Below are positions 1-64,000 of a DNA stretch of 64,000 nt, one piece after another. The notes beneath the pieces were generated by a model, which was given only the letters and a program-made list of their open reading frames with translations, was not told where the DNA came from and searched no databases. The stretch comes from Halorubrum hochsteinianum. Its GTDB lineage: Archaea; Halobacteriota; Halobacteria; Halobacteriales; Haloferacaceae. The DNA lies in the NCBI RefSeq assembly GCF_023702125.1, contig NZ_CP098415.1, positions 2,604,001 through 2,668,000 of the forward strand, written 5' to 3'. Position 1 is the first letter of the stretch. Each line of letters begins with the position of its first letter. Position numbers and translations under genes: made by a program.

Positions 1-1
1 C

Positions 2-514
2 CCGCTACTTCAGGAGGAGTTCGCCGCCCTCGTCCGCGAGCGCGTCGACGACGGGGCGAGCGTCCTCCTCTCCTCGCACGTCCTCGGCGAGGTGGCCGCG
101 CTCTGTGACCGCGTCGGGGTCCTGCGCGAGGGCCACCTCGTCGCCGTCGAGTCCGTCTCGGACCTCCGGTCGCGGGGCGGCAAGCAGGTCCGCGTCCGCG
201 TCGCCGAGGACGTCGCGCGCGCCGACTTCGAGCGCCGCGACGTGATGAATCTCCGCGTCGGCGAGACCGTCTCGTTCACGTGGACGGGCGAGTACGACGC
301 GCTGATCGACCTCCTCTCCGGATACTCCGTGCTGGACCTCGACGTCGTCGACGCCCCGCTCGAAGAGGCGTTCATGACCTTCTACGACGGCGACGTGCCG
401 GGACCGGCGGGGAGCGGGAACGGGGGACGAAGCGCCGGAACGCGCGTCGGGGACGCCCCCTCGAACGCGGCTCCAGCGGACGCGACCGCGGACTCCGGGG
501 GTGGGGATCGATGA
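2..514 (+). CDS. ABC transporter ATP-binding protein, 3' part only
   Basis: Only the last 170 residues are in the window; the Walker A, signature and Walker B parts lie upstream of base 1. The visible start has the H-loop context (LLSSHVLGEVAALCDRV), in which the switch His contacts ATP gamma-phosphate, followed by the usual C-terminal regulatory beta-strand region and a haloarchaeal low-complexity tail rich in Gly, Ala, Asp and Thr. Its stop overlaps the next ATG (ATGA at 511-514), so it is translationally coupled to the permease. It should power an ABC-2 type exporter or membrane-remodelling system; the substrate cannot be told. Confidence 0.85.
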   Translation, partial: PLLQEEFAALVRERVDDGASVLLSSHVLGEVAALCDRVGVLREGHLVAVESVSDLRSRGGKQVRVRVAEDVARADFERRDVMNLRVGETVSFTWTGEYDALIDLLSGYSVLDLDVVDAPLEEAFMTFYDGDVPGPAGSGNGGRSAGTRVGDAPSNAAPADATADSGGGDR

Positions 515-1326
515 GCGATCGCCCGGCCCCGTGGCTCGCGATCGCGCGGTACGACGCGGCCGGCCGCGCCCGCGGGTCGCTCGCGACGACGGGACTGCTC
601 TCCGCGTTCCTCCTCGTGTTCCTGGCCTTCTTCCCGTCGCTGTCGACCGCGGGGGTCGACCTCGACGCGTACGTCGACGCGTTCCCGCCGGCGTTTCAGG
701 AGGTGCTCGGGATCATCGCCATCTCCTCGATCGAGGGCTTCCTCGCGGTGGAGTTCTACCAGTTCGCGTGGCTGCTCCTGGTCGGACTCTACCTCGCCTA
801 CCTCGCGGGCGGAACGATCGCCGGCGACGTCGCCAGCGGCCGGATGGACCTCACGCTGTCCGCGCCGGTCGGCCGCCGGGACGTCGTCGTCGGCCGATTT
901 CTTGGACTGGTCCCGCTCGTCGCCCTGCTGAACCTCGTGCTGCCGGTCGTCGCGTACGTCGGCGTCCTCGCGGTCGGCGAGACGATCGCGGTCGAGCGAC
1001 TCGTCGCGGTCCACGCGCTCGCCGTGCCGTACCACCTGACGTGCGTCGCGCTCGGCGTCGCCGTGTCGACGGTCGTCTCGCGCCCGGGGGTCGCACAGCG
1101 GATCGCGCTCGGCGCGCTGTTCGGGCTGTTCATGTTCGAGTCCGTGGCCGCGAGCACCGACTTCGCGGGACTCGGCGACGTGAGTCCGACGGCGCACTAC
1201 GACCCCTCGGCGGTCCTCGTGTTGGGCGAGTACGACGCGACCGGCGCGGCGACGCTGCTCGCGGCGACGGCCGTCCTCGTCGCGCTCGCCGTCGTTAGGT
1301 TCCGGCGCGCGGACCTCCCGGGGTGA
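511..1326 (+). CDS. ABC-2 type transporter permease
   Basis: A 271-residue protein beginning MSDRPAPWLAIARYDAAG and containing about six hydrophobic helices (roughly residues 26-44, 70-105, 125-156, 170-195, 205-222 and 245-262). The cytosolic loop after the second helix pair has the ABC-2 pattern AGDVASGRMDLTLSAPVGRR, which is where this family docks on the ATPase. It overlaps the ATPase stop codon by 4 bp and therefore forms a two-component transporter with it. NosY/CcmB-type and antibiotic or lipid exporters share this shape; no substrate is indicated. The next gene starts 112 bp downstream with its own leader. Confidence 0.85.
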   Translation: MSDRPAPWLAIARYDAAGRARGSLATTGLLSAFLLVFLAFFPSLSTAGVDLDAYVDAFPPAFQEVLGIIAISSIEGFLAVEFYQFAWLLLVGLYLAYLAGGTIAGDVASGRMDLTLSAPVGRRDVVVGRFLGLVPLVALLNLVLPVVAYVGVLAVGETIAVERLVAVHALAVPYHLTCVALGVAVSTVVSRPGVAQRIALGALFGLFMFESVAASTDFAGLGDVSPTAHYDPSAVLVLGEYDATGAATLLAATAVLVALAVVRFRRADLPG

Positions 1327-1438
1327 CGCGCTCCCCCGAAATTCCGCCGCCGTCAGTCCCGCTCCGTCCTGATCGGGGCGACGCTGCGCGTGTCGCCTTT
1401 TAGGAAGATACTTCCCTGTCCCTGCCGGATCGGGGAAC

Positions 1439-1615
1439 ATGAGTACCTACACGGTGAGTGGACGGTTCCAGAGCCGAGACGGCGACCAGCCGTTCACGAA
1501 GGACGTCGAGGCGGAAAACGAGGATCTCGCCCGCGAGCGGATCTACACGAACGTCGGGAGCCAGCACAACCGGAAGCGCACCCAGATCGAGATCGAGGAG
1601 GTGTCCGAGGCATGA
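1439..1615 (+). CDS. rpl20e: 50S ribosomal protein L20a / LX
   Basis: A 58-residue protein (MSTYTVSGRFQSRDG...) matching the small archaeal large-subunit protein LX, homologous to part of eukaryotic L18a. The conserved core includes FTKDVEAENEDLARERIYTN and the basic end GSQHNRKRTQIEIEEV, suited to rRNA contact. It opens a three-gene set with prefoldin alpha and FtsY; its TGA overlaps the prefoldin ATG by 4 bp. This order is common in archaea and groups a ribosomal protein, a nascent-chain chaperone and the membrane-targeting receptor. A T-rich stretch with a TATA-like sequence near 1398-1410 probably serves as promoter. Confidence 0.92.
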   Translation: MSTYTVSGRFQSRDGDQPFTKDVEAENEDLARERIYTNVGSQHNRKRTQIEIEEVSEA

Positions 1616-2073
1616 TGGGCGGCGGACAACAGCAGCTCCAGCAGCTCTCTCAGGAGCTACAGGCGCTCGACGAGGAGATCGAAGAGCTCGAAGGCGAAAT
1701 CGCCGACCTCCGCGAGGAGCAGTCGGACATCGACGACGCGGTCGAGGCCATCGAGACGCTCGACACGGGCTCGACCGTTCAGGTCCCGCTGGGCGGCGGC
1801 GCGTACCTCCGCGCGGAGGTCCAGGACATCGACGAGGTCATCGTCTCGCTCGGTGGCAACTACTCCGCGGAGCAGGAGCAGGACGACGCCATCGACGTCC
1901 TCCGGAGCAAGCAGGAGGCGCTCGACGAGCGCATCGAGGAGACGCAGGCGGAGGTCGACGAGCTGGAGTCCGAGAGCGACGAGCTCGAACAGCAGGCCCA
2001 GCAGATGCAACAGCAGATGCAGCAGCAGCAGGTGCAGCAGATGGGACAGGCCCAGGAAGAAGACGGAGAGTAA
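1612..2073 (+). CDS. pfdA: prefoldin subunit alpha
   Basis: A 153-residue alpha subunit of the hexameric prefoldin (GimC) chaperone, which holds unfolded polypeptides and hands them to the thermosome. Two long coiled-coil arms are visible (about residues 3-45 and 95-150) separated by the beta-hairpin region with LGGGAYLRAEV and VIVSLGGNYSAEQ, the standard alpha-subunit layout. The C-terminal end is strikingly Gln/Met-rich (QQMQQQMQQQQVQQM), longer than in many homologues. Start ATG at 1612 overlaps the L20a stop; a second ATG follows immediately at 1615. Confidence 0.92.
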   Translation: MMGGGQQQLQQLSQELQALDEEIEELEGEIADLREEQSDIDDAVEAIETLDTGSTVQVPLGGGAYLRAEVQDIDEVIVSLGGNYSAEQEQDDAIDVLRSKQEALDERIEETQAEVDELESESDELEQQAQQMQQQMQQQQVQQMGQAQEEDGE

Positions 2074-2088
2074 CCGAGGACTCAGACC

Positions 2089-3180
2089 GTGTTCGACGGA
2101 CTGAAAGACAAGCTCTCCGGCTTCCGCGAGGATGTCGAAGAGTCCACGGAAGCCGAGGAAGCCCCTCCCGAGGCGGACGCGTCGACCGAGAGCGACGCGA
2201 CCGACGAGCCCAACGCCTCGGCCGCCGATCCGGCCGAGGGCGCTGACCGCGCCGAGGCCGAGTCGGACGACGACGCGGGCTCCGACGACGAGCCGAGCAC
2301 CTTCCAGCGCGCGAAGGCGTTCGCCACCGGTCGGATCATCATCGAGGAGGAGGACTTAGAGGAGCCGCTGTGGAACCTCGAGATGGCGCTGCTGGAGAGC
2401 GACGTGGAGATGAGCGTCGCCGAGCAGATCCTCGACTCCGTCCGCGAGAGCATGCTCGGCGAGTCGCGAAAGCAGGTCGACACGACCGGCGAACTCGTCG
2501 AAGCGGCGCTTCACGACGCCCTCGTCGACGTCATCGCGGTCGGGCAGTTCGACTTCGAGGAGCGGATCGCCGAGGCGGACAAGCCCGTTACCATCGTCTT
2601 CACCGGCGTCAACGGCGTCGGGAAGACGACGAGCATCGCGAAGCTCTCGGAGTGGCTCGCCGACCGCGGCTACTCCTCCGTGCTCGCGAACGGCGACACG
2701 TACCGCGCGGGCGCGAACGAGCAGATCCGCGAGCACGCCGACCGGCTCGGCCGCGACCTGATCAGCCACGATCAGGGCGGCGACCCGGCGGCGGTCATCT
2801 ACGACGGCGTCGAGTACGCGGAGGCGAACGACGTCGACGTGGTCTTGGGCGACACCGCGGGACGCCTCCACACGAGCGACGACCTGATGGCCCAGTTGGA
2901 GAAGATCGACCGCGTCGTCGACCCCGACATGACCATCTTCGTCGACGAGGCGGTCGCGGGGCAGGACGCGGTCAACCGCGCGAAGGAGTTCAACGACGCG
3001 GCCGCCATCGACGGGGCGATCCTCACGAAGGCGGACGCCGACTCCTCCGGCGGCGCGGCCATCTCGGTCGCGTACGTCACCGGCAAGCCGATCCTCTTCC
3101 TCGGCACCGGACAGGGGTACGACGACCTCGCGCTGTTCGACCCCGAGGCGCTCGTCGAGAGCCTGCTCGACGAGGAGTGA
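2089..3180 (+). CDS. ftsY: signal recognition particle receptor FtsY
   Basis: A 363-residue SRP-receptor GTPase that docks SRP-ribosome complexes at the membrane. It has an acidic disordered A-region (residues 20-75, almost all Asp, Glu, Ala and Ser, a halophile trait), a helical N domain (about 76-165) and the NG GTPase domain: G1 GVNGVGKTTS at 173, DTAGR at 255, and TKAD at 313. The start is GTG at 2089, 15 bp after the prefoldin stop with a GAGG stretch between. It is complete, and is the third gene of the L20a-prefoldin-FtsY module. Confidence 0.95.
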   Translation: MFDGLKDKLSGFREDVEESTEAEEAPPEADASTESDATDEPNASAADPAEGADRAEAESDDDAGSDDEPSTFQRAKAFATGRIIIEEEDLEEPLWNLEMALLESDVEMSVAEQILDSVRESMLGESRKQVDTTGELVEAALHDALVDVIAVGQFDFEERIAEADKPVTIVFTGVNGVGKTTSIAKLSEWLADRGYSSVLANGDTYRAGANEQIREHADRLGRDLISHDQGGDPAAVIYDGVEYAEANDVDVVLGDTAGRLHTSDDLMAQLEKIDRVVDPDMTIFVDEAVAGQDAVNRAKEFNDAAAIDGAILTKADADSSGGAAISVAYVTGKPILFLGTGQGYDDLALFDPEALVESLLDEE

Positions 3181-3291
3181 CTTCGGCGCGGCACGCGTTC
3201 CGCGCCTTTCCGATGAGAACGCCAGTAGCTACGCCACCGCCGTCCGGGAGCGGAACTCCGCCCGTCCGCTCGCGCGGCCCGCTCCGTCCCC

Positions 3292-4155
3292 TCAGTCGTC
3301 ACCGGGCCGTCCGGTCGCCCCTCCGCGCTCGCCGCCGGCCGTCGGCGACGCCGAGCGCGACTCGGCGCGGTCGACGATCCGGACCGCGGCGGCCACCGAC
3401 CCGACTCCGAGCGCGACGCCAACCACGACGTCCGTGAGCCAGTGGATCCCGAGGTACATCGTGGAGAACACCACGGCGGCCGCGACGGCGGCCGCGACGG
3501 GCGTCCACCGCGGGTGCGTCCGTCGCGAGCGCCACGCGACGGCGAGCACGGCCACCGACAGCGAGGTGTGGAGCGACGGGAACACGTTGGTGTTCGACGC
3601 GACCGCCGCGGTGAGGTCCTGTGTCTGCGGGTAGACGCTGTACATCAGCCCGGAGACCGTCTCCAAGTAGTTCCGCGGCCCGTACGAGACGAACAGCGTG
3701 TAACAGACGGTGCCGACCGCGTAGTTCAGCATGTACGCGACGAGCAGTTCCTTCAGGTGCCGCTGCCCGCCGCTCTCCGAGAGGAAGTACGTCACTGGGG
3801 CGGCGACGAGGAGGAACGCGAACCCCGCCATGTAGCTCACCGTGAAGAACTCCAGCGTCGCGTCCGGGGTCAGATCCTGGAGCGCGGCAACGAACCCGCC
3901 CTCCAGCGCGTACAGCTCGTCGGTGATGTTCCAGTCGAGCGCGCGCGAGAGCCGGAGCCGGTACCCCTGCGTGACCTGTTTGGCCGCGAGCAGCGCGAGC
4001 GCCGCTCCGAGGTACGGGGCGACCTCCCGGATTCGGTCGTCGGCGTCCGTCATCGCGCGAGTCACCTGTCGAGGCCCGATACAGAGGAGGGCTGTGACCG
4101 CCGTCCCGACGACGACGAAGAGGCCGGTGGCAGCGGTCACTTCGAGGAGCGCCAT
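3292..4155 (-). CDS. PAP2-superfamily integral membrane phosphatase
   Basis: About 287 residues with six hydrophobic helices. The phosphatase active-site elements are recognisable near the C-terminus: NVFPSLHTSLSVAVL (motif 2, PSxH) and STMYLGIHWLTDVVVG (motif 3, His plus Asp nucleophile activator). The layout is that of archaeal and bacterial membrane PAP2 proteins related to inositol-phosphoceramide synthase and lipid phosphatases, so the likely substrate is a polyprenyl or lipid phosphate. I place the start at MALLEV (4155); an upstream ATG at 4182 would add nine polar residues. The gene stands alone and converges on ftsY. Confidence 0.8.
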   Translation of the reverse strand: MALLEVTAATGLFVVVGTAVTALLCIGPRQVTRAMTDADDRIREVAPYLGAALALLAAKQVTQGYRLRLSRALDWNITDELYALEGGFVAALQDLTPDATLEFFTVSYMAGFAFLLVAAPVTYFLSESGGQRHLKELLVAYMLNYAVGTVCYTLFVSYGPRNYLETVSGLMYSVYPQTQDLTAAVASNTNVFPSLHTSLSVAVLAVAWRSRRTHPRWTPVAAAVAAAVVFSTMYLGIHWLTDVVVGVALGVGSVAAAVRIVDRAESRSASPTAGGERGGATGRPGDD

Positions 4156-4283
4156 CGTCGTTTCACACTGTCGTCCCGACATATGAGTGACACGGAGTCG
4201 CGCGAGAACCCGGGCCCGGCGGGGCCGACTCGATGACGAGACCGACGGATCACCCGTCGGTTCTCACGGGACTCGGATCCCGC

Positions 4284-6743
4284 TTACTCGACGACGACTT
4301 CGCCGACCATCCCGGCCGCCTCGTGCGGGATACACACGTACTCGTGGGTCCCCGCGGTCTCGAAGGTGCGGACGTACGACTGGCCCGACCGGACCGCGCC
4401 TTCCCCGTTCTCCCAGCCGGTCCGCGCCGCCTCCTCGGAGTCGAAGTCCCCGGACGCCCAGTACGACGCCCCCTCGGGGATGGAATGCTCATAGGCCGTC
4501 ACCGAGTGCGGCTCGCCGGCGGCGTGTCGCCACGCGACCGTGTCCCCCTGCGAGACCGTGAGCTCCGCCGGGGCGTACGCGACCGCCTCCATGTCGACGA
4601 CGTGGTCGGCGTCGTCCGGCACCCCGTCGACGACGTTCGGCCCCCCGCTGAGATCCGTCTCGTCACCCGACTCGCCCGGACCGCCCGACTCGGAGCCACC
4701 ACCGCCCGCTCCGGCGAGGTCGAGGTCGAGCGGCAGATCCTCGACCGCGTCGACCAGCGCGAATTGCGCGTACTGCGCGGCGTCGGCGAACGACGCGGCG
4801 GCCCCGCCGGCGTCGCCGCCCTCTCGCAGCGCGGTCGCGTAGGCGTCGAGTCGCTCCTCGAAGGCGTGGTACGCGTTGCGGTCCGCCTCCTCGAGCAGTT
4901 CGTGGACGCGGGCCTCCTCGAAGTGCGCGAACGCGTCCTCCGCGGTCGCCGCGGCGGCGTCCCCGTGCGACCCGCCCCCGTTCTCGACGACCGCGTACGC
5001 CGACGAGAGCGCCGCGTCTCCGAACCGCTTCGCCGCGGCCGACACGTCACCGCCGTCGGTCGCGGCTGTCGCGACGCTCCCGAGCCGGTCCTCGAACGTC
5101 TCGTAGAGCGCCTCGTCGGCCGCTTCGAGAGCCTCGTGGTACCCTCCGGCACCGGCCTCGAAGTGCTCGAAGGCGGCCCGGGCCACCGCCGCCGCCCGGT
5201 CCGAGTCGCCGAGCGCGTTGAGGACCGCGGCGTCGAACCCGCGAGCCGCCACGTACGTCGCCTCGGCACCGCTCACGGCCGCCGTGGTCCCGGCCGCCGT
5301 CTCGAACTCGAGGAGCGTCGACCGGACTCCGTCGTAGTGCGTCTCGACCGCCGCGTCGTTGGCGCTCTCGAAGGCGTCGATCAGCCCGGCGAGGTGTTCC
5401 TCCTCGAACGTCTCGTAGAGATCCTCGTCGGTCTCCTCGACGGTCTCGTGGAGGTCGAGTTCGTTCTCCTCGAAGCGACCGAACAGCCCCTCGGCGACCG
5501 AGGCGGCCTCGTCGCTCCGTCCGCGCCGATACCGCTCGCGCGCGTCGTCGAATCGCGCCCGGAAGAACGCCGCCTCCAGGAGCGGCGCGCCCGCGCCGGC
5601 GAGCGCCTCGATCCCGGCTACGAGGTTCGAGTCTACCGCCGCGACCCCCTCGTCGACGCCCGACTCGTCCTCGGCCTCGATCGCGGACTGGAGGTCCGAG
5701 AGCCCGGCTTCGAACCCCTCGTACGCCTCGCGGTCCGCCGATTCGAGCGCTTCGTGTGCGCGCGCTCCTTCGAAGTGCGCGAAGACGTCGCTCACCGCCG
5801 ACGCGGCCCGCTCCGGCTCGCCGTTCGCGGCGAGCCGGCGAGCGTCGTACACTCGGTCCCTGTAGACGGTCAGACCCGCCGCGTGCGCGAAGTCCGAAGA
5901 GGGGCCGCCAAGCGACGAGAGCGCGGCCGCGTCCCAGCCCCGCGCCTGAAGCGCCGCCACGTGTCCCGCGCCGGCGACCGCCTCCGCGTCCGCGACCGCG
6001 TAGCTCCCGTCGATCGCCGCTTGGAACGCCTCGGCGGACGCCGTCCGGACGGCGTCGGCGTCCTCCGATTCGGCCGCCGAGGCGACGGAGTCGACCCCGG
6101 ACTCGAACGCCTCGTACGACTCGGCGTCAGCGGACTCGAAAGCGTCGTGGACCGCCGCGTCCTCGAACCGGGCCAGCGCGTTCTCGGCCGCCGCGCGCGC
6201 CGCTTCGAAGCTCCCGGAGGCGGCGAGGAACGCGGCATTCCGAACCGTGACGCCGAGCAGCTGTAGCTCGAAGGCCTGCGAGGTCGCCTCCCCCGCGACG
6301 GCCTCTTGCGCCTCCGCCAGCTGCGCGTCGGCGATGCCCGCCTCCTCGCGGGCGCGCTCCGTGTCGCCCGCCTCCAGTCCGGCCGTTCGGAGTTCGCCGA
6401 GCGCCTCCTCGAACTCCGCGTAGTTCGACTCGCTCGTCGCTTCGAGCGTCTCGTGTGCGCCGTACTCGCCTGACGCCTCCTCGAACCGGGCGAACACGTC
6501 CCCCGCGACGGCCGCACCGGTGGCCGGCTCGTCGGCGACGCCGAGAGCGAGCGCGTCCCACAGCCGGGCGCGCATCGCGTTCCACTCCGCGGCGACCGCC
6601 GCGTGTACCGACTCGCCTTCCGACTCGGGTGACTCGGCCGCGCGTTCACCGTTCCCCCCGCTACGGGAGTTACAGCCCGCCGTTCCGGCCGCGATCGCCG
6701 CCGCGCTCGTCATTAACAGAGTGCGTCTCGTGGGCGACATCAT
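4284..6743 (-). CDS. six-repeat Tat lipoprotein with C-terminal cupredoxin domain (DUF5059-like)
   Basis: An 819-residue exported lipoprotein. The N-terminus has twin Arg (SPTRRTLLMTSAAAIAAG) and a lipobox-like TAGC. The body holds six copies of an acidic helical unit of about 105 residues, each with the pattern FxxFE...HExLExAD...YExFE. The last about 105 residues form a halocyanin/plastocyanin-like domain: WRHAAGEPHS supplies one His, and YVCIPHEAAGM supplies Cys, His and Met, so the type-1 copper site looks complete. I believe haloarchaeal proteins of this kind are filed under DUF5059. The operator-like inverted repeat directly before its ATG suggests metal control. A surface metal-binding or electron-transfer role is inferred. 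Confidence 0.8.
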   Translation of the reverse strand: MMSPTRRTLLMTSAAAIAAGTAGCNSRSGGNGERAAESPESEGESVHAAVAAEWNAMRARLWDALALGVADEPATGAAVAGDVFARFEEASGEYGAHETLEATSESNYAEFEEALGELRTAGLEAGDTERAREEAGIADAQLAEAQEAVAGEATSQAFELQLLGVTVRNAAFLAASGSFEAARAAAENALARFEDAAVHDAFESADAESYEAFESGVDSVASAAESEDADAVRTASAEAFQAAIDGSYAVADAEAVAGAGHVAALQARGWDAAALSSLGGPSSDFAHAAGLTVYRDRVYDARRLAANGEPERAASAVSDVFAHFEGARAHEALESADREAYEGFEAGLSDLQSAIEAEDESGVDEGVAAVDSNLVAGIEALAGAGAPLLEAAFFRARFDDARERYRRGRSDEAASVAEGLFGRFEENELDLHETVEETDEDLYETFEEEHLAGLIDAFESANDAAVETHYDGVRSTLLEFETAAGTTAAVSGAEATYVAARGFDAAVLNALGDSDRAAAVARAAFEHFEAGAGGYHEALEAADEALYETFEDRLGSVATAATDGGDVSAAAKRFGDAALSSAYAVVENGGGSHGDAAAATAEDAFAHFEEARVHELLEEADRNAYHAFEERLDAYATALREGGDAGGAAASFADAAQYAQFALVDAVEDLPLDLDLAGAGGGGSESGGPGESGDETDLSGGPNVVDGVPDDADHVVDMEAVAYAPAELTVSQGDTVAWRHAAGEPHSVTAYEHSIPEGASYWASGDFDSEEAARTGWENGEGAVRSGQSYVRTFETAGTHEYVCIPHEAAGMVGEVVVE

Positions 6744-6745
6744 AA

Positions 6746-6761
6746 TTTAGGTCTACCTAAA
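6746..6761. promoter_or_regulatory. operator-like inverted repeat resembling a DtxR/IdeR iron box
   Basis: TTTAGG-TCTA-CCTAAA, a perfect 6+6 bp palindrome with a 4 bp spacer, ends 3 bp before the ATG of the lipoprotein gene. On the minus strand a TATA-like TTATTTTG lies at 6763-6770, so the palindrome sits between the core promoter and the start codon, an ideal place for a repressor. The half sites resemble those of DtxR-family metal regulators (TTAGG...CCTAA). Confidence 0.5.
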
Positions 6762-6961
6762 ACAAAATAAGTCCACCGGATTTTCGGCCACCCTAAAAAC
6801 GTGCGCGACTGTCGGCCGACCGGGTCGCGTGCCCCCCGACTCACCGCTCATCGCGCCGCTGACGTCCGTGTCTTCCATATAGCGACATACAGTTTATTCG
6901 TTCGATCTCAGACCGAATCTGACGGATAACAGCCGACGGGAAGCGTTCAGGTTCTGCCGAA

Positions 6962-7993
6962 CTACACTCCTAGTCGGTACACGTTCGCCTCGTAGGTCTC
7001 GCGCACCTGGTCGCCCCAGTTGTGGGTGTACGTGTCGATCACGTCGTCGGCGACGTCGCCGCGGAGGTATTTCACCACGCCGCGGTCCCCGGTCCGGTCC
7101 CGGAGGTGGGTGGTGAAGAAGTGCCGGAAGTAGTGGGGCGTGACGTTCTCGTCGGCCCCGCCGCCGGTCCGGTACCACCCCTCCTCCCGAGCGTACCGCT
7201 CGACCACGTGTCTGACCGCCTGCGGCTCCAAGCGCTCACCCCATCCTTCCGCGGTGCCGACGAACAGCGGTTCGGCCGGGGAGGGGGAGTCCGGTCGGAT
7301 CGCGAGCCAGCGCTTCAGGGTCCGACGCAGTTCGTCGTCGATCGGGATCACCGTCCCGCGCTTGCGCTTGTTCGCGGCCGTCCGCACCTCGCCGTTCAGC
7401 TTCTCTCCGACGGTCGCCTCCGAAGTCACGAACAGCGAGTCGGGCCGACCGGACAGCGCCGGGCGCTCGCCGAGGGGGTACGCCGCGTTGAGCTCCGGAT
7501 CGGTGACCGCGACGTCCCGAAGATCGAGGTTACACAGCTCTCCGACCCGCATTCCGGTCTTCAGCAGCGTGACCAGCAGCGCGCGGTGAAGGGGATGGCG
7601 GACCCTCGCGACGAACGACCGCATCGCCGGAATCGACACGTCGCGCCGGGCGGGGTCCTTGTCGACCGTCTCGTCCATCTCCTCTATCACCAGCGTCATC
7701 GGATTCCCGTCGAACGCCCCGACCTCAGTCATGTACCCGTAAAACCGGCTGAGGTACGCCGCGTACGTGGCCACGGTGCTGTCGGCGACGTCGCCGCGGA
7801 GCGAGTGGACGAACGACATACAGTCGCGGTGCGTCGCCGATTCGGGGTCCGCGTCGTCGAGGAACGACTCGAACCGCCGCAGGACCCGTTCGTACGCCTC
7901 TCGGGTCCGGTCGGTCTTCCCGTGGTACGTGAGATCCTCGAGGAAGTACCCGATCGGGTCGTCGGGCTCGGGCGCGGAGCGCGTGCTACTCAT
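6962..7993 (-). CDS. tyrosine recombinase (XerC/D-like integrase)
   Basis: A 343-residue site-specific recombinase. The N-terminal SAM-like core-binding domain (about residues 10-115, with YFLEDLTYHGKTDRTREAY) is followed by the catalytic domain: first Arg in LKTGMRVGELCNLDL, the HxxR element in HYFRHFFTTHL, and the nucleophile Tyr in DVIDTYTHNW. The usual second His/Trp position of LGH-type enzymes reads RGD instead. It overlaps the upstream RHH-protein gene by 8 bp. No phage genes, att repeats or tRNA flank it, so a resident chromosomal recombinase is more likely than a prophage integrase. Confidence 0.85.
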   Translation of the reverse strand: MSSTRSAPEPDDPIGYFLEDLTYHGKTDRTREAYERVLRRFESFLDDADPESATHRDCMSFVHSLRGDVADSTVATYAAYLSRFYGYMTEVGAFDGNPMTLVIEEMDETVDKDPARRDVSIPAMRSFVARVRHPLHRALLVTLLKTGMRVGELCNLDLRDVAVTDPELNAAYPLGERPALSGRPDSLFVTSEATVGEKLNGEVRTAANKRKRGTVIPIDDELRRTLKRWLAIRPDSPSPAEPLFVGTAEGWGERLEPQAVRHVVERYAREEGWYRTGGGADENVTPHYFRHFFTTHLRDRTGDRGVVKYLRGDVADDVIDTYTHNWGDQVRETYEANVYRLGV

Positions 7994-8366
7994 CGGTCAA
8001 CACGTACCCCCCGTCCCGGCCGCTGTACCGAACGCGGTCGCGCGCCTGGAGGTCATCGAGCGTCGCCTCCAGTTCGTCCTCCACGTCGCCGACGACCGCC
8101 TCGACGAGCTCGTCCCACGACCGGGGGCCCGATTCGAGAACCGCGTGGACGCGCGTTTCGAGGTCGCGACCCCCGGGGTCGGACGGCTCGGAAGCGGGTT
8201 CCTCGCCCCCGGCCGACTCATCCGGTGTGAACTCCCTGCGACCGGCCTGAACCATCGTCCTGACGAACTCGCTCAGCGACATGTCGAGTTCGTCGGCGTG
8301 GTCGCGCCACACGTCTTTTTGCTCCGCCGGCACGTACGTCTTCACCGACTGTCGATCCCCTCCCAT
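7986..8366 (-). CDS. ribbon-helix-helix plus winged-helix small DNA-binding protein (DUF5805-like)
   Basis: A 126-residue protein. The N-terminus (KTYVPAEQKDVW...LSEFVRTMVQAGRREF) has the strand-helix-helix pattern of ribbon-helix-helix DNA-binding proteins. After an acidic linker, the C-terminal 60 residues (VHAVLESGPRSWDELVEAV...VRYSGRDGGYVLTDE) look like a small winged helix. It overlaps the recombinase start by 8 bp and is surely co-transcribed with it. It may be an accessory or directionality factor, or an autoregulator. The DUF5805 assignment is from memory of haloarchaeal annotation and is not certain. Confidence 0.75.
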   Translation of the reverse strand: MGGDRQSVKTYVPAEQKDVWRDHADELDMSLSEFVRTMVQAGRREFTPDESAGGEEPASEPSDPGGRDLETRVHAVLESGPRSWDELVEAVVGDVEDELEATLDDLQARDRVRYSGRDGGYVLTDE

Positions 8367-8783
8367 CGTTCTCGGACGAGGGTTCTCCCGCCGCTCACTT
8401 CAAACTATCCCAGATTTCCAGATAAGTGACTTTATCTTCGCGTGTAGTACCCTAAAGAGGCCGCTATTTAGCGAATATGCGTAAAACTGTCTCGTTCAGA
8501 GGGTGGCTTATGTACTAGAATTGCGGATAAATAAGGCGTGAGATTGACAGGGCTCGCATCGGGGTGGATCGGCTGGTCCGACCGGCCCCCGCGTTCGACC
8601 GGGAGGCGCGAACTGTTTCCGAGCGCGGCGGGTTCCTCCACCGTTCAGCGGCTCCGCGTCGTCTCGCGAAGCCGAAACGGAGTACCGGAGCTCAGCGCTG
8701 AAATCGGACTGGCGGCGCGATGACGTGTCGAACCCGTCTCAGCGCGTACTGATATAGTCCATCTCGCTATATCCTCTTCCGGC
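8367..8783. other. AT-rich intergenic region, no gene seen
   Basis: About 417 bp between two minus-strand genes. Bases 8400-8540 are clearly AT-richer than the surroundings and probably carry the promoter of the RHH-recombinase operon; they include the inverted repeat AGATAA-GTGACT-TTATCT (8420-8437). Near the far end is GATATAG...CTATATC (8751-8773), a 7 bp inverted repeat with 9 nt loop just after the stop of the HisG-like gene, which could act in 3' end formation. A plus-strand frame at 8538-8723 has no convincing protein character. Confidence 0.6.
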
Positions 8784-9689
8784 TCAGACGCGGATCTCCG
8801 AGTCGGCGGCCTCGCGTTCGAGCGCCCGGAGGACCCGAGACACGGACTCGTCCGTCTCGGCCGCGTTGCGCATGAGTACCGTCTCGCTGGGGAAGAGGTG
8901 TTCGCCGACGGAGAGCCCGTGTTCGCGGGCCGTCGAGCCGGTGACGGTGAGGTAGACGCCGAGACCGACGCGGGCGATGGCGGCCTCCTCCTCCTCGTTC
9001 GCGTCGGGATAGACGAACTCGACGCCGTCCAATGCGTCCGTCCCCAACACGGCGGTGACGAGCCGTTCGTACCGCGGCGAGATACACAGCGGCCCCTCGT
9101 AGTCGGCGAGGTACTCACGGTCGAACGCCGCTCCCGGCGCTCGGTCGTCCTCGCGGCCCATCAGCGTGTGATACACCGTGTCGCCGAGTCCGGTCACGAC
9201 GCGAACGTCGGTGTCCACCGGGTCGATGCGGTCGTTGATGTCGGAGATGTTCCCCAGGCCGGCCGCCCTGATCCCGACGACCTCCTCCAAGACGAGGTCC
9301 GCGGAGTCGAACCCAAGCGCGAACTCGTGGGTCCGCAGGGCCCGGAAGGGCTCCTCGCGGCCGACGAGCTTGACCCTCACGTCGCCCAGATCGACCGTCG
9401 CGGCGTCGAAAACGATTCGGCGCGGCTTCCCGCTCCGGTCGTCGCGTAGCAGCGTGAACTCCGGTTCCGCCGGCGTCTCGGGGTCCGAGTACTCGGCCAG
9501 CCGCTCGTAGGGGCCGCCGTCGGCGTCCACAGCGCCCTTCGTGACCGCCTTCTCGTACCGGAGGGTGTTGCTCACGCTGTCTGCGAGCCGGTCGAGGCGA
9601 TCGTCGTCCGAAACGGCCGCGATCCGCTCTAAGACCGCTTCGAGCGGGCGTCCCTTTCGCGGGACGGCGACCGGAATCGGATCTGTCAT
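8784..9689 (-). CDS. HisG-like protein (divergent ATP phosphoribosyltransferase paralogue)
   Basis: 301 residues that follow the outline of long-form HisG. The start IPVAVPRKGRPLEAVLE resembles the HisG N-terminal strand and phosphate loop; VRVVTGLGDTVYHTLMG fits the ITG-x-D region; CISPRYERLVTAVLG fits the RVAT-K-Y strand; and VGLGVYLTVTGSTAREHGL fits the conserved GLADAIVDIVxTGxTLRxNGL segment. HisG starts histidine synthesis by joining ATP and PRPP. Many conserved positions differ, and no his gene is adjacent, so I would not call it hisG. It could be a regulatory or re-purposed paralogue. It stands alone between two minus-strand genes. Confidence 0.55.
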   Translation of the reverse strand: MTDPIPVAVPRKGRPLEAVLERIAAVSDDDRLDRLADSVSNTLRYEKAVTKGAVDADGGPYERLAEYSDPETPAEPEFTLLRDDRSGKPRRIVFDAATVDLGDVRVKLVGREEPFRALRTHEFALGFDSADLVLEEVVGIRAAGLGNISDINDRIDPVDTDVRVVTGLGDTVYHTLMGREDDRAPGAAFDREYLADYEGPLCISPRYERLVTAVLGTDALDGVEFVYPDANEEEEAAIARVGLGVYLTVTGSTAREHGLSVGEHLFPSETVLMRNAAETDESVSRVLRALEREAADSEIRV

Positions 9690-9795
9690 TGATCGATCTG
9701 CGGCCGCGCGCGTAAAACGGGTTGCGTTTTCCGATTCGCCGGACGACCGGGTGAGGAAGGAATCGATTCGCCGCGTCTCGCAGTCAGGTCCCGGG

Positions 9796-11667
9796 TTACG
9801 GGCCGAACGCTTCGTTCAGTCGACTGCGGAACTCGTCGAGCTCTTCGAGGTGTTCGTTGATCTCGTCCAACTCGGCGGCCACGTCGTTGAGGTCCTCGCC
9901 GAGCCGGTCCTCGATGTCGGTGAGGCGCGTGTCGACCTCCGCGAGGTCGTTCCACAGGTCGTCGAACTCGTCGTCGAACCGCCCGAGGTCGGATTCGACG
10001 TCCTCGACGCGGTCCTCGGCGGCATCCGCGCGCCCGGCCGCGTCTTCGGCGGCCTCCTCCGCGCTCTCGGCGCGCTCCGCGGCCTTGTCGACCTCCTCGT
10101 ACAGCGTCTCCACGTCGTCGCCCAGGTCGTCGACGGACTCCGCGACGGCCTCGGCTTCGCCCTCGACTCGGTCGACGTCGGCCCCGAGACCGTCGACATC
10201 GGCCCCGAGATCGTCCACCTGAGTCTCGACGGTCGAGACGGCGTCTCTGACCGATTCGACCGCCTCGTCGACGGAGTCAACCTCTTCCTCGACGGCCCGA
10301 ACGTCGTCCTCCACGTTCCGCACGTCGTCTTCGACACCCCGAACGTCGCCTTCGACGGCCTCAACGTCGCTCTCGACGCCGTCCACGCGGTCTTCGACCG
10401 CACCGACCGCGTCGGAGGTGGACGCGACCGCGGAGTCGACGCGGGCGACATCGGACTCGATCGCCTCGCGCTCCTCGTCGGCGTCCGCGAGGCGGTCGTC
10501 GAGCGCGGAGACCTCGGACTCGACGGCGTCGACCCGGTCGTCGATCCCGTCGAGGATCTCCCGGGCCGTGCCCTCGCCGTCGATGAACTCCGCGAGCGCG
10601 TCGGCGTACGCCTCGATGTCGGCGACGCTGGACTGGAGGCGGGCGATCCGCACGTCCACGCTCCGGGGCACGGACGCTTCGAACGCCTCCTCGATGGTCT
10701 CGATGTCCTCCTCGTCGGCCGCGCCGGTCCGGATCTCGGCCGCCAGCGCCGCCGCGAGGCCGCCTTCGCCGGGGAGCGTTGCGGCCGCGTCGTCGTCTTC
10801 CGCCCCTTCGCTGTCGGACGGTTCGCCGGCCTCGTCGGCGACCGGCTCGTCGGCCGCTCCGTCGACCTCCTCAGCGGCTTCCCCCTCCGGCTCTTCGGCG
10901 GATTCATCGTCCGCTTCCTCGGGTGCGTCCGCGTCGGATTCCGTCTCGGCGTCCGTTTCGCCCGCGGACCCGACCGGCGAGCCCTCGTGCGGGGTGACGG
11001 CGGCCGTTCCGTCTTCGACCGAACGCGGTTCAGGGGCGTCTGCCGCCGCGTCGGCCTCGGACTCTTCGGTCTCTTCGACCGCTTCGGCCGCGTCGGCGTC
11101 TGCGGGCGGCTCCCACTCCTCGGCGGCGGGATCTCCGTCGGCGTCCGCCTCGTCGGCCGCAATCGGCTCAGCGGCCTCCTCTGCGGGGTCCTCCGGAAGC
11201 AGCTCCTCGTCTTCCGCCATGCCGGGGAGCGTCGCGCGGTCGCCCGAGAGCACCTCTCTGACGGCGTCCGTGTCGCCGGCTCCGAGGACGTCCTCGATCT
11301 CCTCGCCGACGGGAACGTGCTCGATGACCGGCGTCCCGAGGAAGCCGTCGAGGTCGGGGTCGTCGTCGCGGATCCCGAACACCGTCTCGACGGTCTCGTC
11401 GGGGTCTATCACCCGCTCGAACTCCACTCGGTGGTCCTTGTACGCCGTCCAGTTCTCGCTCTCGTACTCCGGGTGGAACCCCACACGGTCCATCGGAAAC
11501 GACTCCGGGATCCGGTCGACGATACGCACCCGTACGGGGTCCTCGCGGTGTGAAGAGAGGGTGTACCTCACCGCGGGCACGGGGAACGCGTCGTCCGTGA
11601 AGGATTTCTCGACGCGGATACCGTCCTCGTCGACGGTCGTGGCCGCCTCCGCCGTCCGTTCGCTCAT
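9796..11667 (-). CDS. acidic coiled-coil protein of unknown function
   Basis: 623 residues from the ATG at 11667 (an upstream ATG at 11703 adds 12). Three zones are seen: a globular N-terminal domain of about 170 residues with VRYTLSSHREDPVRVRIVDR and WTAYKDHRVEFERVIDP; a long Glu/Ala/Asp-rich linker (about 175-310); and a C-terminal coiled coil of about 300 residues with heptads (DVRGVEDDVRNVEDDVRAVE) ending in EELDEFRSRLNEAFGP. There is no signal peptide or membrane helix, so it is probably cytoplasmic. The coiled coil suggests an oligomeric scaffold or a partner for membrane or DNA structures. No family recognised. Confidence 0.7.
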   Translation of the reverse strand: MSERTAEAATTVDEDGIRVEKSFTDDAFPVPAVRYTLSSHREDPVRVRIVDRIPESFPMDRVGFHPEYESENWTAYKDHRVEFERVIDPDETVETVFGIRDDDPDLDGFLGTPVIEHVPVGEEIEDVLGAGDTDAVREVLSGDRATLPGMAEDEELLPEDPAEEAAEPIAADEADADGDPAAEEWEPPADADAAEAVEETEESEADAAADAPEPRSVEDGTAAVTPHEGSPVGSAGETDAETESDADAPEEADDESAEEPEGEAAEEVDGAADEPVADEAGEPSDSEGAEDDDAAATLPGEGGLAAALAAEIRTGAADEEDIETIEEAFEASVPRSVDVRIARLQSSVADIEAYADALAEFIDGEGTAREILDGIDDRVDAVESEVSALDDRLADADEEREAIESDVARVDSAVASTSDAVGAVEDRVDGVESDVEAVEGDVRGVEDDVRNVEDDVRAVEEEVDSVDEAVESVRDAVSTVETQVDDLGADVDGLGADVDRVEGEAEAVAESVDDLGDDVETLYEEVDKAAERAESAEEAAEDAAGRADAAEDRVEDVESDLGRFDDEFDDLWNDLAEVDTRLTDIEDRLGEDLNDVAAELDEINEHLEELDEFRSRLNEAFGP

Positions 11668-11761
11668 ACCCGCACGGTCCCGGAGCAGGGGCTTAAATTC
11701 CACGGGCCGCGTTTCGTGGTTGATAACCGAAACGTCGCGAAAACGGCCGCTTGACTCCGGA

Positions 11762-12595
11762 TTACAGGTCGATCCGGTCGCCGATCTCCGCGATCTCCAG
11801 TCGGTTCGGCGACTCGTAGCTCCTGACGTGGTCGTGGAGCGCGGTCGGATCGGCGGTCAGCCCCTTCCACATGTCCCAGTGAGTCGGAACCAACCGGTCG
11901 AGTCCGAGGTCGTTCGCGGCCGTCGCGATCTCGTTCTCGTCGCTGTACCACTTCGTGGGGACCGGCTCTCCGGTCTCCTTGTCCGGAATCGTGCCCTCGG
12001 AGCCGAACGCGAGGATGCCGAGGTCGATGTCGAACCGCTCCGCGAGCCCGGTGAACGAGTCCGACGGCTTGCTGTCGCCGGCGTGGAACACCGTTCCCGA
12101 CTCGTGTTCGAGGACGTAGCCGACCGGATGCGTGGCGTCCGCATCGTGCGTTTCGACGACGTGAACGGTGAACTCGCCGATCCGCAGCTCGTCGCCCTCC
12201 CGCACCTCCGTGAAGGCGGCCTCGTCGACCTCGTACTCGTCGGTCCACCGCTCCTCCTCGCGCGCGACCGCGAGCGAGTCGTCGGCCGCGACGAAGTCCG
12301 CGTCCGTGTTCGCGAGGATCGGGGCCTGCGAGGGGCCGTGGACGTGGTCCGTGTGTTCGTGCGTCGCCAACACCGCGTCCGCGCTGTCGACGTCGGCGGG
12401 ATCGAAGGGAATCGGGACCATCCGGATCGTCCGCGGCGGGTCGCCCGTCCCGACGTACGGGTCGATCCAGAGAACGGTCCCCTCGCTCCCCTTCACCGCG
12501 AAGCCGTTACAGCCCAGATACCACAGCGCCACCGTCTCGGGGTCTGCGTCGGCCACCGCGCGCGGCAGCCAGTCGCCCCAGTCGGAGTCGACCAT
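11762..12595 (-). CDS. UlaG-like metallo-beta-lactamase fold hydrolase
   Basis: 277 residues from ATG 12595 (an upstream in-frame ATG at 12655 gives an unlikely N-terminal extension). The start WGDWLPRAVADADPETVALW and WYLGCNGFAVKG closely track L-ascorbate-6-phosphate lactonase UlaG. The metal site is ATHEHTDHVHG (HxHxDH), followed by HAGDSK and a late THWD. This family cleaves lactones or phosphodiesters with a divalent metal. No ascorbate or sugar-utilisation genes are nearby, so the substrate is open; some UlaG relatives are cyclic nucleotide phosphodiesterases. Confidence 0.8.
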   Translation of the reverse strand: MVDSDWGDWLPRAVADADPETVALWYLGCNGFAVKGSEGTVLWIDPYVGTGDPPRTIRMVPIPFDPADVDSADAVLATHEHTDHVHGPSQAPILANTDADFVAADDSLAVAREEERWTDEYEVDEAAFTEVREGDELRIGEFTVHVVETHDADATHPVGYVLEHESGTVFHAGDSKPSDSFTGLAERFDIDLGILAFGSEGTIPDKETGEPVPTKWYSDENEIATAANDLGLDRLVPTHWDMWKGLTADPTALHDHVRSYESPNRLEIAEIGDRIDL

Positions 12596-13222
12596 GGGCG
12601 TCGCTGGGCGGGCGCAGAGCGTAACGTTTCCGGACTCTACCGGGGTCGGCCGCAAATCCGTCGGTGATAGAAGGTCAGTTTCCGTTCGGTCGCAAACGCA
12701 TGTATCGTATTTCGCTATATTGAATCCGGTGGCAGCGGCACGGGAAGGTCTAGATCGAATTCGAACCGTATCGTGAGCTGAACCCCTCCAGAGGGCCGGC
12801 CGGGTGCGGTCAGGTCGGGGAAATTACCGGTCTTGGCCGCCGGAAGGCGAACACACCGAAGCACGGGAAAGCCTCGCGACCTCGAAGGGTTCCGACCCGT
12901 GCGGGCGACCGCGGCGAAATCGGTCCCGGTCCTTCGGCCGGACCGCGGCTCGGTGTTCGTGACAGCGCCGGAATGCCGCGGGATCGAGGGGACACCCTCC
13001 GGGTATCGCTCAGACGGTCGTCGGCCCTAGCCCGCACCGGCTCCGCGTCAGTGTATCGAGGCCCGCAACACGCCGTGGTCGTCGTGGGCGAGCCCGTCGC
13101 CAGTCTCTCGCCACCGCCAGCCGCGGTCGCCGGTAGTGCTCGGCGCGACGATTTCGCCCTTCTCGGTCGTCGGGCTCGCCGTGATATTCCCCGGGCTCCT
13201 CCTCGTCGGCGGCGTCCCCGCC
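12596..13222. other. intergenic region, possible gene remnant
   Basis: About 627 bp without a convincing gene. It holds the promoter side of the UlaG-like gene, including TTTCGCTATATT near 12706-12720. On the minus strand an open frame without a start codon runs from about 13220 to a TGA at 13048-13050 and ends DRGWRWRETGDGLAHDDHGV plus six residues, which reads like a decayed C-terminal fragment downstream of purT. Nothing else is seen. Confidence 0.4.
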
Positions 13223-14419
13223 TCACGCGTCGTCGTGTATCTCGATCTGACCCACCGCGGACTCCGCGCGCTCGCGGGCCGCGTCGGTGTCCGCCGCGGT
13301 GCTCACGGCGACGCCCATTCGGCGGCCGGCGTAGGCCGACGGTTTCCCGAACAGTCTGAGGTCGGTCTCCGGTGTGCCGAGCGCCGCTTCGACACCGGTG
13401 AACGCCGGCGTGTCGACCGACTCGTCGGCGACGAGGGCGTGGCTCGCGCCCGGTCGCTCGACGGTCACGTCCGGAACCGGAAGACCGAGGATCGCTCGGA
13501 GGTGGAGGCCGAACTCGCTGACCGACTGCGTGCCGAGGGTCACGAGTCCGGTGTCGTGGGGACGTGGCGACAGTTCGCTGAAGAACACCTCGTCGTCGCG
13601 GACGAAGAACTCGACGCCGAAGATCCCGTGGCCGCCGAGCCCGTCGGTGACACGCTTGGCCATCGCCTGCGCGCTCGACAGCGCGTCCTCGCTCATCGGG
13701 TGCGGCTGCCAGCTTTCGCGGTAGTCGCCGTCGACCTGGCGGTGGCCCACGGGCGGGCAGAACGTGGTCCCCCCGGCGTGGCGGACGGTGAGCAGCGTCA
13801 ACTCGTAGTCGAAGTCGACGAACTCCTCGACGATCACGCGGCCGGTATCGGACCGCGTCCCGCCCCTGGCGGTCTCCCACGCCGCCTCCGGGTCGTCTCC
13901 CGCCCTGACGATCGACTGGCCCTTCCCGGAGGAGGACATCGTCGGTTTCACCACGACCGGTCGCCCGATGCGGTCGACCGCGGCTCTGTACTCGGCCTCG
14001 TTGTCGGCGAAGGCGAACGCGCTGGTCGGCACCTCCGCCTCCTCCGTGGCGAACTCCCGGATCCACTGTCGGTCCATCGTGAGTCGGGTCGCCTCGGCCG
14101 TCGGGATCACCTCGTACCCCTCCTCTTCGAGCCGCGTGAGCTCCGCCGTCGCGATCGCCTCGATCTCGGGCACGACGTAGTCCGGATCCTCCTCGACGAC
14201 GATCTCGCGGAGCGCGTCCGCGTCCGTCATGTCGACGGTGTGAGACCGGTGTGCGACCTGTTTGGCGGGGGCACCGTCGTACCTGTCGACGGCGACCGTC
14301 TCGATCCCGAGCGACTGCGCCTCGACGAGCAGTTCCTTCCCCAGTTCGCCGCTCCCGAGCAGCAGGAGCGTCGTCGCGTTCTCCGTTCCCGGCGTCCCGA
14401 ACCGCGTCCCTTCGGACAT
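13223..14419 (-). CDS. purT: formate-dependent phosphoribosylglycinamide formyltransferase PurT
   Basis: A 398-residue ATP-grasp enzyme that makes formyl-GAR from GAR, formate and ATP in purine synthesis, replacing the folate-dependent PurN step. Visible elements are the dinucleotide-like N-terminus LLLLGSGELGKELLVEAQ, VVPEIEAIATAEL, the ATP-grasp segment RPVVVKPTMSSSGKGQSIV, VIVEEFVDFDYELTLLTVRH and the metal-binding EFFVRDDEVFFSELSPRPHD. Length is as usual (about 390). It is a single gene divergent from uvsE. The purU gene at 40239, which releases formate from formyl-folate, is a natural formate source for it. Confidence 0.93.
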   Translation of the reverse strand: MSEGTRFGTPGTENATTLLLLGSGELGKELLVEAQSLGIETVAVDRYDGAPAKQVAHRSHTVDMTDADALREIVVEEDPDYVVPEIEAIATAELTRLEEEGYEVIPTAEATRLTMDRQWIREFATEEAEVPTSAFAFADNEAEYRAAVDRIGRPVVVKPTMSSSGKGQSIVRAGDDPEAAWETARGGTRSDTGRVIVEEFVDFDYELTLLTVRHAGGTTFCPPVGHRQVDGDYRESWQPHPMSEDALSSAQAMAKRVTDGLGGHGIFGVEFFVRDDEVFFSELSPRPHDTGLVTLGTQSVSEFGLHLRAILGLPVPDVTVERPGASHALVADESVDTPAFTGVEAALGTPETDLRLFGKPSAYAGRRMGVAVSTAADTDAARERAESAVGQIEIHDDA

Positions 14420-14550
14420 AGAGGCTTGTCGGAGCGAACGCGAATAAAACCCGGCGGGGACCCCGAGGCGGGGCGCGGCGGAACGGCCCGACGCGGCGAC
14501 GACGGTCGGTGATCCCAGGCGGCTAAGCGTCTCGAGACCGTGGGACGCGT

Positions 14551-15444
14551 GTGCTCGGATACGCCTGCCTGAACCGGACCCTCAGAGACCGCTCCGATCC
14601 GGTTCGGTGTAACCGCGACATGCGGCGGTCGACGTGGGAGTCCGACGGCCTTCCGTACGCCTCCGAACTGACGCGCCAGAACTTCGCCGACCTGTTGACG
14701 ATGCTGCGGTGGAACCGCGACCACGACGTCCGGTTCTACCGGTGTACGTCGACGCTCGTCCCGTGGAACTCTCAGTTCGATCTCGTCGATCTCCCCGACT
14801 ACGACGAGATCGAACGGATCGCCCGACGATGCGGCGACCTGATCGAAAACGAGGGGATACGGCTGACCTTCCACCCGGACTACTGGTGTAAGCTCGCCAG
14901 CGACTCGCCGGACACCGTCGAGCGCTCGGTCAGGGCGATAGAGTACCACGCGGACTGGCTCGATCTGATGGGGCTCGACCGCTCCCCGCGCTACGCGATC
15001 AACGTCCACATCGGTGCCACGTACGGCGACAAGGAGGCGACCGCCGAGCGCTTCCGCGACGCGGTCAGGTCGCTATCGCCCGGTGCGAGGCGTCGGCTAA
15101 CCGTCGAGAACGACGACAAGCGGGGGCTCTGGAGCGTCCGGGAACTCGCCTCGGCGGTGAGCGACGCGACCGGGGTCCCGACCGTGTTCGACTACCACCA
15201 CCACTGCTTCACCGACCGCGGCCAGACGTTCCGTGAGGGGTTCGAGACTGCCGCCGAGACGTGGGGCGACGTCCGCCCGATCGCTCACTACTCGGAACCG
15301 AAACGGCTCCGGGACCCCGAGGCACGACCCCAGACTCACGCGCGTTTCGTCTCCGACCTCCCAGACTGGCTGCGCGACCGGGCGGACGTGATGATCGAGG
15401 CGGGCGGGAAAGAGCGCGCGCTGGAGCGCCTCCGGTCGGCGTAA
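14551..15444 (+). CDS. uvsE: UV DNA damage endonuclease UvsE
   Basis: A 297-residue TIM-barrel endonuclease of the UvdE family, which nicks 5' of UV photoproducts and abasic sites, an alternative to UvrABC. Family signatures visible: MLGYACLNRTL at the N-terminus, FYRCTSTLVPW, RLTFHPDYWCKLAS, YAINVHIGATYGDKE, RLTVENDD, FDYHHHCF and DVMIEAGGKERAL, with metal-binding His and Glu residues. Start is GTG at 14551. It is divergent from purT. A photo-exposed halophile has clear use for it. Confidence 0.92.
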   Translation: MLGYACLNRTLRDRSDPVRCNRDMRRSTWESDGLPYASELTRQNFADLLTMLRWNRDHDVRFYRCTSTLVPWNSQFDLVDLPDYDEIERIARRCGDLIENEGIRLTFHPDYWCKLASDSPDTVERSVRAIEYHADWLDLMGLDRSPRYAINVHIGATYGDKEATAERFRDAVRSLSPGARRRLTVENDDKRGLWSVRELASAVSDATGVPTVFDYHHHCFTDRGQTFREGFETAAETWGDVRPIAHYSEPKRLRDPEARPQTHARFVSDLPDWLRDRADVMIEAGGKERALERLRSA

Positions 15445-15647
15445 TCCGGGCCGAACGTCCGATCGCGGTCGGGACTCGCCGTCACCTCCACCGGTCCCGA
15501 CGGCGAGTTCGCGCTCTCGGACACCGTCGCCGCCCCCGGCGTCGCGCCCGGTGACAGACCGGCCGCCGGGGCGTCGGAACTGCCGTCGTCCGCGCTGGCG
15601 CTCGCGACCGGCTGAACGGCTCCTCTCGACCGGCGTAGGGAGGCGGT

Positions 15648-15782
15648 CTACGACTCCTCGTCACCCCCGTCGGTGACGATCTCCACGTTCTCGGCCGGTT
15701 CGCGCTCCGGTAGCGACGGTTCCTCGTCCTCCTCCTCCTCGACTCGACCGGACCAGTCTCGGCTCCCGTAGTCGTGACACAT
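15648..15782 (-). CDS. small acidic protein (MCHDY type), 44 aa
   Basis: A very short gene reading MCHDYGSRDWSGRVEEEEDE and ending ENVEIVTDGGDEES before TAG. It has an ATG start, an acidic Glu-run, and a TATA-like TTTAATTCC on the minus strand near 15808-15816, about 30 bp before the ATG. I recall similar tiny haloarchaeal proteins starting MCHDY, which supports it as real; the function is unknown. The single Cys-His pair at the N-terminus could bind metal. Confidence 0.6.
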   Translation of the reverse strand: MCHDYGSRDWSGRVEEEEDEEPSLPEREPAENVEIVTDGGDEES

Positions 15783-15900
15783 GGTACAACATACCAATGT
15801 ACCTCTGAGGAATTAAATCCTAGGTACTGAGGCGTCTGTGTCGGCTTAGCACCGACTCGGGTCGAGACAGATTCAAACCGGCACGGGACGATCGACCGAC

Positions 15901-16293
15901 ATGGGGCAGCGAACCCTCGGCGGGGACGACCTGTCCGAGCTACGCCGACGGTACCGGGCGCTCGTCACGACGGAGCTCCCGCGGGCGGCGCGGGATCGCG
16001 ACGGCTGGCCGGTCGACGAGGACCACTGCTTCGTCAGGATCGTTCTCGACGACCTGTTCGACGACGTCTGGTACGAACACGTTCCGGGCCGACCCGCGTA
16101 CGAGCACCTCTCGCCGTCGCAACTCCGTGAAGCCGTCGAGACCGCGGAGCGGATGCTCGACGAGGGGCGGCCGCTCGTCGACGAACTGAACCGGCGGTCG
16201 CTCGACCGGCGCGACGCGGAGGACACGGCGAGCGGCCGACGGCGCGGACGCCCGCTCAGCGACGAACGGGGCCTCCGAGGGGGACCTCGCTGA
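15901..16293 (+). CDS. conserved-looking hypothetical protein, 130 aa
   Basis: A 130-residue cytoplasmic protein with a compact N-terminal 100 residues (LRRRYRALVTTELPRAARDR, VDEDHCFVRIVLDDLFDDVW, HLSPSQLREAVETAERMLDE) and an Arg-rich tail. The pattern DEDHCF, repeated aromatic residues and a final amphipathic helix argue for a folded domain rather than a chance frame. I do not recognise the family. It is divergent from the 44-residue gene and converges on the HNH gene 59 bp downstream. Confidence 0.6.
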   Translation: MGQRTLGGDDLSELRRRYRALVTTELPRAARDRDGWPVDEDHCFVRIVLDDLFDDVWYEHVPGRPAYEHLSPSQLREAVETAERMLDEGRPLVDELNRRSLDRRDAEDTASGRRRGRPLSDERGLRGGPR

Positions 16294-16352
16294 CGGTCAG
16301 ATCGCGCCGCCGCCGGGTTCCCGTGACGGGGTCGCGCCGATTCCGCCCCGGT

Positions 16353-16658
16353 TCACGACCGGTCACGGACGGCCCGGCTCGTGTCCGTCTCGACCCGTAG
16401 CTTGTCGGTCCCGCGGATCCACTCGAGGTAGCCGTCGAGACGGTCGGCTGACCGGAGCGCCTCGATCGTGTCGTAGTCGGCCCGGAGCTCCGCGTTCGTG
16501 AAGACCGCGTGGATCTGGTCGTGACACGGACGACAGAGGTCGACCGTCGGACTCGTGGCCCGTTCCTCCGGCCGGAGGTGGTGCTCTTGGACGACCCGCG
16601 GGTCCGGGATCCGCTCATCCGGAACGACGCGGCGACAGAGGGCACAGGTCGTCGGCAT
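16353..16658 (-). CDS. HNH-type zinc-binding nuclease-like protein
   Basis: A 101-residue protein with a zinc/HNH core: CALC at residues 5-8, QEHHLRPEE carrying the central His pair, and DLCRPCHDQIHAVFTN with the second Cys pair and the last His. These are the elements of small stand-alone HNH proteins. The C-terminal half is a helical tail. It could be a DNA nuclease, but single-domain members are poorly characterised. It is a lone gene whose end faces the end of the 130-residue gene. Confidence 0.75.
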   Translation of the reverse strand: MPTTCALCRRVVPDERIPDPRVVQEHHLRPEERATSPTVDLCRPCHDQIHAVFTNAELRADYDTIEALRSADRLDGYLEWIRGTDKLRVETDTSRAVRDRS

Positions 16659-16719
16659 GGAGGCGGATCGGTCGTCGTCGCAGATAACTTCTGTCCGCGT
16701 TCGGCGGCGGGAACGACGC

Positions 16720-18162
16720 TCAGTTCATGCTCCGGCCGGGCGAGGACGGCCCGTAGAACTGTCCGTGGAACCCGTACGGGAGCCTGTGCGGGAGCCGTGC
16801 GCGACCGCGCTCCTCTAGGGTCTCGGCGTCCAGACAGACGAGGTCCGAGCGGTCGGCCGCCGGCTTGAGCACCACCGAGAGCACCACCCCGCCGTCCTCG
16901 TCGGCCGAGTCCGGGCGCGACACGAACAACGGTTCGCCCGGATGCGCGCCCGTCTCACGCCACCTGCGAACGGTTCCGGCCTCCACGTCGACCTTCGTGA
17001 CGTCCGTCGGCAGGCTCGATCCCCCGTCCGTCTCCGCGAGGTAGACGTACCGATGTGGCCGGCCGTTCACGGCCCGGTAGTTGATGACCGGGAACTCGAC
17101 CGGCCCGCGGTGGAGCCGCTCCCGCTCGGCGTCGCCACCGGTCAGCGGGAGCGTGTAGCGGTAGAGGTCCCCTCTGGGCAGGTCCGGATCGTCGCTCCGG
17201 AGGTTCGACAGTTCGAGCCCGGTGACCGCGCGCTCGTCCTCGAACGCGACGAGGTCCACGACGACCTCGCCGTCGCGCTCGTAGGCGTTCGCGTGGTGGT
17301 AGACGAACGCCGGGGACGCCGTCACCGTCGCCTCGCGGACGCCGGTCTCGCGGTCGAGGACGAGGAAGCGGAGCGGGGCGTCTAACGGCTCGAACGCGTC
17401 CAGGAACGTCTCCTTCGTCACCGCGCCGCGCAGGAGGCGAGTCGTGTCCAGTCCGAACGCGTTCACCGTGACCACGGCGTACCGCTCCGTCAGCGCGAAC
17501 GAGTGGATGTACGGGGCCTCTCCGAAGCGGAGCCGCGTCAGGGGCGTGGGAGCGCCGCCGTCGGCGGGCCGACGGAACAGCGTGTAGACGGTCTCGCGGC
17601 CGTACGAGACGCCGAGGTTGTAGAAGGCGTCCTCGTCGTGGTCGTAGTGGACGTGCGCGAGCGTGAGATCGCTGTCGAGCCCGGCGACGAGGTCCTTTCG
17701 GCCGGTCGTCTCAAGGGTCTCGAGGTCGACCGTCAGTGCGGTCGGCGACTCGGTGACCGCGGCGACCTCGTCGCCGAAGCGCTGGACGCCGATAACGGGG
17801 TTGTCCGGGAACGTCCCGTCGAGAACCTGCCGGAGCCGCGTCCAGACGGGTCGGTCGGGGGGCGTGCCGGGGAACGGGGTGCGGACGCCGCCGCCGGCCG
17901 CCGCGAACTCGTAGTCGCGGCTCCGGACGAACCGGTTCGCGTAGCGCACTCCGTCGTCGTCGATCCGGAAGCGGCGCAGCATCGCCAGCGGGTCGAACCA
18001 GTGACGCAGCGACGTGTCGCCGGCCTCGAACTGCCCCGGGCCGTTGCCGACGAGATCGCCCGTGAGCCAGTCCGGGAACGAACCGTCGACGGGCAACCGT
18101 GTGTCGTCGACCTCTTCGCGCTGCGTGCGAAAGCCCGCGCGGTAATCGTCGTGCGTGGTCAC
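16720..18162 (-). CDS. carotenoid cleavage oxygenase (RPE65 family)
   Basis: A 480-residue seven-bladed propeller oxygenase. The N-terminus LPVDGSFPDWLTGDLVGNGP and HWFDPLAMLRRFRI are typical. The four iron-ligand His are plausibly in LAHVHYDHDEDAFY, PYIHSFALTERYAV, FVYHHANAYERDGE and PYGFHGQFY; acidic second-sphere residues are present. It uses O2 and Fe(II) to cleave a polyene double bond. Haloarchaea make carotenoids (bacterioruberin precursors) and retinal, usually through Brp/Blh, so this enzyme could yield retinal or other apocarotenoids. No bacteriorhodopsin or carotenoid gene is adjacent. Confidence 0.87.
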   Translation of the reverse strand: MTTHDDYRAGFRTQREEVDDTRLPVDGSFPDWLTGDLVGNGPGQFEAGDTSLRHWFDPLAMLRRFRIDDDGVRYANRFVRSRDYEFAAAGGGVRTPFPGTPPDRPVWTRLRQVLDGTFPDNPVIGVQRFGDEVAAVTESPTALTVDLETLETTGRKDLVAGLDSDLTLAHVHYDHDEDAFYNLGVSYGRETVYTLFRRPADGGAPTPLTRLRFGEAPYIHSFALTERYAVVTVNAFGLDTTRLLRGAVTKETFLDAFEPLDAPLRFLVLDRETGVREATVTASPAFVYHHANAYERDGEVVVDLVAFEDERAVTGLELSNLRSDDPDLPRGDLYRYTLPLTGGDAERERLHRGPVEFPVINYRAVNGRPHRYVYLAETDGGSSLPTDVTKVDVEAGTVRRWRETGAHPGEPLFVSRPDSADEDGGVVLSVVLKPAADRSDLVCLDAETLEERGRARLPHRLPYGFHGQFYGPSSPGRSMN

Positions 18163-18286
18163 ACGTCACAGTACGCCCGAGGCGTCCTAGTAGCATCGGT
18201 GCCGCTCGCGGAGAGAGCGGGGTCCCGGCGTCGTCCGGGCCCGCGCGGACCGGGGCGTCCGACGACTTGACGCCGGACGGGGTTCA

Positions 18287-19651
18287 CTACCGCGTCGACA
18301 GCCGGCCGGGCGTCCACTCGACGCCGTCGAGTTCGCGGTGGGTGAACGGGAGGGCGTCCTCGCCGCTGTAGCTCGCGACGAGGTGGCCGTCGCCTTCGAG
18401 GTAGTACTTGTAGGTGGTGAGCCCCTCCAGCCCCACCGGCCCGCGGGCGTGGACCTTCCCGGTGGAGATGCCGACCTCCGCGCCGAGGCCGTACCGGTAG
18501 CCGTCCGCGAAGCGCGTCGACGCGTTGTGGAAGACGCTCGCGGCGTCGACGCCGGTCATGAACCGCTCGGCCGTCTCGGCGTCCTCGGTGAGGATCGACT
18601 CGGTGTGTTTCGAGCCGTGGTCGTTGACGTGTTCGATCGCGGCGTAGGCGTCGTCGACGACCTTGATCGACAGTTCGAGGTCGCCGTACTCGGTGTCCCA
18701 GTCGTCGGCGGTGGCGGGGTCGACGTCGACGGCCTCGCGGGTCCGCTCGTCGCCCCGCAGTTCGACGCCGGCCGCCTCGTAGCGCTCGACGAGGTCGGGG
18801 AGGAACGCGTCGGCGACCGACTCGTGGACCAACAGCGTCTCGACCGCGTTACACACCGCGGGGTACTGGACCTTCGCGTCGAAGGCGACGTCCTCGGCCA
18901 TCTCCAGGTCGGCGTCCGAGTCGACGTAGACGTGACAGACCCCCTCGGTGTGGCCCAAGACGGGGATCTGCGTGTTCGACTGGATGTAGGAGACGAACTC
19001 CGAGGAGCCGCGCGGCATCACGAGGTCGACCCGATCGTCGAGTTCGAGCAGGCGGTCGACCTCCTCGTGGGCCTCGATGAGCGCGGCCCAGCCGTCGGGG
19101 AGGTCCGCGGTCGCGTCGGCGATCGCCTCGTGGAGGACCCGGTTCGACTCGCTCGCCTCGCTGCCGCCCTTGAGCACGACGGCGTTGCCGGACTTCAGCG
19201 CGAGCGCCGCGATCTGGACGAGCGCGTCGGGGCGCGACTCGAACACGGTCGCGACGACGCCGATCGGGACCGCGACCCGGTACAGTTCGAGGTCCTCGTC
19301 GAGCTCGCGGGCCGAGAGCGTCTCGCCGAGCGGGTCGTCCTGTTCGGCGACCGACTCGACCATCGACGCGATCGACTCGATCTTGGTCGCGTCGAGCTTC
19401 AGGCGGTCGACGAGCGCCTGCGTGTACTCGCCGTCCGCGAGCATCGCCTCCGCCTCCTCGACGTCGACCGCGTTCGCGTCGAGGATCTCCGACTCGCGCT
19501 CGCGGATCGCGTCGGCGATCGACCGGAGCGCCTCGTTCCGGGTCGCCTCGTCGGCGTTCGCGAGCCGGAGCGCGGCGCGCTCCGCCCGGCGGGCCAGTTC
19601 GTCGGTGTCTCCTGCGAGGTCGGTATCGGGGTCGGCGTCCGTGTCACTCAT
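18287..19651 (-). CDS. proA: gamma-glutamyl phosphate reductase ProA
   Basis: About 454 residues. It reduces gamma-glutamyl phosphate to glutamate semialdehyde with NADPH, the second proline step. The aldehyde-dehydrogenase fold is clear: [52 protein letters not shown], and the nucleophile Cys in [13 protein letters not shown] (about residue 267). Start MSDTDADPD at 19651 overlaps the proB stop by 8 bp (ATGAGTGA); another ATG at 19660 is possible. It is the last gene of proC-proB-proA. Confidence 0.95.
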
Positions 19652-20543
19652 CGTCGTCACCCGCCTTCGGGACGAATAGCGTCCCAGTCGGCTTACCCGC
19701 TGCGATCCGCGCCAGCACGTCGCGCTCGGCGGAGCCGGCGATGATCGCGGGGATCCCGTTGCGGCTCACGTCGTGTGCGCCCTCGACCTTCGTGCGGATT
19801 CCGCCGAAGTCGGTCTCGGTGCCGCCGCCGACGATCTCCCGGAGCCGGTCGTAGCCGTCGTCGACCGCCTCGATCAGCTCCGCGTCGGCGTCCCGCTTCG
19901 GGTTCCCGGTGTAGACGCCGTCGACGTCGGTGAGCGTCACGAGCAGGTCGGCGTCCAGGCCGAGCGCGACGGACGCCGACAGCATGTCGTTGTCGCCGAT
20001 CCGAAGCTCGTCGGTCGCCACCGCGTCGTTCTCGTTGACGACGGGGACGACCCCCCACGACAGCAGCGTCTCGACGGTGTTCGTGAAGTTGTCGAACCGC
20101 TCGGGCGCGTCGAGGTCGGTCCCCGTCACCAGTATCTGGGCGACGTCCTGGTCGAACCGCTCGAAGCTCTGCGTGTAGTGCCGCATCAGGAGCCCCTGTC
20201 CGACCGTCGAGAGCGCCTGATTCTCGACGATCGAATCGACGTCGTCCCGCGACTCCGGCCCCTCGTCGAGCCGGCCGGTGCCGGCTCCGACCGCGCCCGA
20301 CGAGACCAGCACGACCTCCGTGCCGCGCTCCCGGAGGTCCATCACGTCGGCGACGAGTTTGTCGAGCTTCACGCGGTCGAGCCGCGAGTCCTCGTCGGTT
20401 AGCGAGTTCGTCCCGGCCTTGACGATCACGCGGTCGGCCGCGGCCGCCCGCTCCCGGGCGGCGGCGACGCGCTCGTCGTCGGCGGCCGCGACGGTCGTCC
20501 CGTCGGCCGCGGCCGTCCGCTCGACGCCCGCGTCCTCAGGCAT
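19644..20543 (-). CDS. proB: glutamate 5-kinase ProB
   Basis: A 299-residue amino-acid kinase that phosphorylates glutamate in proline synthesis. Seen: [67 protein letters not shown], and [20 protein letters not shown]. The family's C-terminal PUA domain (E. coli protein 367 residues) is absent, so it is a kinase-only form. About 35 extra Ala-rich residues precede the first strand. It overlaps proC and proA at both ends, implying coupled translation. Confidence 0.94.
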
Positions 20544-21312
20544 CGTCGAACGCCTCCGCGAGCTCGCGGGACCGGCGCTCGGCGGCCGCGACGGCGTCCT
20601 CGACCGCCTCGTCAGCGTCGCTGTCCCACAGCACGTCCATCCCCTCTATCGTCGTCCCGTTCGGCGAGCAGACCGCGTCGATGAGCTCGTCGACGCTGCG
20701 GTCGTCGCGCAGCACGGTCTCTGCGGCCCCCTTGAACGTCTGCGCGGCCAGCGTCTCGGCCTGCTCGGGGTCGAGCCCGCCGTCGATCCCGCCCTGTTTC
20801 ATCGCGTCGATCAGGTAGAAGGCGAAGGCGGGGCCGCTGCCGTTGACCGCCGTCGAGACGTGCATCAGCGACTCGTCGACCTCGACGAACTCGCCGACCG
20901 CGTCGAGCATCTCCCGGACTTCGTCGGTCAGGCCGGCGTTCGTCGCCGCCGCGGCCATGTTCCCCGTCTCCGCCGCGAGGTTCGGCATTATCCGGACGAC
21001 GGACGCGTCGGTCCGCTCGTCGACGAACCCGCGGGGGAGGCCCGCGGCCAGCGTGACGAGCTGTTGGCCGCCTCGGAGGTCGAGCTCGTCGAGCACCGCC
21101 GGCGCGACGTCCGGCTTCACCGCGAGGACGACGATATCGGCCTCGCGCGCCGCCGCCACGTCCTCGCTCGTCTCGTCGACGGCGTCTTCGATCGCGTCGA
21201 GCGCCTCGGGGTCGAGGTCGATCGCCGTGAGGTGATACCCCCCCGCACGGGCGAGTCCCCTCAGCAGGGCACTCCCCATGTTGCCGCAGCCGATAACGCT
21301 TATTCGGGTCAT
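20536..21312 (-). CDS. proC: pyrroline-5-carboxylate reductase ProC
   Basis: A 258-residue NAD(P)H-dependent enzyme for the last step of proline synthesis. The Rossmann start [56 protein letters not shown] and the C-terminal helix region [17 protein letters not shown] are all present. It is the first gene of the proline operon and overlaps proB by 8 bp. The leader between 21313 and the next gene has no obvious regulatory structure. Proline synthesis matters for protein, and possibly for osmotic balance. Confidence 0.95.
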
Positions 21313-21576
21313 TTGGCCCTACGGAATCAACGGGCGGACATACCAACTGCGGTTTTCGCAAGATTGTCGGCTCAGGGATCCCGTCGAGAACCCTGTAGTA
21401 CAGATACCCGCTCTCGACCGCCCAATACCGCGAAAAAGCCACCGAAACGGGGGCCGACGGGATCCGTGACGAGAGAACAGGCGTGGGTCATCGGAGACGT
21501 GCGTTGGAACGTTCGAATGCCTCGGGATGACCGCGGTACGAGGCGTCGAATTTCACCGAAGACGAACGCTACTCCA

Positions 21577-21774
21577 CTATATCGAATCCAACTCGTCTTC
21601 GAACCGATAGACGGCTATGATCGCACCCATCGAGAGCGCGACCGTACAGACCATCGACCAAGCGAACATTTCGTCCGGACCGTCTCCCAGCAGCGCGCCC
21701 ACCGTAACCGAAACGAGCAGGATCGCTACCGTCGCGATGCCGCCGGCCACCCGAACGAATAGCTCTTCGTTCAT
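21577..21774 (-). CDS. small membrane protein, two helices
   Basis: A 65-residue protein with two hydrophobic helices (about 8-30, VAGGIATVAILLVSVTVGALLG; and 37-56, AWSMVCTVALSMGAIIAVY) and a charged end FEDELDSI. No family is recognised. The stop lies next to a CTATAT element. It sits alone between the proline operon and the glycosyltransferase, both on the same strand. It may have a structural or accessory role in the membrane. Confidence 0.6.
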   Translation of the reverse strand: MNEELFVRVAGGIATVAILLVSVTVGALLGDGPDEMFAWSMVCTVALSMGAIIAVYRFEDELDSI

Positions 21775-21807
21775 ATCCCGTTGCTCACGAGCGAATGACT
21801 AGGATTC

Positions 21808-22860
21808 TCAGACGAGATCCGCGTACAGGTCCCTGTAGCGCTCGGCGATCGCCGACAGCGAGAACGCTTCGCTGCGCTCGGCGGCGTTCGCGCCGAGTTC
21901 CGCCCGCCGGTCCGCGTCGCGGAGTTCGTCGATGGCCTCGACGAACCCCTCCACGTCGTCGCCGCGAACGCGGTCGTGGTCGCGACCGTTGTCGTCGCGG
22001 TCGTCCGTCGCGGTCTCCTCGTCGTCCCGGTCGCCCACCTTCAGGCACTCCTCGCCGTCCGCCAGCCACGAGAACGTCTCGATGTCGCGGACGACGACCG
22101 GCTTCCCGGCCGCCATCGCCTCCAGCAGCGCGATCCCCTCGTTCTCCTCGTGGGTCGGGAAACAGAACACGTCGCCCGCGGCGTACGCGCCCCGGATGTC
22201 GTCGACGAAGCCCGTGAACGTACAGTTCGACGGGGCCTCGTCGATGAGACGCGTGGTGTCTCTGCCCTTCAGCGACCGGTCTATCGGGCCGAACCAGACG
22301 AAGTCCACGTCGGGCATCCGGTGGGCCGTCTCGACGAACGTCTCTAACCCCTTCCGCTTGATCACGTGACCGACGAGGAACACCGTCGGCGGGGAGAGGT
22401 CGTAGCGCTCGCGGTACTCGGCTTCGAGCGACTCGAACCCCGCCAGCTTCTCGCGGTCGACGCCGTTCGAGACCACCGTCGTCGGGACATCCGCGTAGCT
22501 CTCGATCAGGTCGCGGTTGTACTCGGAGGGGCAGACGAGCAGGTCGGCGAGCCCGTACGCGCGCCGGAGGTACGGCTTGAGCGGCCGCGCGAGCGCGTTG
22601 GTGAACCGGAAGCTGTCGCCGAAGTCCTCGGCGGTGACGTGAGTGTGCGCGACCACGGGGACGCCTGCCTGCCGGGCGCGGCGCGCGTGCCAGACCGAGC
22701 GCGGGCCCATCACGTTGAGGTGGAGGACGTCGGCGTCGAGCGTCGGCTCCGTCGTGTACTCGATCCCGACGCGGTCGAGCATCTTCCGCTGGTGGTCGAC
22801 GGAGGCGGCGATGCCGCCCGTGACGTGCTCTTCGAACTCGAAGTAGTGGCTGACCTTCAT
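21808..22860 (-). CDS. glycosyltransferase family 4
   Basis: A 350-residue GT-B glycosyltransferase. N-terminal domain: HVTGGIAASVDHQRKMLDR and VPVVAHTHVTAEDFGDSFRF. C-terminal donor domain: TTVVSNGVDREKLAGFE, VFLVGHVIKRKGLETFVETA, GDVFCFPTHEENEGIALLEA and AAGKPVVVRDIETFSWL, with the acidic EEN-E of retaining GT4 enzymes. An Asp-rich loop of about 30 residues sits before the last helix. It follows the phosphatase-superfamily gene by 37 bp on the same strand, likely one operon. Probable acceptor is a lipid or surface glycan; sugars cannot be told. Confidence 0.88.
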   Translation of the reverse strand: MKVSHYFEFEEHVTGGIAASVDHQRKMLDRVGIEYTTEPTLDADVLHLNVMGPRSVWHARRARQAGVPVVAHTHVTAEDFGDSFRFTNALARPLKPYLRRAYGLADLLVCPSEYNRDLIESYADVPTTVVSNGVDREKLAGFESLEAEYRERYDLSPPTVFLVGHVIKRKGLETFVETAHRMPDVDFVWFGPIDRSLKGRDTTRLIDEAPSNCTFTGFVDDIRGAYAAGDVFCFPTHEENEGIALLEAMAAGKPVVVRDIETFSWLADGEECLKVGDRDDEETATDDRDDNGRDHDRVRGDDVEGFVEAIDELRDADRRAELGANAAERSEAFSLSAIAERYRDLYADLV

Positions 22861-22897
22861 GTGTGGAGGCGGGCGCGAGCGCGCGGACCGACCGCGC

Positions 22898-23764
22898 TCA
22901 CTCGACTTCGAGCCACGGAACCTCCATCAGCGCCGGGATGTACGTCTCGATGTGGTGTTCCCAGACGCCCTCCTCGCCGAACGCCTCGCCGTGGTCCGCG
23001 GTGACGACCACGTCGCCGTCGAGCTCTTCGACGAGTTCGGCGACGCTCTCCAAGGCGATCCGGAGGTTCTCCTCGTACATCGACAGCGCGGTGACGCGCG
23101 TTCCGTCCGTCACGAGGTCCTTCGGGTCGAGTTCGAGCCACAGCCCCGCCTTCTGGGCGAACTCGCTGTCGTCCAGTCGGCTCTCGATCTTCGGGCGGAC
23201 CGAGTCGCTGAGCGAGGAGAGCAGGCCGCCGTCGTCGTCGCTCCCGCCGTTCGCCTCCTCTTCCTCCTGTCGTTTGATCCCCTTCTGGATCTGTTTGAGC
23301 TTCTGGCCTTTCCCCCGCGAGAGGTAGGGGGCGTGCGGCTGCATGTAGTGGAGGACGGTTCGGTCGGCGCGCTCGACGGCGTCCTGATTGCGGTGGAACG
23401 CGTCTGCGAGCCCCTCCGGCGGGACGGTTCCGAGGTCGTCGTCCCAGTCGGTCTTCCAGACGTCGTGGATGTCGCTGATGTGTTCGGAGGCGGTCCACTC
23501 GTAGTCGCAGCTCGCGCCCCACTTCAGCTCGTTCAGCGGGATCCCCAGGTCGTTGATGAAGGGGTTCCCGGAGAAGTACGCGATGTCGTGTTCGTCGGTG
23601 AACGTGCGGTAGGCCCACTCCGGCGTCGACGAGCCGACGCTCTTCCGCTTTTCGAGCGTCCCGTCGAGGTACTCGTCGTACACGTCCGCGAACACGTCGT
23701 ACCGGCACGCGTCGAGCACCAGACAGTAGTCCCACTCCGACTCGAGGAACCGCTGATCTTCCAT
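22898..23764 (-). CDS. alkaline phosphatase superfamily (sulfatase-like) protein
   Basis: A 288-residue member of the alkaline phosphatase/sulfatase fold. DYCLVLDACRYDVF carries the N-terminal metal Asp and the DAC active-site region; HYMQPHAPYLSRGKG is mid-protein; and VVVTADHGEAFGEEGVWEHH supplies the C-terminal metal Asp and His pair. Family members transfer or hydrolyse phosphate or sulfate on glycans and lipids (e.g. phosphoglycerol transferases). There is no signal peptide, so activity would be cytoplasmic or membrane-peripheral. It leads the glycosyltransferase gene, suggesting joint work on a surface polymer or N-glycan precursor. Confidence 0.8.
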   Translation of the reverse strand: MEDQRFLESEWDYCLVLDACRYDVFADVYDEYLDGTLEKRKSVGSSTPEWAYRTFTDEHDIAYFSGNPFINDLGIPLNELKWGASCDYEWTASEHISDIHDVWKTDWDDDLGTVPPEGLADAFHRNQDAVERADRTVLHYMQPHAPYLSRGKGQKLKQIQKGIKRQEEEEANGGSDDDGGLLSSLSDSVRPKIESRLDDSEFAQKAGLWLELDPKDLVTDGTRVTALSMYEENLRIALESVAELVEELDGDVVVTADHGEAFGEEGVWEHHIETYIPALMEVPWLEVE

Positions 23765-23951
23765 TGGGTGGGTCGTCGGCCCGCCGGTACGTATGTATTC
23801 CCATTCGGTCGGACGCGGACTATGCCCCGAGGAGCGAGCCGACGACCGACGCGGCGAGGGGCCGCCCTCGGCGACGACCGACTCGATGGAGGGCCGCCGG
23901 TCGGCGGACGCGAAGCAGACGTTTCAAGTTCGCTTCCGCGTCACGTCGCCT

Positions 23952-24965
23952 ATGGAAGGCCCACAACGGCGCGCGCTGATCCTCGGGACGGTCGGCGCGG
24001 TCGTCCTCCTCGCGCTGCTGTTCGTCGTCGTCGGGGTCGATCGCGTCGTGGGCGCGCTCGCGGCCGCGGACCCGCTCCTCGTCGCCGCGACCGCCGCGAT
24101 CGGGCTCTGCTGGCTCGCCGCGTGGAGCCTCATGCTGCGCGCCGTGCTGGGCGCACTCGACGTAGAGCTGTCGGTCGGGACCGCGTTCCTCGTGTACAGC
24201 GGTGCGGCCTTCGCGAACAACGTCACCCCGTTCGGGCAGGCGGGCGGGGAGCCGGTCGCCGCCGCGCTCATCTCGAAGGTGGCGGAGGCGCGGTACGAGA
24301 CCGGACTCGTCGGGATCGCGAGCGTCGACGTACTCAACGTCGTCCCCTCGGTGTCGCTCGTCTTCCTCGGTGTGGGGTCGTACGCGGCCACCACGGCCGT
24401 CGGGGACCGCGTCACCGTCGCCGTCGCGAGCGCGGCCGCGCTGATCGCCGCGATCGTCACCGCGATCGCCCTCGTCTGGCGCTACCGCGTCGCGGTCGTT
24501 GACCGCGTCCCGGGCGCGATCGGGCCGTTCCTCGGCCGCTTCGACCGGTTCGACGCCGAGACGATCGAGGCCGGACTCGCGGACCGGCTGGGGAACTTCT
24601 TCGCGGACATCGAGCGCGTCGGGACCGACCGTCGACGGCTCGTCGGCATCGTCGCGCTCTCGCTCGTCGGGTGGCTGTTTCAGGCGGCCGCGCTCACGGT
24701 CGCGTTCGCCGCGGTCGGCCACCCGATCTCGCCGCTGATCCCCGTCTTCGTCGTCCCGCTCTCGTACGTGGCGGGCGCGACGCCGCTCCCCGGCGGTCTC
24801 GGCGGCATCGAGGCCGCGCTCGTCGGCCTGCTCGTACCCACGACCGGCGTCGCCGCCTCGGCGATCACCGCCGCGGTCTTGGTCTTCCGCGGCGCAGTGT
24901 ACTGGCTGCCGATGGTGATCGGCGGCGCGTCGGCGTCGGCGCTGGGCGTCAAGGCGTTCGGGTAG
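23952..24965 (+). CDS. lysylphosphatidylglycerol synthase TM-region / UPF0104 membrane protein
   Basis: A 337-residue protein with about eight hydrophobic helices. Conserved family stretches are GAAFANNVTPFGQAGGEPVA in the first half and PLSYVAGATPLPGGLGGIEA in the second, typical of the YbhN/AglD-C-terminal (DUF92-like flippase) family. In haloarchaea such domains occur with dolichol-linked glycosylation enzymes. It diverges from the phosphatase-superfamily gene, sharing a 187 bp promoter region, which links it to the glycan cluster. Likely role: translocation or flipping of a lipid-linked group; inferred. Confidence 0.85.
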   Translation: MEGPQRRALILGTVGAVVLLALLFVVVGVDRVVGALAAADPLLVAATAAIGLCWLAAWSLMLRAVLGALDVELSVGTAFLVYSGAAFANNVTPFGQAGGEPVAAALISKVAEARYETGLVGIASVDVLNVVPSVSLVFLGVGSYAATTAVGDRVTVAVASAAALIAAIVTAIALVWRYRVAVVDRVPGAIGPFLGRFDRFDAETIEAGLADRLGNFFADIERVGTDRRRLVGIVALSLVGWLFQAAALTVAFAAVGHPISPLIPVFVVPLSYVAGATPLPGGLGGIEAALVGLLVPTTGVAASAITAAVLVFRGAVYWLPMVIGGASASALGVKAFG

Positions 24966-25157
24966 GGCGACTCAGTCGAACGACTCTCCGTCAGCGCGTT
25001 CTCGTCCGGAAGGGTCGGTCGCCGAACAGCGCGCGTCGACTACCGGGCGCTCCGCCAGTTCGACGGGCTGCTCTGATCGCTGTGCGGGATCCGGCAAGGG
25101 GTCTACGACGGTCCGTCTTCCACCGATCTTATTTCCTCTCACTCTGACGGTGTATCC

Positions 25158-26204
25158 GTGAACGTCCCCGTCTCTCGACGCGGATTCCTCCGAACCGCCG
25201 GCGCGGCCGGAGCAATCGCCCTCTCCGGGTGTTCGCGCCTCGGCGAAGGGGGGAGCGAAGCCGGGGAGTCGGTTCCTCCCGGTGCCGCGATGTTCCGATA
25301 CAACCCCGCCCGGACGGGCGGACCACCGGACGCGACCGGCCCGACTGACTCGGTGACGGAGCAGTGGGTTGTCCGGACTCAGGGAGGAGTCGCGCGTTCG
25401 CTCGCGGTCTTCGACGATTCCGTTTACGTCGGGAGCAACGACGACGCAGTTACCGCTCTCGCCGCGAGCGACGGCACCGAACGGTGGTCGGTCGAGGCCG
25501 ACGGGCAGATTGGCTGGCCACCGGCGGTCGTCGACGACGCCGTGTACGTCGGCCGTGGCGACGGAACGATCTGTGCGCTGGCCGCCGGCGACGGGACCGA
25601 GCGCTGGCGCTTCGACACCGGCAAACGGGTGGCTCCGGCTCCGGCGGTCGTCGACGACACCGTCTACGTCGGGGGTGTCGAGAACGGCGGGGAGGTGCTC
25701 TACGCGCTGGACGCGTCCGACGGCACCGAGCGGTGGTCCTTCGAAATGGAGTTCAACGGCTACGCGTCGCCGGCGGTGGTCGACGGCACCGTCTACCTCA
25801 ACCACGGCGAGAGGAACTGGGCGCTGGACGCCGCCGACGGGACCGAACGGTGGTCGTTCGAGCCCGATGACGCCATGGAAACGGTCGGGACGGGGCCGCC
25901 GGCGGTACGGGACGAGACCGTCTACATCGGGGGTCACGATACCGTCTACGCGCTCGCCGCGGACGAGGGCACCGAGGAGTGGTCTTTCGAGGTCGCCGAC
26001 AGCGTCGGATCCTCGCCCGCAGTGACCGACGGCGCGGTCTACATCGGCGGGAACGACGGGACGGTCTACGCGCTCGCTACCGGCGACGGCACCGAATAGT
26101 GGCACTTCGAGGCGGGTAGTTGGGTCTCCTCCGTGGTGGTCGTCGACGGGACCGTCTACGCCGGCAGGGCTGACGGGGCCGTCCACGCGCTCACCGCCGA
26201 GTGA
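25158..26204 (+). pseudogene. PQQ-repeat beta-propeller Tat lipoprotein, interrupted by in-frame TAG
   Basis: GTG start, then a Tat lipoprotein signal (SRRGFLRTAGAAGAIALSGC). The mature protein is a string of about 40-residue PQQ/WD-like blades, each ending DGTERWSF or similar and opening with VVDDxVYVG. The frame stops at TAG 26097-26099 exactly where the last blade reads DGTE-stop-WHFEAG; after it the same frame continues for a further 34 residues to TGA at 26202-26204 and finishes the blade. In the other blades this codon is Arg or Glu, so a single GAG-to-TAG change explains it. The truncated product lacks a final blade and may be non-functional. Confidence 0.8.
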
Positions 26205-26329
26205 CGGTCCCCTTCGAGGGGGAACACGCGTACCGCTCGGTTGAACTCGCGATTCAGCGTGTGAATCCAGCAACCGCCAAGTACCTCGACGAGGCCAGTG
26301 TGCGGGAAGCGTCCGAGCGGGGCGCGGCG

Positions 26330-26833
26330 TCACGCGTCGCGCGACCGCTCCGAGCGCCGCCGCAACGCAGCGCCGAGCGCGTACGCCGCGCTTCCGGCCG
26401 TGAGCGCGACGGCGAGCGCGACGACCGGTCCGACCCGGAGGCCGGTCAGCAGTTCGGCGCGGGGCGACAGCCCGACCGCGGACGGACGCGGGACCGCGTA
26501 CCCGCCGTCGCCGAACGCGTCGCCGCGGACGAGCGCCGCGAGCGGCGGAACCACGAAGATCCAGCAGGTCGCGAGGAAGGCGGCACCACAACCCGCGAGG
26601 AGGCCGCCGCGACGCCGGCCGGCGCGGGCCGCGAGACCGAGACCGACCGCGACGAGCCCCGCCCAGACGTGATACCGCCACGCGGTCCGGATCGGTTCCC
26701 ACGGGAGAACGACGAGAAACGAGGCGGCCGCGACGGCGACACCGGCCGTGCCGAGCGTGCGGACGGCGGTCCAGTCCGTACCGAGGAGGAGGGCTTTCGA
26801 GGACACGGGTCCCCGGTTTCGGCGGGGTGACAA
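26330..26833 (-). CDS. hypothetical membrane protein, four helices
   Basis: A 167-residue protein with four hydrophobic stretches (about 30-47, 57-73, 79-102 and 133-155) and short basic loops (RAGRRRGG, RRRSERSRDA), consistent with the positive-inside rule. No family is recognised. It ends about 125 bp from the damaged lipoprotein gene on the opposite strand, and its start is 26 bp from the left end of the insertion sequence, so the insertion may have replaced its promoter. Confidence 0.6.
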   Translation of the reverse strand: MSPRRNRGPVSSKALLLGTDWTAVRTLGTAGVAVAAASFLVVLPWEPIRTAWRYHVWAGLVAVGLGLAARAGRRRGGLLAGCGAAFLATCWIFVVPPLAALVRGDAFGDGGYAVPRPSAVGLSPRAELLTGLRVGPVVALAVALTAGSAAYALGAALRRRSERSRDA

Positions 26834-26858
26834 AAAGATTCAGTCGGTCGCGGCGGCA

Positions 26859-26871
26859 GTGTTCAGATAAG
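26859..26871 (+). repeat. IS left terminal inverted repeat
   Basis: GTGTTCAGATAAG. It contains the complement of the transposase stop codon, so the protein's C-terminus (WNQLI) is encoded at the element's edge. Confidence 0.9.
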
Positions 26872-27498
26872 CTGATTCCATGCGAAGGCGAACGATCTGA
26901 GCCACTCGTTTGCTGTTTCTGCTTTGGCGTTGCTAAAACAGTTTGAGAAACTGGTAGTTCTGCGTTTTATCTCACGAAAAACACGTTCGACGCTGTTTCG
27001 ATTTCCATGTCGTTCGTATCTGAAATCGAGGCCGTGTTTGTCACAAGCTCGGTGGAGTGGAACCGCACCATCAACGAGAAAGATCGCGTCATCTACGTCG
27101 TGTTTGTCGCGGAGTTCCGTGAAGAACTGATCTGCGATCACGTTCGTTCTTGTTGGCTCAAGCTTTGTATGTAGCAAATCGTTTGACTGAGGATCGACAG
27201 CAGCGTACAGCCAGTATTGTTCATCATCGAGCTGAATCACAGTCTCGTCAACCGCAACGTGATTCGGGCTCCGACCAGCTTCCGGCTGTAGATCGGCTTT
27301 GTGTACCCAGTTATGAACGGTGGATCGAACTCGATCAACACCGAATACCTCAAGAAATGAAACAGTATTCGAAAGCGACAGTCCAGACAAATGGAGCTGA
27401 ATACTGAGCTTCATCAACAGTTTCGGTGTTGCCTCTCGCTCCACAAACTCTAAGTTGATCTCGTCTAAACAGCCGCTGAGGCGGTCGTTTTCGGGCAT
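26863..27498 (-). CDS. IS6-family DDE transposase
   Basis: A 211-residue transposase with no frameshift. The catalytic triad is recognisable: first Asp in PNHVAVDETVIQLDD, second in IFLVDGAVPLHRA, and Glu in SVERVFREIKRRTTSF. The N-terminus has a helix-turn-helix (LSLSNTVSFLEVFGV...STVHNWVHKADL). It catalyses replicative cointegrate transposition in this family. The gene is complete and the TIRs are intact, so the element may be active. Codon use is AT-richer than the neighbours. Confidence 0.93.
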   Translation of the reverse strand: MPENDRLSGCLDEINLEFVEREATPKLLMKLSIQLHLSGLSLSNTVSFLEVFGVDRVRSTVHNWVHKADLQPEAGRSPNHVAVDETVIQLDDEQYWLYAAVDPQSNDLLHTKLEPTRTNVIADQFFTELRDKHDVDDAIFLVDGAVPLHRACDKHGLDFRYERHGNRNSVERVFREIKRRTTSFSNCFSNAKAETANEWLRSFAFAWNQLI

Positions 27499-27535
27499 AG
27501 ATCACTTTGAAAACGCACCGCCTCACCTTTCAAAC

Positions 27536-27548
27536 CTTATCTGAACAC
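27536..27548 (-). repeat. IS right terminal inverted repeat
   Basis: CTTATCTGAACAC, exact complement of the left end. Outside it the sequence returns at once to GC-rich chromosome. Confidence 0.9.
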
Positions 27549-27574
27549 CGCCGTCGCCGCGGGATCGACCCGCC

Positions 27575-29242
27575 TCAGAAGAACAGCCACAACACGAGCA
27601 GCGCGTACAGCGCGACCAGCGCGATGATCGTCAGCCGGATGAGGATGTTGACGCTGAACACGAGCCCGTTGTAGTCGTTTTTGAGGAGCTTCACCGGCTC
27701 CGTGCGGCGGCTCGCGAGCCCGACTGTCGCGGGCGCGAGGTCGTCGACGGCGCGGTCGACGGCGCGCTCGATGGCGTCGACGTCCGACTCGCGGGCGTTC
27801 GCCAGTTCGTGGATCGACGCGTGCGTGTCCGTCGAGAAGGGGATCACCGCGTCGAACTCCTCGCGATACTCGTCGGCGGTCGCGCGCACGTCCGGCGTGA
27901 GCCCGTTCGTGTCGACGCCGATCCACAGGGTCTCCTCCCCGTCCACCTCTTCGACGAACGCCAGCGCGTGCTGGTCCGAGTCCGCCAGCGCGAACCCGGC
28001 GGCGTACTCCGAGAGCGGAGCCTCGGCGAGTCGCCCGCGGAAGTCGTCGAACGCGCGCTTCAGCCGGTCCGCCCGCTCCGAGCCGTACTGGATCTCCACG
28101 TCGGGACCGTTCTGGATGTCGTGTCTGTGCTGGTCGATCAGCAGCACCTCGTCGTGGTCCACGTCGCGCATGAACACCCCGGTGTCGTAGTCGTCGATCC
28201 CTTCGCCGTGGAGGACGATCACCTCCTTGTCGCCGATCCGACGGCCGCGGAACCGGATGTCTCCGTATCCCTCGCGGTCGCCGTAGTCCGCCGTCACGAG
28301 CCGGGACGCGCGGTCGGTCGGGTCCGGCTCCGCGACCGCGTCGAGGATCCGCTCCGCGTCCGCCGGGTCCGAGAGGTCCTCCTTGTGCGTACACGGGACG
28401 TGGAGGAAGAAGCCGGCGTCGTCGCCGTCGTTGAGCGCGTCGATCAGGTTCCCGCTCAGTTGGCCGCCGCCGAACCCGCCGAGGGGGCCCGGGTGGACCC
28501 ACGGGGCGGCGAGGGTGAGGCGGTCGCCGTTGTCGACCGCGAGCGTCTCCACGAACGGGCGGGCCTCGACGCCCAGATCCAGCGACTCCCGGTCGTTCCG
28601 GAGCAGCCCGGAGGTGAGCGCGAACGCGGAGACGTCTGTGTTGCTCTTGATCAGGTAGTCGACGACGACGAGGACCAGGACGAGGAACCCGGCCGCGATG
28701 AGCAGCGAGGCGAACGCGAACACGTGTCGGTACGTCGAGAAACCGAACTCGCTGCCGCCCAGCGCGTAGAAGGCCGCGATGAGCAGTCCGGGCTCCGTCA
28801 GCGAGACGAGGAGGATCCGGTCGGAGCGGTCGATACCCGTCGAGACGACGAGCACCAGGATGTTGATCAGGTACAGCGTGATGAAGCTCAGCCAGATGAT
28901 GCTCCACGCGTTCCCGACGTCGTTCGCGCCGGAGAGCACCAGGGCGTACACGGACAGGACGAACTGGTTGGTGAGCGCGAGGAAGTAGCTCCACGACCGC
29001 GGATAGCCGTCGAGCACGCGGGGGAACAGCTCGGCGGCGGCGACGAAGGGGATCAGGAAGACGAGCACCGCGACCGGGACGATCCGGGAGGGGTCGGGCG
29101 CGAACGGCGTGAACAGCCAGAGCGCGCCGAACGTTCCGACCCCGTAGACGGCGCTGAGGACGACCAGCGCCGCCGCCTGAACCCGCAGCCCCGGCACGGA
29201 GAACACGAGCCGCTGGAAGGCGTCGACGTTGTCCGCGCCCAC
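27575..29242 (-). CDS. DUF2070 family membrane protein
   Basis: A 555-residue archaeal protein. The N-terminal third has about seven hydrophobic helices (LRVQAAALVVLSAVYGVGTF through FLVLVLVVVDYLI). The soluble C-terminal half carries family features: WVHPGPLGGFGGGQLSGNLI, FFLHVPCTHKEDL, VIVLHGEGIDDYDTGVFM, LLIDQHRHDIQNG and VIPFSTDTHASIHEL, many His/Asp that could bind metal. One more helix ends the protein. The function is unknown; it is found across archaea. GTG at 29242 overlaps the glycosyltransferase TAG by one base, so the two are coupled. Confidence 0.88.
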   Translation of the reverse strand: MGADNVDAFQRLVFSVPGLRVQAAALVVLSAVYGVGTFGALWLFTPFAPDPSRIVPVAVLVFLIPFVAAAELFPRVLDGYPRSWSYFLALTNQFVLSVYALVLSGANDVGNAWSIIWLSFITLYLINILVLVVSTGIDRSDRILLVSLTEPGLLIAAFYALGGSEFGFSTYRHVFAFASLLIAAGFLVLVLVVVDYLIKSNTDVSAFALTSGLLRNDRESLDLGVEARPFVETLAVDNGDRLTLAAPWVHPGPLGGFGGGQLSGNLIDALNDGDDAGFFLHVPCTHKEDLSDPADAERILDAVAEPDPTDRASRLVTADYGDREGYGDIRFRGRRIGDKEVIVLHGEGIDDYDTGVFMRDVDHDEVLLIDQHRHDIQNGPDVEIQYGSERADRLKRAFDDFRGRLAEAPLSEYAAGFALADSDQHALAFVEEVDGEETLWIGVDTNGLTPDVRATADEYREEFDAVIPFSTDTHASIHELANARESDVDAIERAVDRAVDDLAPATVGLASRRTEPVKLLKNDYNGLVFSVNILIRLTIIALVALYALLVLWLFF

Positions 29243-30306
29243 TACGCGGTCACCCCGTAGATGGACTCCAGTTCGTCTATCGTCTCGGACACGGAGAAGC
29301 GCTCGACCGCGGCGCGGGTGTCCCGGTCGCCGCCGAGGCAGTCGCGGACCGCCCGCTCCATGTCGTCGAGGTCGCGCAGCGCGAACCGCGCGCCGTTCTC
29401 GGGGCCGATCGTCTCGTCGAAGGGAGCCACGTCGGCGGCGGCGACGGGGGTGCCGCAGGCGTTCGCCTCCAGCGTCGAGAGCCCCAAGGTGTCGCAGGTC
29501 GAGGCGGTGACGAAGACGTCGAGCGCGGCGTAGAAGTCCGGGAGCTCCTCGCGCGGCAGGAAGTCGTGGAACCGGACGTTCGCGGGCGCGTCCGCCTCCA
29601 GTTCGGCGCGGACCGGTCCCTCGCCGACCAGTTCGAACCGCACGTCGGGGAGCCGCTCCGCGAGCCGGAGGATCTCGTCGACGTTCTTCTTGTGGGTCAT
29701 CCGCCCGCTGTACCCGACCACCGGGGCGTCGGCCGCGGTCGGCCCGCCGTCGGTCGCGAGCGCCGCAACCCGGGCGTCCGCGCTGGGCCGGAAGCGGTCC
29801 ATCTCGATCCCCACGGGCAGCCGGTAGGGCTCCACGTCGCGGCGGATCCGAGAGGTCGAGGCCGTGACGCAGTCGAACGCGTTCAGAAAGCGGTTCTCGT
29901 AGGCGACGTACGCCCGCCCGGCGAGGGCGGCGAGCCGCTCCGACTTGAGCCCCTGAACGAAGTAGTCCTCGACCGGGGTGTGGTGGGTGTACACGGAGGT
30001 CGCGCCGTACCGCTTCGCGTAGCGGAGCCCCATCAGCCCGGTCGACGCCGGGCCGTGACAGTGGACCACGTCGAGGTCGGGCAGCGTCGACAGGCGGCGG
30101 TAAAGGGGGAGCCGGTACTGCTTGTAGAAGGGGTTCGGCAGCGACGGGACCGGGATCTCGTGGTCGTCCGGCTCGTGGCTGCTCGCGGGGTAGACGACGT
30201 ACACGTCGTGACCCCGCGCTTCGAGCCGGTCGCGCCACGCCTGAATGGTGTAGGTGACGCCGTCGATCCCGGGGAAGTAGCTGTCGGTGAAGAAGCCGAT
30301 GTTCAT
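29242..30306 (-). CDS. glycosyltransferase family 4 (PimA/diglucosyl-lipid type)
   Basis: A 354-residue GT-B enzyme. MNIGFFTDSYFPGIDGVTYT with the glycine-poor loop, VVHCHGPASTGLMGL and YTHHTPVEDYF are N-terminal; VVGYSGRMTHKKNVDEILRL, FHDFLPREELPDFYAALDVF and STCDTLGLSTLEANACGTP (E-x7-E region) form the donor site. The pattern resembles enzymes adding glucose or mannose to diacylglycerol or phosphatidylinositol-like lipids. The start at 30306 is set by homology; the frame upstream is open but implausible. It is the first gene of a pair with the DUF2070 gene, hinting that DUF2070 acts on the same lipid. Confidence 0.88.
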   Translation of the reverse strand: MNIGFFTDSYFPGIDGVTYTIQAWRDRLEARGHDVYVVYPASSHEPDDHEIPVPSLPNPFYKQYRLPLYRRLSTLPDLDVVHCHGPASTGLMGLRYAKRYGATSVYTHHTPVEDYFVQGLKSERLAALAGRAYVAYENRFLNAFDCVTASTSRIRRDVEPYRLPVGIEMDRFRPSADARVAALATDGGPTAADAPVVGYSGRMTHKKNVDEILRLAERLPDVRFELVGEGPVRAELEADAPANVRFHDFLPREELPDFYAALDVFVTASTCDTLGLSTLEANACGTPVAAADVAPFDETIGPENGARFALRDLDDMERAVRDCLGGDRDTRAAVERFSVSETIDELESIYGVTA

Positions 30307-30576
30307 GGTGGCATCTGGGGGTCGAGCGGTCGCGGTCGGCCGCGGCCGTCGCGGCTGAGTCGGTGTGGAGGGACGGCAACAGGCGCGTCGGCCGCGGAGG
30401 GCGTTCCGGAGGCGGCCGCGCCGACGAGTAGTGCCGATACCACGGTTACCTGCCGAATTCACTACCTGACCGCTTCAACATTTTCATTTCCGGTCTCGTC
30501 GGAACTCCGGAGCGGCACCGGGATCCGACCCCGCCGAACCCGCCCGCTTAATCCGCGGGCGCTCGAACCGCCGGCC

Positions 30577-32061
30577 GTGATCACGACCGACCGCATGGCG
30601 GCCGTCGACGCCAACGCGGCCGCGCTCGGCGTGCCCCGCAAACAGCTGATGGAGTCGTCCGGCAACGCGGTCGCCCGCGAGGTGCGGGCCGTCGCGGACC
30701 CGGGCGCGTCGGTCGCTTTAGTCTGCGGCCGCGGGAACAACGGCGGCGACGCCCTCGTCGCGGCGCGGTTCCTGAAGGGGTACGACGTGACGGTCCACCT
30801 GCTCGGCCGCCCGGAGACGATCCGGACCGACATCGCCCGGGAGAACTGGGCGGCGCTCGAACGGGCCGAGATCCCGGCCGAGACCGTCACCGACTCGCGC
30901 GACCTCGATCTCACCGGTCCCGACGGCGACGACCCCGACGTCGTCGTCGACGCGATGCTCGGGTCCGGCGTCTCCGGCGCGCTCCGCGAGCCGGAACGCA
31001 CGGCGGCCGAGGCGATCAACGCGAGCGACGCGACGGTGGTCGCGGTCGACGTTCCCTCCGGCCTCGACGCCGACACGGGCGACCCGACCGGCGGCCCGGA
31101 CGCGGTCGCGGTCGACGCCGGAGGGGACGCGGTCGCCGTGAACGCCGACCGCGTGGTGACGTTCCACGACGAGAAGCCCGGACTGAGCGCGCTCGACGCG
31201 ACCGTCACCGTCGCCGACATCGGGATTCCGGCCGCGGCGGAGCGGTACACCGGGCCGGGGGACCTCCTCGGACTCGACCGCGACCCGGACTCGTACAAGG
31301 GGGACAACGGCGAGGTCCTCGTGGTCGGCGGCGGGCCGTACGCGGGCGCGCCGACCCTCTCCGCGCTCGCCGCCCTCCGTGCCGGCGCTGACCTCGTCCG
31401 CGTGGCCTGTCCCGGGTCGGTCGCGAGCGAGGTTCAGGGCTTCTCGCCGAACCTCATCGTCCGGCCGCTCCCCGGAGACCGCCTAGGCCCCTCGCACGCG
31501 GAGCGGATCGCGTCGCTCGCGGCGGGCAGCGACGCCGTCGTTCTCGGCCCGGGACTCGGCGACGGCGACGGGACCGAGAAGTTCGTTCGCGAGTTCCTGA
31601 CGGGCTACGGAGGCCGCGCGGTCGTCGACGCCGACGCGCTCGGCGTCGTCCCCGAGGTCGACACCGACGCCGACCTGATCTGTACGCCCCATCGGGGCGA
31701 ACTCGTCAACATGGGCGGCGCGACGGTGGCGGACCCCGACGAGCGCGCCGAACTTGTCCGGGAGTTCGCGGCCGAACTGGGCCACGCGCTGCTCGTGAAG
31801 GGGTCGGTCGACGTGATTTCGGACGGCGACGAGATCCGGCTGAACCGCACCGGCAACCCCGGAATGACCGTCGGCGGGACCGGCGACGTGCTGGCGGGGA
31901 CGGTCGGCGCGCTGGCGGCCGTGACCGACCCGTTCCGGGCGGCCGCGGTCGGCGCGTACGCCGTCGGTCGCGCGGGCGACGCGGCCGCCGGCGCGAACGG
32001 GACCGGACTGGTGGCGACGGACTTACCCGACCGGCTGCCGGAGGCGATGCGTAATGAGTGA
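30577..32061 (+). CDS. nnr: bifunctional NAD(P)H-hydrate epimerase / ADP-dependent dehydratase Nnr
   Basis: A 494-residue two-domain repair enzyme for hydrated NADH/NADPH. Epimerase (YjeF_N) domain about 1-210: MAAVDANAAALGVPRKQLME, LVCGRGNNGGDALVAARFL, VVDAMLGSGVSG and AVDVPSGLDADTG. Dehydratase (ribokinase-like) domain about 215-490: YKGDNGEVLVVGGGPYAGAP, VVLGPGLGDGDGTE, CTPHRGELVNM, and GNPGMTVGGTGDVLAGTVGA with the catalytic Asp. Start is GTG at 30577. It overlaps moaC by 8 bp. Confidence 0.94.
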   Translation: MITTDRMAAVDANAAALGVPRKQLMESSGNAVAREVRAVADPGASVALVCGRGNNGGDALVAARFLKGYDVTVHLLGRPETIRTDIARENWAALERAEIPAETVTDSRDLDLTGPDGDDPDVVVDAMLGSGVSGALREPERTAAEAINASDATVVAVDVPSGLDADTGDPTGGPDAVAVDAGGDAVAVNADRVVTFHDEKPGLSALDATVTVADIGIPAAAERYTGPGDLLGLDRDPDSYKGDNGEVLVVGGGPYAGAPTLSALAALRAGADLVRVACPGSVASEVQGFSPNLIVRPLPGDRLGPSHAERIASLAAGSDAVVLGPGLGDGDGTEKFVREFLTGYGGRAVVDADALGVVPEVDTDADLICTPHRGELVNMGGATVADPDERAELVREFAAELGHALLVKGSVDVISDGDEIRLNRTGNPGMTVGGTGDVLAGTVGALAAVTDPFRAAAVGAYAVGRAGDAAAGANGTGLVATDLPDRLPEAMRNE

Positions 32062-32587
32062 CGAGGGACGCGAGGGCGGTACCGGCGGAGAAGAGGGGTC
32101 CGTCGACGGCGACGAACTGACGCACACGACCGCCGACGGCGACGTCCAGATGGTCGACGTCGGGGACAAACCCGACAGCAGCCGCCGCGCGGTCGCCCGC
32201 GGCGAGATCCGGTTGACGCCGGAGACGGTCGCCGCGGTCCAGGCGGACGCGGTCGAGAAGGGCGACGTCCTCGCCACCGCGCGGATCGGCGCGGTTCAGG
32301 CCGTGAAACACACGTGGGAGACGATCCCGATGTGCCACCAGATCCCGATAACGAACGTCGACACGGAGTTCTCTGTCGGCGACGACCGGATCGAACTGAC
32401 CGTCGCGGTCGAGACCACCGGGAAGACCGGCTGCGAGATGGAGGCGCTGGAGGGGGTGACGACCGGCCTCAACACGGTCTGGGACATGGTGAAGGCCGCG
32501 GAGAAGGACGCCGACGGCGGCTACCCGGATACGCGGATCGCGGACGTGGCGGTCGTCGAGAAGCGGAAGGAACCGGCCGACGGGTAG
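32054..32587 (+). CDS. moaC: cyclic pyranopterin monophosphate synthase MoaC
   Basis: A 177-residue molybdenum-cofactor enzyme that turns the MoaA product into cyclic pyranopterin monophosphate. Signatures: MVDVGDKPDSSRRAVARGEI, the active-site MCHQIPITNVDTEF, VAVETTGKTGCEMEALEGVT and GLNTVWDMVKAAEKD, with the catalytic Lys and Asp. About 25 acidic residues are added at the N-terminus. It is translated with nnr (8 bp overlap) and converges on gcvT with 4 bp between stops. Confidence 0.95.
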   Translation: MSDEGREGGTGGEEGSVDGDELTHTTADGDVQMVDVGDKPDSSRRAVARGEIRLTPETVAAVQADAVEKGDVLATARIGAVQAVKHTWETIPMCHQIPITNVDTEFSVGDDRIELTVAVETTGKTGCEMEALEGVTTGLNTVWDMVKAAEKDADGGYPDTRIADVAVVEKRKEPADG

Positions 32588-32591
32588 GTCC

Positions 32592-33776
<1,185 letters not shown>

Positions 33777-33888
33777 ACTCGAAGCTCTCTCGGACGAGCC
33801 TAAGCTTTTGTGACATCGGCGGTCCGCGGGCTGCGGAGGCGACCGATCGGGCGACAGCCTCAAGCGGTCGCCGGTCTCCCTATCGGGC

Positions 33889-34551
33889 GTGAGCAGCCCC
33901 CGCCCCGATCGCACCGGCGCGGTCGCGCCAGCCGTCGCGGTCCTCCTGATCGCGGTCCTGTTCGGCGGGCTCGTCGGGACGTGGCCCCCGTTCGTCGCGG
34001 TCGAGAGCGGCAGCATGGCCCCGGGCGTCGAGCGCGGCGACCTCGTCGTCGTCACCGCGGCCGACCGCCCGCCGTGGGGCGACCTCGCGACGACGGCCGA
34101 CCCCGACGCGCCGACGCGGCTCGGCGGGGCCGGCGACGTGGTCGTGTACGCGGTACCGGGAGCGGGGGACAGACCGGTGTTCCACCGCTTGGCGTTCCCC
34201 GTCGAGGCGGGGGAGGACTGGACGGAGCGGGCCGACCCGGCGCTCCTCTCCGGCGACTGCGCCGAGCTTTCGACGTGTCCCGCACCGTACGACGGGTACG
34301 TCACTCACGGCGACGCGAACGAGCTGTACGACCAGAGCGCGGGCATCGCCCCGGTCGTCCCCGAGGAGTGGATCGCCGGGAAGGCGCTGTTCGCGGTGCC
34401 GAACCTCGGCTGGATCCGGGTCGGGATCGACGCGGCCGCGGCGCGGTACGGCGGGGTCGCGACCGCGGTCGTCCTCGTCGGGTCCGCGGGGCTGGCCGGG
34501 GGAGTCTGCGCGCTGTTTGTGGGTCGGCTCCGGCGCGGAGGACGACGGTGA
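33889..34551 (+). CDS. signal peptidase I (archaeal S26B type)
   Basis: A 220-residue membrane protease that removes Sec signal peptides. A GTG start precedes one membrane helix (about 12-33), then the nucleophile Ser in FVAVESGSMAPGVERGDLVV, a catalytic His in VFHRLAFPVE, and GYVTHGDANELYDQSAG with the Asp pair used by archaeal Sec11-like enzymes. A second helix lies at the C-terminus (about 190-212). It is longer than minimal Sec11, with an insert around residues 65-85. It diverges from gcvT. Confidence 0.88.
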   Translation: MSSPRPDRTGAVAPAVAVLLIAVLFGGLVGTWPPFVAVESGSMAPGVERGDLVVVTAADRPPWGDLATTADPDAPTRLGGAGDVVVYAVPGAGDRPVFHRLAFPVEAGEDWTERADPALLSGDCAELSTCPAPYDGYVTHGDANELYDQSAGIAPVVPEEWIAGKALFAVPNLGWIRVGIDAAAARYGGVATAVVLVGSAGLAGGVCALFVGRLRRGGRR

Positions 34552-34864
34552 GGCGGTCCGGCGGCGGCGATGCGCTATTTAAGTACATCTGAACGGCAGC
34601 AGCGATTATTTATAAACCCCGGTGCGGTCGGCGCGCGCCTCCGAGCGGCCGCCCACGGCGGCCGCGAGGAGCGCGTGCGAGGGAGTCGCTGGTCCCGGAG
34701 CGAAGCGGAGGGACCAGCGACGAGGCTGGGGAGGCGTGAGGTGCTGTGCGGAGCGGTGCGGGGTGGGACTCGAAGCGCCCGCCTCCCGGCTGGGGCTTCG
34801 GTGGCGTTCACCGCGGAGCAGCCGTTCGATTATAAACAGCCGCGGACGCCGTCGACATCGATCG
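34552..34864. other. intergenic region carrying dispersed repeat copy A
   Basis: No gene seen. TTTATAAAC at 34609-34617 opens the repeat zone, and TTATAAAC at 34830-34837 closes it. The repeat itself is described separately. Confidence 0.6.
34630..34813 (+). repeat. dispersed structured repeat, copy A
   Basis: About 184 bp starting GGCGCGCGCCTCCGAG and ending GGCTGGGGCTTCGGTGGCG. The core is a perfect 11 bp hairpin: 34685-34695 (GTCGCTGGTCC) pairs with 34711-34721 over a 15 nt loop containing GGAGCGAAGCGGAG. The stretch after it, GAGGCTGGGGAGGCGTGAGG, is identical in copy B, which lies inverted 1.6 kb downstream. Confidence 0.8.
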
Positions 34865-35431
34865 CTACCGGTGCCAGGTCGGTTCGGTCCCCGTCTCGTC
34901 GCCGCCCCCCGTCGCGTCGGTGGCGTCGCCGCCCTCCGTCGAGTCGACGTCGTCGCCGTCGAGCGTCACCGAGCCGTTGGCGGCGTTGCGGAGCGCGTCC
35001 GAGCGCCCGAACTCGCCGGGCGCGATAGCGAGCGTCCGGATCCCGTAGCCGTTCGCGGTCTCGACGACCGGCTTGAAGTCGGTGTCCCGGGAGGCGATCG
35101 CGAGGGTGTCCATCCGCCCCTCGGCCGCGAACCGCGCGGCGTCGACCGCGAGTTTCACGTCCACGTCGCCGCTGGTCATCACGACCTCGAAGCCGCGGGC
35201 CTCCGCGGCCTGGATCAGTCCCGGCGTCGCGTGCTCGTCGAGGTAGAGCCGCGTCGTCACCAGCGGCCCCTCCGCCTCGCCCGCCCGGCGCACGTCGTCG
35301 AGATCGACGTCGAACTCCTCGCGCAGCACGTTCGGACCGTCGACGAACAGCGCCACCCCGCCGGCGTTCGGGTCCGTCTCCCCGGTGGCGTCCGAGGTGA
35401 GACCCTCGACCGCCTCGTCGCCTTGCTCCAT
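34865..35431 (-). CDS. NYN/PIN-like domain nuclease (LabA/DUF88 type)
   Basis: A 188-residue protein with an NYN domain: VALFVDGPNVLREEFDVDLD with the first metal Asp, EVVMTSGDVDVKLAVDAARF, and DTLAIASRDTDFKPVVETAN with the acidic cluster. This is the conserved Asp layout of PIN-like RNases, probably acting on RNA. N- and C-terminal tails are acidic and disordered. It lies between the inverted repeat copies, pointing toward copy A, and diverges from the next small membrane gene. Confidence 0.82.
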   Translation of the reverse strand: MEQGDEAVEGLTSDATGETDPNAGGVALFVDGPNVLREEFDVDLDDVRRAGEAEGPLVTTRLYLDEHATPGLIQAAEARGFEVVMTSGDVDVKLAVDAARFAAEGRMDTLAIASRDTDFKPVVETANGYGIRTLAIAPGEFGRSDALRNAANGSVTLDGDDVDSTEGGDATDATGGGDETGTEPTWHR

Positions 35432-35544
35432 GGCCGCGATCCGAGGCGACCGGAGATAGGCGTGGTGATCCGCGAGCGCCGGGGACGAAGCGTTGTTCCC
35501 GGTTCCACCACAAAGGATTTGACCAGAAAATCAGACGTTCACCC

Positions 35545-35877
35545 GTGACGGACTCCTCCGGTCGGCTCCGACAGGTTCGGGACCTGCTCGTCGCCCAGCC
35601 GACGGCCCCCGTCGAGCGGGCCTTCCTCCTCGGCCTCGGCCTCGCGCTCTGTGCGGTGACCCCGCTCGCGTCCGGGTCGCCACCGCCGGTCGGGACGTTC
35701 GGTTCTATCCCCACGCTGGTCGGTGTGACGCTCGTGCTGCTCGGCGTCTCCGAGTTCGTCCCGGCCGAGCGAACGGGGCTCATCCTCGCGCTCCGGTCGG
35801 TCTTCTTCGGACTCCTCGCGGCCTCGATCGCGTTTCTGGTAGCGCTCGTGCTCTTCGCGGCGAACAACGCGCCGTGA
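35545..35877 (+). CDS. small membrane protein, about three helices
   Basis: A 110-residue protein from GTG 35545 with hydrophobic helices at about 25-45, 52-70 and 80-106 (SVFFGLLAASIAFLVALVLF). The N-terminal 24 residues are polar (SSGRLRQVRDLLVAQ). No family recognised. TATA-like AGGATTTGACC lies about 25 bp upstream. It may be a haloarchaea-specific membrane protein. Confidence 0.65.
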   Translation: MTDSSGRLRQVRDLLVAQPTAPVERAFLLGLGLALCAVTPLASGSPPPVGTFGSIPTLVGVTLVLLGVSEFVPAERTGLILALRSVFFGLLAASIAFLVALVLFAANNAP

Positions 35878-35935
35878 TCTCGTCGGTCCGCTCGTCCGTC
35901 CGGAGGCCCGACCACGACGACTGATCGTTTCGACA

Positions 35936-36014
35936 CTTGGACACCTTATATCCGTATTACCACCTCACCCACGACCGTAGTGAATATACGGAGAATTGAA
36001 GTAGGTTGTCCAAG
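35936..36014. promoter_or_regulatory. inverted repeat around the promoter of the 83-residue gene
   Basis: CTTGGACA (35936-35943) and TGTCCAAG (36007-36014) are perfect complements 63 bp apart, with TATA-like CTTATATCC just inside the first arm. The second arm ends 14 bp before the ATG at 36029. This could be a regulator site or a leader hairpin. Confidence 0.4.
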
Positions 36015-36028
36015 AATAATGGAATAAG

Positions 36029-36280
36029 ATGTCACAATCAAATGCGTACACCGTTATCTCCGAGCAGAACGATCACGAATGTACCACGGTACGTGCCCAT
36101 CCGCGCAACGAGACGTACCACGTCGTCGAGTACGCCGACGAGGACGCCCGCGAGCGCGTCGCCGACCTCCCGGTCGGCTCGGTGGTCAAGATGGAGCTGT
36201 CGCGGGCCGGCCGCCGGAGCAACGTCTGGTGCGCGGAATCCGTCGAGACCGCGGTCACCGACGGCGGCTCACCGCAATAA
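36029..36280 (+). CDS. conserved small haloarchaeal protein, 83 aa
   Basis: An 83-residue soluble protein: TVISEQNDHECTTVRAHPRN, YHVVEYADEDARERVADLPV and VVKMELSRAGRRSNVWCAES form an apparent small beta-barrel fold with two Cys. Haloarchaea have families of such single-domain proteins (I recall the DUF7999 label, not certain). No partner gene; copy B of the repeat begins about 110 bp downstream. The function is unknown. Confidence 0.75.
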   Translation: MSQSNAYTVISEQNDHECTTVRAHPRNETYHVVEYADEDARERVADLPVGSVVKMELSRAGRRSNVWCAESVETAVTDGGSPQ

Positions 36281-36794
36281 GAATCGGGGGGTGCGTGGAA
36301 TTGAGATTCGGTCGCTGATCGTGACTTGGTGAAGGCTACACGCGCGATTCAAGCCTCAATCGCTCGGTCGTGCGTGGCCGAGAGTCCCGTGGCGGTGAAC
36401 ACCGCCGAAGCCCCAGCCGCTCGGTGCGACGTCGTTGCCGTTGACCAGACGGCCACCGAAGCCCCAGCCGCGAGGCGGCCAGACGCTCGTTGCGCTCCTC
36501 GGTCGTTCACTTCGTTCACTCCCTGCGGTGCTTACTTCGGCTCTGGCCGCCTCGCGACTGCCCCTTCGAGTCCTGCCCCGCACCGCCCAGCGACCGCACC
36601 TCACGCCTCCCCAGCCTCGTCGGTGGTCCTCCGCTTCGCTCCGGACCACCGACTCCCTCGCGCGGCGCTCCTCGGCCGCGATGCGGCCTCGGAGGCGCGC
36701 GCCGTCGTGTAAATGGGAAAGTAGCGTCGGAATCGTCGATACCAAACCGCAGTAAAATCGAACGGCTCCGACGACTTCGCGGCTTTACGGCCGG
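36281..36794. other. intergenic region carrying dispersed repeat copy B
   Basis: 514 bp without a gene. Most is repeat copy B (36391-36703). The stretch 36497-36522 (CGGTCGTTCACTTCGTTCAC) is a low-complexity sequence frequent in haloarchaeal intergenic DNA. The remaining 90 bp leading to the ilvD stop shows nothing. Confidence 0.6.
36391..36703 (-). repeat. dispersed structured repeat, copy B
   Basis: About 313 bp, inverted relative to copy A. It shares the start, the GAGGCTGGGGAGGCGTGAGG block and the GGCTGGGGCTTCGG end, the last present twice (near 36405-36418 and 36460-36473), and has an extra internal stretch. Its hairpin arms are 36619-36629 and 36643-36653, a perfect 11 bp stem over 13 nt. 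One stem pair differs from copy A on both sides (C-G there, G-C here). Confidence 0.8.
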
Positions 36795-38585
36795 CTACAG
36801 GTCCCGCGTGAGCCGCGGGTTCGTCACCGCGCCGTCGGCGGCGGAGGCGAAGTCGCGGCCGTACTTGGCGAGGATGCCGCCCTCGTAGGGCGGTTCGAGC
36901 GCGTCCCAGTCCTCGCGGCGGGCGGCGAGTTCCTCCTCGGAGAAGTCGACCGTCAGGTCGCGTTCGGGGATGTCCACGGTGATGTGGTCGCCGTCCTCGA
37001 TGAGTCCGATCGGCCCGCCGACGGCGGCCTCGGGGGCAACGTGGCCGATCATGGGGCCGCGGGTGCCGCCGGAGAAGCGACCGTCGGTGAGGAGGGCCAC
37101 GTCGTCCTCGTGGCCCGCGCCGACGACGGCGGCGGTGACGCCGAGCATCTCGCGCATCCCGGGTCCGCCGCGGGGCCCCTCGTTGCGGATCACGATCACG
37201 TCGCCGGACTCGATCCCGCCCGACTGGACGTACTCCATCGCGTCCTCCTCGTTCTCGAACACGCGGGCGGGGCCCTCGTGGTAGAACTCGTCGTCGCCGG
37301 TCACCTTCAGCACCGAGCCGTCCGGCGCGAGGTTGCCGTCGAGGATCTTGATCGCCCCCTCCTCCTCCTTCGGGTCGTCGACGGTGTAGAGGAAGTCGGC
37401 CTCGATTGCGTCGTCGTCCGGGAGGTCGCCGTTCGCCTCCAGTTCGGCGATCTCCGCTTCGAGCGTCCGCCCGGTCACGGTCATCGCGTCGCCGTGGAGC
37501 AGGTCCGCCTCCAGCAGGCGGCGGAGGACGACGGGGACGCCGCCGATCTCGTGGAGGTCGTTCATCACCCGGCTCCCGCCGGGCTGGAGGTTCGCGATCT
37601 TCGGCGTGCGGCGCGATATCTCGTCGAAGTCCTCGATCGTGAGGTCCACGTCCGCCTCGCCGGCGAGCGCGAGCAGGTGGAGGACCGCGTTCGTCGACCC
37701 GCCCATCGCGGTCTGGGCCGCGATGGCGTTCTCGAAGGACTTCCGCGTGAGGATGTCGGAGGGGCGGCGGTCGTTCTCGATACAGTCCATCACGAGTTCG
37801 CCCGCGCGCTCGGCGACCGCGTAGCGCTCCTCGTCTTCGGCGGGCGGCGAGGCGGAGCCGAGCGGGGCCAGCCCGAGCGCCTCCGAGAGCGACGCCATCG
37901 TGTTCGCGGTGTACATGCCGCCGCAGGAGCCGGCTCCCGGGCAGGCGTGGCGCTCCAAGTCGTCGAGCTCGTCGGCGTCCATGTCGCCCTGCGCGTACGT
38001 GCCGACGCCCTCGAACACCTGGACGATCGTCACGTCGCGGCCCTCGTGCTGGCCGGGCATGATCGACCCGCCGTAGAGGAAGACGCTCGGCAGGTCCGTC
38101 CGGATCGCGGCCATCATCATCCCGGGCAGGTTCTTGTCGCAGCCGGCGACCGTCACCAGCGCGTCCATGCGCTCGCCGAAGGAGACGAGTTCGACCGAGT
38201 CCGCGATGACCTCCCGCGAGATCAGGCTCGCCTTCATCCCCTCGGTCCCCATCGAGATGGCGTCGGAGATGGTGATCGTTCCGAACTCGATCGGCATCCC
38301 GCCCGCGGCGTCGATCCCGTCGAGCGCGGCGTCCGCCACGTCGTCGAGGTGAACGTTACACGGGGTGATGTCGGCCGCCGGGTTCGGCACGCCGACGATG
38401 GGCGAGGAGAGGTCCTCGTCGTCGAACCCCATCGCGCGGAACATCGCGCGGTGCGGCGCTTTGTCCGGCCCTTCCGTCACTTCGCGGCTCCGCAGGTCCT
38501 CGTCTTTCCCGCCGGCGAATCGGTCCGTGTCCTCCCGGCGACGACGCCGCTCGTCGTCGTCGGCTTTCGGCTGCTGTTCGCTCAT
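36795..38585 (-). CDS. ilvD: dihydroxy-acid dehydratase IlvD
   Basis: A 596-residue Fe-S dehydratase of valine, leucine and isoleucine synthesis. Visible: [37 protein letters not shown] with a cluster Cys, [20 protein letters not shown] with two more, [40 protein letters not shown] and [19 protein letters not shown]. An acidic N-terminal extension of about 45 residues ([16 protein letters not shown]) precedes the fold. It is complete and alone; other ilv genes are outside the window. Confidence 0.95.
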
Positions 38586-38702
38586 ACTCGCCCCTGTCGC
38601 TCGGGGCTCTTAAACCGCCGCGTCGGGGCGATGGTTGCTCGGCGGGGCGAACGGGTTCGGGGGAGGAACCGACCCGCGGTTCTGTCGGACTTCGCTCCGC
38701 GC

Positions 38703-39095
38703 TCACACCCGCGCCTTCAGCTCCACCCGGTAGCCGAACGGGTCGCGGACGTACACCGCGCCCGCCTCGCCGGTCGCGCCGAGCGGCGAGTCGAGCGTCT
38801 TCTCGACCTCGACGCCGGCCTCCGCCAGCTCGGCCTCGATCTCGTCGACCGGCTCCTCGACGACGACCGCGACGTGGTCGTAGTTCATCCGCTCCGGCGG
38901 CTCGAACTCGTCGGTCGGCCAGAGGTGGATCACCGCGGTCGCCGAGAGGCGCACGTCGAAGAACGGCTTCTCGTCGGCCGCGTACAGCGCGTCCTCGATC
39001 CCGAAGCCGAGCGCCTCGCCGTAGAACTCGCGGGCGTCGTCCGCGCCGTCGGCGGGGATCCGGAGGTTGACGTGGTCAACGTGTCGCGCTCGCAT
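38703..39095 (-). CDS. VOC-family glyoxalase-like protein
   Basis: A 130-residue protein of the vicinal oxygen chelate fold. The two beta-alpha-beta modules show RHVDHVNLRIPADGADDARE, FFDVRLSATAVIHLWPTDE, MNYDHVAVVVEEPVDEIEAE and GAVYVRDPFGYRVELKA; His7-type, Glu/Asp and the final Glu of RVELK are possible metal ligands. Substrate unknown: glyoxalase I, dioxygenase and resistance proteins share the fold. It follows the purQ gene on the same strand with a 37 bp gap and may be co-transcribed with purS-purQ. Confidence 0.85.
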   Translation of the reverse strand: MRARHVDHVNLRIPADGADDAREFYGEALGFGIEDALYAADEKPFFDVRLSATAVIHLWPTDEFEPPERMNYDHVAVVVEEPVDEIEAELAEAGVEVEKTLDSPLGATGEAGAVYVRDPFGYRVELKARV

Positions 39096-39132
39096 ACCTC
39101 CGAATTGGGCGTCGAACGGAAAAAGGCGGCAG

Positions 39133-39810
39133 TCAGGCGAACGCCGTCAGGATCCCCGCGCCGTCGGTCCCGCGACCGAGGTCGGGGAGCGTGGCGCGCT
39201 CGGGGTGGGGCATCAGCACGGCGACCGTCTCGCGCTCGCCGAGGACGCCGGCGACGTTGTCGGTGGAGCCGTTCGGGTTGGCCGCGTCGGTGGCGTTCCC
39301 GTCCGCGTCGCAGTAGCGGAAGAGGACGCGGTCGTCGGCGACGAGGTCGGCGTGGGCGGACTCGCTCACCTCGAAGCGCCCCTCGCCGTGGGCGATGGGG
39401 ACCTCGATCACGTCGCCCTCGTCGTAGGCGGCGGTCCATGGGGTGTCGGCGCGCTCGACGCGCAGATGGACCGGCTCGCACTGGAAGCGCGCGGAGGCGT
39501 TCGTGGTGAACGCGCCGGGCGTGAGGCCGGACTCGGAGCCGATCTGCGCGCCGTTACAGATCCCGATCACGGGGACGCCCTCGTCGGCCGCGGCGCGCAC
39601 CTCGTCCATGATCGGGTCGCGGGCGGCCATCGCCCCGGCGCGCAGGTAGTCGCCGTAGGAGAAGCCGCCGGGGAGGACGATCCCGTCGGTGTCCGCCGGG
39701 AGGCCGTCCTCGTGCCAGACGCGCTCGGCGTCGACGCCGAGGTGCTCCAGCGTGCGGACGGCGTCGCGGTCGCAGTTCGAGCCGCCAAATTGGACGACGG
39801 CGACCGTCAT
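39133..39810 (-). CDS. purQ: FGAM synthase glutaminase subunit PurQ
   Basis: A 225-residue class I glutamine amidotransferase supplying ammonia to PurL in purine synthesis. TVAVVQFGGSNCDRDAVRTL at the start, DGIVLPGGFSYGDYLRAGAM, the nucleophile Cys in VIGICNGAQIGSESGLTPGA, and the His-Glu in VAVLMPHPERATLPDLGRG. The overlap with purS is 4 bp, giving the usual archaeal/bacterial PurS-PurQ arrangement. The synthetase PurL is not in this window. Confidence 0.95.
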   Translation of the reverse strand: MTVAVVQFGGSNCDRDAVRTLEHLGVDAERVWHEDGLPADTDGIVLPGGFSYGDYLRAGAMAARDPIMDEVRAAADEGVPVIGICNGAQIGSESGLTPGAFTTNASARFQCEPVHLRVERADTPWTAAYDEGDVIEVPIAHGEGRFEVSESAHADLVADDRVLFRYCDADGNATDAANPNGSTDNVAGVLGERETVAVLMPHPERATLPDLGRGTDGAGILTAFA

Positions 39811-40058
39811 CGCTCCGCGACCGCCACGTCGTAGTCGTGGATCGTGGGGTTCGCGAGCAGGCGCTCGGCCATCTCGCCCGCGCGTTCGGCGGCCTCGTCG
39901 GCGTCGGCGGCGGCGAGGTCGACCTCGAAGCGGTCCGCCGAGCGGAGGTCGTCGAGCTCGAACCCGAGCCGTTCGAGGGCCTGCTGGGTCGTCTCGGCCT
40001 CCGGATCGAGGACGCCCCGCTTCAGCCGGACCGTCACCGTCGCCGTGTAGTCGGTCAT
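39807..40058 (-). CDS. purS: FGAM synthase subunit PurS
   Basis: An 83-residue bridging subunit between PurQ and PurL. TDYTATVTVRLKRGVLDPEA and the two-strand, two-helix ferredoxin-like fold with TTQQALERLGFELDDLRSAD and ANPTIHDYDVAVAER match the family. It is upstream of, and translationally coupled to, purQ. It is divergent from purU with a 180 bp shared promoter region. Confidence 0.93.
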   Translation of the reverse strand: MTDYTATVTVRLKRGVLDPEAETTQQALERLGFELDDLRSADRFEVDLAAADADEAAERAGEMAERLLANPTIHDYDVAVAER

Positions 40059-40238
40059 GTCCGTTGGTGCGGAGTCGTGTGTAAAAACCGTTTTGGAACG
40101 GCGTTTATACGCACGTTCGTGGATACAGATCGGTCGACCGTGCGGGAGGCAGGGACCGCGCGGAACGAAAGGGGCAAAACCCTCCGACTGCTGGAAAAGG
40201 TGTATGCAGCCGCTCGAACCCGCGGAGGTGATCGTCGC

Positions 40239-41219
40239 GTGACCCGCGAACTGACCGAGATCACGGTCGTCGGAGGAGACAAGACCGGACTCATCGCGCG
40301 GGTCACCTCCCTGCTGTTCGAGCGCGGAATCAACATCGAGGACCTCGATCAGGCGGTCCGCGAGGGCGTCTTCCGGATGACGACCCGCGTCGACACCGCC
40401 GAGATGGAGACCTCCCGGGGCGAGCTCCGCCGCGCGCTCGCCGAACTCGGCCGCGAGCTCGACGTGGACATCCAGGTGCGGTTCCCGAGCGACCGAGACG
40501 CGCGCCGGATCGCGCTGCTGGTCACGAAGGAGACGCACGCGCCCGAGGCGCTGTTGGAGGCCGAGGCGAACGGCGACCTCGCCGACGACGGCGAGGAGGC
40601 CGAGATCCCGGTCGTCATCGGCAACCGCGGGGACCTCCGGTCGCTCGCGGAGCGCTACGACAAGCCCTTCTACGACGTGGGCGACGGCAGCGGGAACACC
40701 GACGAGGAGCGCCTGCTCGACCTGCTGGCCGAGTACGACGTCGACCTGATCGCGTTGGCCCGCTACATGCGCATCCTCTCGCCGGAGGTCGTCTTCCGCT
40801 ACGAGGGCCGGATCATCAACGTCCACCCCTCGCTGCTGCCGGCGTTCCCCGGCGCGGAGGCGTACCGGCAGGCGAAGGACGCGGGCGTCCGGATCGCGGG
40901 CGTCACCGCCCACTACGTCACCACCGACCTCGATCAGGGCCCGGTGATCGCCCAGCGCGCCTTCGACGTGCCGCCGAACGCCGACGTCGACGAGATCAAG
41001 CGCCGCGGGCAGCCGCTGGAGGCCGACGTGCTGCTCGACGCGGTCCGGCTCCACCTCGCGGACGCCATCGCGGTCCACCGCGGTACCGTCCACGTCCGCG
41101 AAGAAGTCGACGTCGACGCGCAGTTGGGCCTCTCCGAGGCCGCGGTCGAGGCGAACCCCGACGAGCCGGTCGACGGCGAGCCGCTCACCCGGTCTCGGCC
41201 GTCGCCGTCGGACGACTGA
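40239..41219 (+). CDS. purU: formyltetrahydrofolate deformylase PurU
   Basis: A 326-residue enzyme that hydrolyses 10-formyl-THF to THF and formate. The N-terminal ACT domain (about 1-80: EITVVGGDKTGLIARVTSLL, INIEDLDQAVREGVFRMTT) is followed by the formyltransferase-like domain: ALLVTKETHAPEALLEA, IPVVIGNRGDLRSLAERYD, LIALARYMRILSPEVV, INVHPSLLPAFPGAEAYRQA and VTAHYVTTDLDQGPVIAQ. The catalytic Asn-His-Asp set is probably complete. About 40 acidic residues are added at the C-terminus. Start GTG at 40239 overlaps a stop of a 12-codon frame (MQPLEPAEVIVA), which is likely chance. Confidence 0.9.
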   Translation: MTRELTEITVVGGDKTGLIARVTSLLFERGINIEDLDQAVREGVFRMTTRVDTAEMETSRGELRRALAELGRELDVDIQVRFPSDRDARRIALLVTKETHAPEALLEAEANGDLADDGEEAEIPVVIGNRGDLRSLAERYDKPFYDVGDGSGNTDEERLLDLLAEYDVDLIALARYMRILSPEVVFRYEGRIINVHPSLLPAFPGAEAYRQAKDAGVRIAGVTAHYVTTDLDQGPVIAQRAFDVPPNADVDEIKRRGQPLEADVLLDAVRLHLADAIAVHRGTVHVREEVDVDAQLGLSEAAVEANPDEPVDGEPLTRSRPSPSDD

Positions 41220-41280
41220 GCGCCGGTCTCGGCCGCGCTATCGACTACATTTAACCGACTGCGACCGAAACGACGGAGTG

Positions 41281-41469
41281 ATGACCGAGCGTCGCGCGCG
41301 GACGGAGTTCCTCGCTGACACCGCCGCGGTCGTCCGCAGCGACGAGCGGATGATCCTGCTGTTCCTCCTGCTGCTGTCGGTCGCGGCGCTCGCGGTCTTC
41401 CTCCACTACACGACGCTGGTCCTGGAGGGCCTCCCCGACCCGATCCCGACCGAGCCGCTCGGGCCGTAG
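41281..41469 (+). CDS. small single-helix membrane protein, 62 aa
   Basis: A 62-residue protein with a charged N-terminus, one strong helix (MILLFLLLLSVAALAVFLHY) and a Pro-rich tail. The start may be GTG at 41278 or ATG at 41281. A TTTAAC near 41250 suits a TATA box. The function is unknown; it converges on the methyltransferase gene. Confidence 0.55.
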   Translation: MTERRARTEFLADTAAVVRSDERMILLFLLLLSVAALAVFLHYTTLVLEGLPDPIPTEPLGP

Positions 41470-41497
41470 TCGGCCTTCGGTCCGGCGGTTCCGCACA

Positions 41498-42271
41498 TCA
41501 CTCCAGCCGGACCAGCAGGTCCCGGTTCGCCGCCTCGTAGCGAAGCCGCTCGGCGCGGAGCGTCTCCCGGCGGCGGTCCGCCCACTCGCTCGCGTCGAGG
41601 CCGGCCTCGCCGACCGCCCCCTCGACCGTGTCGAGCAGGTGCGCGAGGACCGTCCGCTCGCCCGCCTCGTAGGGGGGTTCGATCTCCCACGGCGACGGTC
41701 CCTCGGCGATCACGGTCGCCGCGCGGGCCAGCGACGCCGCGCCCTCCGGGCCGCCGGGGCGAAACTCCCGCATGTGGCGGTGGTAGCGGTCGAGGACCGC
41801 GCCGTCGTCCGGGTCGGGCGGGGCGAAGCGCGTCTCGCCGTCGTAGGTGATCGGCGCGTACCCGACGGGGGCGACCTCGGCGAGGGCGTCGACCGCGGGC
41901 GCGGCGTCGACCACGTCGAAGAACGCGCAGCCGACGACCGCGTCGAACCGCTTTCCCGCAGCCGCCGCGTCGCGCGCGAACTCGAAGGCGTCGGCGACCC
42001 GGTACTCGATGTCGACGCCGCCGACCGTATCGCCCACCCGGGCCTCGCCCGCGGCGAGCGCCTCCTCGTGGGCGTCGACGGCGACCCACCGGCCGCCCTC
42101 GATCACGCCCCACTCGGCGAGGCGCTCGACCATCGTCGCCGTCCCGGCACCGACCTCCAGTATCTCCGGCTCGGGCGGGAGCTCGGCGGCGAACCGGTCG
42201 AGGACCGCGCGGTTCAGCGAGCGGTCGTCGAGCGCGCGCTTCGCGTCGAGGTACGCGGCGTGGTCCGTCAC
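41498..42271 (-). CDS. class I SAM-dependent methyltransferase
   Basis: A 257-residue Rossmann methyltransferase: ILEVGAGTATMVERLAEWGV is motif I binding SAM, WVAVDAHEEALAAGEARVGD has the ribose-binding Asp, and FDAVVGCAFFDVVD is motif IV. The rest is not specific to a known substrate. It overlaps the glycosyltransferase by 4 bp and is the last gene of a four-gene operon with dehydrogenase, PTPS-like and GT4 genes, so it likely methylates the product of that pathway. Confidence 0.85.
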   Translation of the reverse strand: MTDHAAYLDAKRALDDRSLNRAVLDRFAAELPPEPEILEVGAGTATMVERLAEWGVIEGGRWVAVDAHEEALAAGEARVGDTVGGVDIEYRVADAFEFARDAAAAGKRFDAVVGCAFFDVVDAAPAVDALAEVAPVGYAPITYDGETRFAPPDPDDGAVLDRYHRHMREFRPGGPEGAASLARAATVIAEGPSPWEIEPPYEAGERTVLAHLLDTVEGAVGEAGLDASEWADRRRETLRAERLRYEAANRDLLVRLE

Positions 42272-43485
42272 GCGGCGTCACCTCCCGTCTCGCGGTTCGC
42301 AGTCGTCTCGCGGTTCGCGGCCGTCTCGCGGTTCGCGGCTGGCTTCCCGTCCGCGGTCGCCTCGCTTCCCGCCTCCGCAGCCAGGAAGTCGATCACGGGG
42401 TCGAGCGCCTCGGTCCACCCCGGGCGCGCCTCGTAGTCGCGGCGCGCCGCGACCCCCATCTCGGCCAGCCGGTCGCGGTCGTCGAGGTCCCGGAGCGCCC
42501 GCGCGACGGCCCGCGGGTCGTCGGGGGACACGAGGACCCCGGACTCGCCGTCGCGGACGAACTCGCCGGCCCCGCCCGCGGTCGTCGCCACCGGGACGCA
42601 GCCGAACCCCATCGCCTCCGCGTACACCATCCCGAACGGCTCGTACCGCGAGGGGACCGCCAGGGCGTGGCTCTCGCGGAGCCGCGCCGCGACCGCCCCG
42701 TCGTCGAGCCGGCCGACGAAGCGGACCCGGTCGCCGATCCCGGCCGCGGCGACCGCGCGCTCGACGCGCTCGACGTACCCGGGATCGATCGTCCGGTCGC
42801 CGACGACGGTCAGCCGCCAGTCGACCTCGTCCCGTTCGAGCCGAGCGACGCCGTCGACGAGCGCGTCGAGCCCCTTGCGGGGGACGAGGTTCCCGAGGAA
42901 CGTCACCTCAAGCGGGCCGGATTGCGCCCGGTCCCGGACGGCCTCCTCGGAGATCGCCGGCTCGAACCGGTCGCCGGCCGGCGGCGCGACCACGCTCCGG
43001 GCGGGACCGCCGAGGTCGGCCGCGTCCCGCCGGGTCGCCTCCGCGTTGTACACCGCGGCGTCGACCCCGCGGAGGAACCGGCGCTCGATCGCCGCGACTC
43101 CGCGGCGGCCGAGTTCGGAGCGGACGCGCCCGACCGGACCGCTCTCGGCGGGCGCTCGGGGCGCTCGGGCCGCGTGCGCTCGCCACGCGATCATGTGGAC
43201 GAGCGCGACGGTCGGCGCGTCGAGCGACCGGTTGGCGAGCAGCACGGACGGGTGCGCCAGCCCGTCCTCGACGACCACGTCGAACTCCGACAGCCGGTCC
43301 GCGAGCCGATCGGCACGGAGGTTCGGGGCGAGGCGCTCCCGGTAGGAGCCCCGGGGGAGCGAGACGACCTCGACGGCGTGGCCGCGCTCGCGGAGGCGGT
43401 CGCGGAGCCGGCGGTCGTAGTAGAACCCGCCGGACTCCGACTCGACGTCGCCGGCGAGCACGAGGGCGACGCGCATCCCCGTCAC
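42268..43485 (-). CDS. glycosyltransferase family 4
   Basis: A 405-residue GT-B enzyme: VALVLAGDVESESGGFYYDR, DVVVEDGLAHPSVLLANRSL, LEVTFLGNLVPRKGLDALVD, RVRFVGRLDDGAVAARLRES and RYEPFGMVYAEAMGFGCVPV with the retaining-enzyme Glu pair. The C-terminus ends in a repeated Asn-Arg-Glu-Thr motif encoded by three 18 bp tandem copies. It overlaps the PTPS-like gene upstream (ATGA, 43482-43485) and the methyltransferase downstream. Acceptor unknown; the neighbours suggest a pterin-like or other small molecule rather than a polymer. Confidence 0.86.
   Translation of the reverse strand: MTGMRVALVLAGDVESESGGFYYDRRLRDRLRERGHAVEVVSLPRGSYRERLAPNLRADRLADRLSEFDVVVEDGLAHPSVLLANRSLDAPTVALVHMIAWRAHAARAPRAPAESGPVGRVRSELGRRGVAAIERRFLRGVDAAVYNAEATRRDAADLGGPARSVVAPPAGDRFEPAISEEAVRDRAQSGPLEVTFLGNLVPRKGLDALVDGVARLERDEVDWRLTVVGDRTIDPGYVERVERAVAAAGIGDRVRFVGRLDDGAVAARLRESHALAVPSRYEPFGMVYAEAMGFGCVPVATTAGGAGEFVRDGESGVLVSPDDPRAVARALRDLDDRDRLAEMGVAARRDYEARPGWTEALDPVIDFLAAEAGSEATADGKPAANRETAANRETTANRETGGDAA
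42287..42340 (-). repeat. 18 bp tandem repeat, 3 copies, in glycosyltransferase 3' end
   Basis: Three copies of about GTCTCGCGGTTCGCGGCC in phase with the frame, encoding repeated (A/T)NRET. Copies differ by one or two bases. Likely a disordered, length-variable tail. Confidence 0.8.
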
Positions 43486-43853
43486 TCCAGCGCGCCCGTG
43501 TACGAGACGCTCGCGGCCTCGTCCTCGCGGACGGTCACGGTCAGTTCGGTCGCGGCGGGGGCGTCGACGCCGGCGAGCGCGTCGAACAGCTTCCGGGCCA
43601 GCCGCTCGGCGCTCGGGTTCCCGTCGAGGCGGTCGTTGAGCGTCTCGTCGCGGTAGCGGTCGGCGGCCTCCCCGAGGGCCTCGGTCGCGAGGTCGATGTC
43701 GAGCAGGTAGCCGTACTCGCCGAGTTCGGGGCCGCGGAACGTCGCCTCCGCGGTGAACGCGTGCGAGTGGAGCTCCGCCTCGTCGGCCGGGGGGTTCGGA
43801 ACGGTGAGGAAGTGCTGTGCGACGAACGTCTCGGAGACGGTCAGTTCGTACAT
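43482..43853 (-). CDS. 6-pyruvoyl-tetrahydropterin synthase / QueD-like protein lacking the catalytic Cys
   Basis: 123 residues, the normal size for the PTPS/QueD family. The zinc triad His14, His29, His31 is present (VAQHF, ELHSHAF), as is the LNDRLDGNPSAERLARKLFD segment matching LN...PTsE. The Cys that precedes HGH in QueD and PTPS is missing (the position reads Glu in ADEAELHSH), and there is no Cys at all. So it may catalyse a different reaction on a dihydroneopterin-type substrate, or something unrelated. It overlaps the dehydrogenase gene by 13 bp and the GT4 gene by 4 bp. Confidence 0.82.
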   Translation of the reverse strand: MYELTVSETFVAQHFLTVPNPPADEAELHSHAFTAEATFRGPELGEYGYLLDIDLATEALGEAADRYRDETLNDRLDGNPSAERLARKLFDALAGVDAPAATELTVTVREDEAASVSYTGALE

Positions 43854-44902
43854 GGGTAGGTGAACAGGATCTGGCGGGTCGCGTCCCGCCCGTCCGCGAG
43901 TCGCCGGTACGCGCTCGGCGCGTCGGAGACGGGAACGCGGTCGGTGACGAGCCGGTCGGTGACGTCGAGGTCGTCGTCGAGCCGCCGGAGTTCGCGCCAC
44001 GCGGTCTCGCGGCGGCGCTCGCGGTCCCAGCGCCCGCGCAGTTCGGGCGCGATGGTGGTGACCTGACTGCTCCGGACCGACACCCGTCCGCGGTGGAAGT
44101 GGTCGCCGAAGCCGAGGTCGGCGCGCTTGATCCCGTACCACGACCCCACGACGACCCGGCCGTCGAACCGGGTGGTCTCGACCGCCGTCTCCAGCGTCTC
44201 CGGGCGGCCGGACACCTCGACCGCGAGGTCGACGCCGTCGCCGGCCCGCTCGCGGACCGCGTCGACGACGCCCGACCGCCCGTCGTGTCGGGTCGGGTCG
44301 ACGACGGCGTCCGCGCCGAACTCCGCCGCGAGCGACCGCCGGTCCTCCCTCGGCTCGACCGCGACGACGGTCTCGGCCCCGCTCCGCGCCAGCAGCGCGG
44401 TCGTGAGCAGTCCCACGACGCCCTCCCCGAACACCGCGACGCGCTCGCCGATCCGCGGGGCGGCGTCGAGCGTCAGGGTGACCGCGGTCTCCGCGTTCGC
44501 GAACAGCGTCGCGGTCTCCGGGCCGATCCCGTCGGGGACCCGTCGGAGCCCGTCCGGCGGGACGGCGAACCGGCTCTCGTGGGGGTTGAACGCGAAGACG
44601 GTCCGGTCGCGCCACGCCGGGTCGACGGCGTCGCCGACAGCGGTCACGCGCCCGACGACCGCGTAGCCGTACCGGAGCGGGTACGAGAGGTCGCCGTCCA
44701 GCGACGGCAGCTCCTCGTCGGCGACCGTTTCCGGGTCGAGCTCGCCGCGGTACGCGAGCAGCTCCGACCCCGCGCTGACCGCCGAGACCGACGCCTCGAC
44801 GACCGCCTCGTCCGGGGCGGGGTCGGGCTCGTCGATGCCGACCACGTCGACGCGCTCCGGGCCGACGAACTCGACCGCGCGCCCGGCGTCGCCCCCGCTC
44901 AC
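43841..44902 (-). CDS. MDR-family dehydrogenase without catalytic zinc ligands
   Basis: A 353-residue medium-chain dehydrogenase/reductase. N-terminal catalytic fold: VVEASVSAVSAGSELLAYRG and LSYPLRYGYAVVGRVTAVGD; NAD(P) domain: RIGERVAVFGEGVVGLLTTA. The three zinc ligands of alcohol dehydrogenases (Cys, His, Glu of CGxD and GHE) read Ala44, Tyr80 and Ala81, as in BchC-like and reductase branches, so it should be zinc-independent. It is the first gene of the four-gene operon; its stop lies inside the PTPS-like gene. Probable role: reduction or oxidation of a side chain in the shared product. Confidence 0.84.
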   Translation of the reverse strand: MSGGDAGRAVEFVGPERVDVVGIDEPDPAPDEAVVEASVSAVSAGSELLAYRGELDPETVADEELPSLDGDLSYPLRYGYAVVGRVTAVGDAVDPAWRDRTVFAFNPHESRFAVPPDGLRRVPDGIGPETATLFANAETAVTLTLDAAPRIGERVAVFGEGVVGLLTTALLARSGAETVVAVEPREDRRSLAAEFGADAVVDPTRHDGRSGVVDAVRERAGDGVDLAVEVSGRPETLETAVETTRFDGRVVVGSWYGIKRADLGFGDHFHRGRVSVRSSQVTTIAPELRGRWDRERRRETAWRELRRLDDDLDVTDRLVTDRVPVSDAPSAYRRLADGRDATRQILFTYPCTN

Positions 44903-45071
44903 CGGGGGACACCCCTCGACGTTCGGCGACCGCGACCGTGTGACATTACTGATAACACGGGTCGATCGAACATAAAGCCCCGGCGGCGTCGGTCGGTCGG
45001 CGACGCCGGCGTCGCGGCCGCGGCCGCTCGGGAGTAGAAATAAGCCGACGGGGTCCGTGTTTCACGTGTCC

Positions 45072-45431
45072 ATGGCACACTCGAACGCGGACGTCGAGGG
45101 CGCGTCGCTGACGCCGCTGCACTGGGTCGGAATCGTGGCGGCGGCCGTGACCGCGACCGCACACGTCGTCCTCGGCGTCCGGGCCGGCGGGACGTTCCTG
45201 GTCCTGTTCCTCTTCGCGGCGCTCGGATTCGGTGCCGGCGTCGCGGCGGTCGTCTTCGACTACCGCCGACGGCTGGCGTACGCGCTCGGCATCCCCTTCA
45301 CCGCCGGACAGATCGTCCTGTGGTACGTCCTCAACGACGTCCCGCCGATCCCGACGAGCCACGCGGTCGACAAGGTCGCGCAGGTCGTGTTGATCGCCGT
45401 CCTCGCGGTCCTGTTGTCCCGGGAGTCGTGA
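45072..45431 (+). CDS. small membrane protein, four helices
   Basis: A 119-residue protein from ATG 45072 with four hydrophobic helices: LHWVGIVAAAVTATAHVVLG, GTFLVLFLFAALGFGAGVAA, RLAYALGIPFTAGQIVLWYV and VDKVAQVVLIAVLAVLL. The pattern HWVGI...HVVLG...PFTAGQIV is common in haloarchaeal DUF7475-type proteins (assignment from memory). Function unknown. It is divergent from the dehydrogenase operon. Confidence 0.7.
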   Translation: MAHSNADVEGASLTPLHWVGIVAAAVTATAHVVLGVRAGGTFLVLFLFAALGFGAGVAAVVFDYRRRLAYALGIPFTAGQIVLWYVLNDVPPIPTSHAVDKVAQVVLIAVLAVLLSRES

Positions 45432-45554
45432 GCCCGCTGACCTCCGTCGGATCCGCGTGACCCGCGGCCGAGAGCCGTGGTACCACACGTGTTGTGTGAC
45501 GGGACGCGCACAGCCGCCGTCCGCTTATGTTACCGACTCCGGTAGTGAGAATCG

Positions 45555-46658
45555 ATGGCCGACGACCCGCTTTTCGACGAGTTCGAACTGAACGGACACA
45601 CCCTCGACAACCGCGTCGGTCTCGCGCCGATGACGCGGACGAGCGCGACCGACGAGGGGCACCCGACGGACCGGATGGCGCGGTACTACGCCTCCTTCGC
45701 CCGCGGCGGCTTCTCGTTCCTCGTCACCGAGGGCGTCCACCCGGACGCGACGCACAGTCAGGGCTACCCCAACCAGCCCGGCCTCGCGACCGACGAACAG
45801 GCGGCGGCGTGGGAGCCGGTCGTCGACGCCGTCCACGAGGAGGGCAGCCCCATCTTCGCTCAGCTGATGCACGCCGGGGCGCAGGCGCAGGGCAACCGCT
45901 ACGGGTACGGTCCCGTCGCCCCCTCCTCGCACCGCCCGCCGGGCGAGATGGCCGAGATGTACGGCGGTTCGGGCGAGTTCCCCGAGGCGGACGGACTCGA
46001 CGCCGAGGGGCTCGACGACGTGAAGGCGGGCTTCGTCGCGGCGGCGGAGCGCGCGGTCGACGCCGGCTTCGACGGGATCGAAGTCCACGCCGCGAACGGC
46101 TACCTCCTCCACGAGTTCGTCGACCCGCTGGTCAACGAGCGCGACGACGAGTACGGCGGGTCGCCGGAGGCCCGCGCGCGGTTCCCCGCCGAGGTGACGG
46201 CGGCCATCGACGAGGCAACGCCGGACGAGTTCGTCGTCGGCGTCCGCGCGTCGCAGGCGGCGGTAGTCGATCAGGAGCGCGTGTGGCCCGACGGCGAGGC
46301 GACCGCCGCCGCGCTGTTCGGCGCGCTCTCCGACGCCGGTGCCGACTACGTCCACGTCACCGGCGGCGACGCGACCGCGCCCGAGGTGCCGGACACCGAA
46401 CGGACGCTCGCGGAACTCGCCGTGGAACACGCCGACGGCGTCGCCGTGGTCGCCAACGGGAGCCTCGGCGACCCCGAGAACGCCCGCGCCGCGCTGGCCG
46501 ACGGCTCCGACCTGATCACGCTCGGGACCGGCGCGCTCGCCAACCACGACTGGCCCAACCGGGTCCGGGCGGGCGAGCCGCTCGACGACCTCGACCCGAG
46601 CGTCGTCTTCCAGCCCGACGCCTCGCTCAGCGACCCCGAGGTCCCCGGCGACGACTGA
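45555..46658 (+). CDS. NADH:flavin oxidoreductase / old yellow enzyme
   Basis: A 367-residue FMN-dependent TIM-barrel ene-reductase. LDNRVGLAPMTRTSATDEGH is the FMN-binding start, FAQLMHAGAQAQGNRYGYGP has the substrate region, AGFDGIEVHAANGYLLHEFV includes the HxxN pair that binds substrate, and EYGGSPEARARF the phosphate loop; GSDLITLGTGALANHDWPN closes it. There is no C-terminal Fe-S domain. The substrate, an activated alkene, is unknown. It is convergent with the phosphatidyltransferase gene 63 bp on. Confidence 0.9.
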   Translation: MADDPLFDEFELNGHTLDNRVGLAPMTRTSATDEGHPTDRMARYYASFARGGFSFLVTEGVHPDATHSQGYPNQPGLATDEQAAAWEPVVDAVHEEGSPIFAQLMHAGAQAQGNRYGYGPVAPSSHRPPGEMAEMYGGSGEFPEADGLDAEGLDDVKAGFVAAAERAVDAGFDGIEVHAANGYLLHEFVDPLVNERDDEYGGSPEARARFPAEVTAAIDEATPDEFVVGVRASQAAVVDQERVWPDGEATAAALFGALSDAGADYVHVTGGDATAPEVPDTERTLAELAVEHADGVAVVANGSLGDPENARAALADGSDLITLGTGALANHDWPNRVRAGEPLDDLDPSVVFQPDASLSDPEVPGDD

Positions 46659-46721
46659 CGCCGGCGCGAACTCTCCCGCTCGAAGGTTCGCCACCCGCTC
46701 CGTCGCCCTCCGCCGACCGAC

Positions 46722-47519
46722 TCAGCCGCCGTTCCCCTCCGCCGAGACCGGCGGATCGTCGCGGCCCAGCCGCCCCGTCGCGGCCGCCCAGTCCCGGGCG
46801 AAACTCCCCAGCAGCGCCGCGAGCGAGACCCCCGCGAGCGCGGTGAGCCAGACGACCCCCTCACTCCCGCCAGCGCCGCCGACGCCCGGGAGGAGCGCGA
46901 GCGCGACGACGGCGAACTGGGCGGTGCCGACGAGCGGACGGACCCGGCTCGGGGGGAGTTCGTACACCGGCGCGCCGGTCCGCCTGCGCCGCCACAGCGA
47001 CCCGGCGTAGGCGTACCAGACGCCGCCGGCGACGAGGTACCACGCCGGTAGCGACCCGAGCGCGACGGCCACCGACGCGCCCACGAGGACGGCGAGCGCG
47101 TCGGTGGCCCCGTCGACCCGCGCGCCGAGGACCGTCTCGGTCGTGCGGCGGGCGACCGCGCCGTCGACCGCGTCGAGACCGACCGCGCCGGCGAACAGCG
47201 CGGCGGGGACCCACGGAGAGGGGGGCGACGCGACGACCGCGCCGGCGAGGACAGCGGCGAGCCAGCCGCGGAACAGCGTGATCAGGTTCGCCGGACCGAG
47301 CCGCGCTCGGGGGTCATCCCCGTCGGACGGACGGTTCGCGTCGAGGCTCGTCCACGCGTACGCCGCCAGGTACGTCCCGGGCGCGGCCGCGGCGAGGGCC
47401 CACTCGGTCCCGAGCGGTCGCCACAGCGCCGCGAGACCGAGGAGGCCGAGCGCCGCGACGGCGACGAACCGCAGGCGGAGGCGGTCGAGCGGATCTGCCT
47501 GCGACCCGAGTCCGACCAT
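46722..47519 (-). CDS. CDP-alcohol phosphatidyltransferase family protein
   Basis: A 265-residue membrane enzyme. The family signature D-x2-D-G-x2-A-R-x8-G-x3-D-x3-D is seen as DAVDGAVARRTTETVLGARV followed by DGATD, next to about six helices. It moves a phosphatidyl group from CDP-archaeol to an alcohol such as glycerol-P, serine or inositol-P; this member's alcohol is not evident. Start ATG at 47519 lies one base past the helicase TGA, so both are in one transcript. Confidence 0.86.
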   Translation of the reverse strand: MVGLGSQADPLDRLRLRFVAVAALGLLGLAALWRPLGTEWALAAAAPGTYLAAYAWTSLDANRPSDGDDPRARLGPANLITLFRGWLAAVLAGAVVASPPSPWVPAALFAGAVGLDAVDGAVARRTTETVLGARVDGATDALAVLVGASVAVALGSLPAWYLVAGGVWYAYAGSLWRRRRTGAPVYELPPSRVRPLVGTAQFAVVALALLPGVGGAGGSEGVVWLTALAGVSLAALLGSFARDWAAATGRLGRDDPPVSAEGNGG

Positions 47520-47520
47520 C

Positions 47521-50500
47521 TCAGTCCGTCCGTCGGTCCGCGGGCGGTTCGGCGCTTCGGTCGGCGCTTTCGGCGTTGCGGTCGCTGCTCTCGGCGTTGC
47601 GGTCGCTGTTCCCACCGACCTCGTCGGTCTCGCCCTCGGTGCTCCGCGGCGTCTCGCCGATCTCCTCCATCACGCGGGCGTGGAACTCCCGGAGGACGGC
47701 GGACTCGTCGTCGGCGATGACCGTGTCGGAGTCGACGAGCGTCGCCAGCCCGAACGCGAGCGGGCTGGGCGAGTCGACGACGCGGTGCTCCACCGCCAGA
47801 TCGCCCGCCGAGATCCGCCCGACGGCCTCGCGGATCCCCGCGACGTCGAGCCGGTCCTCCAGCAGTTCGCGGTACGTCTCCTCCAACACGGCGAACTCCT
47901 CCAAGTCGCTCGCGAACGACAGCAGCATCTCGGCGGAGACCTGCTGTTCGGCGGCCGACTTCTCGTACCCCTTGTACCGCTTCAGGATCATGAGCGCGCG
48001 CCCGGCGTTGATGCGGAAGTAGCGCTGGAGCAGGTCGGTCCCCTCGACGGCCTCGCGGAGGTCCCCGCGGACCGTCTCCGGGTCGAGGTCCGACAGGATC
48101 TGTGCCACGTCGACCTTGCGGTTCAAGGGGAGCGCGAGCGAGAACCCGCGATCCGCCACCGCGACCGCGACGTTGGCGTCGGTCCGGTTCGCGACCGCGC
48201 TCGCGACGAGCCGCGAGAGCCCGTCGTTGAACCGCCGGCCGTACGTGGAGTGGACGTAGAAGCGGCGCTTGTACTCGTTGCGGTCGAGCTCCTCCTCCAC
48301 GACGAGCCGGTCCGGCGTCGAGACGCCAGCCGACCCCGCGTACTTGACCTGCTCGTCGTACATGCGGGCGAGCGCCCGGACCGCGTTTCCATCGAGGGGG
48401 AACTCGCGGAGCCACGCCCGGACCGCCGCGGGACCGGCGTTCTGGCCGTCGCCGGTCAGCCGGTCGAGGAGTTCGGCCTGAAACGCCAGCACCTCGCGGG
48501 CGAGGTCCGCAGAGAGGGGGAGGCGCTCGGCGAACCACGAGGGGACGGTCGGGCGCTCGCTCGTGCGGTCGACGTACACCTTCGAGCCGCGGCGGTAGCG
48601 GAACGCGAACCGCTCGCCGCCGAGCGCGAACACGTCGCCCGACTCCAGCGTGTCGAGGTACGACTCGTCGAGCGTGCCGACCCACTCGTCGCCGCGCGTG
48701 AACACGTCGCAGGTGAACGAGTCCGGGATCGTCCCCACGTTCGTCATGTAGATGACCCGCGCGAGGCGGCCGCGCTTCCCGACGAGGGTCTCCCCGACCG
48801 GGAACTCGGCGTGGTGATGCTCGCCGTCGGGCGGGTCGTTGGCGTCGCGCCACACCTTCGGGTAGACGTTCTTCGACTCCAGCCCGTCGTAGTCCGCGGT
48901 GAGGTACCGCACGAGCCGTTCGTAGTCGGCCTCGTCGAAGTCGCGGTACGGGTGCGCCCGGCGCAGCACCTCCCGGACCTCGCGGTCCGGGCGGATCCGG
49001 TTTATCGCCATCCCGTACACGTGCTGGGCGGCCACGTCGTAGGCCCCCTCGGGCGGGAACACGCGGTCGACGAAGCCGTCCTCGGCGCGCGCGAGCAGCG
49101 TGGCGCACTCGATCAGCTCGTCGCGGTCGAGGGCGAACACCCGGCCCTCGACCGTCTCGCCCGGGCTGTGGCCCGCGCGGCCGACGCGCTGGAGCAGCGC
49201 CGCGACCGACTTCGGGGAGCCGACCTGGACCACCAGATCGAGGTGGGGCATGTCGATGCCGAGTTCGAGGCTCGTCGAGGTGGTGACCACGTCGAGGTCG
49301 CCGGCCTTCAACCCCTCCTCGACGCGGGTCCGCTGCGCCTCGCCGAGGCTGCCGTGGTGACAGCCCGAGTTCGACTCGTCGTAGCCGAACCGCTGGCGGA
49401 GCTCCTGTAGCGTACGCTCCGCGCCGGACCGGGAGTTCGTGAACACGAGGGTGTTCTCGTGGGACTCGATCAGGTCGCGGAGCGACTCGTAGAAGCGGTC
49501 GGTCACCGCCGACCGCGGCGTGTGGATCAGGTCGGCCGCGGGCGTCCTGAGTTCGAGGTCGAACTCCCGCGAGAACCGCGCGTCGACCACCTCGCACGGG
49601 CGCGTCTCGAACCCGTCGGGGTCGCCGACCGCGCCGTCGACCCGGTCGCGCCCGACGAGGAACGAGGCGATCCCGTCGAGCGGCTCGACCGTCGCGGAGC
49701 AGCCGATCCGCGTGATCTCGTCGGTCGCTCGCGGTTCGTTGTCGTCCTCGGAGCCGTCCGTCGGGTCGTCCCGCGTCAGTTCGGTCAATCGCTCCAGCGA
49801 CACCGAGAGGTGCGTGCCGCGCTTGTTCGCGGCCAGCGAGTGGATCTCGTCGACGATCACGTACTCGACGGTGCGGAGCTTCTCCTTGAACTTCGGCGAG
49901 TTGAGTAAGATCGCGATCGTCTCCGGCGTGGTGTTGAGGACGTGGGGCGTCTCCGAGAGCATCGCCTGCCGGTCCGCCTTCGAGGTGTCGCCGTGCCGGA
50001 TCGCCTGCCTGACGCCGGGGTCGTAGGAGTCAGCGTCGCCGTCGGCGTCGCGCTCGGCCCCCGCGTCGTCCCCGTCCGCCTCCTCCGCAGCGATTGCCTC
50101 GCCGATCCCCGCAAGCGGGGTCTGGAGGTTGCGCTCGATGTCGTTCGCGAGCGACTTCAGCGGCGAGACGTACAGGCAGTAGACGGAGTTTTCGAGGTCG
50201 CCGGCGCGGTCGCGCGCGAAGAGGTCGTCGAGGACCGAGATGAATGAGGCGAGCGTCTTCCCGCTGCCCGTCGGCGCGGCGACGAGGCAGTTCTCCCCGT
50301 CGTCGACGTGGGGGATGGCCTCGCGCTGGGGCGGCGTGAAGAAGCCGCCGTTCTCGGCGACGTACCCGCCGAACCGCTCGACCCACCAGCGACGGACCGG
50401 CGGCGAGAGCCGGGCGAGGACGTCGGCGTCGTCGATCGGGACCGTCTCCGGGTCGAAGCCGGGGGCCGCGACCGCGCCGCGGTCGACCGCGTCCCGGAGG

Positions 50501-50559
50501 AGTGCCCGGGCGGTGGCCTCGGCGTCGCGGTCCGTGGACTCGCTCACGCCGATCGACAC
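47521..50559 (-). CDS. Lhr-type large DEAD/DEAH-box helicase
   Basis: A 1012-residue superfamily 2 helicase. Q-motif region FTPPQREAIP, Walker A VAAPTGSGKTLASF, VSPLKSLANDI, DEIH in VEYVIVDEIHSLAANKRG, SATVEPLDGI, and the second RecA lobe with FTNSRSGAERTLQEL and QVGSPKSVAALLQRVGRAGH. The C-terminal 450 residues match the winged-helix and beta-barrel Lhr core (VGTLDESYLDTLESGDVFAL). Lhr proteins unwind DNA and RNA-DNA in repair. GTG start at 50559, or GTG at 50547. It is in an operon with the phosphatidyltransferase. Confidence 0.92.
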   Translation of the reverse strand: MSIGVSESTDRDAEATARALLRDAVDRGAVAAPGFDPETVPIDDADVLARLSPPVRRWWVERFGGYVAENGGFFTPPQREAIPHVDDGENCLVAAPTGSGKTLASFISVLDDLFARDRAGDLENSVYCLYVSPLKSLANDIERNLQTPLAGIGEAIAAEEADGDDAGAERDADGDADSYDPGVRQAIRHGDTSKADRQAMLSETPHVLNTTPETIAILLNSPKFKEKLRTVEYVIVDEIHSLAANKRGTHLSVSLERLTELTRDDPTDGSEDDNEPRATDEITRIGCSATVEPLDGIASFLVGRDRVDGAVGDPDGFETRPCEVVDARFSREFDLELRTPAADLIHTPRSAVTDRFYESLRDLIESHENTLVFTNSRSGAERTLQELRQRFGYDESNSGCHHGSLGEAQRTRVEEGLKAGDLDVVTTSTSLELGIDMPHLDLVVQVGSPKSVAALLQRVGRAGHSPGETVEGRVFALDRDELIECATLLARAEDGFVDRVFPPEGAYDVAAQHVYGMAINRIRPDREVREVLRRAHPYRDFDEADYERLVRYLTADYDGLESKNVYPKVWRDANDPPDGEHHHAEFPVGETLVGKRGRLARVIYMTNVGTIPDSFTCDVFTRGDEWVGTLDESYLDTLESGDVFALGGERFAFRYRRGSKVYVDRTSERPTVPSWFAERLPLSADLAREVLAFQAELLDRLTGDGQNAGPAAVRAWLREFPLDGNAVRALARMYDEQVKYAGSAGVSTPDRLVVEEELDRNEYKRRFYVHSTYGRRFNDGLSRLVASAVANRTDANVAVAVADRGFSLALPLNRKVDVAQILSDLDPETVRGDLREAVEGTDLLQRYFRINAGRALMILKRYKGYEKSAAEQQVSAEMLLSFASDLEEFAVLEETYRELLEDRLDVAGIREAVGRISAGDLAVEHRVVDSPSPLAFGLATLVDSDTVIADDESAVLREFHARVMEEIGETPRSTEGETDEVGGNSDRNAESSDRNAESADRSAEPPADRRTD

Positions 50560-50602
50560 GGGACACGGAGGGAAATCGGTTGCGTCGGTCTCGGCGGCAG
50601 TT

Positions 50603-50692
50603 CGCGCGACCGACCCCCGTCCGTCGCCTGCGCGGAAATTCGCGCGACCGACCCCCGTCCGTCGCCTGCGCGGAAATTCGCGCGACCGACCC
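50603..50692 (+). repeat. 38 bp tandem repeat, 2.4 copies, upstream of cmk
   Basis: Two identical 38 bp units (50603-50640 and 50641-50678), each beginning CGCGCGACCGACCCCCGTCC and ending GGAAATT, plus a 14 bp start of a third. They sit between the divergent helicase and cmk genes, and the third copy runs into TTTATCC, the probable TATA box of cmk. Confidence 0.9.
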
Positions 50693-50725
50693 GTTTATCC
50701 GCCGCGCTTCCGTGACGGAACACGC

Positions 50726-51340
50726 ATGAGCGGTACCTCGCCGGAGCCCGACCGACGGATCGACCGGAACCTGTTCGTCACCGTCTCCGGCCCGCCGGGC
50801 TGCGGTGCCACGACGCTCGTCGAGGGGATCGCGGAGGCGCTCGACTGCGGCTACGTCTCCGGGGGCGAGCTGTTCCGCGAGATCGCGGCCGAACGCGACC
50901 TGAGCCTCTCGCAGCTCATCGCCGAGACCGGCGAGTCCGAGGAGATCGACCGCGCGCTCGACAAGCGGCTCCGCCGGATCGCCGAGAAGTGGGGGACAGC
51001 CAACAAGGCGTTCGTACTGGAGTCGCGGCTCGCGGGGTGGATCGCCGGCAACCGGGCGGACATCCGGATCTGGCTCGACGCGCCCGAAGAGGTCCGCGCG
51101 GACCGGACCGCCGACCGCGCGGAGATGACCTCCGAGATGCAGGTGCGCGAGGTCATTGAGGAGCAACGGTACAAGTCCTACTACGGCATCGACCTCTCCG
51201 ACCGGTCGATCTACGACCTCGTGATCAACACGGGGCGCTGGGACGCCGAATCGACGCTCGAACTGGCGCTCACCGGCATCGAAGGGTACGACGTCGAGAG
51301 CGACGAGGGCGCGTTCGACACCCCGGACTTCGAGGTCTGA
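50726..51340 (+). CDS. cmk: archaeal cytidylate kinase
   Basis: A 204-residue P-loop nucleoside monophosphate kinase of the archaeal short form, phosphorylating CMP and dCMP. LFVTVSGPPGCGATTLVEGI is the P-loop, YVSGGELFREIAAERDLSLS the NMP-binding helix, VLESRLAGWIAGNRADIRIW and WLDAPEEVRADRTADRA the lid region, and YDLVINTGRWDAEST the C-terminus. It has an N-terminal extension of about 15 residues and an acidic tail. The promoter region contains a 38 bp tandem repeat. Confidence 0.9.
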   Translation: MSGTSPEPDRRIDRNLFVTVSGPPGCGATTLVEGIAEALDCGYVSGGELFREIAAERDLSLSQLIAETGESEEIDRALDKRLRRIAEKWGTANKAFVLESRLAGWIAGNRADIRIWLDAPEEVRADRTADRAEMTSEMQVREVIEEQRYKSYYGIDLSDRSIYDLVINTGRWDAESTLELALTGIEGYDVESDEGAFDTPDFEV

Positions 51341-51453
51341 ACGTCGCCCCGCGGTCTCGGGCCGTCCCGGGTCACCCGGAACACTCCGGGCTCTGTCCGA
51401 GCGGCGGACCCCTGGCCCACACTTATCCCGGAGCTGTTCGTACGTCGAAACGA

Positions 51454-52878
51454 ATGACCGACGAGCCGAGCGGCCGCAACCTCGACGGCGACGCGCCGGT
51501 CGCGGAGGCTGTCGTCGAGACGGACGAGGCGACGATCACCGAGGACGCCGAGCTCGAACGCACCATCGGGCTGACAGGCGGCCTCGCGATCGGGATCGGG
51601 ACGATGATCGGGGCCGGGATCTTCGTGTTCCCCGGGCTGGCCGGCGGCGAGATCGGCGCGGCGGCGAGCGCCTCGTTCGCGGTCGGCGGGCTGATCGCGC
51701 TCCTCGTCGCGCTCCCAACCTCGGAGCTGGCGACCGCGATGCCCCGCAGCGGCGGCGGGTACTACTTCATCTCGCGCGGGCTCGGGACGCTCGCCGGCAC
51801 GGTGATCGGGCTGTCGCTGTGGCTCGGGCTGGTGTTCGCGACGGCCTTCTACCTCGTCGGCCTCGGCTACTACGCCCTCGACGCGCTCGCGCAGGTCGGG
51901 GTCACGATCGGCGTCGGCACCGACGCGCTCGTCTCCGGCATCGCCGTCGTCGCCGGGGTCGCGTTCACGGTCCTCAACGTCACCGGCACCGAGAACGCCG
52001 CGAAGCTCCAGAACGCCATCGTCGCGCTGCTGCTCTCGATGCTCGTCGCCTTCCTCGGGTACGGGCTCCTGGAGGCGTTCGGGTTCGTCGCCGTCGACAC
52101 GCCGCCGGGAGAGGCCGTCGACGTCTGGGAGGCGGTCCCGATCCTCTCGGTCGCCGCGCTCGTGTTCACCTCGTACCTCGGCTTCGCACAGGTCGCCACG
52201 GTGGCCGGGGAGATGAAAAACCCCGGGCGGAACCTCCCGCTGGCGATGGTCGGCTCGGTGCTGATCGTGACGGTCCTGTACGTGCTGACCATCTTCATCG
52301 CGACGAACGTCTTCACGCGGGACGCGCTGCTTGCCGCCGGCGAGACCGCCATGGTCGAGGTCGGGCGGGCGCTGCTCGGGCCGGCCGGGGCGCTCGTGAT
52401 CATCGTCGGCGGGCTGCTCGCGACGATGTCGTCGGCGAACGCGTCGATCCTCAGCACCTCGCGGGCGATATACGGCGTCTCGAAGGACGCGCTCCTCCCG
52501 CGGTGGGCGAGCCGGATCAACCTGCGGTACGGCACGCCCCACGTCGCCCTCGGGATGGCCGGCGGGCCGGTGATCGTCCTCGCCGCGACCGGACAGGTAC
52601 AGCTGCTCGCGGAGGTCGCCTCCTTCCTCCACCTGATCATGTACGGGCTGATGTGCGTCGCGCTCGTCGCCATCCGGCGGGACCGGCCGGAGTGGTACGA
52701 CCCCGACTTCGTCGTGCCCGGCGGTCCGGTCGTCCCCGTCCTCGGCGCGCTCGCCAGCTTCGGGCTGATCGCGTTCATGGACCGCCTCTCGATCGCCGTG
52801 GGGGTCGTCGTCATCGCCGTCACCGCCGGATGGTATTTCTACTACGCCCGCGACGTGTCGCTCAAGGGGGCCCTGTGA
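51454..52878 (+). CDS. APC-superfamily amino acid permease
   Basis: A 474-residue transporter with about twelve helices. The hallmark unwound helix 1 is IGIGTMIGAGIFVFPGLAGG, followed by PTSELATAMPRSGGGYYFIS and, on helix 6, LGFAQVATVAGEMKNPGRNL. The cytosolic N-terminal 35 residues are acidic. It should import amino acids or amines by proton or sodium symport. The stop overlaps the ATG of a universal stress protein (TGATG), a pairing common in archaea where UspA may regulate the carrier. Confidence 0.9.
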   Translation: MTDEPSGRNLDGDAPVAEAVVETDEATITEDAELERTIGLTGGLAIGIGTMIGAGIFVFPGLAGGEIGAAASASFAVGGLIALLVALPTSELATAMPRSGGGYYFISRGLGTLAGTVIGLSLWLGLVFATAFYLVGLGYYALDALAQVGVTIGVGTDALVSGIAVVAGVAFTVLNVTGTENAAKLQNAIVALLLSMLVAFLGYGLLEAFGFVAVDTPPGEAVDVWEAVPILSVAALVFTSYLGFAQVATVAGEMKNPGRNLPLAMVGSVLIVTVLYVLTIFIATNVFTRDALLAAGETAMVEVGRALLGPAGALVIIVGGLLATMSSANASILSTSRAIYGVSKDALLPRWASRINLRYGTPHVALGMAGGPVIVLAATGQVQLLAEVASFLHLIMYGLMCVALVAIRRDRPEWYDPDFVVPGGPVVPVLGALASFGLIAFMDRLSIAVGVVVIAVTAGWYFYYARDVSLKGAL

Positions 52879-53654
52879 TGACACGCGTACTCGTACCCGT
52901 CGCGGTACTGGAGCGGGAGAGCGTCTCGCCCGGACTGATATCGCTACTCGGAACTGTCGACGTGACGCTGCTCGGCTACCACGTCCTCCCCGAGCAGACG
53001 CCGCCGGATCAGGCCCGGCTCCAGTTCGAGGAGCGCGCGACCGCCGCGCTGGAGGACCTGAGCCAGGAGTTCCGGGCCGCCGGCGGCGACGCCGATCACC
53101 GGCTCGTGTTCACGCACGACCGCGAGCAGACGATCCAGCGAGTAGCGGGCGAGGTGGGGGCAGACGCGTTCGCCGTCTCCGGGCCGACCGGCGACGTCGA
53201 TCGGCTCCTCGTGTCGCTCTCCGGCGACGTCGACGTCGACCGCGTCCTCTCGTTCGTCGAGCGGCTCGTCGGCGACCGCGACATCGGCGTCACGCTGTTC
53301 CTCGCGGCGGGTGCGGGGACGCCGGACGACGCCGCGGCCGACGAGTCCGAGAGGACCGCGCCGGACGACGCGGACGGCGCGCGGCTGGAGGCGGCGGCCG
53401 ACCGGCTCCGCGAGGCGGGCGTCGAGGCGACGACGGAACTCGCGGAGGGCGGTTCGCCGTTCGACGCGCTGATCGACGCCGCGGCCGGACACGACGCGAT
53501 CGTGATGGCGGAGCGCGCCCCGTCGTTCCGGTCGCTCGTGTTCGGCGACGAGGGGGAGCGGGTCGCGGCCGCCTCGGTCGGCCCGGTCATCGTGGTCCGC
53601 GACGCGGAGTCCGACGCCTCCGCCGCAGGGACGAGTTCCGAACCCGGGGAGTGA
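52878..53654 (+). CDS. UspA-type universal stress protein, two-domain
   Basis: A 258-residue protein with a UspA-like first half (RVLVPVAVLERESVSPGLIS and a helix-strand pattern to about 140) and a second half ending with GHDAIVMAERAPSFRSLVFG, EGERVAAASVGPVIVVRDAE, the C-terminal Usp nucleotide-binding region. Asp/Glu-rich linkers separate the parts. It overlaps the permease gene by one base (TGATG) and is likely a cytosolic regulator of it. Confidence 0.86.
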   Translation: MTRVLVPVAVLERESVSPGLISLLGTVDVTLLGYHVLPEQTPPDQARLQFEERATAALEDLSQEFRAAGGDADHRLVFTHDREQTIQRVAGEVGADAFAVSGPTGDVDRLLVSLSGDVDVDRVLSFVERLVGDRDIGVTLFLAAGAGTPDDAAADESERTAPDDADGARLEAAADRLREAGVEATTELAEGGSPFDALIDAAAGHDAIVMAERAPSFRSLVFGDEGERVAAASVGPVIVVRDAESDASAAGTSSEPGE

Positions 53655-53660
53655 CGGGGG

Positions 53661-54161
53661 CTACCGCTCGCCGCGGACGGCGACCGTCTCCCGCTCGAAC
53701 GCCTCCGCGTCCGCGCGCCAGCGCCACGACCCGACGAAGGGGTAGCCGTCCAGCGCGCAGATGACGTACGAGCGGTCCGGCCACGTCGCGCGCGCGGCGT
53801 CCGTCTCGCTCGGTTCTGTCGGTCCGGCCGGGTGCGAGTGGTAGAAGCCGACCGCGTCGAGCCCGTCGGCCTCGATCGCCTCCAGCAGTTCGAGCTGCTC
53901 CTCCGGATCGATCCGATACCGGATCTGCGGCCGATCCGCGACGTTCTCGGCCGCGTAGGCGCGCTCGACGAGCGTCACTTCGTCGACGGCGGTCGCGTCG
54001 GTGACGCCCGCTCCGCCGGCGTCGTCGCCAGTCCCGCCGTCGTCGCCGGCTTCGCCGTCGCCGACGGTCGTGCCGGCCAGGACGCCGCAGACCTCCGCGT
54101 CGCCCCCGGCGTACGCCCGCGAGACGATCTCGTCGTAGACCGCCCTGGGGAGTTCGATCAC
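53661..54161 (-). CDS. JAMM/MPN+ metalloprotease (desampylase-like)
   Basis: A 166-residue JAMM protein. Glu23 (AEVCGVLAG) and the HSHP-x7-S-x2-D motif (His108, His110, Ser118, Asp121 in YHSHPAGPTEPSETD) complete the zinc site. Archaeal members such as HvJAMM1 remove ubiquitin-like SAMP proteins from conjugates. A Gly/Asp-rich insert (residues 32-60) is present between the first strands. GTG start at 54161. It is the only ubiquitin-like system gene visible here. Confidence 0.88.
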   Translation of the reverse strand: MIELPRAVYDEIVSRAYAGGDAEVCGVLAGTTVGDGEAGDDGGTGDDAGGAGVTDATAVDEVTLVERAYAAENVADRPQIRYRIDPEEQLELLEAIEADGLDAVGFYHSHPAGPTEPSETDAARATWPDRSYVICALDGYPFVGSWRWRADAEAFERETVAVRGER

Positions 54162-54275
54162 ACGACGGGTGACGGGCGGCCGGCGGATAAATCCGATCCG
54201 CTCGGCGGGTGCCGCCCCTCCGTCGGAGGTAGCGGCAGTCGTTGGACCCGCACGGGTATTTTTATTCTCACCCCG

Positions 54276-54283
54276 GGAGGTGA
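54276..54283 (+). promoter_or_regulatory. strong ribosome-binding site of the DUF302 gene
   Basis: GGAGGTGA ends 4 bases before the ATG at 54288, and TATTTTTATT at 54257-54266 is the likely TATA box. Most genes here lack such a Shine-Dalgarno, so this one stands out. Confidence 0.7.
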
Positions 54284-54287
54284 GCGT

Positions 54288-54752
54288 ATGAGCGACGCTG
54301 CCGCCGGGTCTCCGGCACCGACCGCCGAGGAGGCCCTCCACACGACCCTCGACATGCCGTTCGACGACGCGGTGCCGTTCGTCCAGATCGAACACGAACT
54401 CGCCGACTTCGAGACGGTTCAGGTCACGCGGTTGGACCAGATGGTCGAGGGCATGCTCGGTCACGACGACGTCGAGCGGACGGCGCTGATCGTCGTCTGT
54501 CACCCGGAGATCGCGTACGACGCGCTCGGCATCGACCCGACGCTCGCCGGCATGCTCCCGTGTACGACCATCGTCTACGAGCGCGAGGGCGACGATCCGG
54601 TCCACGTCCACCACGTCTCGGCGACAAAGGCGATCCGCGATCTCGGCTGCGCCCCCTCGGAGTCGTCGGCCGACGTGGAGGCGCTCGTCGAGAAGACGGG
54701 CGAACTGATGACCGTCGTCTGGGAGAACATCGAGGAACACGGCACCGAGTAG
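54288..54752 (+). CDS. DUF302 domain protein
   Basis: A 154-residue cytosolic protein with a single DUF302 domain: TTLDMPFDDAVPFVQIEHEL, VTRLDQMVEGMLGHDDVERT, LIVVCHPEIAYDALGIDPTL, GMLPCTTIVYEREGDDPVHV. Related domains bind small ligands or metals and occur in oxidative or metal stress; no role is proven. The start is fixed by the strong Shine-Dalgarno upstream. It is divergent from the JAMM gene. Confidence 0.85.
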   Translation: MSDAAAGSPAPTAEEALHTTLDMPFDDAVPFVQIEHELADFETVQVTRLDQMVEGMLGHDDVERTALIVVCHPEIAYDALGIDPTLAGMLPCTTIVYEREGDDPVHVHHVSATKAIRDLGCAPSESSADVEALVEKTGELMTVVWENIEEHGTE

Positions 54753-54815
54753 GACCGACGCCGCACGCGACGTCGGGGCGAGAACCGGGGAGTTCGCGAC
54801 GGAACCGACGCGCCG

Positions 54816-55286
54816 TCAGCGTTCGATCCCTTCGACGCGCCGGAGCGCGCGCCGGACGTCGCCCGGCGTCGCGTACGGCCCGCCGCTCACGCGGTGGTCC
54901 GGCAGCAGGAGGGGGATCGGGTTGTCGGCCAGCGCGTCCCGCACCGTCGCCACGTCGTCGGCGTCGTTCGGGTCGAATCCGCTGAGCCGCGCGAGCCGGC
55001 TCACCGACACCTCCTCGCCGTAGGGAACGCTCCGGAGCGACTCCAGCACCGCCCGCTGGTCGGTCGGCACCGTCAGCCCGAGCGCGACCTCGGGGAACTC
55101 GTCGCGCTCGCCGCCGACGTACGCGCCGATGCGGTCCAACAGGTCGTGGTCGTCCTCCGCGTCGCCCGGCGGTTCGGCCGGGAACGACACCGAGATGACG
55201 CGGCCGCCAGCGAACCCCACCTGAACGGTGCGACCGATCTCGTCGAACTCCCGGGCATACACGCCGGAGGTACCCGACACGCTCAT
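54816..55286 (-). CDS. MGMT/Ogt-family protein with Asp in place of the catalytic Cys
   Basis: A 156-residue homologue of methylated-DNA cysteine methyltransferase. The C-terminal DNA-binding part is recognisable: LRSVPYGEEVSVSRLARLSG and ALADNPIPLLLPDHRVSGGP. The canonical IPCHRV reads LPDHRV, so the methyl-accepting Cys is Asp130, and there is no Cys in the protein. It cannot repair O6-alkylguanine by self-alkylation. Like ATL proteins, it may bind damage and call another pathway. The start may be 55286 (MSVSG) or 55295. Confidence 0.82.
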   Translation of the reverse strand: MSVSGTSGVYAREFDEIGRTVQVGFAGGRVISVSFPAEPPGDAEDDHDLLDRIGAYVGGERDEFPEVALGLTVPTDQRAVLESLRSVPYGEEVSVSRLARLSGFDPNDADDVATVRDALADNPIPLLLPDHRVSGGPYATPGDVRRALRRVEGIER

Positions 55287-55420
55287 ACCCTTCATTGGAC
55301 GGGTCGATTACTTAAAATATCGGCCGACAGTCGGCTAACGCCCGACGCGACGGACCGGACGGCGGAGCGGGGCCTCGGCTCGACCGGTCGGGTCCCCCGC
55401 AAGTCTTATGAACAGATACG

Positions 55421-55432
55421 TACATTAGTGTA
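55421..55432. promoter_or_regulatory. short palindrome in the trpCBA promoter
   Basis: TACA-TTAG-TGTA, 5 bp before the trpC ATG, downstream of TATA-like TCTTATGA (55404-55411). Weak evidence for a trp regulator site. Confidence 0.25.
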
Positions 55433-55437
55433 TAGTA

Positions 55438-56256
55438 ATGGACGATCCAGACGAGCTGGCACCGGCGGTCAGATCGATCCTGTCCGCCGCTCGCGAACGC
55501 GGGGGGTCACGACCGAGCGAGCGGGTCTCGGTCTCGCCCCGCGACATCGACGTCGCGTTGGAGCGCGCCGAGGCCGACGGGCGCGTCCCGCTCATCGCCG
55601 AGGTGAAACCGACCAGTCCGACCACCGAGGGGGCCCGGGAGGACGACCCGGTCGCGCTCGCGGAGGGGATGGTCGCGGGCGGCGCGGCCGCCCTGAGCGT
55701 GCTCACCGAGCCGGACCACTTCGGCGGGAGCGTCGGCACCCTCGAACGCGTGCGCGACGCCGTCGACGTGCCGGTCCTGCGGAAGGACTTCGTCGTCGAC
55801 GAGGCCCAGCTCGACGCCGTCGAGAGCGACCTCGTCCTGCTCATCGCCCGCTTCGTCGGCGACGACCTCGCGGACCTGCTCGCGGCCGCCCGCGACCGCG
55901 GCTTCAGGGTCCTCGTCGAGGTCCACGACCGCGAGGAGTTGGCGCGCGCGCTCGACGCGGGCGCGAAAACGGTCGGCGTCAACAACCGCGACCTCGCTGA
56001 GCTGGTCGTCGACCTCGGAACCTTCGAGTCCGTGGCGCGCCACGTCCCGGACGAGGTGACGCTGATCGCGGAAAGCGGCATCGAGTCGCCCGCCGACGTC
56101 CGTCGGATGCGCGCGGCCGGCGCGGACGCGCTCCTCGTCGGCAGCGCGATCATGGACGGCGACGTCGAGGCGAACACGCGCGAACTGGTGCGGGCGGAGG
56201 CGGACGGCGACGCGGACGGCGAGGACCACCGAGACACCACGGAACACCCAACATGA
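55438..56256 (+). CDS. trpC: indole-3-glycerol phosphate synthase TrpC
   Basis: A 272-residue TIM barrel that decarboxylates and closes CdRP to indole-glycerol phosphate. [20 protein letters not shown] carries the first catalytic Lys, [40 protein letters not shown] the second Lys, [40 protein letters not shown], and [16 protein letters not shown] the phosphate site. First gene of trpCBA, overlapping trpB by 4 bp. Confidence 0.95.
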
Positions 56257-57557
56257 GCGAGACCGACACGCGGACGACGGAGGAAACGGAGACGGCGCGA
56301 CGCCCCGGCCGCGAGCGCGGCCGCGACGACGGGAAGTTCGGCCGCTACGGCGGCCAGTACGTCCCCGAGGCGCTGATGCCGGCCATCGAGGAGCTGACCG
56401 ACGCCTACGAGCGCTACGTCCTGAACAACGAGGACGGGTTCATGGAGGAGTTCCGCGAGCGCCTCGCGGACTTCGGCGGGCGGCCGACCCCGCTCCAGCG
56501 CGCCGACCGGCTCTCGGAGCGCTACGACACGGAGGTGTACCTCAAGCGCGAGGACCTCCTCCACGGCGGCGCGCACAAGCTGAACAACGCGCTGGGACAG
56601 GTCCTCTTGGCGAAGTACATGGGCAAAGAGCGCATCATCGCGGAGACCGGGGCCGGCCAGCACGGCACCGCGACGGCGATGGCGGCCGCCCACCTCGACA
56701 TGCCCTGTACGATCTACATGGGCGAGCGTGACATCAACCGCCAGCGCCCCAACGTGTTCCGGATGAAGCTCAACGGCTCGGAGGTGAAGCCGGTGACGAC
56801 GGGCCGCGGGACGCTGAAGGAGGCCATCTCCGAGACGATGCGCGACTGGGCCGAGACGGTCGAGGACACCCACTACGTGATCGGCTCCATCGTCGGTCCG
56901 CACCCCTTCCCGGTGATGGTCCGCGACTTCCAGGCGGTCATCTCCGAGGAGGCCCGCGAGCAGGCGATAGAGAAGACCGGCGGGCTCCCGACCGACGTGG
57001 TCGCCTGCGCGGGCGGCGGCTCGAACACGATGGGCACGTTCGCACACTTCGTCGACGACGAGGACGTCGCGCTCCACGCGGTCGAGGCCGGCGGCTCGAC
57101 GCTGGAGGTCGACGAGGAGGCGGGCGTCGCGCCCAACTCCGCGTCGCTGTTCGCCGGCGAGGAGGGCGTCCTCCACGGGGCACGCACGAAGCTGCTTCAG
57201 GACTCGGACGGACAGATCATGGAGAGCCACTCGGTGTCCTCCGGGCTCGACTACGCCGGCGTCGGCCCGGAGCTCGCGTACCTCGTCGACGAGGAGCGCG
57301 TCGACCCGGTCGCGGTCGACGACGACGCCGCCTTGGAGGGGTTCCACCGACTCTCGAACACCGAGGGGATCATCCCCGCGCTGGAGACGGCCCACGCGTT
57401 CGGCTACCTCGAAGCGCACCACGAGGACCTCGGCGAGCGCGTGGTCGTGAACGTCTCCGGGCGCGGCGACAAGGACCTCGACGCCGCCATCGAGGAGACC
57501 GATCAGCGCGACGTGGCGAACGCGCCCGACATGTCGATGTTCACGGGGGGAATGTAG
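56253..57557 (+). CDS. trpB: tryptophan synthase beta chain TrpB
   Basis: A 434-residue PLP enzyme joining indole and serine. [40 protein letters not shown] with the PLP Lys, [20 protein letters not shown] with the catalytic Glu, [20 protein letters not shown] phosphate loop, and [20 protein letters not shown]. About 30 charged residues precede the fold. Directly followed by trpA with no gap. TrpB1-type, fitting a paired alpha subunit. Confidence 0.96.
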
Positions 57558-58403
57558 ATGGCCAATTCCGACGCGCTCGACGCGGCGTTCGCGGACGGGC
57601 CGGCGTACGTCCCGTACCTCGTCGTCGGCGACCCCGACTACGAGTCGTCGACGGCGTACGTTGAGGCGCTCGACCGCGGCGGCGCGGACGTGATCGAACT
57701 CGGCCTCCCCTTCTCGGAGCCCATCGCGGAGGGGTCGACGATCCAGGAGGCGCTCGTCCGCTCGCTCGACGCGGGGATGACGCCCGACCGCTTCTTCGCG
57801 TTCGCGGAGGATCTGGAGGTCGACGCCGCGCTGGTGTGTATGACCTATTACAACCTCATCTATCAGTACGGCAAGGGCGAGGGTCCCCGTCCGTTCGTCG
57901 AGCGCGCGGCCGCCGCCGGCATTCAGGGGCTCGTCGTCCCCGACCTCCCCGCCGAGGAGGCCGACCCGCTCCGCGAGGCGTGCGACGAGTTCGGGCTGGA
58001 CCTGATCTTCATCGTCGCCCCGACGACGCGCGGCGACCGGCTGGACCGGATGATGGCGAACGTCTCCGGCTACGTGTACGTTCAGGCGCGCTTGGGGACC
58101 ACGGGCGCTCGCGACGACGTGTCGGACCAGACGACGGCGAGCCTCGACCGCCTCGGCGGGTACGACGTGCCGAAGGCGGTCGGGTTCGGCATCTCGACGG
58201 GCGACCACGCGGAGCGGATCGTCGCGGGCGGCGCGGACGGGATCATCGTCGGCTCGGCGCTCGTCGACGTGGTCGCCGAGGGCGTCGCGGAGGATCTGTC
58301 GACCGCCGAGGTCGCCGACCGATTAGAGGCGCTCTCCCGTGAATTGAAGCAGGGAGCCGAGCGCGGCCACCGCTCGCGGACCGGGACCGTCGAGTCCGCC
58401 TGA
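57558..58403 (+). CDS. trpA: tryptophan synthase alpha chain TrpA
   Basis: A 281-residue TIM barrel cleaving indole-glycerol phosphate to indole. The catalytic Glu is in [20 protein letters not shown]; the second acid, Asp60 in enteric TrpA, is Glu here (AEG for ADG), and SDP reads [68 protein letters not shown] and [18 protein letters not shown] complete the site. The ATG follows the trpB stop directly. It ends the operon; aroA' follows after 81 bp. Confidence 0.95.
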
Positions 58404-58484
58404 GACGAAAACGACCCAATACGTCCCCGAACGAAACCCACTTACCTCCGATTGCCACACGCTCACACAACGACCGATCTCACC

Positions 58485-59276
58485 ATGACAGCAGGACTCT
58501 CGGCACGACTCGACCGCATCTCCACGAACGACCGATACCTCATCGTCCCGATGGACCACGGGATCACGATGGGCGCAGTCGAGGGGCTCGTCGACATCGA
58601 GTCGACGATCGACGGCGTCACCAGCGGCGGCGCGGACGCGGTGCTCACCCAGCGCGGCATCGCGGAGCGCGTCCACCCCAACAAGAACGACGCGGGGTAC
58701 ATCGTCCACGTCAACGGCTCGACGACGATCGGGCCGGACGAACAGGACAAGCGGGTCACCGCCACCGCCGAGGACGCGGTCCGCGCGGGCGCTGACGCCG
58801 TCTCGTTCCACATCAACGTCGGTTCCGACCACGAGCCAGACCAGATCGAGGAGCTGGCGGAGCTGACCGCGGACGCCGAGCGGCTCGGGCTGCCGGTCCT
58901 CGCGATGGCGTACGCGCGCGGCCCGGGCGTCGACAGCACCGACCCCGAGTCGCTCGGTCACGCCGTCCGGCTCGCCGAGGAGCTCGGCGCGGACGTGGTG
59001 AAGACGGGCTACTCCGGCGACGGCGACTCCTTCGCGCGGGTGACGGAGTCGACCCGGCTGCCGGTCGTCATCGCCGGCGGCTCGAAGGGGACCGACCGCG
59101 AGACGGTGGAGATGGTCCGCGGCGCGATGGACGGCGACGCCGCCGGCGTGTCGATGGGTCGGTCGATCTTCCAGCACGACGACCCCGAGGGGATCGCCCG
59201 CGCGGTCTCCGCCATCGTCCACGACGACGCCTCGGTCGAGGAGGCGCTCCGCGCGGGCGGCTTCGTCGAGGCGTAG
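58485..59276 (+). CDS. aroA': 2-amino-3,7-dideoxy-D-threo-hept-6-ulosonate synthase (AroA')
   Basis: A 263-residue class I aldolase of the archaeal alternative shikimate entry (MJ0400 type), which joins 6-deoxy-5-ketofructose phosphate and aspartate semialdehyde. RYLIVPMDHGITMGAVEGLV, HPNKNDAGYIVHVNGSTTIG, VSFHINVGSDHEPDQIEELA, VLAMAYARGPGVDSTDPESL, the Schiff-base Lys in ADVVKTGYSGDGDSF, and VVIAGGSKGTDRETVEM. The trp genes upstream and aroB' downstream fix its role. Fructose-bisphosphate aldolase is the related alternative. Confidence 0.88.
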   Translation: MTAGLSARLDRISTNDRYLIVPMDHGITMGAVEGLVDIESTIDGVTSGGADAVLTQRGIAERVHPNKNDAGYIVHVNGSTTIGPDEQDKRVTATAEDAVRAGADAVSFHINVGSDHEPDQIEELAELTADAERLGLPVLAMAYARGPGVDSTDPESLGHAVRLAEELGADVVKTGYSGDGDSFARVTESTRLPVVIAGGSKGTDRETVEMVRGAMDGDAAGVSMGRSIFQHDDPEGIARAVSAIVHDDASVEEALRAGGFVEA

Positions 59277-59300
59277 CGCGCTCCCTTTCCTAGTTCCGAG

Positions 59301-60857
59301 TTAACAGGCGGCGTGAATTTGCTCTTCCACCCGCGGTTCTCCGACCGGTCCGTCCGGGTCGACGGGCTGTTCGACGTGGAAGACGGTCACGGACGACAGG
59401 TCGCGGTCCGACCGCTCGCAGACGTACGACGCCACCGGTCGGTACCGCGACTCGCCCGCGTCCTTCATCCTGAACCCGAACTGGTGCCAGAGGGTCGTCG
59501 GATACGTCGCCGCCGCGTCCGGCGGCCGGTCGAACGCGACCGCCCCGCCGTCCCGCACGTCGATCGCGTCGCCCGATTCGAGCGTCCCGCGGACGACGTA
59601 CCAGCCGGAGGCGTCGGGCGGGTTCGGCGCGAAGAACGACCAGCTCGCCTCCGACAGCTCGCCCGCCGGCTCCGACGCCGGGAGGTCGACGAGCCCGACG
59701 CCCGCGGCCTGCCACCACACCAATGCGAGGAAAAAGCCAACGAGCAGCAGGGCGGCTCCGGCTCGAAGCCCGCGACGGATTCGGGGTTCGACCGGGAACG
59801 CGGACCCGGCCGCCTTCCCGGGGCCATCCGTTCCGCCGTCGCCACGTCCGCCGTCGCCGCTCCCGCCGCCAGCGCGCCCGCCGTCGCTCCGGGCGGTGTG
59901 CCCAGTCGACCGGCCGGGAACGGGGAGCTCCGACCCGGCCGTCTCGACGTGGTCCCAGACGCGGGGCGGCAGGAACAGCAGCAGGACCGAGACCATGACG
60001 AACGGGAACACGGCGAGCCGCATCGTCGCGGCCATGCCGAGGTGCGCGGCGACGAACGCGAGCGCGACTCCCGTCCTCAGCCGTCCGGTCGCGGCGACCA
60101 GCAGGACGGACGCCGAGAGGAGGGCGATCCAGAGCCAGTTCACCGCCGCGAGGACCGCGGCGTGATCGGCGACGAGCGGGCCGAGTCCCACGGTGAACTC
60201 CCCCAACTGGAAGATCCGGGGGACCGCGACGCCCGAGACCCACGCGTCGCTCCGGTACTTCGAGACCGCGTTCGCCGCGTAGATGGACACGAGCGTCAGC
60301 AGCGTGACGGCCGTGCCGACCGAACAGGCCCGCCGTTCGACGACGCCGCTCCCACGGCTCCCGCCGAGCGACCAGCGGGCGTCGAGCGGGAGGAAGAGGC
60401 TCACGAAGAGGAACACGACCAGAATCGTGTTCCCGCCGTTGATCGCGTACGGGTTCCGGGCGTACAGCGACGCGAGCAGGACGACGGAGACGCCCGTCGC
60501 CGCCCGGGTTCGATAGCCGACGAGCAGGCAGACGGCGGCGAGGGCGGCGACGGCGATCAGTCCGGTCTGTACCCGCGCCGAACCGGAGAGCGCGTGGATC
60601 GAAACGTCGTCCAACAGCGGGTACGCCTCGGCGAGCGTCGACCGCGGCAGGACGCCGGCGTCCGTGTAGAACGGCACCACGCCCGGGAGCCGATAGACCA
60701 GCAGGTCGGCGAGGAGGAGGAGGGCCAGCGCGACCCTGAAGACGCCGAGCGCCCGCGGATCGATCCCGAGGTAGGGTGCGGCGCGCTCGCGGAGGGGGTC
60801 GCGCGCCGCCGCCCATCGGGAACCCGCCTTCGACAGCCGCTGCCGTGGTGGCGTCAT
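59301..60857 (-). CDS. HTTM-domain membrane protein
   Basis: A 518-residue protein whose first 330 residues form the HTTM (vitamin-K gamma-carboxylase-like) membrane domain with about eight helices: GVFRVALALLLLADLLVYRL, VVPFYTDAGVLPRSTLAEAY, SLYARNPYAINGGNTILVVF, LVSIYAANAVSKYRSDAWV. After an acidic Gly/Ser linker the end is soluble (FRMKDAGESRYRPVASYVCE). No carboxylase substrate is known in haloarchaea. It lies antisense between aroA' and aroB' with its stop 25 bp from aroA'. Confidence 0.85.
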   Translation of the reverse strand: MTPPRQRLSKAGSRWAAARDPLRERAAPYLGIDPRALGVFRVALALLLLADLLVYRLPGVVPFYTDAGVLPRSTLAEAYPLLDDVSIHALSGSARVQTGLIAVAALAAVCLLVGYRTRAATGVSVVLLASLYARNPYAINGGNTILVVFLFVSLFLPLDARWSLGGSRGSGVVERRACSVGTAVTLLTLVSIYAANAVSKYRSDAWVSGVAVPRIFQLGEFTVGLGPLVADHAAVLAAVNWLWIALLSASVLLVAATGRLRTGVALAFVAAHLGMAATMRLAVFPFVMVSVLLLFLPPRVWDHVETAGSELPVPGRSTGHTARSDGGRAGGGSGDGGRGDGGTDGPGKAAGSAFPVEPRIRRGLRAGAALLLVGFFLALVWWQAAGVGLVDLPASEPAGELSEASWSFFAPNPPDASGWYVVRGTLESGDAIDVRDGGAVAFDRPPDAAATYPTTLWHQFGFRMKDAGESRYRPVASYVCERSDRDLSSVTVFHVEQPVDPDGPVGEPRVEEQIHAAC

Positions 60858-60982
60858 CCGGTAATCTAACTCAAACGAAACGAGTTGACTGATAAGTGCT
60901 TTGTCGTCGGTGCGCCGCGCTGCCGGCCGCAACGCGCGACCCTTCCGCAGTTTTCAAGCCGGCGCGCCGTGAGGTTCCGACA

Positions 60983-62155
60983 ATGACACGCACGGTCTGG
61001 GTCAAAGCCGACGGCGACGTCGGCGACTGGGAGGCGCGCAAGCGACGGGTCACGGCCGCCATCGAGGCCGGGGCGGACTGGGTCCTCGTCGACGAGCAGG
61101 ACGTCGGGCGCGTCCGGGAGCTCGGCGACGTCAACGTCGCGGCGTTCCGCTCCGACGCCGACGTGATCGACGACGCCGAGAGCGACGCCGAGGCCGACGC
61201 GTACTTCGTCGGGAAGGGCGGCGAGGGCGACGGAACGATCGCGATGCCCGACGACCTCTCGGGGTCGGCGGACCTGACGACGCTCCGCCGGCGCGATGAC
61301 CGCGCGCAGGGCGCGTACGTCCGCGTCCTCGGGACCGAGTACGAGGCGTTCGCGGAGGCCGCGGCCGACGACGCCGAGTTCACCGTGATCGTCGGCGAGG
61401 ACTGGTCCATCATCCCGCTGGAGAACCTGATCGCCCGGGTCGGCGAGGAGACGCACCTCGTCGCGGGCGCGACCACCGCCGCGGAGGCCCGGACCGCCTT
61501 CGAGACGCTTGAGATCGGCGCGGACGGCGTCCTCCTCGACGCGGACGACCCCGACGAGATCCGCGGCGCGGTCGAGGCCCGCGACGCGGCCGACCGCGAG
61601 ACGCTCGACCTCTCGTACGCCGAGGTGACGGAGGTCGAGCAGACCGGGATGGCTGACCGCGTCTGTATCGACACGGGGTCGCTGATGGACGACACCGAGG
61701 GGATGTTAGTCGGCTCGATGTCGCGCGGGCTCTTCTTCGTCCACGCCGAGACCGCGGAGTCGCCGTACGTCGCCTCCCGCCCGTTCCGCGTGAACGCGGG
61801 CGCGGTCCACGCGTACGTCCGCAACGCCGAGGGCGGCACCAACTACCTCGCGGAGCTGTCGAGCGGCGACGAGGTCCAGCTCGTCGACACCGACGGCAAC
61901 ACCCGCGAGGCGGTGGTAGGCCGGGTGAAGATAGAGAAGCGCCCGATGTTCCGGATTCAGGCGGAGGTCGAGACGGACGAGGGGACCGACCGCATCGAGA
62001 CGCTCATCCAGAACGCCGAGACTGTGAAGATCGCCACGAGCGAGGGCCGCAAGGCGGTCACCGAGGTCGAGCCGGGCGACGAGGCGCTCGTCTACTACGA
62101 GGACGTGGCGCGCCACTTCGGCGAGGCCGTAGAGGAGAGCATCATCGAGAAGTGA
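60983..62155 (+). CDS. aroB': 3-dehydroquinate synthase II (AroB')
   Basis: A 390-residue archaeal enzyme (MJ1249 type) that oxidatively deaminates and cyclises the AroA' product to 3-dehydroquinate. TRTVWVKADGDVGDWEARKR, DWSIIPLENLIARVGEETHL, LDLSYAEVTEVEQTGMADRV, VCIDTGSLMDDTEGMLVGSM, SPYVASRPFRVNAGAVHAYV, GGTNYLAELSSGDEVQLVDT and VGRVKIEKRPMFRIQAEVE are family blocks. It pairs with aroA', replacing DAHP synthase and AroB. The next gene converges on it. Confidence 0.93.
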   Translation: MTRTVWVKADGDVGDWEARKRRVTAAIEAGADWVLVDEQDVGRVRELGDVNVAAFRSDADVIDDAESDAEADAYFVGKGGEGDGTIAMPDDLSGSADLTTLRRRDDRAQGAYVRVLGTEYEAFAEAAADDAEFTVIVGEDWSIIPLENLIARVGEETHLVAGATTAAEARTAFETLEIGADGVLLDADDPDEIRGAVEARDAADRETLDLSYAEVTEVEQTGMADRVCIDTGSLMDDTEGMLVGSMSRGLFFVHAETAESPYVASRPFRVNAGAVHAYVRNAEGGTNYLAELSSGDEVQLVDTDGNTREAVVGRVKIEKRPMFRIQAEVETDEGTDRIETLIQNAETVKIATSEGRKAVTEVEPGDEALVYYEDVARHFGEAVEESIIEK

Positions 62156-62159
62156 GCGG

Positions 62160-62345
62160 CCTCCCTCCGGTCGGCCGCTAGCAACGAGCGGGCCTGTGGC
62201 CCGCGAGTAGCGGGGTCGACTACACGGGAGACCACGTCTGGCGAGCGATGTCGCCGCTGGCGACGAGCGGTGTCCGCCACGCGTGCTGACTCGCGGTCGC
62301 CGAGGGCGACCGCTCGCAGGCACGCGCCACCGCAGTATCGACTCT
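62160..62345. other. intergenic hairpin-rich region between convergent genes
   Basis: It holds at least two perfect hairpins: GCGGGCC-TGT-GGCCCGC (62188-62204) and GCGGTCGCC-GAG-GGCGACCGC (62293-62313), plus a weaker TCGCC-GCT-GGCGA. It lies between the aroB' stop and the carboxypeptidase stop. It may be a two-sided terminator or a dispersed repeat. No gene seen. Confidence 0.55.
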
Positions 62346-62393
62346 CCGCCACACGCGATTGTTTATAAAGAACGCAGAAACGGCTGAAGCTGT

Positions 62394-63929
62394 TTAAATT
62401 CCGTACAGCTCGCCGTACTTCTCGTCGACGTAGTCGAGGAACGCGTCGGCGGTGAAGTCCTCGCCGGTCGCGCGCTTCACGAGCTCGTTCGTCTCGTAGC
62501 GGGAGCCGTGCCGATGGACGTTCTCGCCGAGCCAGTCGTGGAGGTCGTCGAAGTCGCCCTCCGCGATCTTCGCGTCGAGGTCGTCGATGTCGTCCTCGGC
62601 GGCCGCGAACAGCTGTGCGGCCATCACGGAGCCGAGCGAGTAGGTCGGGAAGTAGCCGAAGTTGCCGTGGCTCCAGTGGATGTCCTGAAGGCAGCCCTCG
62701 CTGTCGGTCTCCGGCCGGATGCCGAGGTACTCCTCGTACTTGTCGTTCCACACCTCGGGCACGTCCTCGACGTCGAGGTCGCCGCGGATCAGGTCGCGCT
62801 CGATCTCGAACCGGATCACGATGTGGAGGTGGTAGGTGAGCTCGTCGGCCTCGACCCGGATGAAGTTGTCCTCGTACACCTGGTTGAACGCCTCGTAGGC
62901 ATCCCGGACGGTGGCGTCGTCGGTCTGCGGGAAGTGCTCCTGGAAGACGGGGAGGAACCGCTCCCAGAACGCCTCGCTGCGCCCGACGTGGTTCTCCCAG
63001 AGCCGGGACTGCGACTCGTGGACCGAGAGGTCGCGGGACTGGCCGAGCGGCGTGCCGAAGTGCTCCTGCGGGAGCCCGAGGTTGTACTGGGCGTGGCCGA
63101 ACTCGTGGATCGTCGAGCCGACCGCACCGAGCGGGTCGGTCTCGTCGAACCGGGTGGTCACGCGGCAGTCGAACTGGTTGCCGGAGGTGAACGGGTGCGA
63201 GGAGACGTCGAGGCGGCCGCGGTCGAAGTCGTAGCCGACGAGCTCCAGCGCCTCCCGGGAGAGTTCCTCCTGGGTCTCCTCGTCGAACGTGCCCTCGAAG
63301 GTGTCGACCGCGAGCTCGACATCGGAGTCGCGGATGTCGTCGATCATCGGGACGAGCGCCTCTCGGAGCTCGGTGAGGATCGACTCGGCGCGCTCCATCG
63401 ACAGGCAGGGCTCGAACTCCTCGAAGAGGACCTCGTAGGGGTCGCGGTCGGGGTCGATGTGCTCCGCGTACTCGCGTTTCAGCTCGACGTGCTTCTCGAG
63501 ATGCGGGGCGAACGTTTCGAAGTCGTCCTCGGCCTTCGCCTCCTCCCACGCCTGGAGCGCCTCGGAGCCGGTCTCCGAGATCTCCTCGACGAGGTCGACC
63601 GGGACCGCGTCGGCGCGCTCGTACTCGCGTCGGACCTCGCGGACGACCGCGGCCTGCTCGTCCGTGAGGTCGGCGTCGTCCAGCTCGTCGAGCAGCTCGC
63701 CGGTCTCGTCGTCGGTGACCATGTCGTGGTGGACCGAGGAAAGCGCCGAGAGCTGCTTCGACCGGGCGGGCGTGCCGCCCTCCGGCATCATCACCTGCTG
63801 GTCCCAGCCGAGGACGCCGGAGGCGCTGCCGACCGCGTTCCACCGCTGGACGCGGTCGAGGAGGGCGTCGTATGCGTCCGGTGCGTCAGACGCGTCGTCC
63901 GTGTCGTCTGCCGTGGCTTCCGTTGCCAT
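62394..63929 (-). CDS. M32 carboxypeptidase (carboxypeptidase Taq)
   Basis: A 511-residue all-helical zinc carboxypeptidase. The N-terminus ALLDRVQRWNAVGSASGVLG, WDQQVMMPEGGTPARSKQLS, the zinc motif HEFGH in GSTIHEFGHAQYNLGLPQEH, GRSEAFWERFLPVFQEHFPQ, FIRVEADELTYHLHIVIRFE, and the close DIHWSHGNFGYFPTYSLGSV. It releases C-terminal residues from peptides in the cytosol. Full length, stand-alone; start ATG at 63929. A 19-residue acidic lead (ATADDTDDASDAPDAYD) precedes the fold. Confidence 0.93.
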   Translation of the reverse strand: MATEATADDTDDASDAPDAYDALLDRVQRWNAVGSASGVLGWDQQVMMPEGGTPARSKQLSALSSVHHDMVTDDETGELLDELDDADLTDEQAAVVREVRREYERADAVPVDLVEEISETGSEALQAWEEAKAEDDFETFAPHLEKHVELKREYAEHIDPDRDPYEVLFEEFEPCLSMERAESILTELREALVPMIDDIRDSDVELAVDTFEGTFDEETQEELSREALELVGYDFDRGRLDVSSHPFTSGNQFDCRVTTRFDETDPLGAVGSTIHEFGHAQYNLGLPQEHFGTPLGQSRDLSVHESQSRLWENHVGRSEAFWERFLPVFQEHFPQTDDATVRDAYEAFNQVYEDNFIRVEADELTYHLHIVIRFEIERDLIRGDLDVEDVPEVWNDKYEEYLGIRPETDSEGCLQDIHWSHGNFGYFPTYSLGSVMAAQLFAAAEDDIDDLDAKIAEGDFDDLHDWLGENVHRHGSRYETNELVKRATGEDFTADAFLDYVDEKYGELYGI

Positions 63930-64000
63930 GCGTTTCGAATCGATCCCCGTCGTTAAGAAGGAACCGAACGCGGAACGCCGTTCGCGGCCGCTGACGGCCG

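Follow-up and report, generated by a model that had tools for sequence, protein, structure and literature searches.

The window analysed here, a stretch of 64 kb, covers positions 2604001–2668000 of the main contig of a Halorubrum genome of 3.06 Mb in two contigs, and all positions below are those of the window. Two inverted copies of a repeat, A and B, lie within it. Copy A lies after a gene whose end is at 34551 and faces the gene 35431–34865, and copy B follows the gene 38585–36795, which from its own sequence we take to be ilvD, and faces the gene 36029–36280. Each copy starts some 80–90 nt past a stop codon on the same strand. The inverted match proposed in an earlier note on this DNA was present (34711–34747 against 36593–36629, at 95%), the arms of the second hairpin, H2, were as quoted there, and the loop core GGAGCGAAGCGGA was indeed kept in both copies. 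The stem of 11 bp that the copies were said to share has this length in B (GTCGGTGGTCC) but is 12 bp long in A (GTCGCTGGTCCC). The fold of hairpins H1 and H2 was recovered in both copies as it had been drawn, with a folding z-score of −5.4 for H1 plus H2 of copy A. A third hairpin, H3, had not been listed; in copy B it forms a complete rod of 116 nt (z-score −6.2), and in copy A it is reduced to a remnant of 34 nt. The coordinates are collected in Table 1.

Table 1. Features of copies A and B in the window.
Feature	Position	Strand	Basis
A, upstream AT-rich boxes: TATTTAAGTA (34576–34585) and TTTATAAA (34609–34616)	34576–34616	+	Sequence and positions of the boxes in the family
A, hairpin H1; internal loop of tandem G-A, CGAG/CGAG	34632–34679	+	Fold; covarying variants elsewhere in the family
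A, hairpin H2, 12 bp, apical GGAGCGAAGCGGA; the stem of the earlier note	34685–34721	+	Fold; stem conservation in the family
A, invariant core GAGGCTGGGGAGGCGTGAGG	34722–34741	+	Motif counts in genome and window
A, G/T-rich linker with G-run pair at its end	34742–34767	+	Sequence; family profile
A, remnant of rod H3, interior deleted	34768–34801	+	Model R1, 20.6 bits, E 0.011
B, hairpin H1	36660–36702	−	Fold
B, hairpin H2, 11 bp, allele GTCGGTGGTCC..GGACCACCGAC	36619–36653	−	Fold; identical allele in 7 sampled copies
B, invariant core motif	36599–36618	−	Motif count in window
B, G/T-rich linker	36572–36598	−	Sequence; family profile
B, complete 116-nt rod H3	36456–36571	−	Model R1, 126.9 bits, E 1.9e-28; covariation
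B, extra copy of the H3 3' arm (GCGGCTGGGGCTTCGGCGG)	36402–36420	−	Direct repeat D16

Copies A and B are not a special pair. The window contains two copies of the invariant 20-nt core where 0.01 would be expected, and these are two of 127 copies in the genome (up to 3 mismatches), where the backwards control gave 1. A covariance model of H3, R1, whose E-values are rough, gave 119 matches in the genome, or about 103 once opposite-strand shadows had been removed. A full copy is a non-coding unit of about 300 bases which reads, 5' to 3' on the motif strand, as an AT-rich box, a box resembling TTTATAAA, H1, H2, the core, a G/T-rich linker with GGGYGGG at its end, and the rod H3. H1 has a tandem G-A internal loop. 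H2 is variable in length and sequence, and accessory hairpins are inserted in some copies. H3 measures 114–119 nt in most copies; above its closing stem of 5 bp sits an internal loop, GGG/GGG, that is almost without variation. Of 160 copies, 143 have both the linker G-run pair (G3N1-2G3) and the two G-runs of this loop. In 79 of 156 copies the 3' arm of H3 is repeated at least once within 220 nt downstream, the first repeat lying 35–60 nt past H3, compared with 2 in the control interval. The types of H1 and H2 are not linked within the genome above the level of shuffles (p 0.24). The accessory short hairpins (GCCGGCGCGTAGCGCCGGC, GAGGGACCTTCGGTCCCTC and GAGAATCTTCGATTCTC) are inserted as modules in both orientations, between H1 and H2 or after H2, and the loci carrying them include L051, L058, L104, L164, L192 and L207.

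The sampled copies were read from the search loci and are biased to those with an exact core, and the genes next to them were called with a codon-usage script. All 187 copies with called neighbours lie outside called genes; convergent genes flank 82 of them and divergent genes 30. The frequency of convergent junctions, and the start of A and B shortly after a stop codon on their own strand, would suit a host element at transcript ends whose fold in the 3' untranslated RNA stops or protects transcripts between convergent genes. We regard this as very improbable given that for 75 of the 187 copies the preceding gene is on the opposite strand, the orientation to genes being loose, that the element is missing at the same junctions in closely related species and that avoidance of promoters also yields a convergent bias. 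Along the genome, 52 rods are on the plus strand and 51 on the minus strand, and both their runs and their spacing are as random, which rules out a replication-linked orientation or a regular spacing. About 1 kb separates the closest rods, and all the listed rods are on the main contig. The second contig, of about 101 kb, has 0 rods against about 3 expected; copies are very few on the plasmids of PLSDB as well.

The covariation test on aligned copies that the earlier note had put forward gave a massively positive result in Halorubrum and in other genera, and confirmed the hairpins as conserved structure. In an alignment of 66 Halorubrum-type rods, 93.5% of the cells held standard pairs compared with 79.0% after shuffling (0 of 500 shuffles), double changes were present in 29 of 39 pairs and the score was 0.396 against 0.153. 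When the partners were slid, pairing was 27–42%. Seven genomes of other genera supplied 41 distinct rods, for which double changes were found in 34 of the 39 pairs and the score was 0.559 against 0.149. This second alignment, having been fitted to the model, is tilted in its favour, and its related rows do not count as independent, but the gap is very wide. The H2 stem is kept in 182 of 202 copies, with 1299 of 1456 outer pairs being Watson-Crick.

The two strands are not equivalent. G-U pairs exceeded A-C mismatches by 24:12 in H2 and by 75:36 and 40:20 in two sets of H3, an excess of only about twofold among copies that are not independent. The unpaired columns of the rod are 91% purine (49% G and 42% A), and the complement of the rod of copy B folds with a z-score of −3.9, less extreme than that of the motif strand given above. 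These observations favour one strand as the functional fold, a polarity common to RNA and single-stranded DNA. The hairpins might instead be palindromes at the level of DNA only, which gene conversion and template switching from arm to arm keep perfect while neither a folded RNA nor a folded single strand is under selection. Such a process would sit well with the exchange of whole alleles, with accessory hairpins in both orientations and with the interiors that are sometimes inverted, but the three main hairpins are rarely inverted and the length of the rod is near-constant within Halorubrum. As the internal loops are moreover purine-rich on one strand only, with the same G-A pattern in distant families, and the excess of G-U over A-C recurs in each of the three data sets, we hold palindromes of this kind to be distinctly improbable. 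Interiors reverse-complemented between intact outer arms were seen for H3 in L028 and L033 and for H2 in L070 and L090, indicating that hairpins occasionally invert in place.

A TATA-like box stands about 20 nt before H1, with a peak at 19–21 nt, in 62 of 134 copies, compared with 1 of 134 in a control interval, and a second AT-rich box is found across the family about 31 nt further upstream, some 52 nt before H1. The presence of the TATA-like box is independent of the orientation of the neighbouring genes, and a promoter of those genes was rejected on this ground. The earlier note had remarked on the TATA-like flank of copy A and suggested that A might be transcribed. The box has proved to be a positioned feature of the family, but transcription is not supported: at the usual archaeal distance from a box 20 nt before H1, it would begin some 10 nt into H1. 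This position also weighs against multicopy non-coding RNA genes, in which each copy would have a TATA box driving its transcription and the RNA product would act in trans, for instance by binding a protein through the rod tip. The strand polarity of the fold, the conservation of the rod tip across families and the positioned box, present irrespective of neighbour orientation, are all in keeping with RNA genes, but about half of the copies are without the box and AT-boxes of a similar kind are found in other species where site B is unoccupied, and we consider such genes unlikely. The empty site B has AT-boxes of its own in L232 and L238, so part of the upstream pattern may be a target or a remnant.

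The history of the two sites was read from related genomes. Of the 30 loci examined for site A, 13 carry the element, our own genome included, and all 13 are close to this species. In several outgroups the convergent genes at this site nearly abut, with gaps of 2–30 nt (L257, L260, L262–L264 and L267). At site B the element is present in ten loci and absent at the clearly readable outgroup sites L227, L228, L230, L232, L237 and L238. For both sites, the simplest reading of these sequences would be gain within one Halorubrum clade followed by retention. Comparison by eye of occupied with empty sites identified neither terminal inverted repeats nor a target site duplication, the marks of a MITE (a non-autonomous DNA transposon), and no enzyme was linked, so the case for mobility is the phylogenetic gain. 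In L211 and L241 (G324), copy A is missing as a core-bearing copy and a core-like motif lies on the + strand elsewhere between the same genes, possibly an additional site or a chance match. The idea that the genes bracketed by A and B could be flipped by recombination found no support, as the gene upstream of site A, the element and the next gene keep their order and orientation in the relatives examined.

A change from C-G to G-C on both arms of H2, between A and B, had been read as a compensatory mutation under selection. The alleles concerned are whole-hairpin variants common to other copies and other species. Orthologues of A and B in at least ten species carry different H2 alleles; those of A include GTCAGTCGCC.., GTCGCGAGCG.., GCGGTGAGCGCTC.. 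and GCCGCGAGCGACC.., which are also present at other sites and in other species, and the exact H2 allele of B was found in seven sampled copies. Judged from these alleles, the double change between A and B is the exchange of one hairpin allele for another and provides no evidence of compensatory mutation at these loci. A diagnostic pair in H3, 5' CTC(G/A)AAG with 3' CTT(C/T)GG, was scored across genomes. The ratio of the G form to the A form is 68:4 in our own genome and 76:3, 91:4 and 52:2 in close relatives, and it is 22:147, 14:131, 7:96, 14:105 and 9:117 in other genomes that share sites A and B. Wherever the pair could be scored at sites A and B, it was that of the genome majority on both arms. 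The pair thus follows the genome and not the site, indicating that copies at fixed sites are homogenised within genomes (concerted evolution). This is a natural system in which concerted evolution makes, or at least spreads, covariation, which bears on how covariation tests are read.

The explanation that we favour, and think probable, is that A and B belong to a dispersed non-coding extragenic element of haloarchaea which is rarely gained, is overwritten by other copies, requires the fold of one strand and resembles the REP/BIME repeats. One strand would fold into H1, H2, the G-rich linker and the rod H3. New sites would be gained rarely, as is seen for A and B, which are present in one Halorubrum clade and absent outside it. 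Resident copies would be retained and repeatedly overwritten by others of their genome. Ectopic gene conversion would be the simplest means of doing so; new insertions that repeatedly replaced a copy at one site would leave a similar picture. Whole hairpins would be exchanged with both arms together and the copies of one genome would in this way grow alike. The polarity, and the conservation across families, suggest that a folded single strand is required, whether by natural selection or by the act of copying. The element would then act like a bacterial REP/BIME family, mostly at gene ends, while being larger and without a REP transposase.

Motif copies number 15–195 per genome in all the sampled Halorubrum and are present patchily in several other genera, the exact 20-mer being found on named contigs of Halorubrum, Halorussus, Haloparvum and Halobellus. 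When the covariance model was used instead of the motif, at least one rod was found in 72 of 117 genomes and in 33 of 48 genera of the order. Rods of other families read GGGTGGG-ACTGAAAGGGGC-rod-GGGGCTTTC and their tip is conserved across families. In G118, G024 and G090 the rods are mostly preceded by the same H1, H2 and core; no core was found upstream of the rods in G047 and G130. Carriage by viruses was rejected as viral contigs and phages gave no matches. Sixteen viral contigs contain a 15-mer of an other-family rod, taken as chance, and none of them has a rod. A plasmid-borne element was also rejected, since haloarchaeal plasmids hold only a few copies. A search of Rfam gave no family at or above the gathering cut-off in the window, and in the copy-bearing loci the one match, a weak one at E 0.81 in two of them, was to a microRNA family of plant type, so a known RNA family is ruled out as the identity of the element. 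No linked transposase or other recurrent gene was found among 830 neighbouring proteins. The Y1 transposase (PF01797, RAYT) had no match in the Halorubrum genome, although control genomes did match. The REP/RAYT route is therefore unavailable in this genome unless a gene outside that family supplies it. No published description of the element was found in the literature searched, of which coverage was partial. Rfam thus lacks an entry for a structured element that reaches tens to hundreds of copies in a genome and apparently extends through many haloarchaeal families.

Several known systems share part of this description. HEARO/OMEGA-type RNAs and the non-autonomous elements of IS200/IS605 are structured, of high copy number and fold in a strand-specific manner, as does the element described here, but no recurrent linked gene, of the IscB/TnpB type or any other, lies near the haloarchaeal copies and there is no Y1 transposase. 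The GC clusters of yeast mitochondrial DNA are likewise GC-rich, palindromic, dispersed and intergenic and spread by conversion-like events; the haloarchaeal element differs from them in its multi-hairpin architecture, its strong strand polarity and its conservation across archaeal families.

Among archaea, the recurrent potential G-quadruplex repeats of Methanomicrobiaceae are interspersed and intergenic, with four G-runs and an adjacent hairpin, and about half of them lie between tail-to-tail genes with an orientation not tied to the genes (Chashchina et al. 2021, PMC8044849). The haloarchaeal element is alike in being intergenic and interspersed and in its four G-runs, hairpin and tail-to-tail placement. 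Those repeats are short, with loops of up to 5 nt, whereas here the last loop would be a duplex rod of about 90 nt, there are two further hairpins and the host is of another archaeal class. The 2021 survey (PMC8044849) used loops of up to 5 nt and would thus have missed the haloarchaeal element. Its copies do not show four G3+ runs with loops of 1–5 nt, as one loop is the whole rod. The cytoplasm of haloarchaea contains molar potassium. It is conceivable, as a hypothesis, that the four G-runs around the rod form a quadruplex-duplex clamp, which would be likelier in molar potassium and with which the closing stem competes. A wider proposal is a haloarchaeal superfamily of rods clamped by four G-runs (GGG-Y-GGG-ACTNAAA-GGGG-rod-GGGG), possibly a K+-stabilised quadruplex-duplex hybrid, that a hypothetical enzyme copies through a folded single-strand or RNA intermediate; we put it forward tentatively and think it rather doubtful. 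Whether such a cytoplasm favours quadruplex-clamped structures is made testable by the element.

The closest likeness is to the REP, BIME and REPIN repeats of bacteria, which are also of high copy number, extragenic and palindromic with imperfect hairpins, and persist within genomes (PMC3116915, PMC2817692 and PMC3733652). Their unit is 20–40 bp with the tag GTAG/CGTC (same references). The haloarchaeal element is by comparison about 300 nt long with three hairpins, its rod alone being 116 nt and preceded by GGGYGGGACT; its tag is GGG-Y-GGG-ACT rather than GTAG/CGTC, the Halorubrum genome has no gene for a Y1 transposase, and whole hairpins evolve in concert across fixed sites. By analogy, then, the element would appear to work most like the bacterial REP/BIME repeats, yet it lies outside REP by the features that define them, and it makes testable a REP-like system in archaea without a REP transposase. 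Divergent back-to-back pairs, which may correspond to the closely spaced inverted pairs of REP, are not the arrangement in the Halorubrum genome but are present in some other haloarchaeal genomes. Such rod pairs were seen in G047, G048 and G095, separated by CCCACCC-N~25-GGGTGGG or by about 200 nt, and in the pairs seen the left rod was on the minus strand and the right rod on the plus strand.
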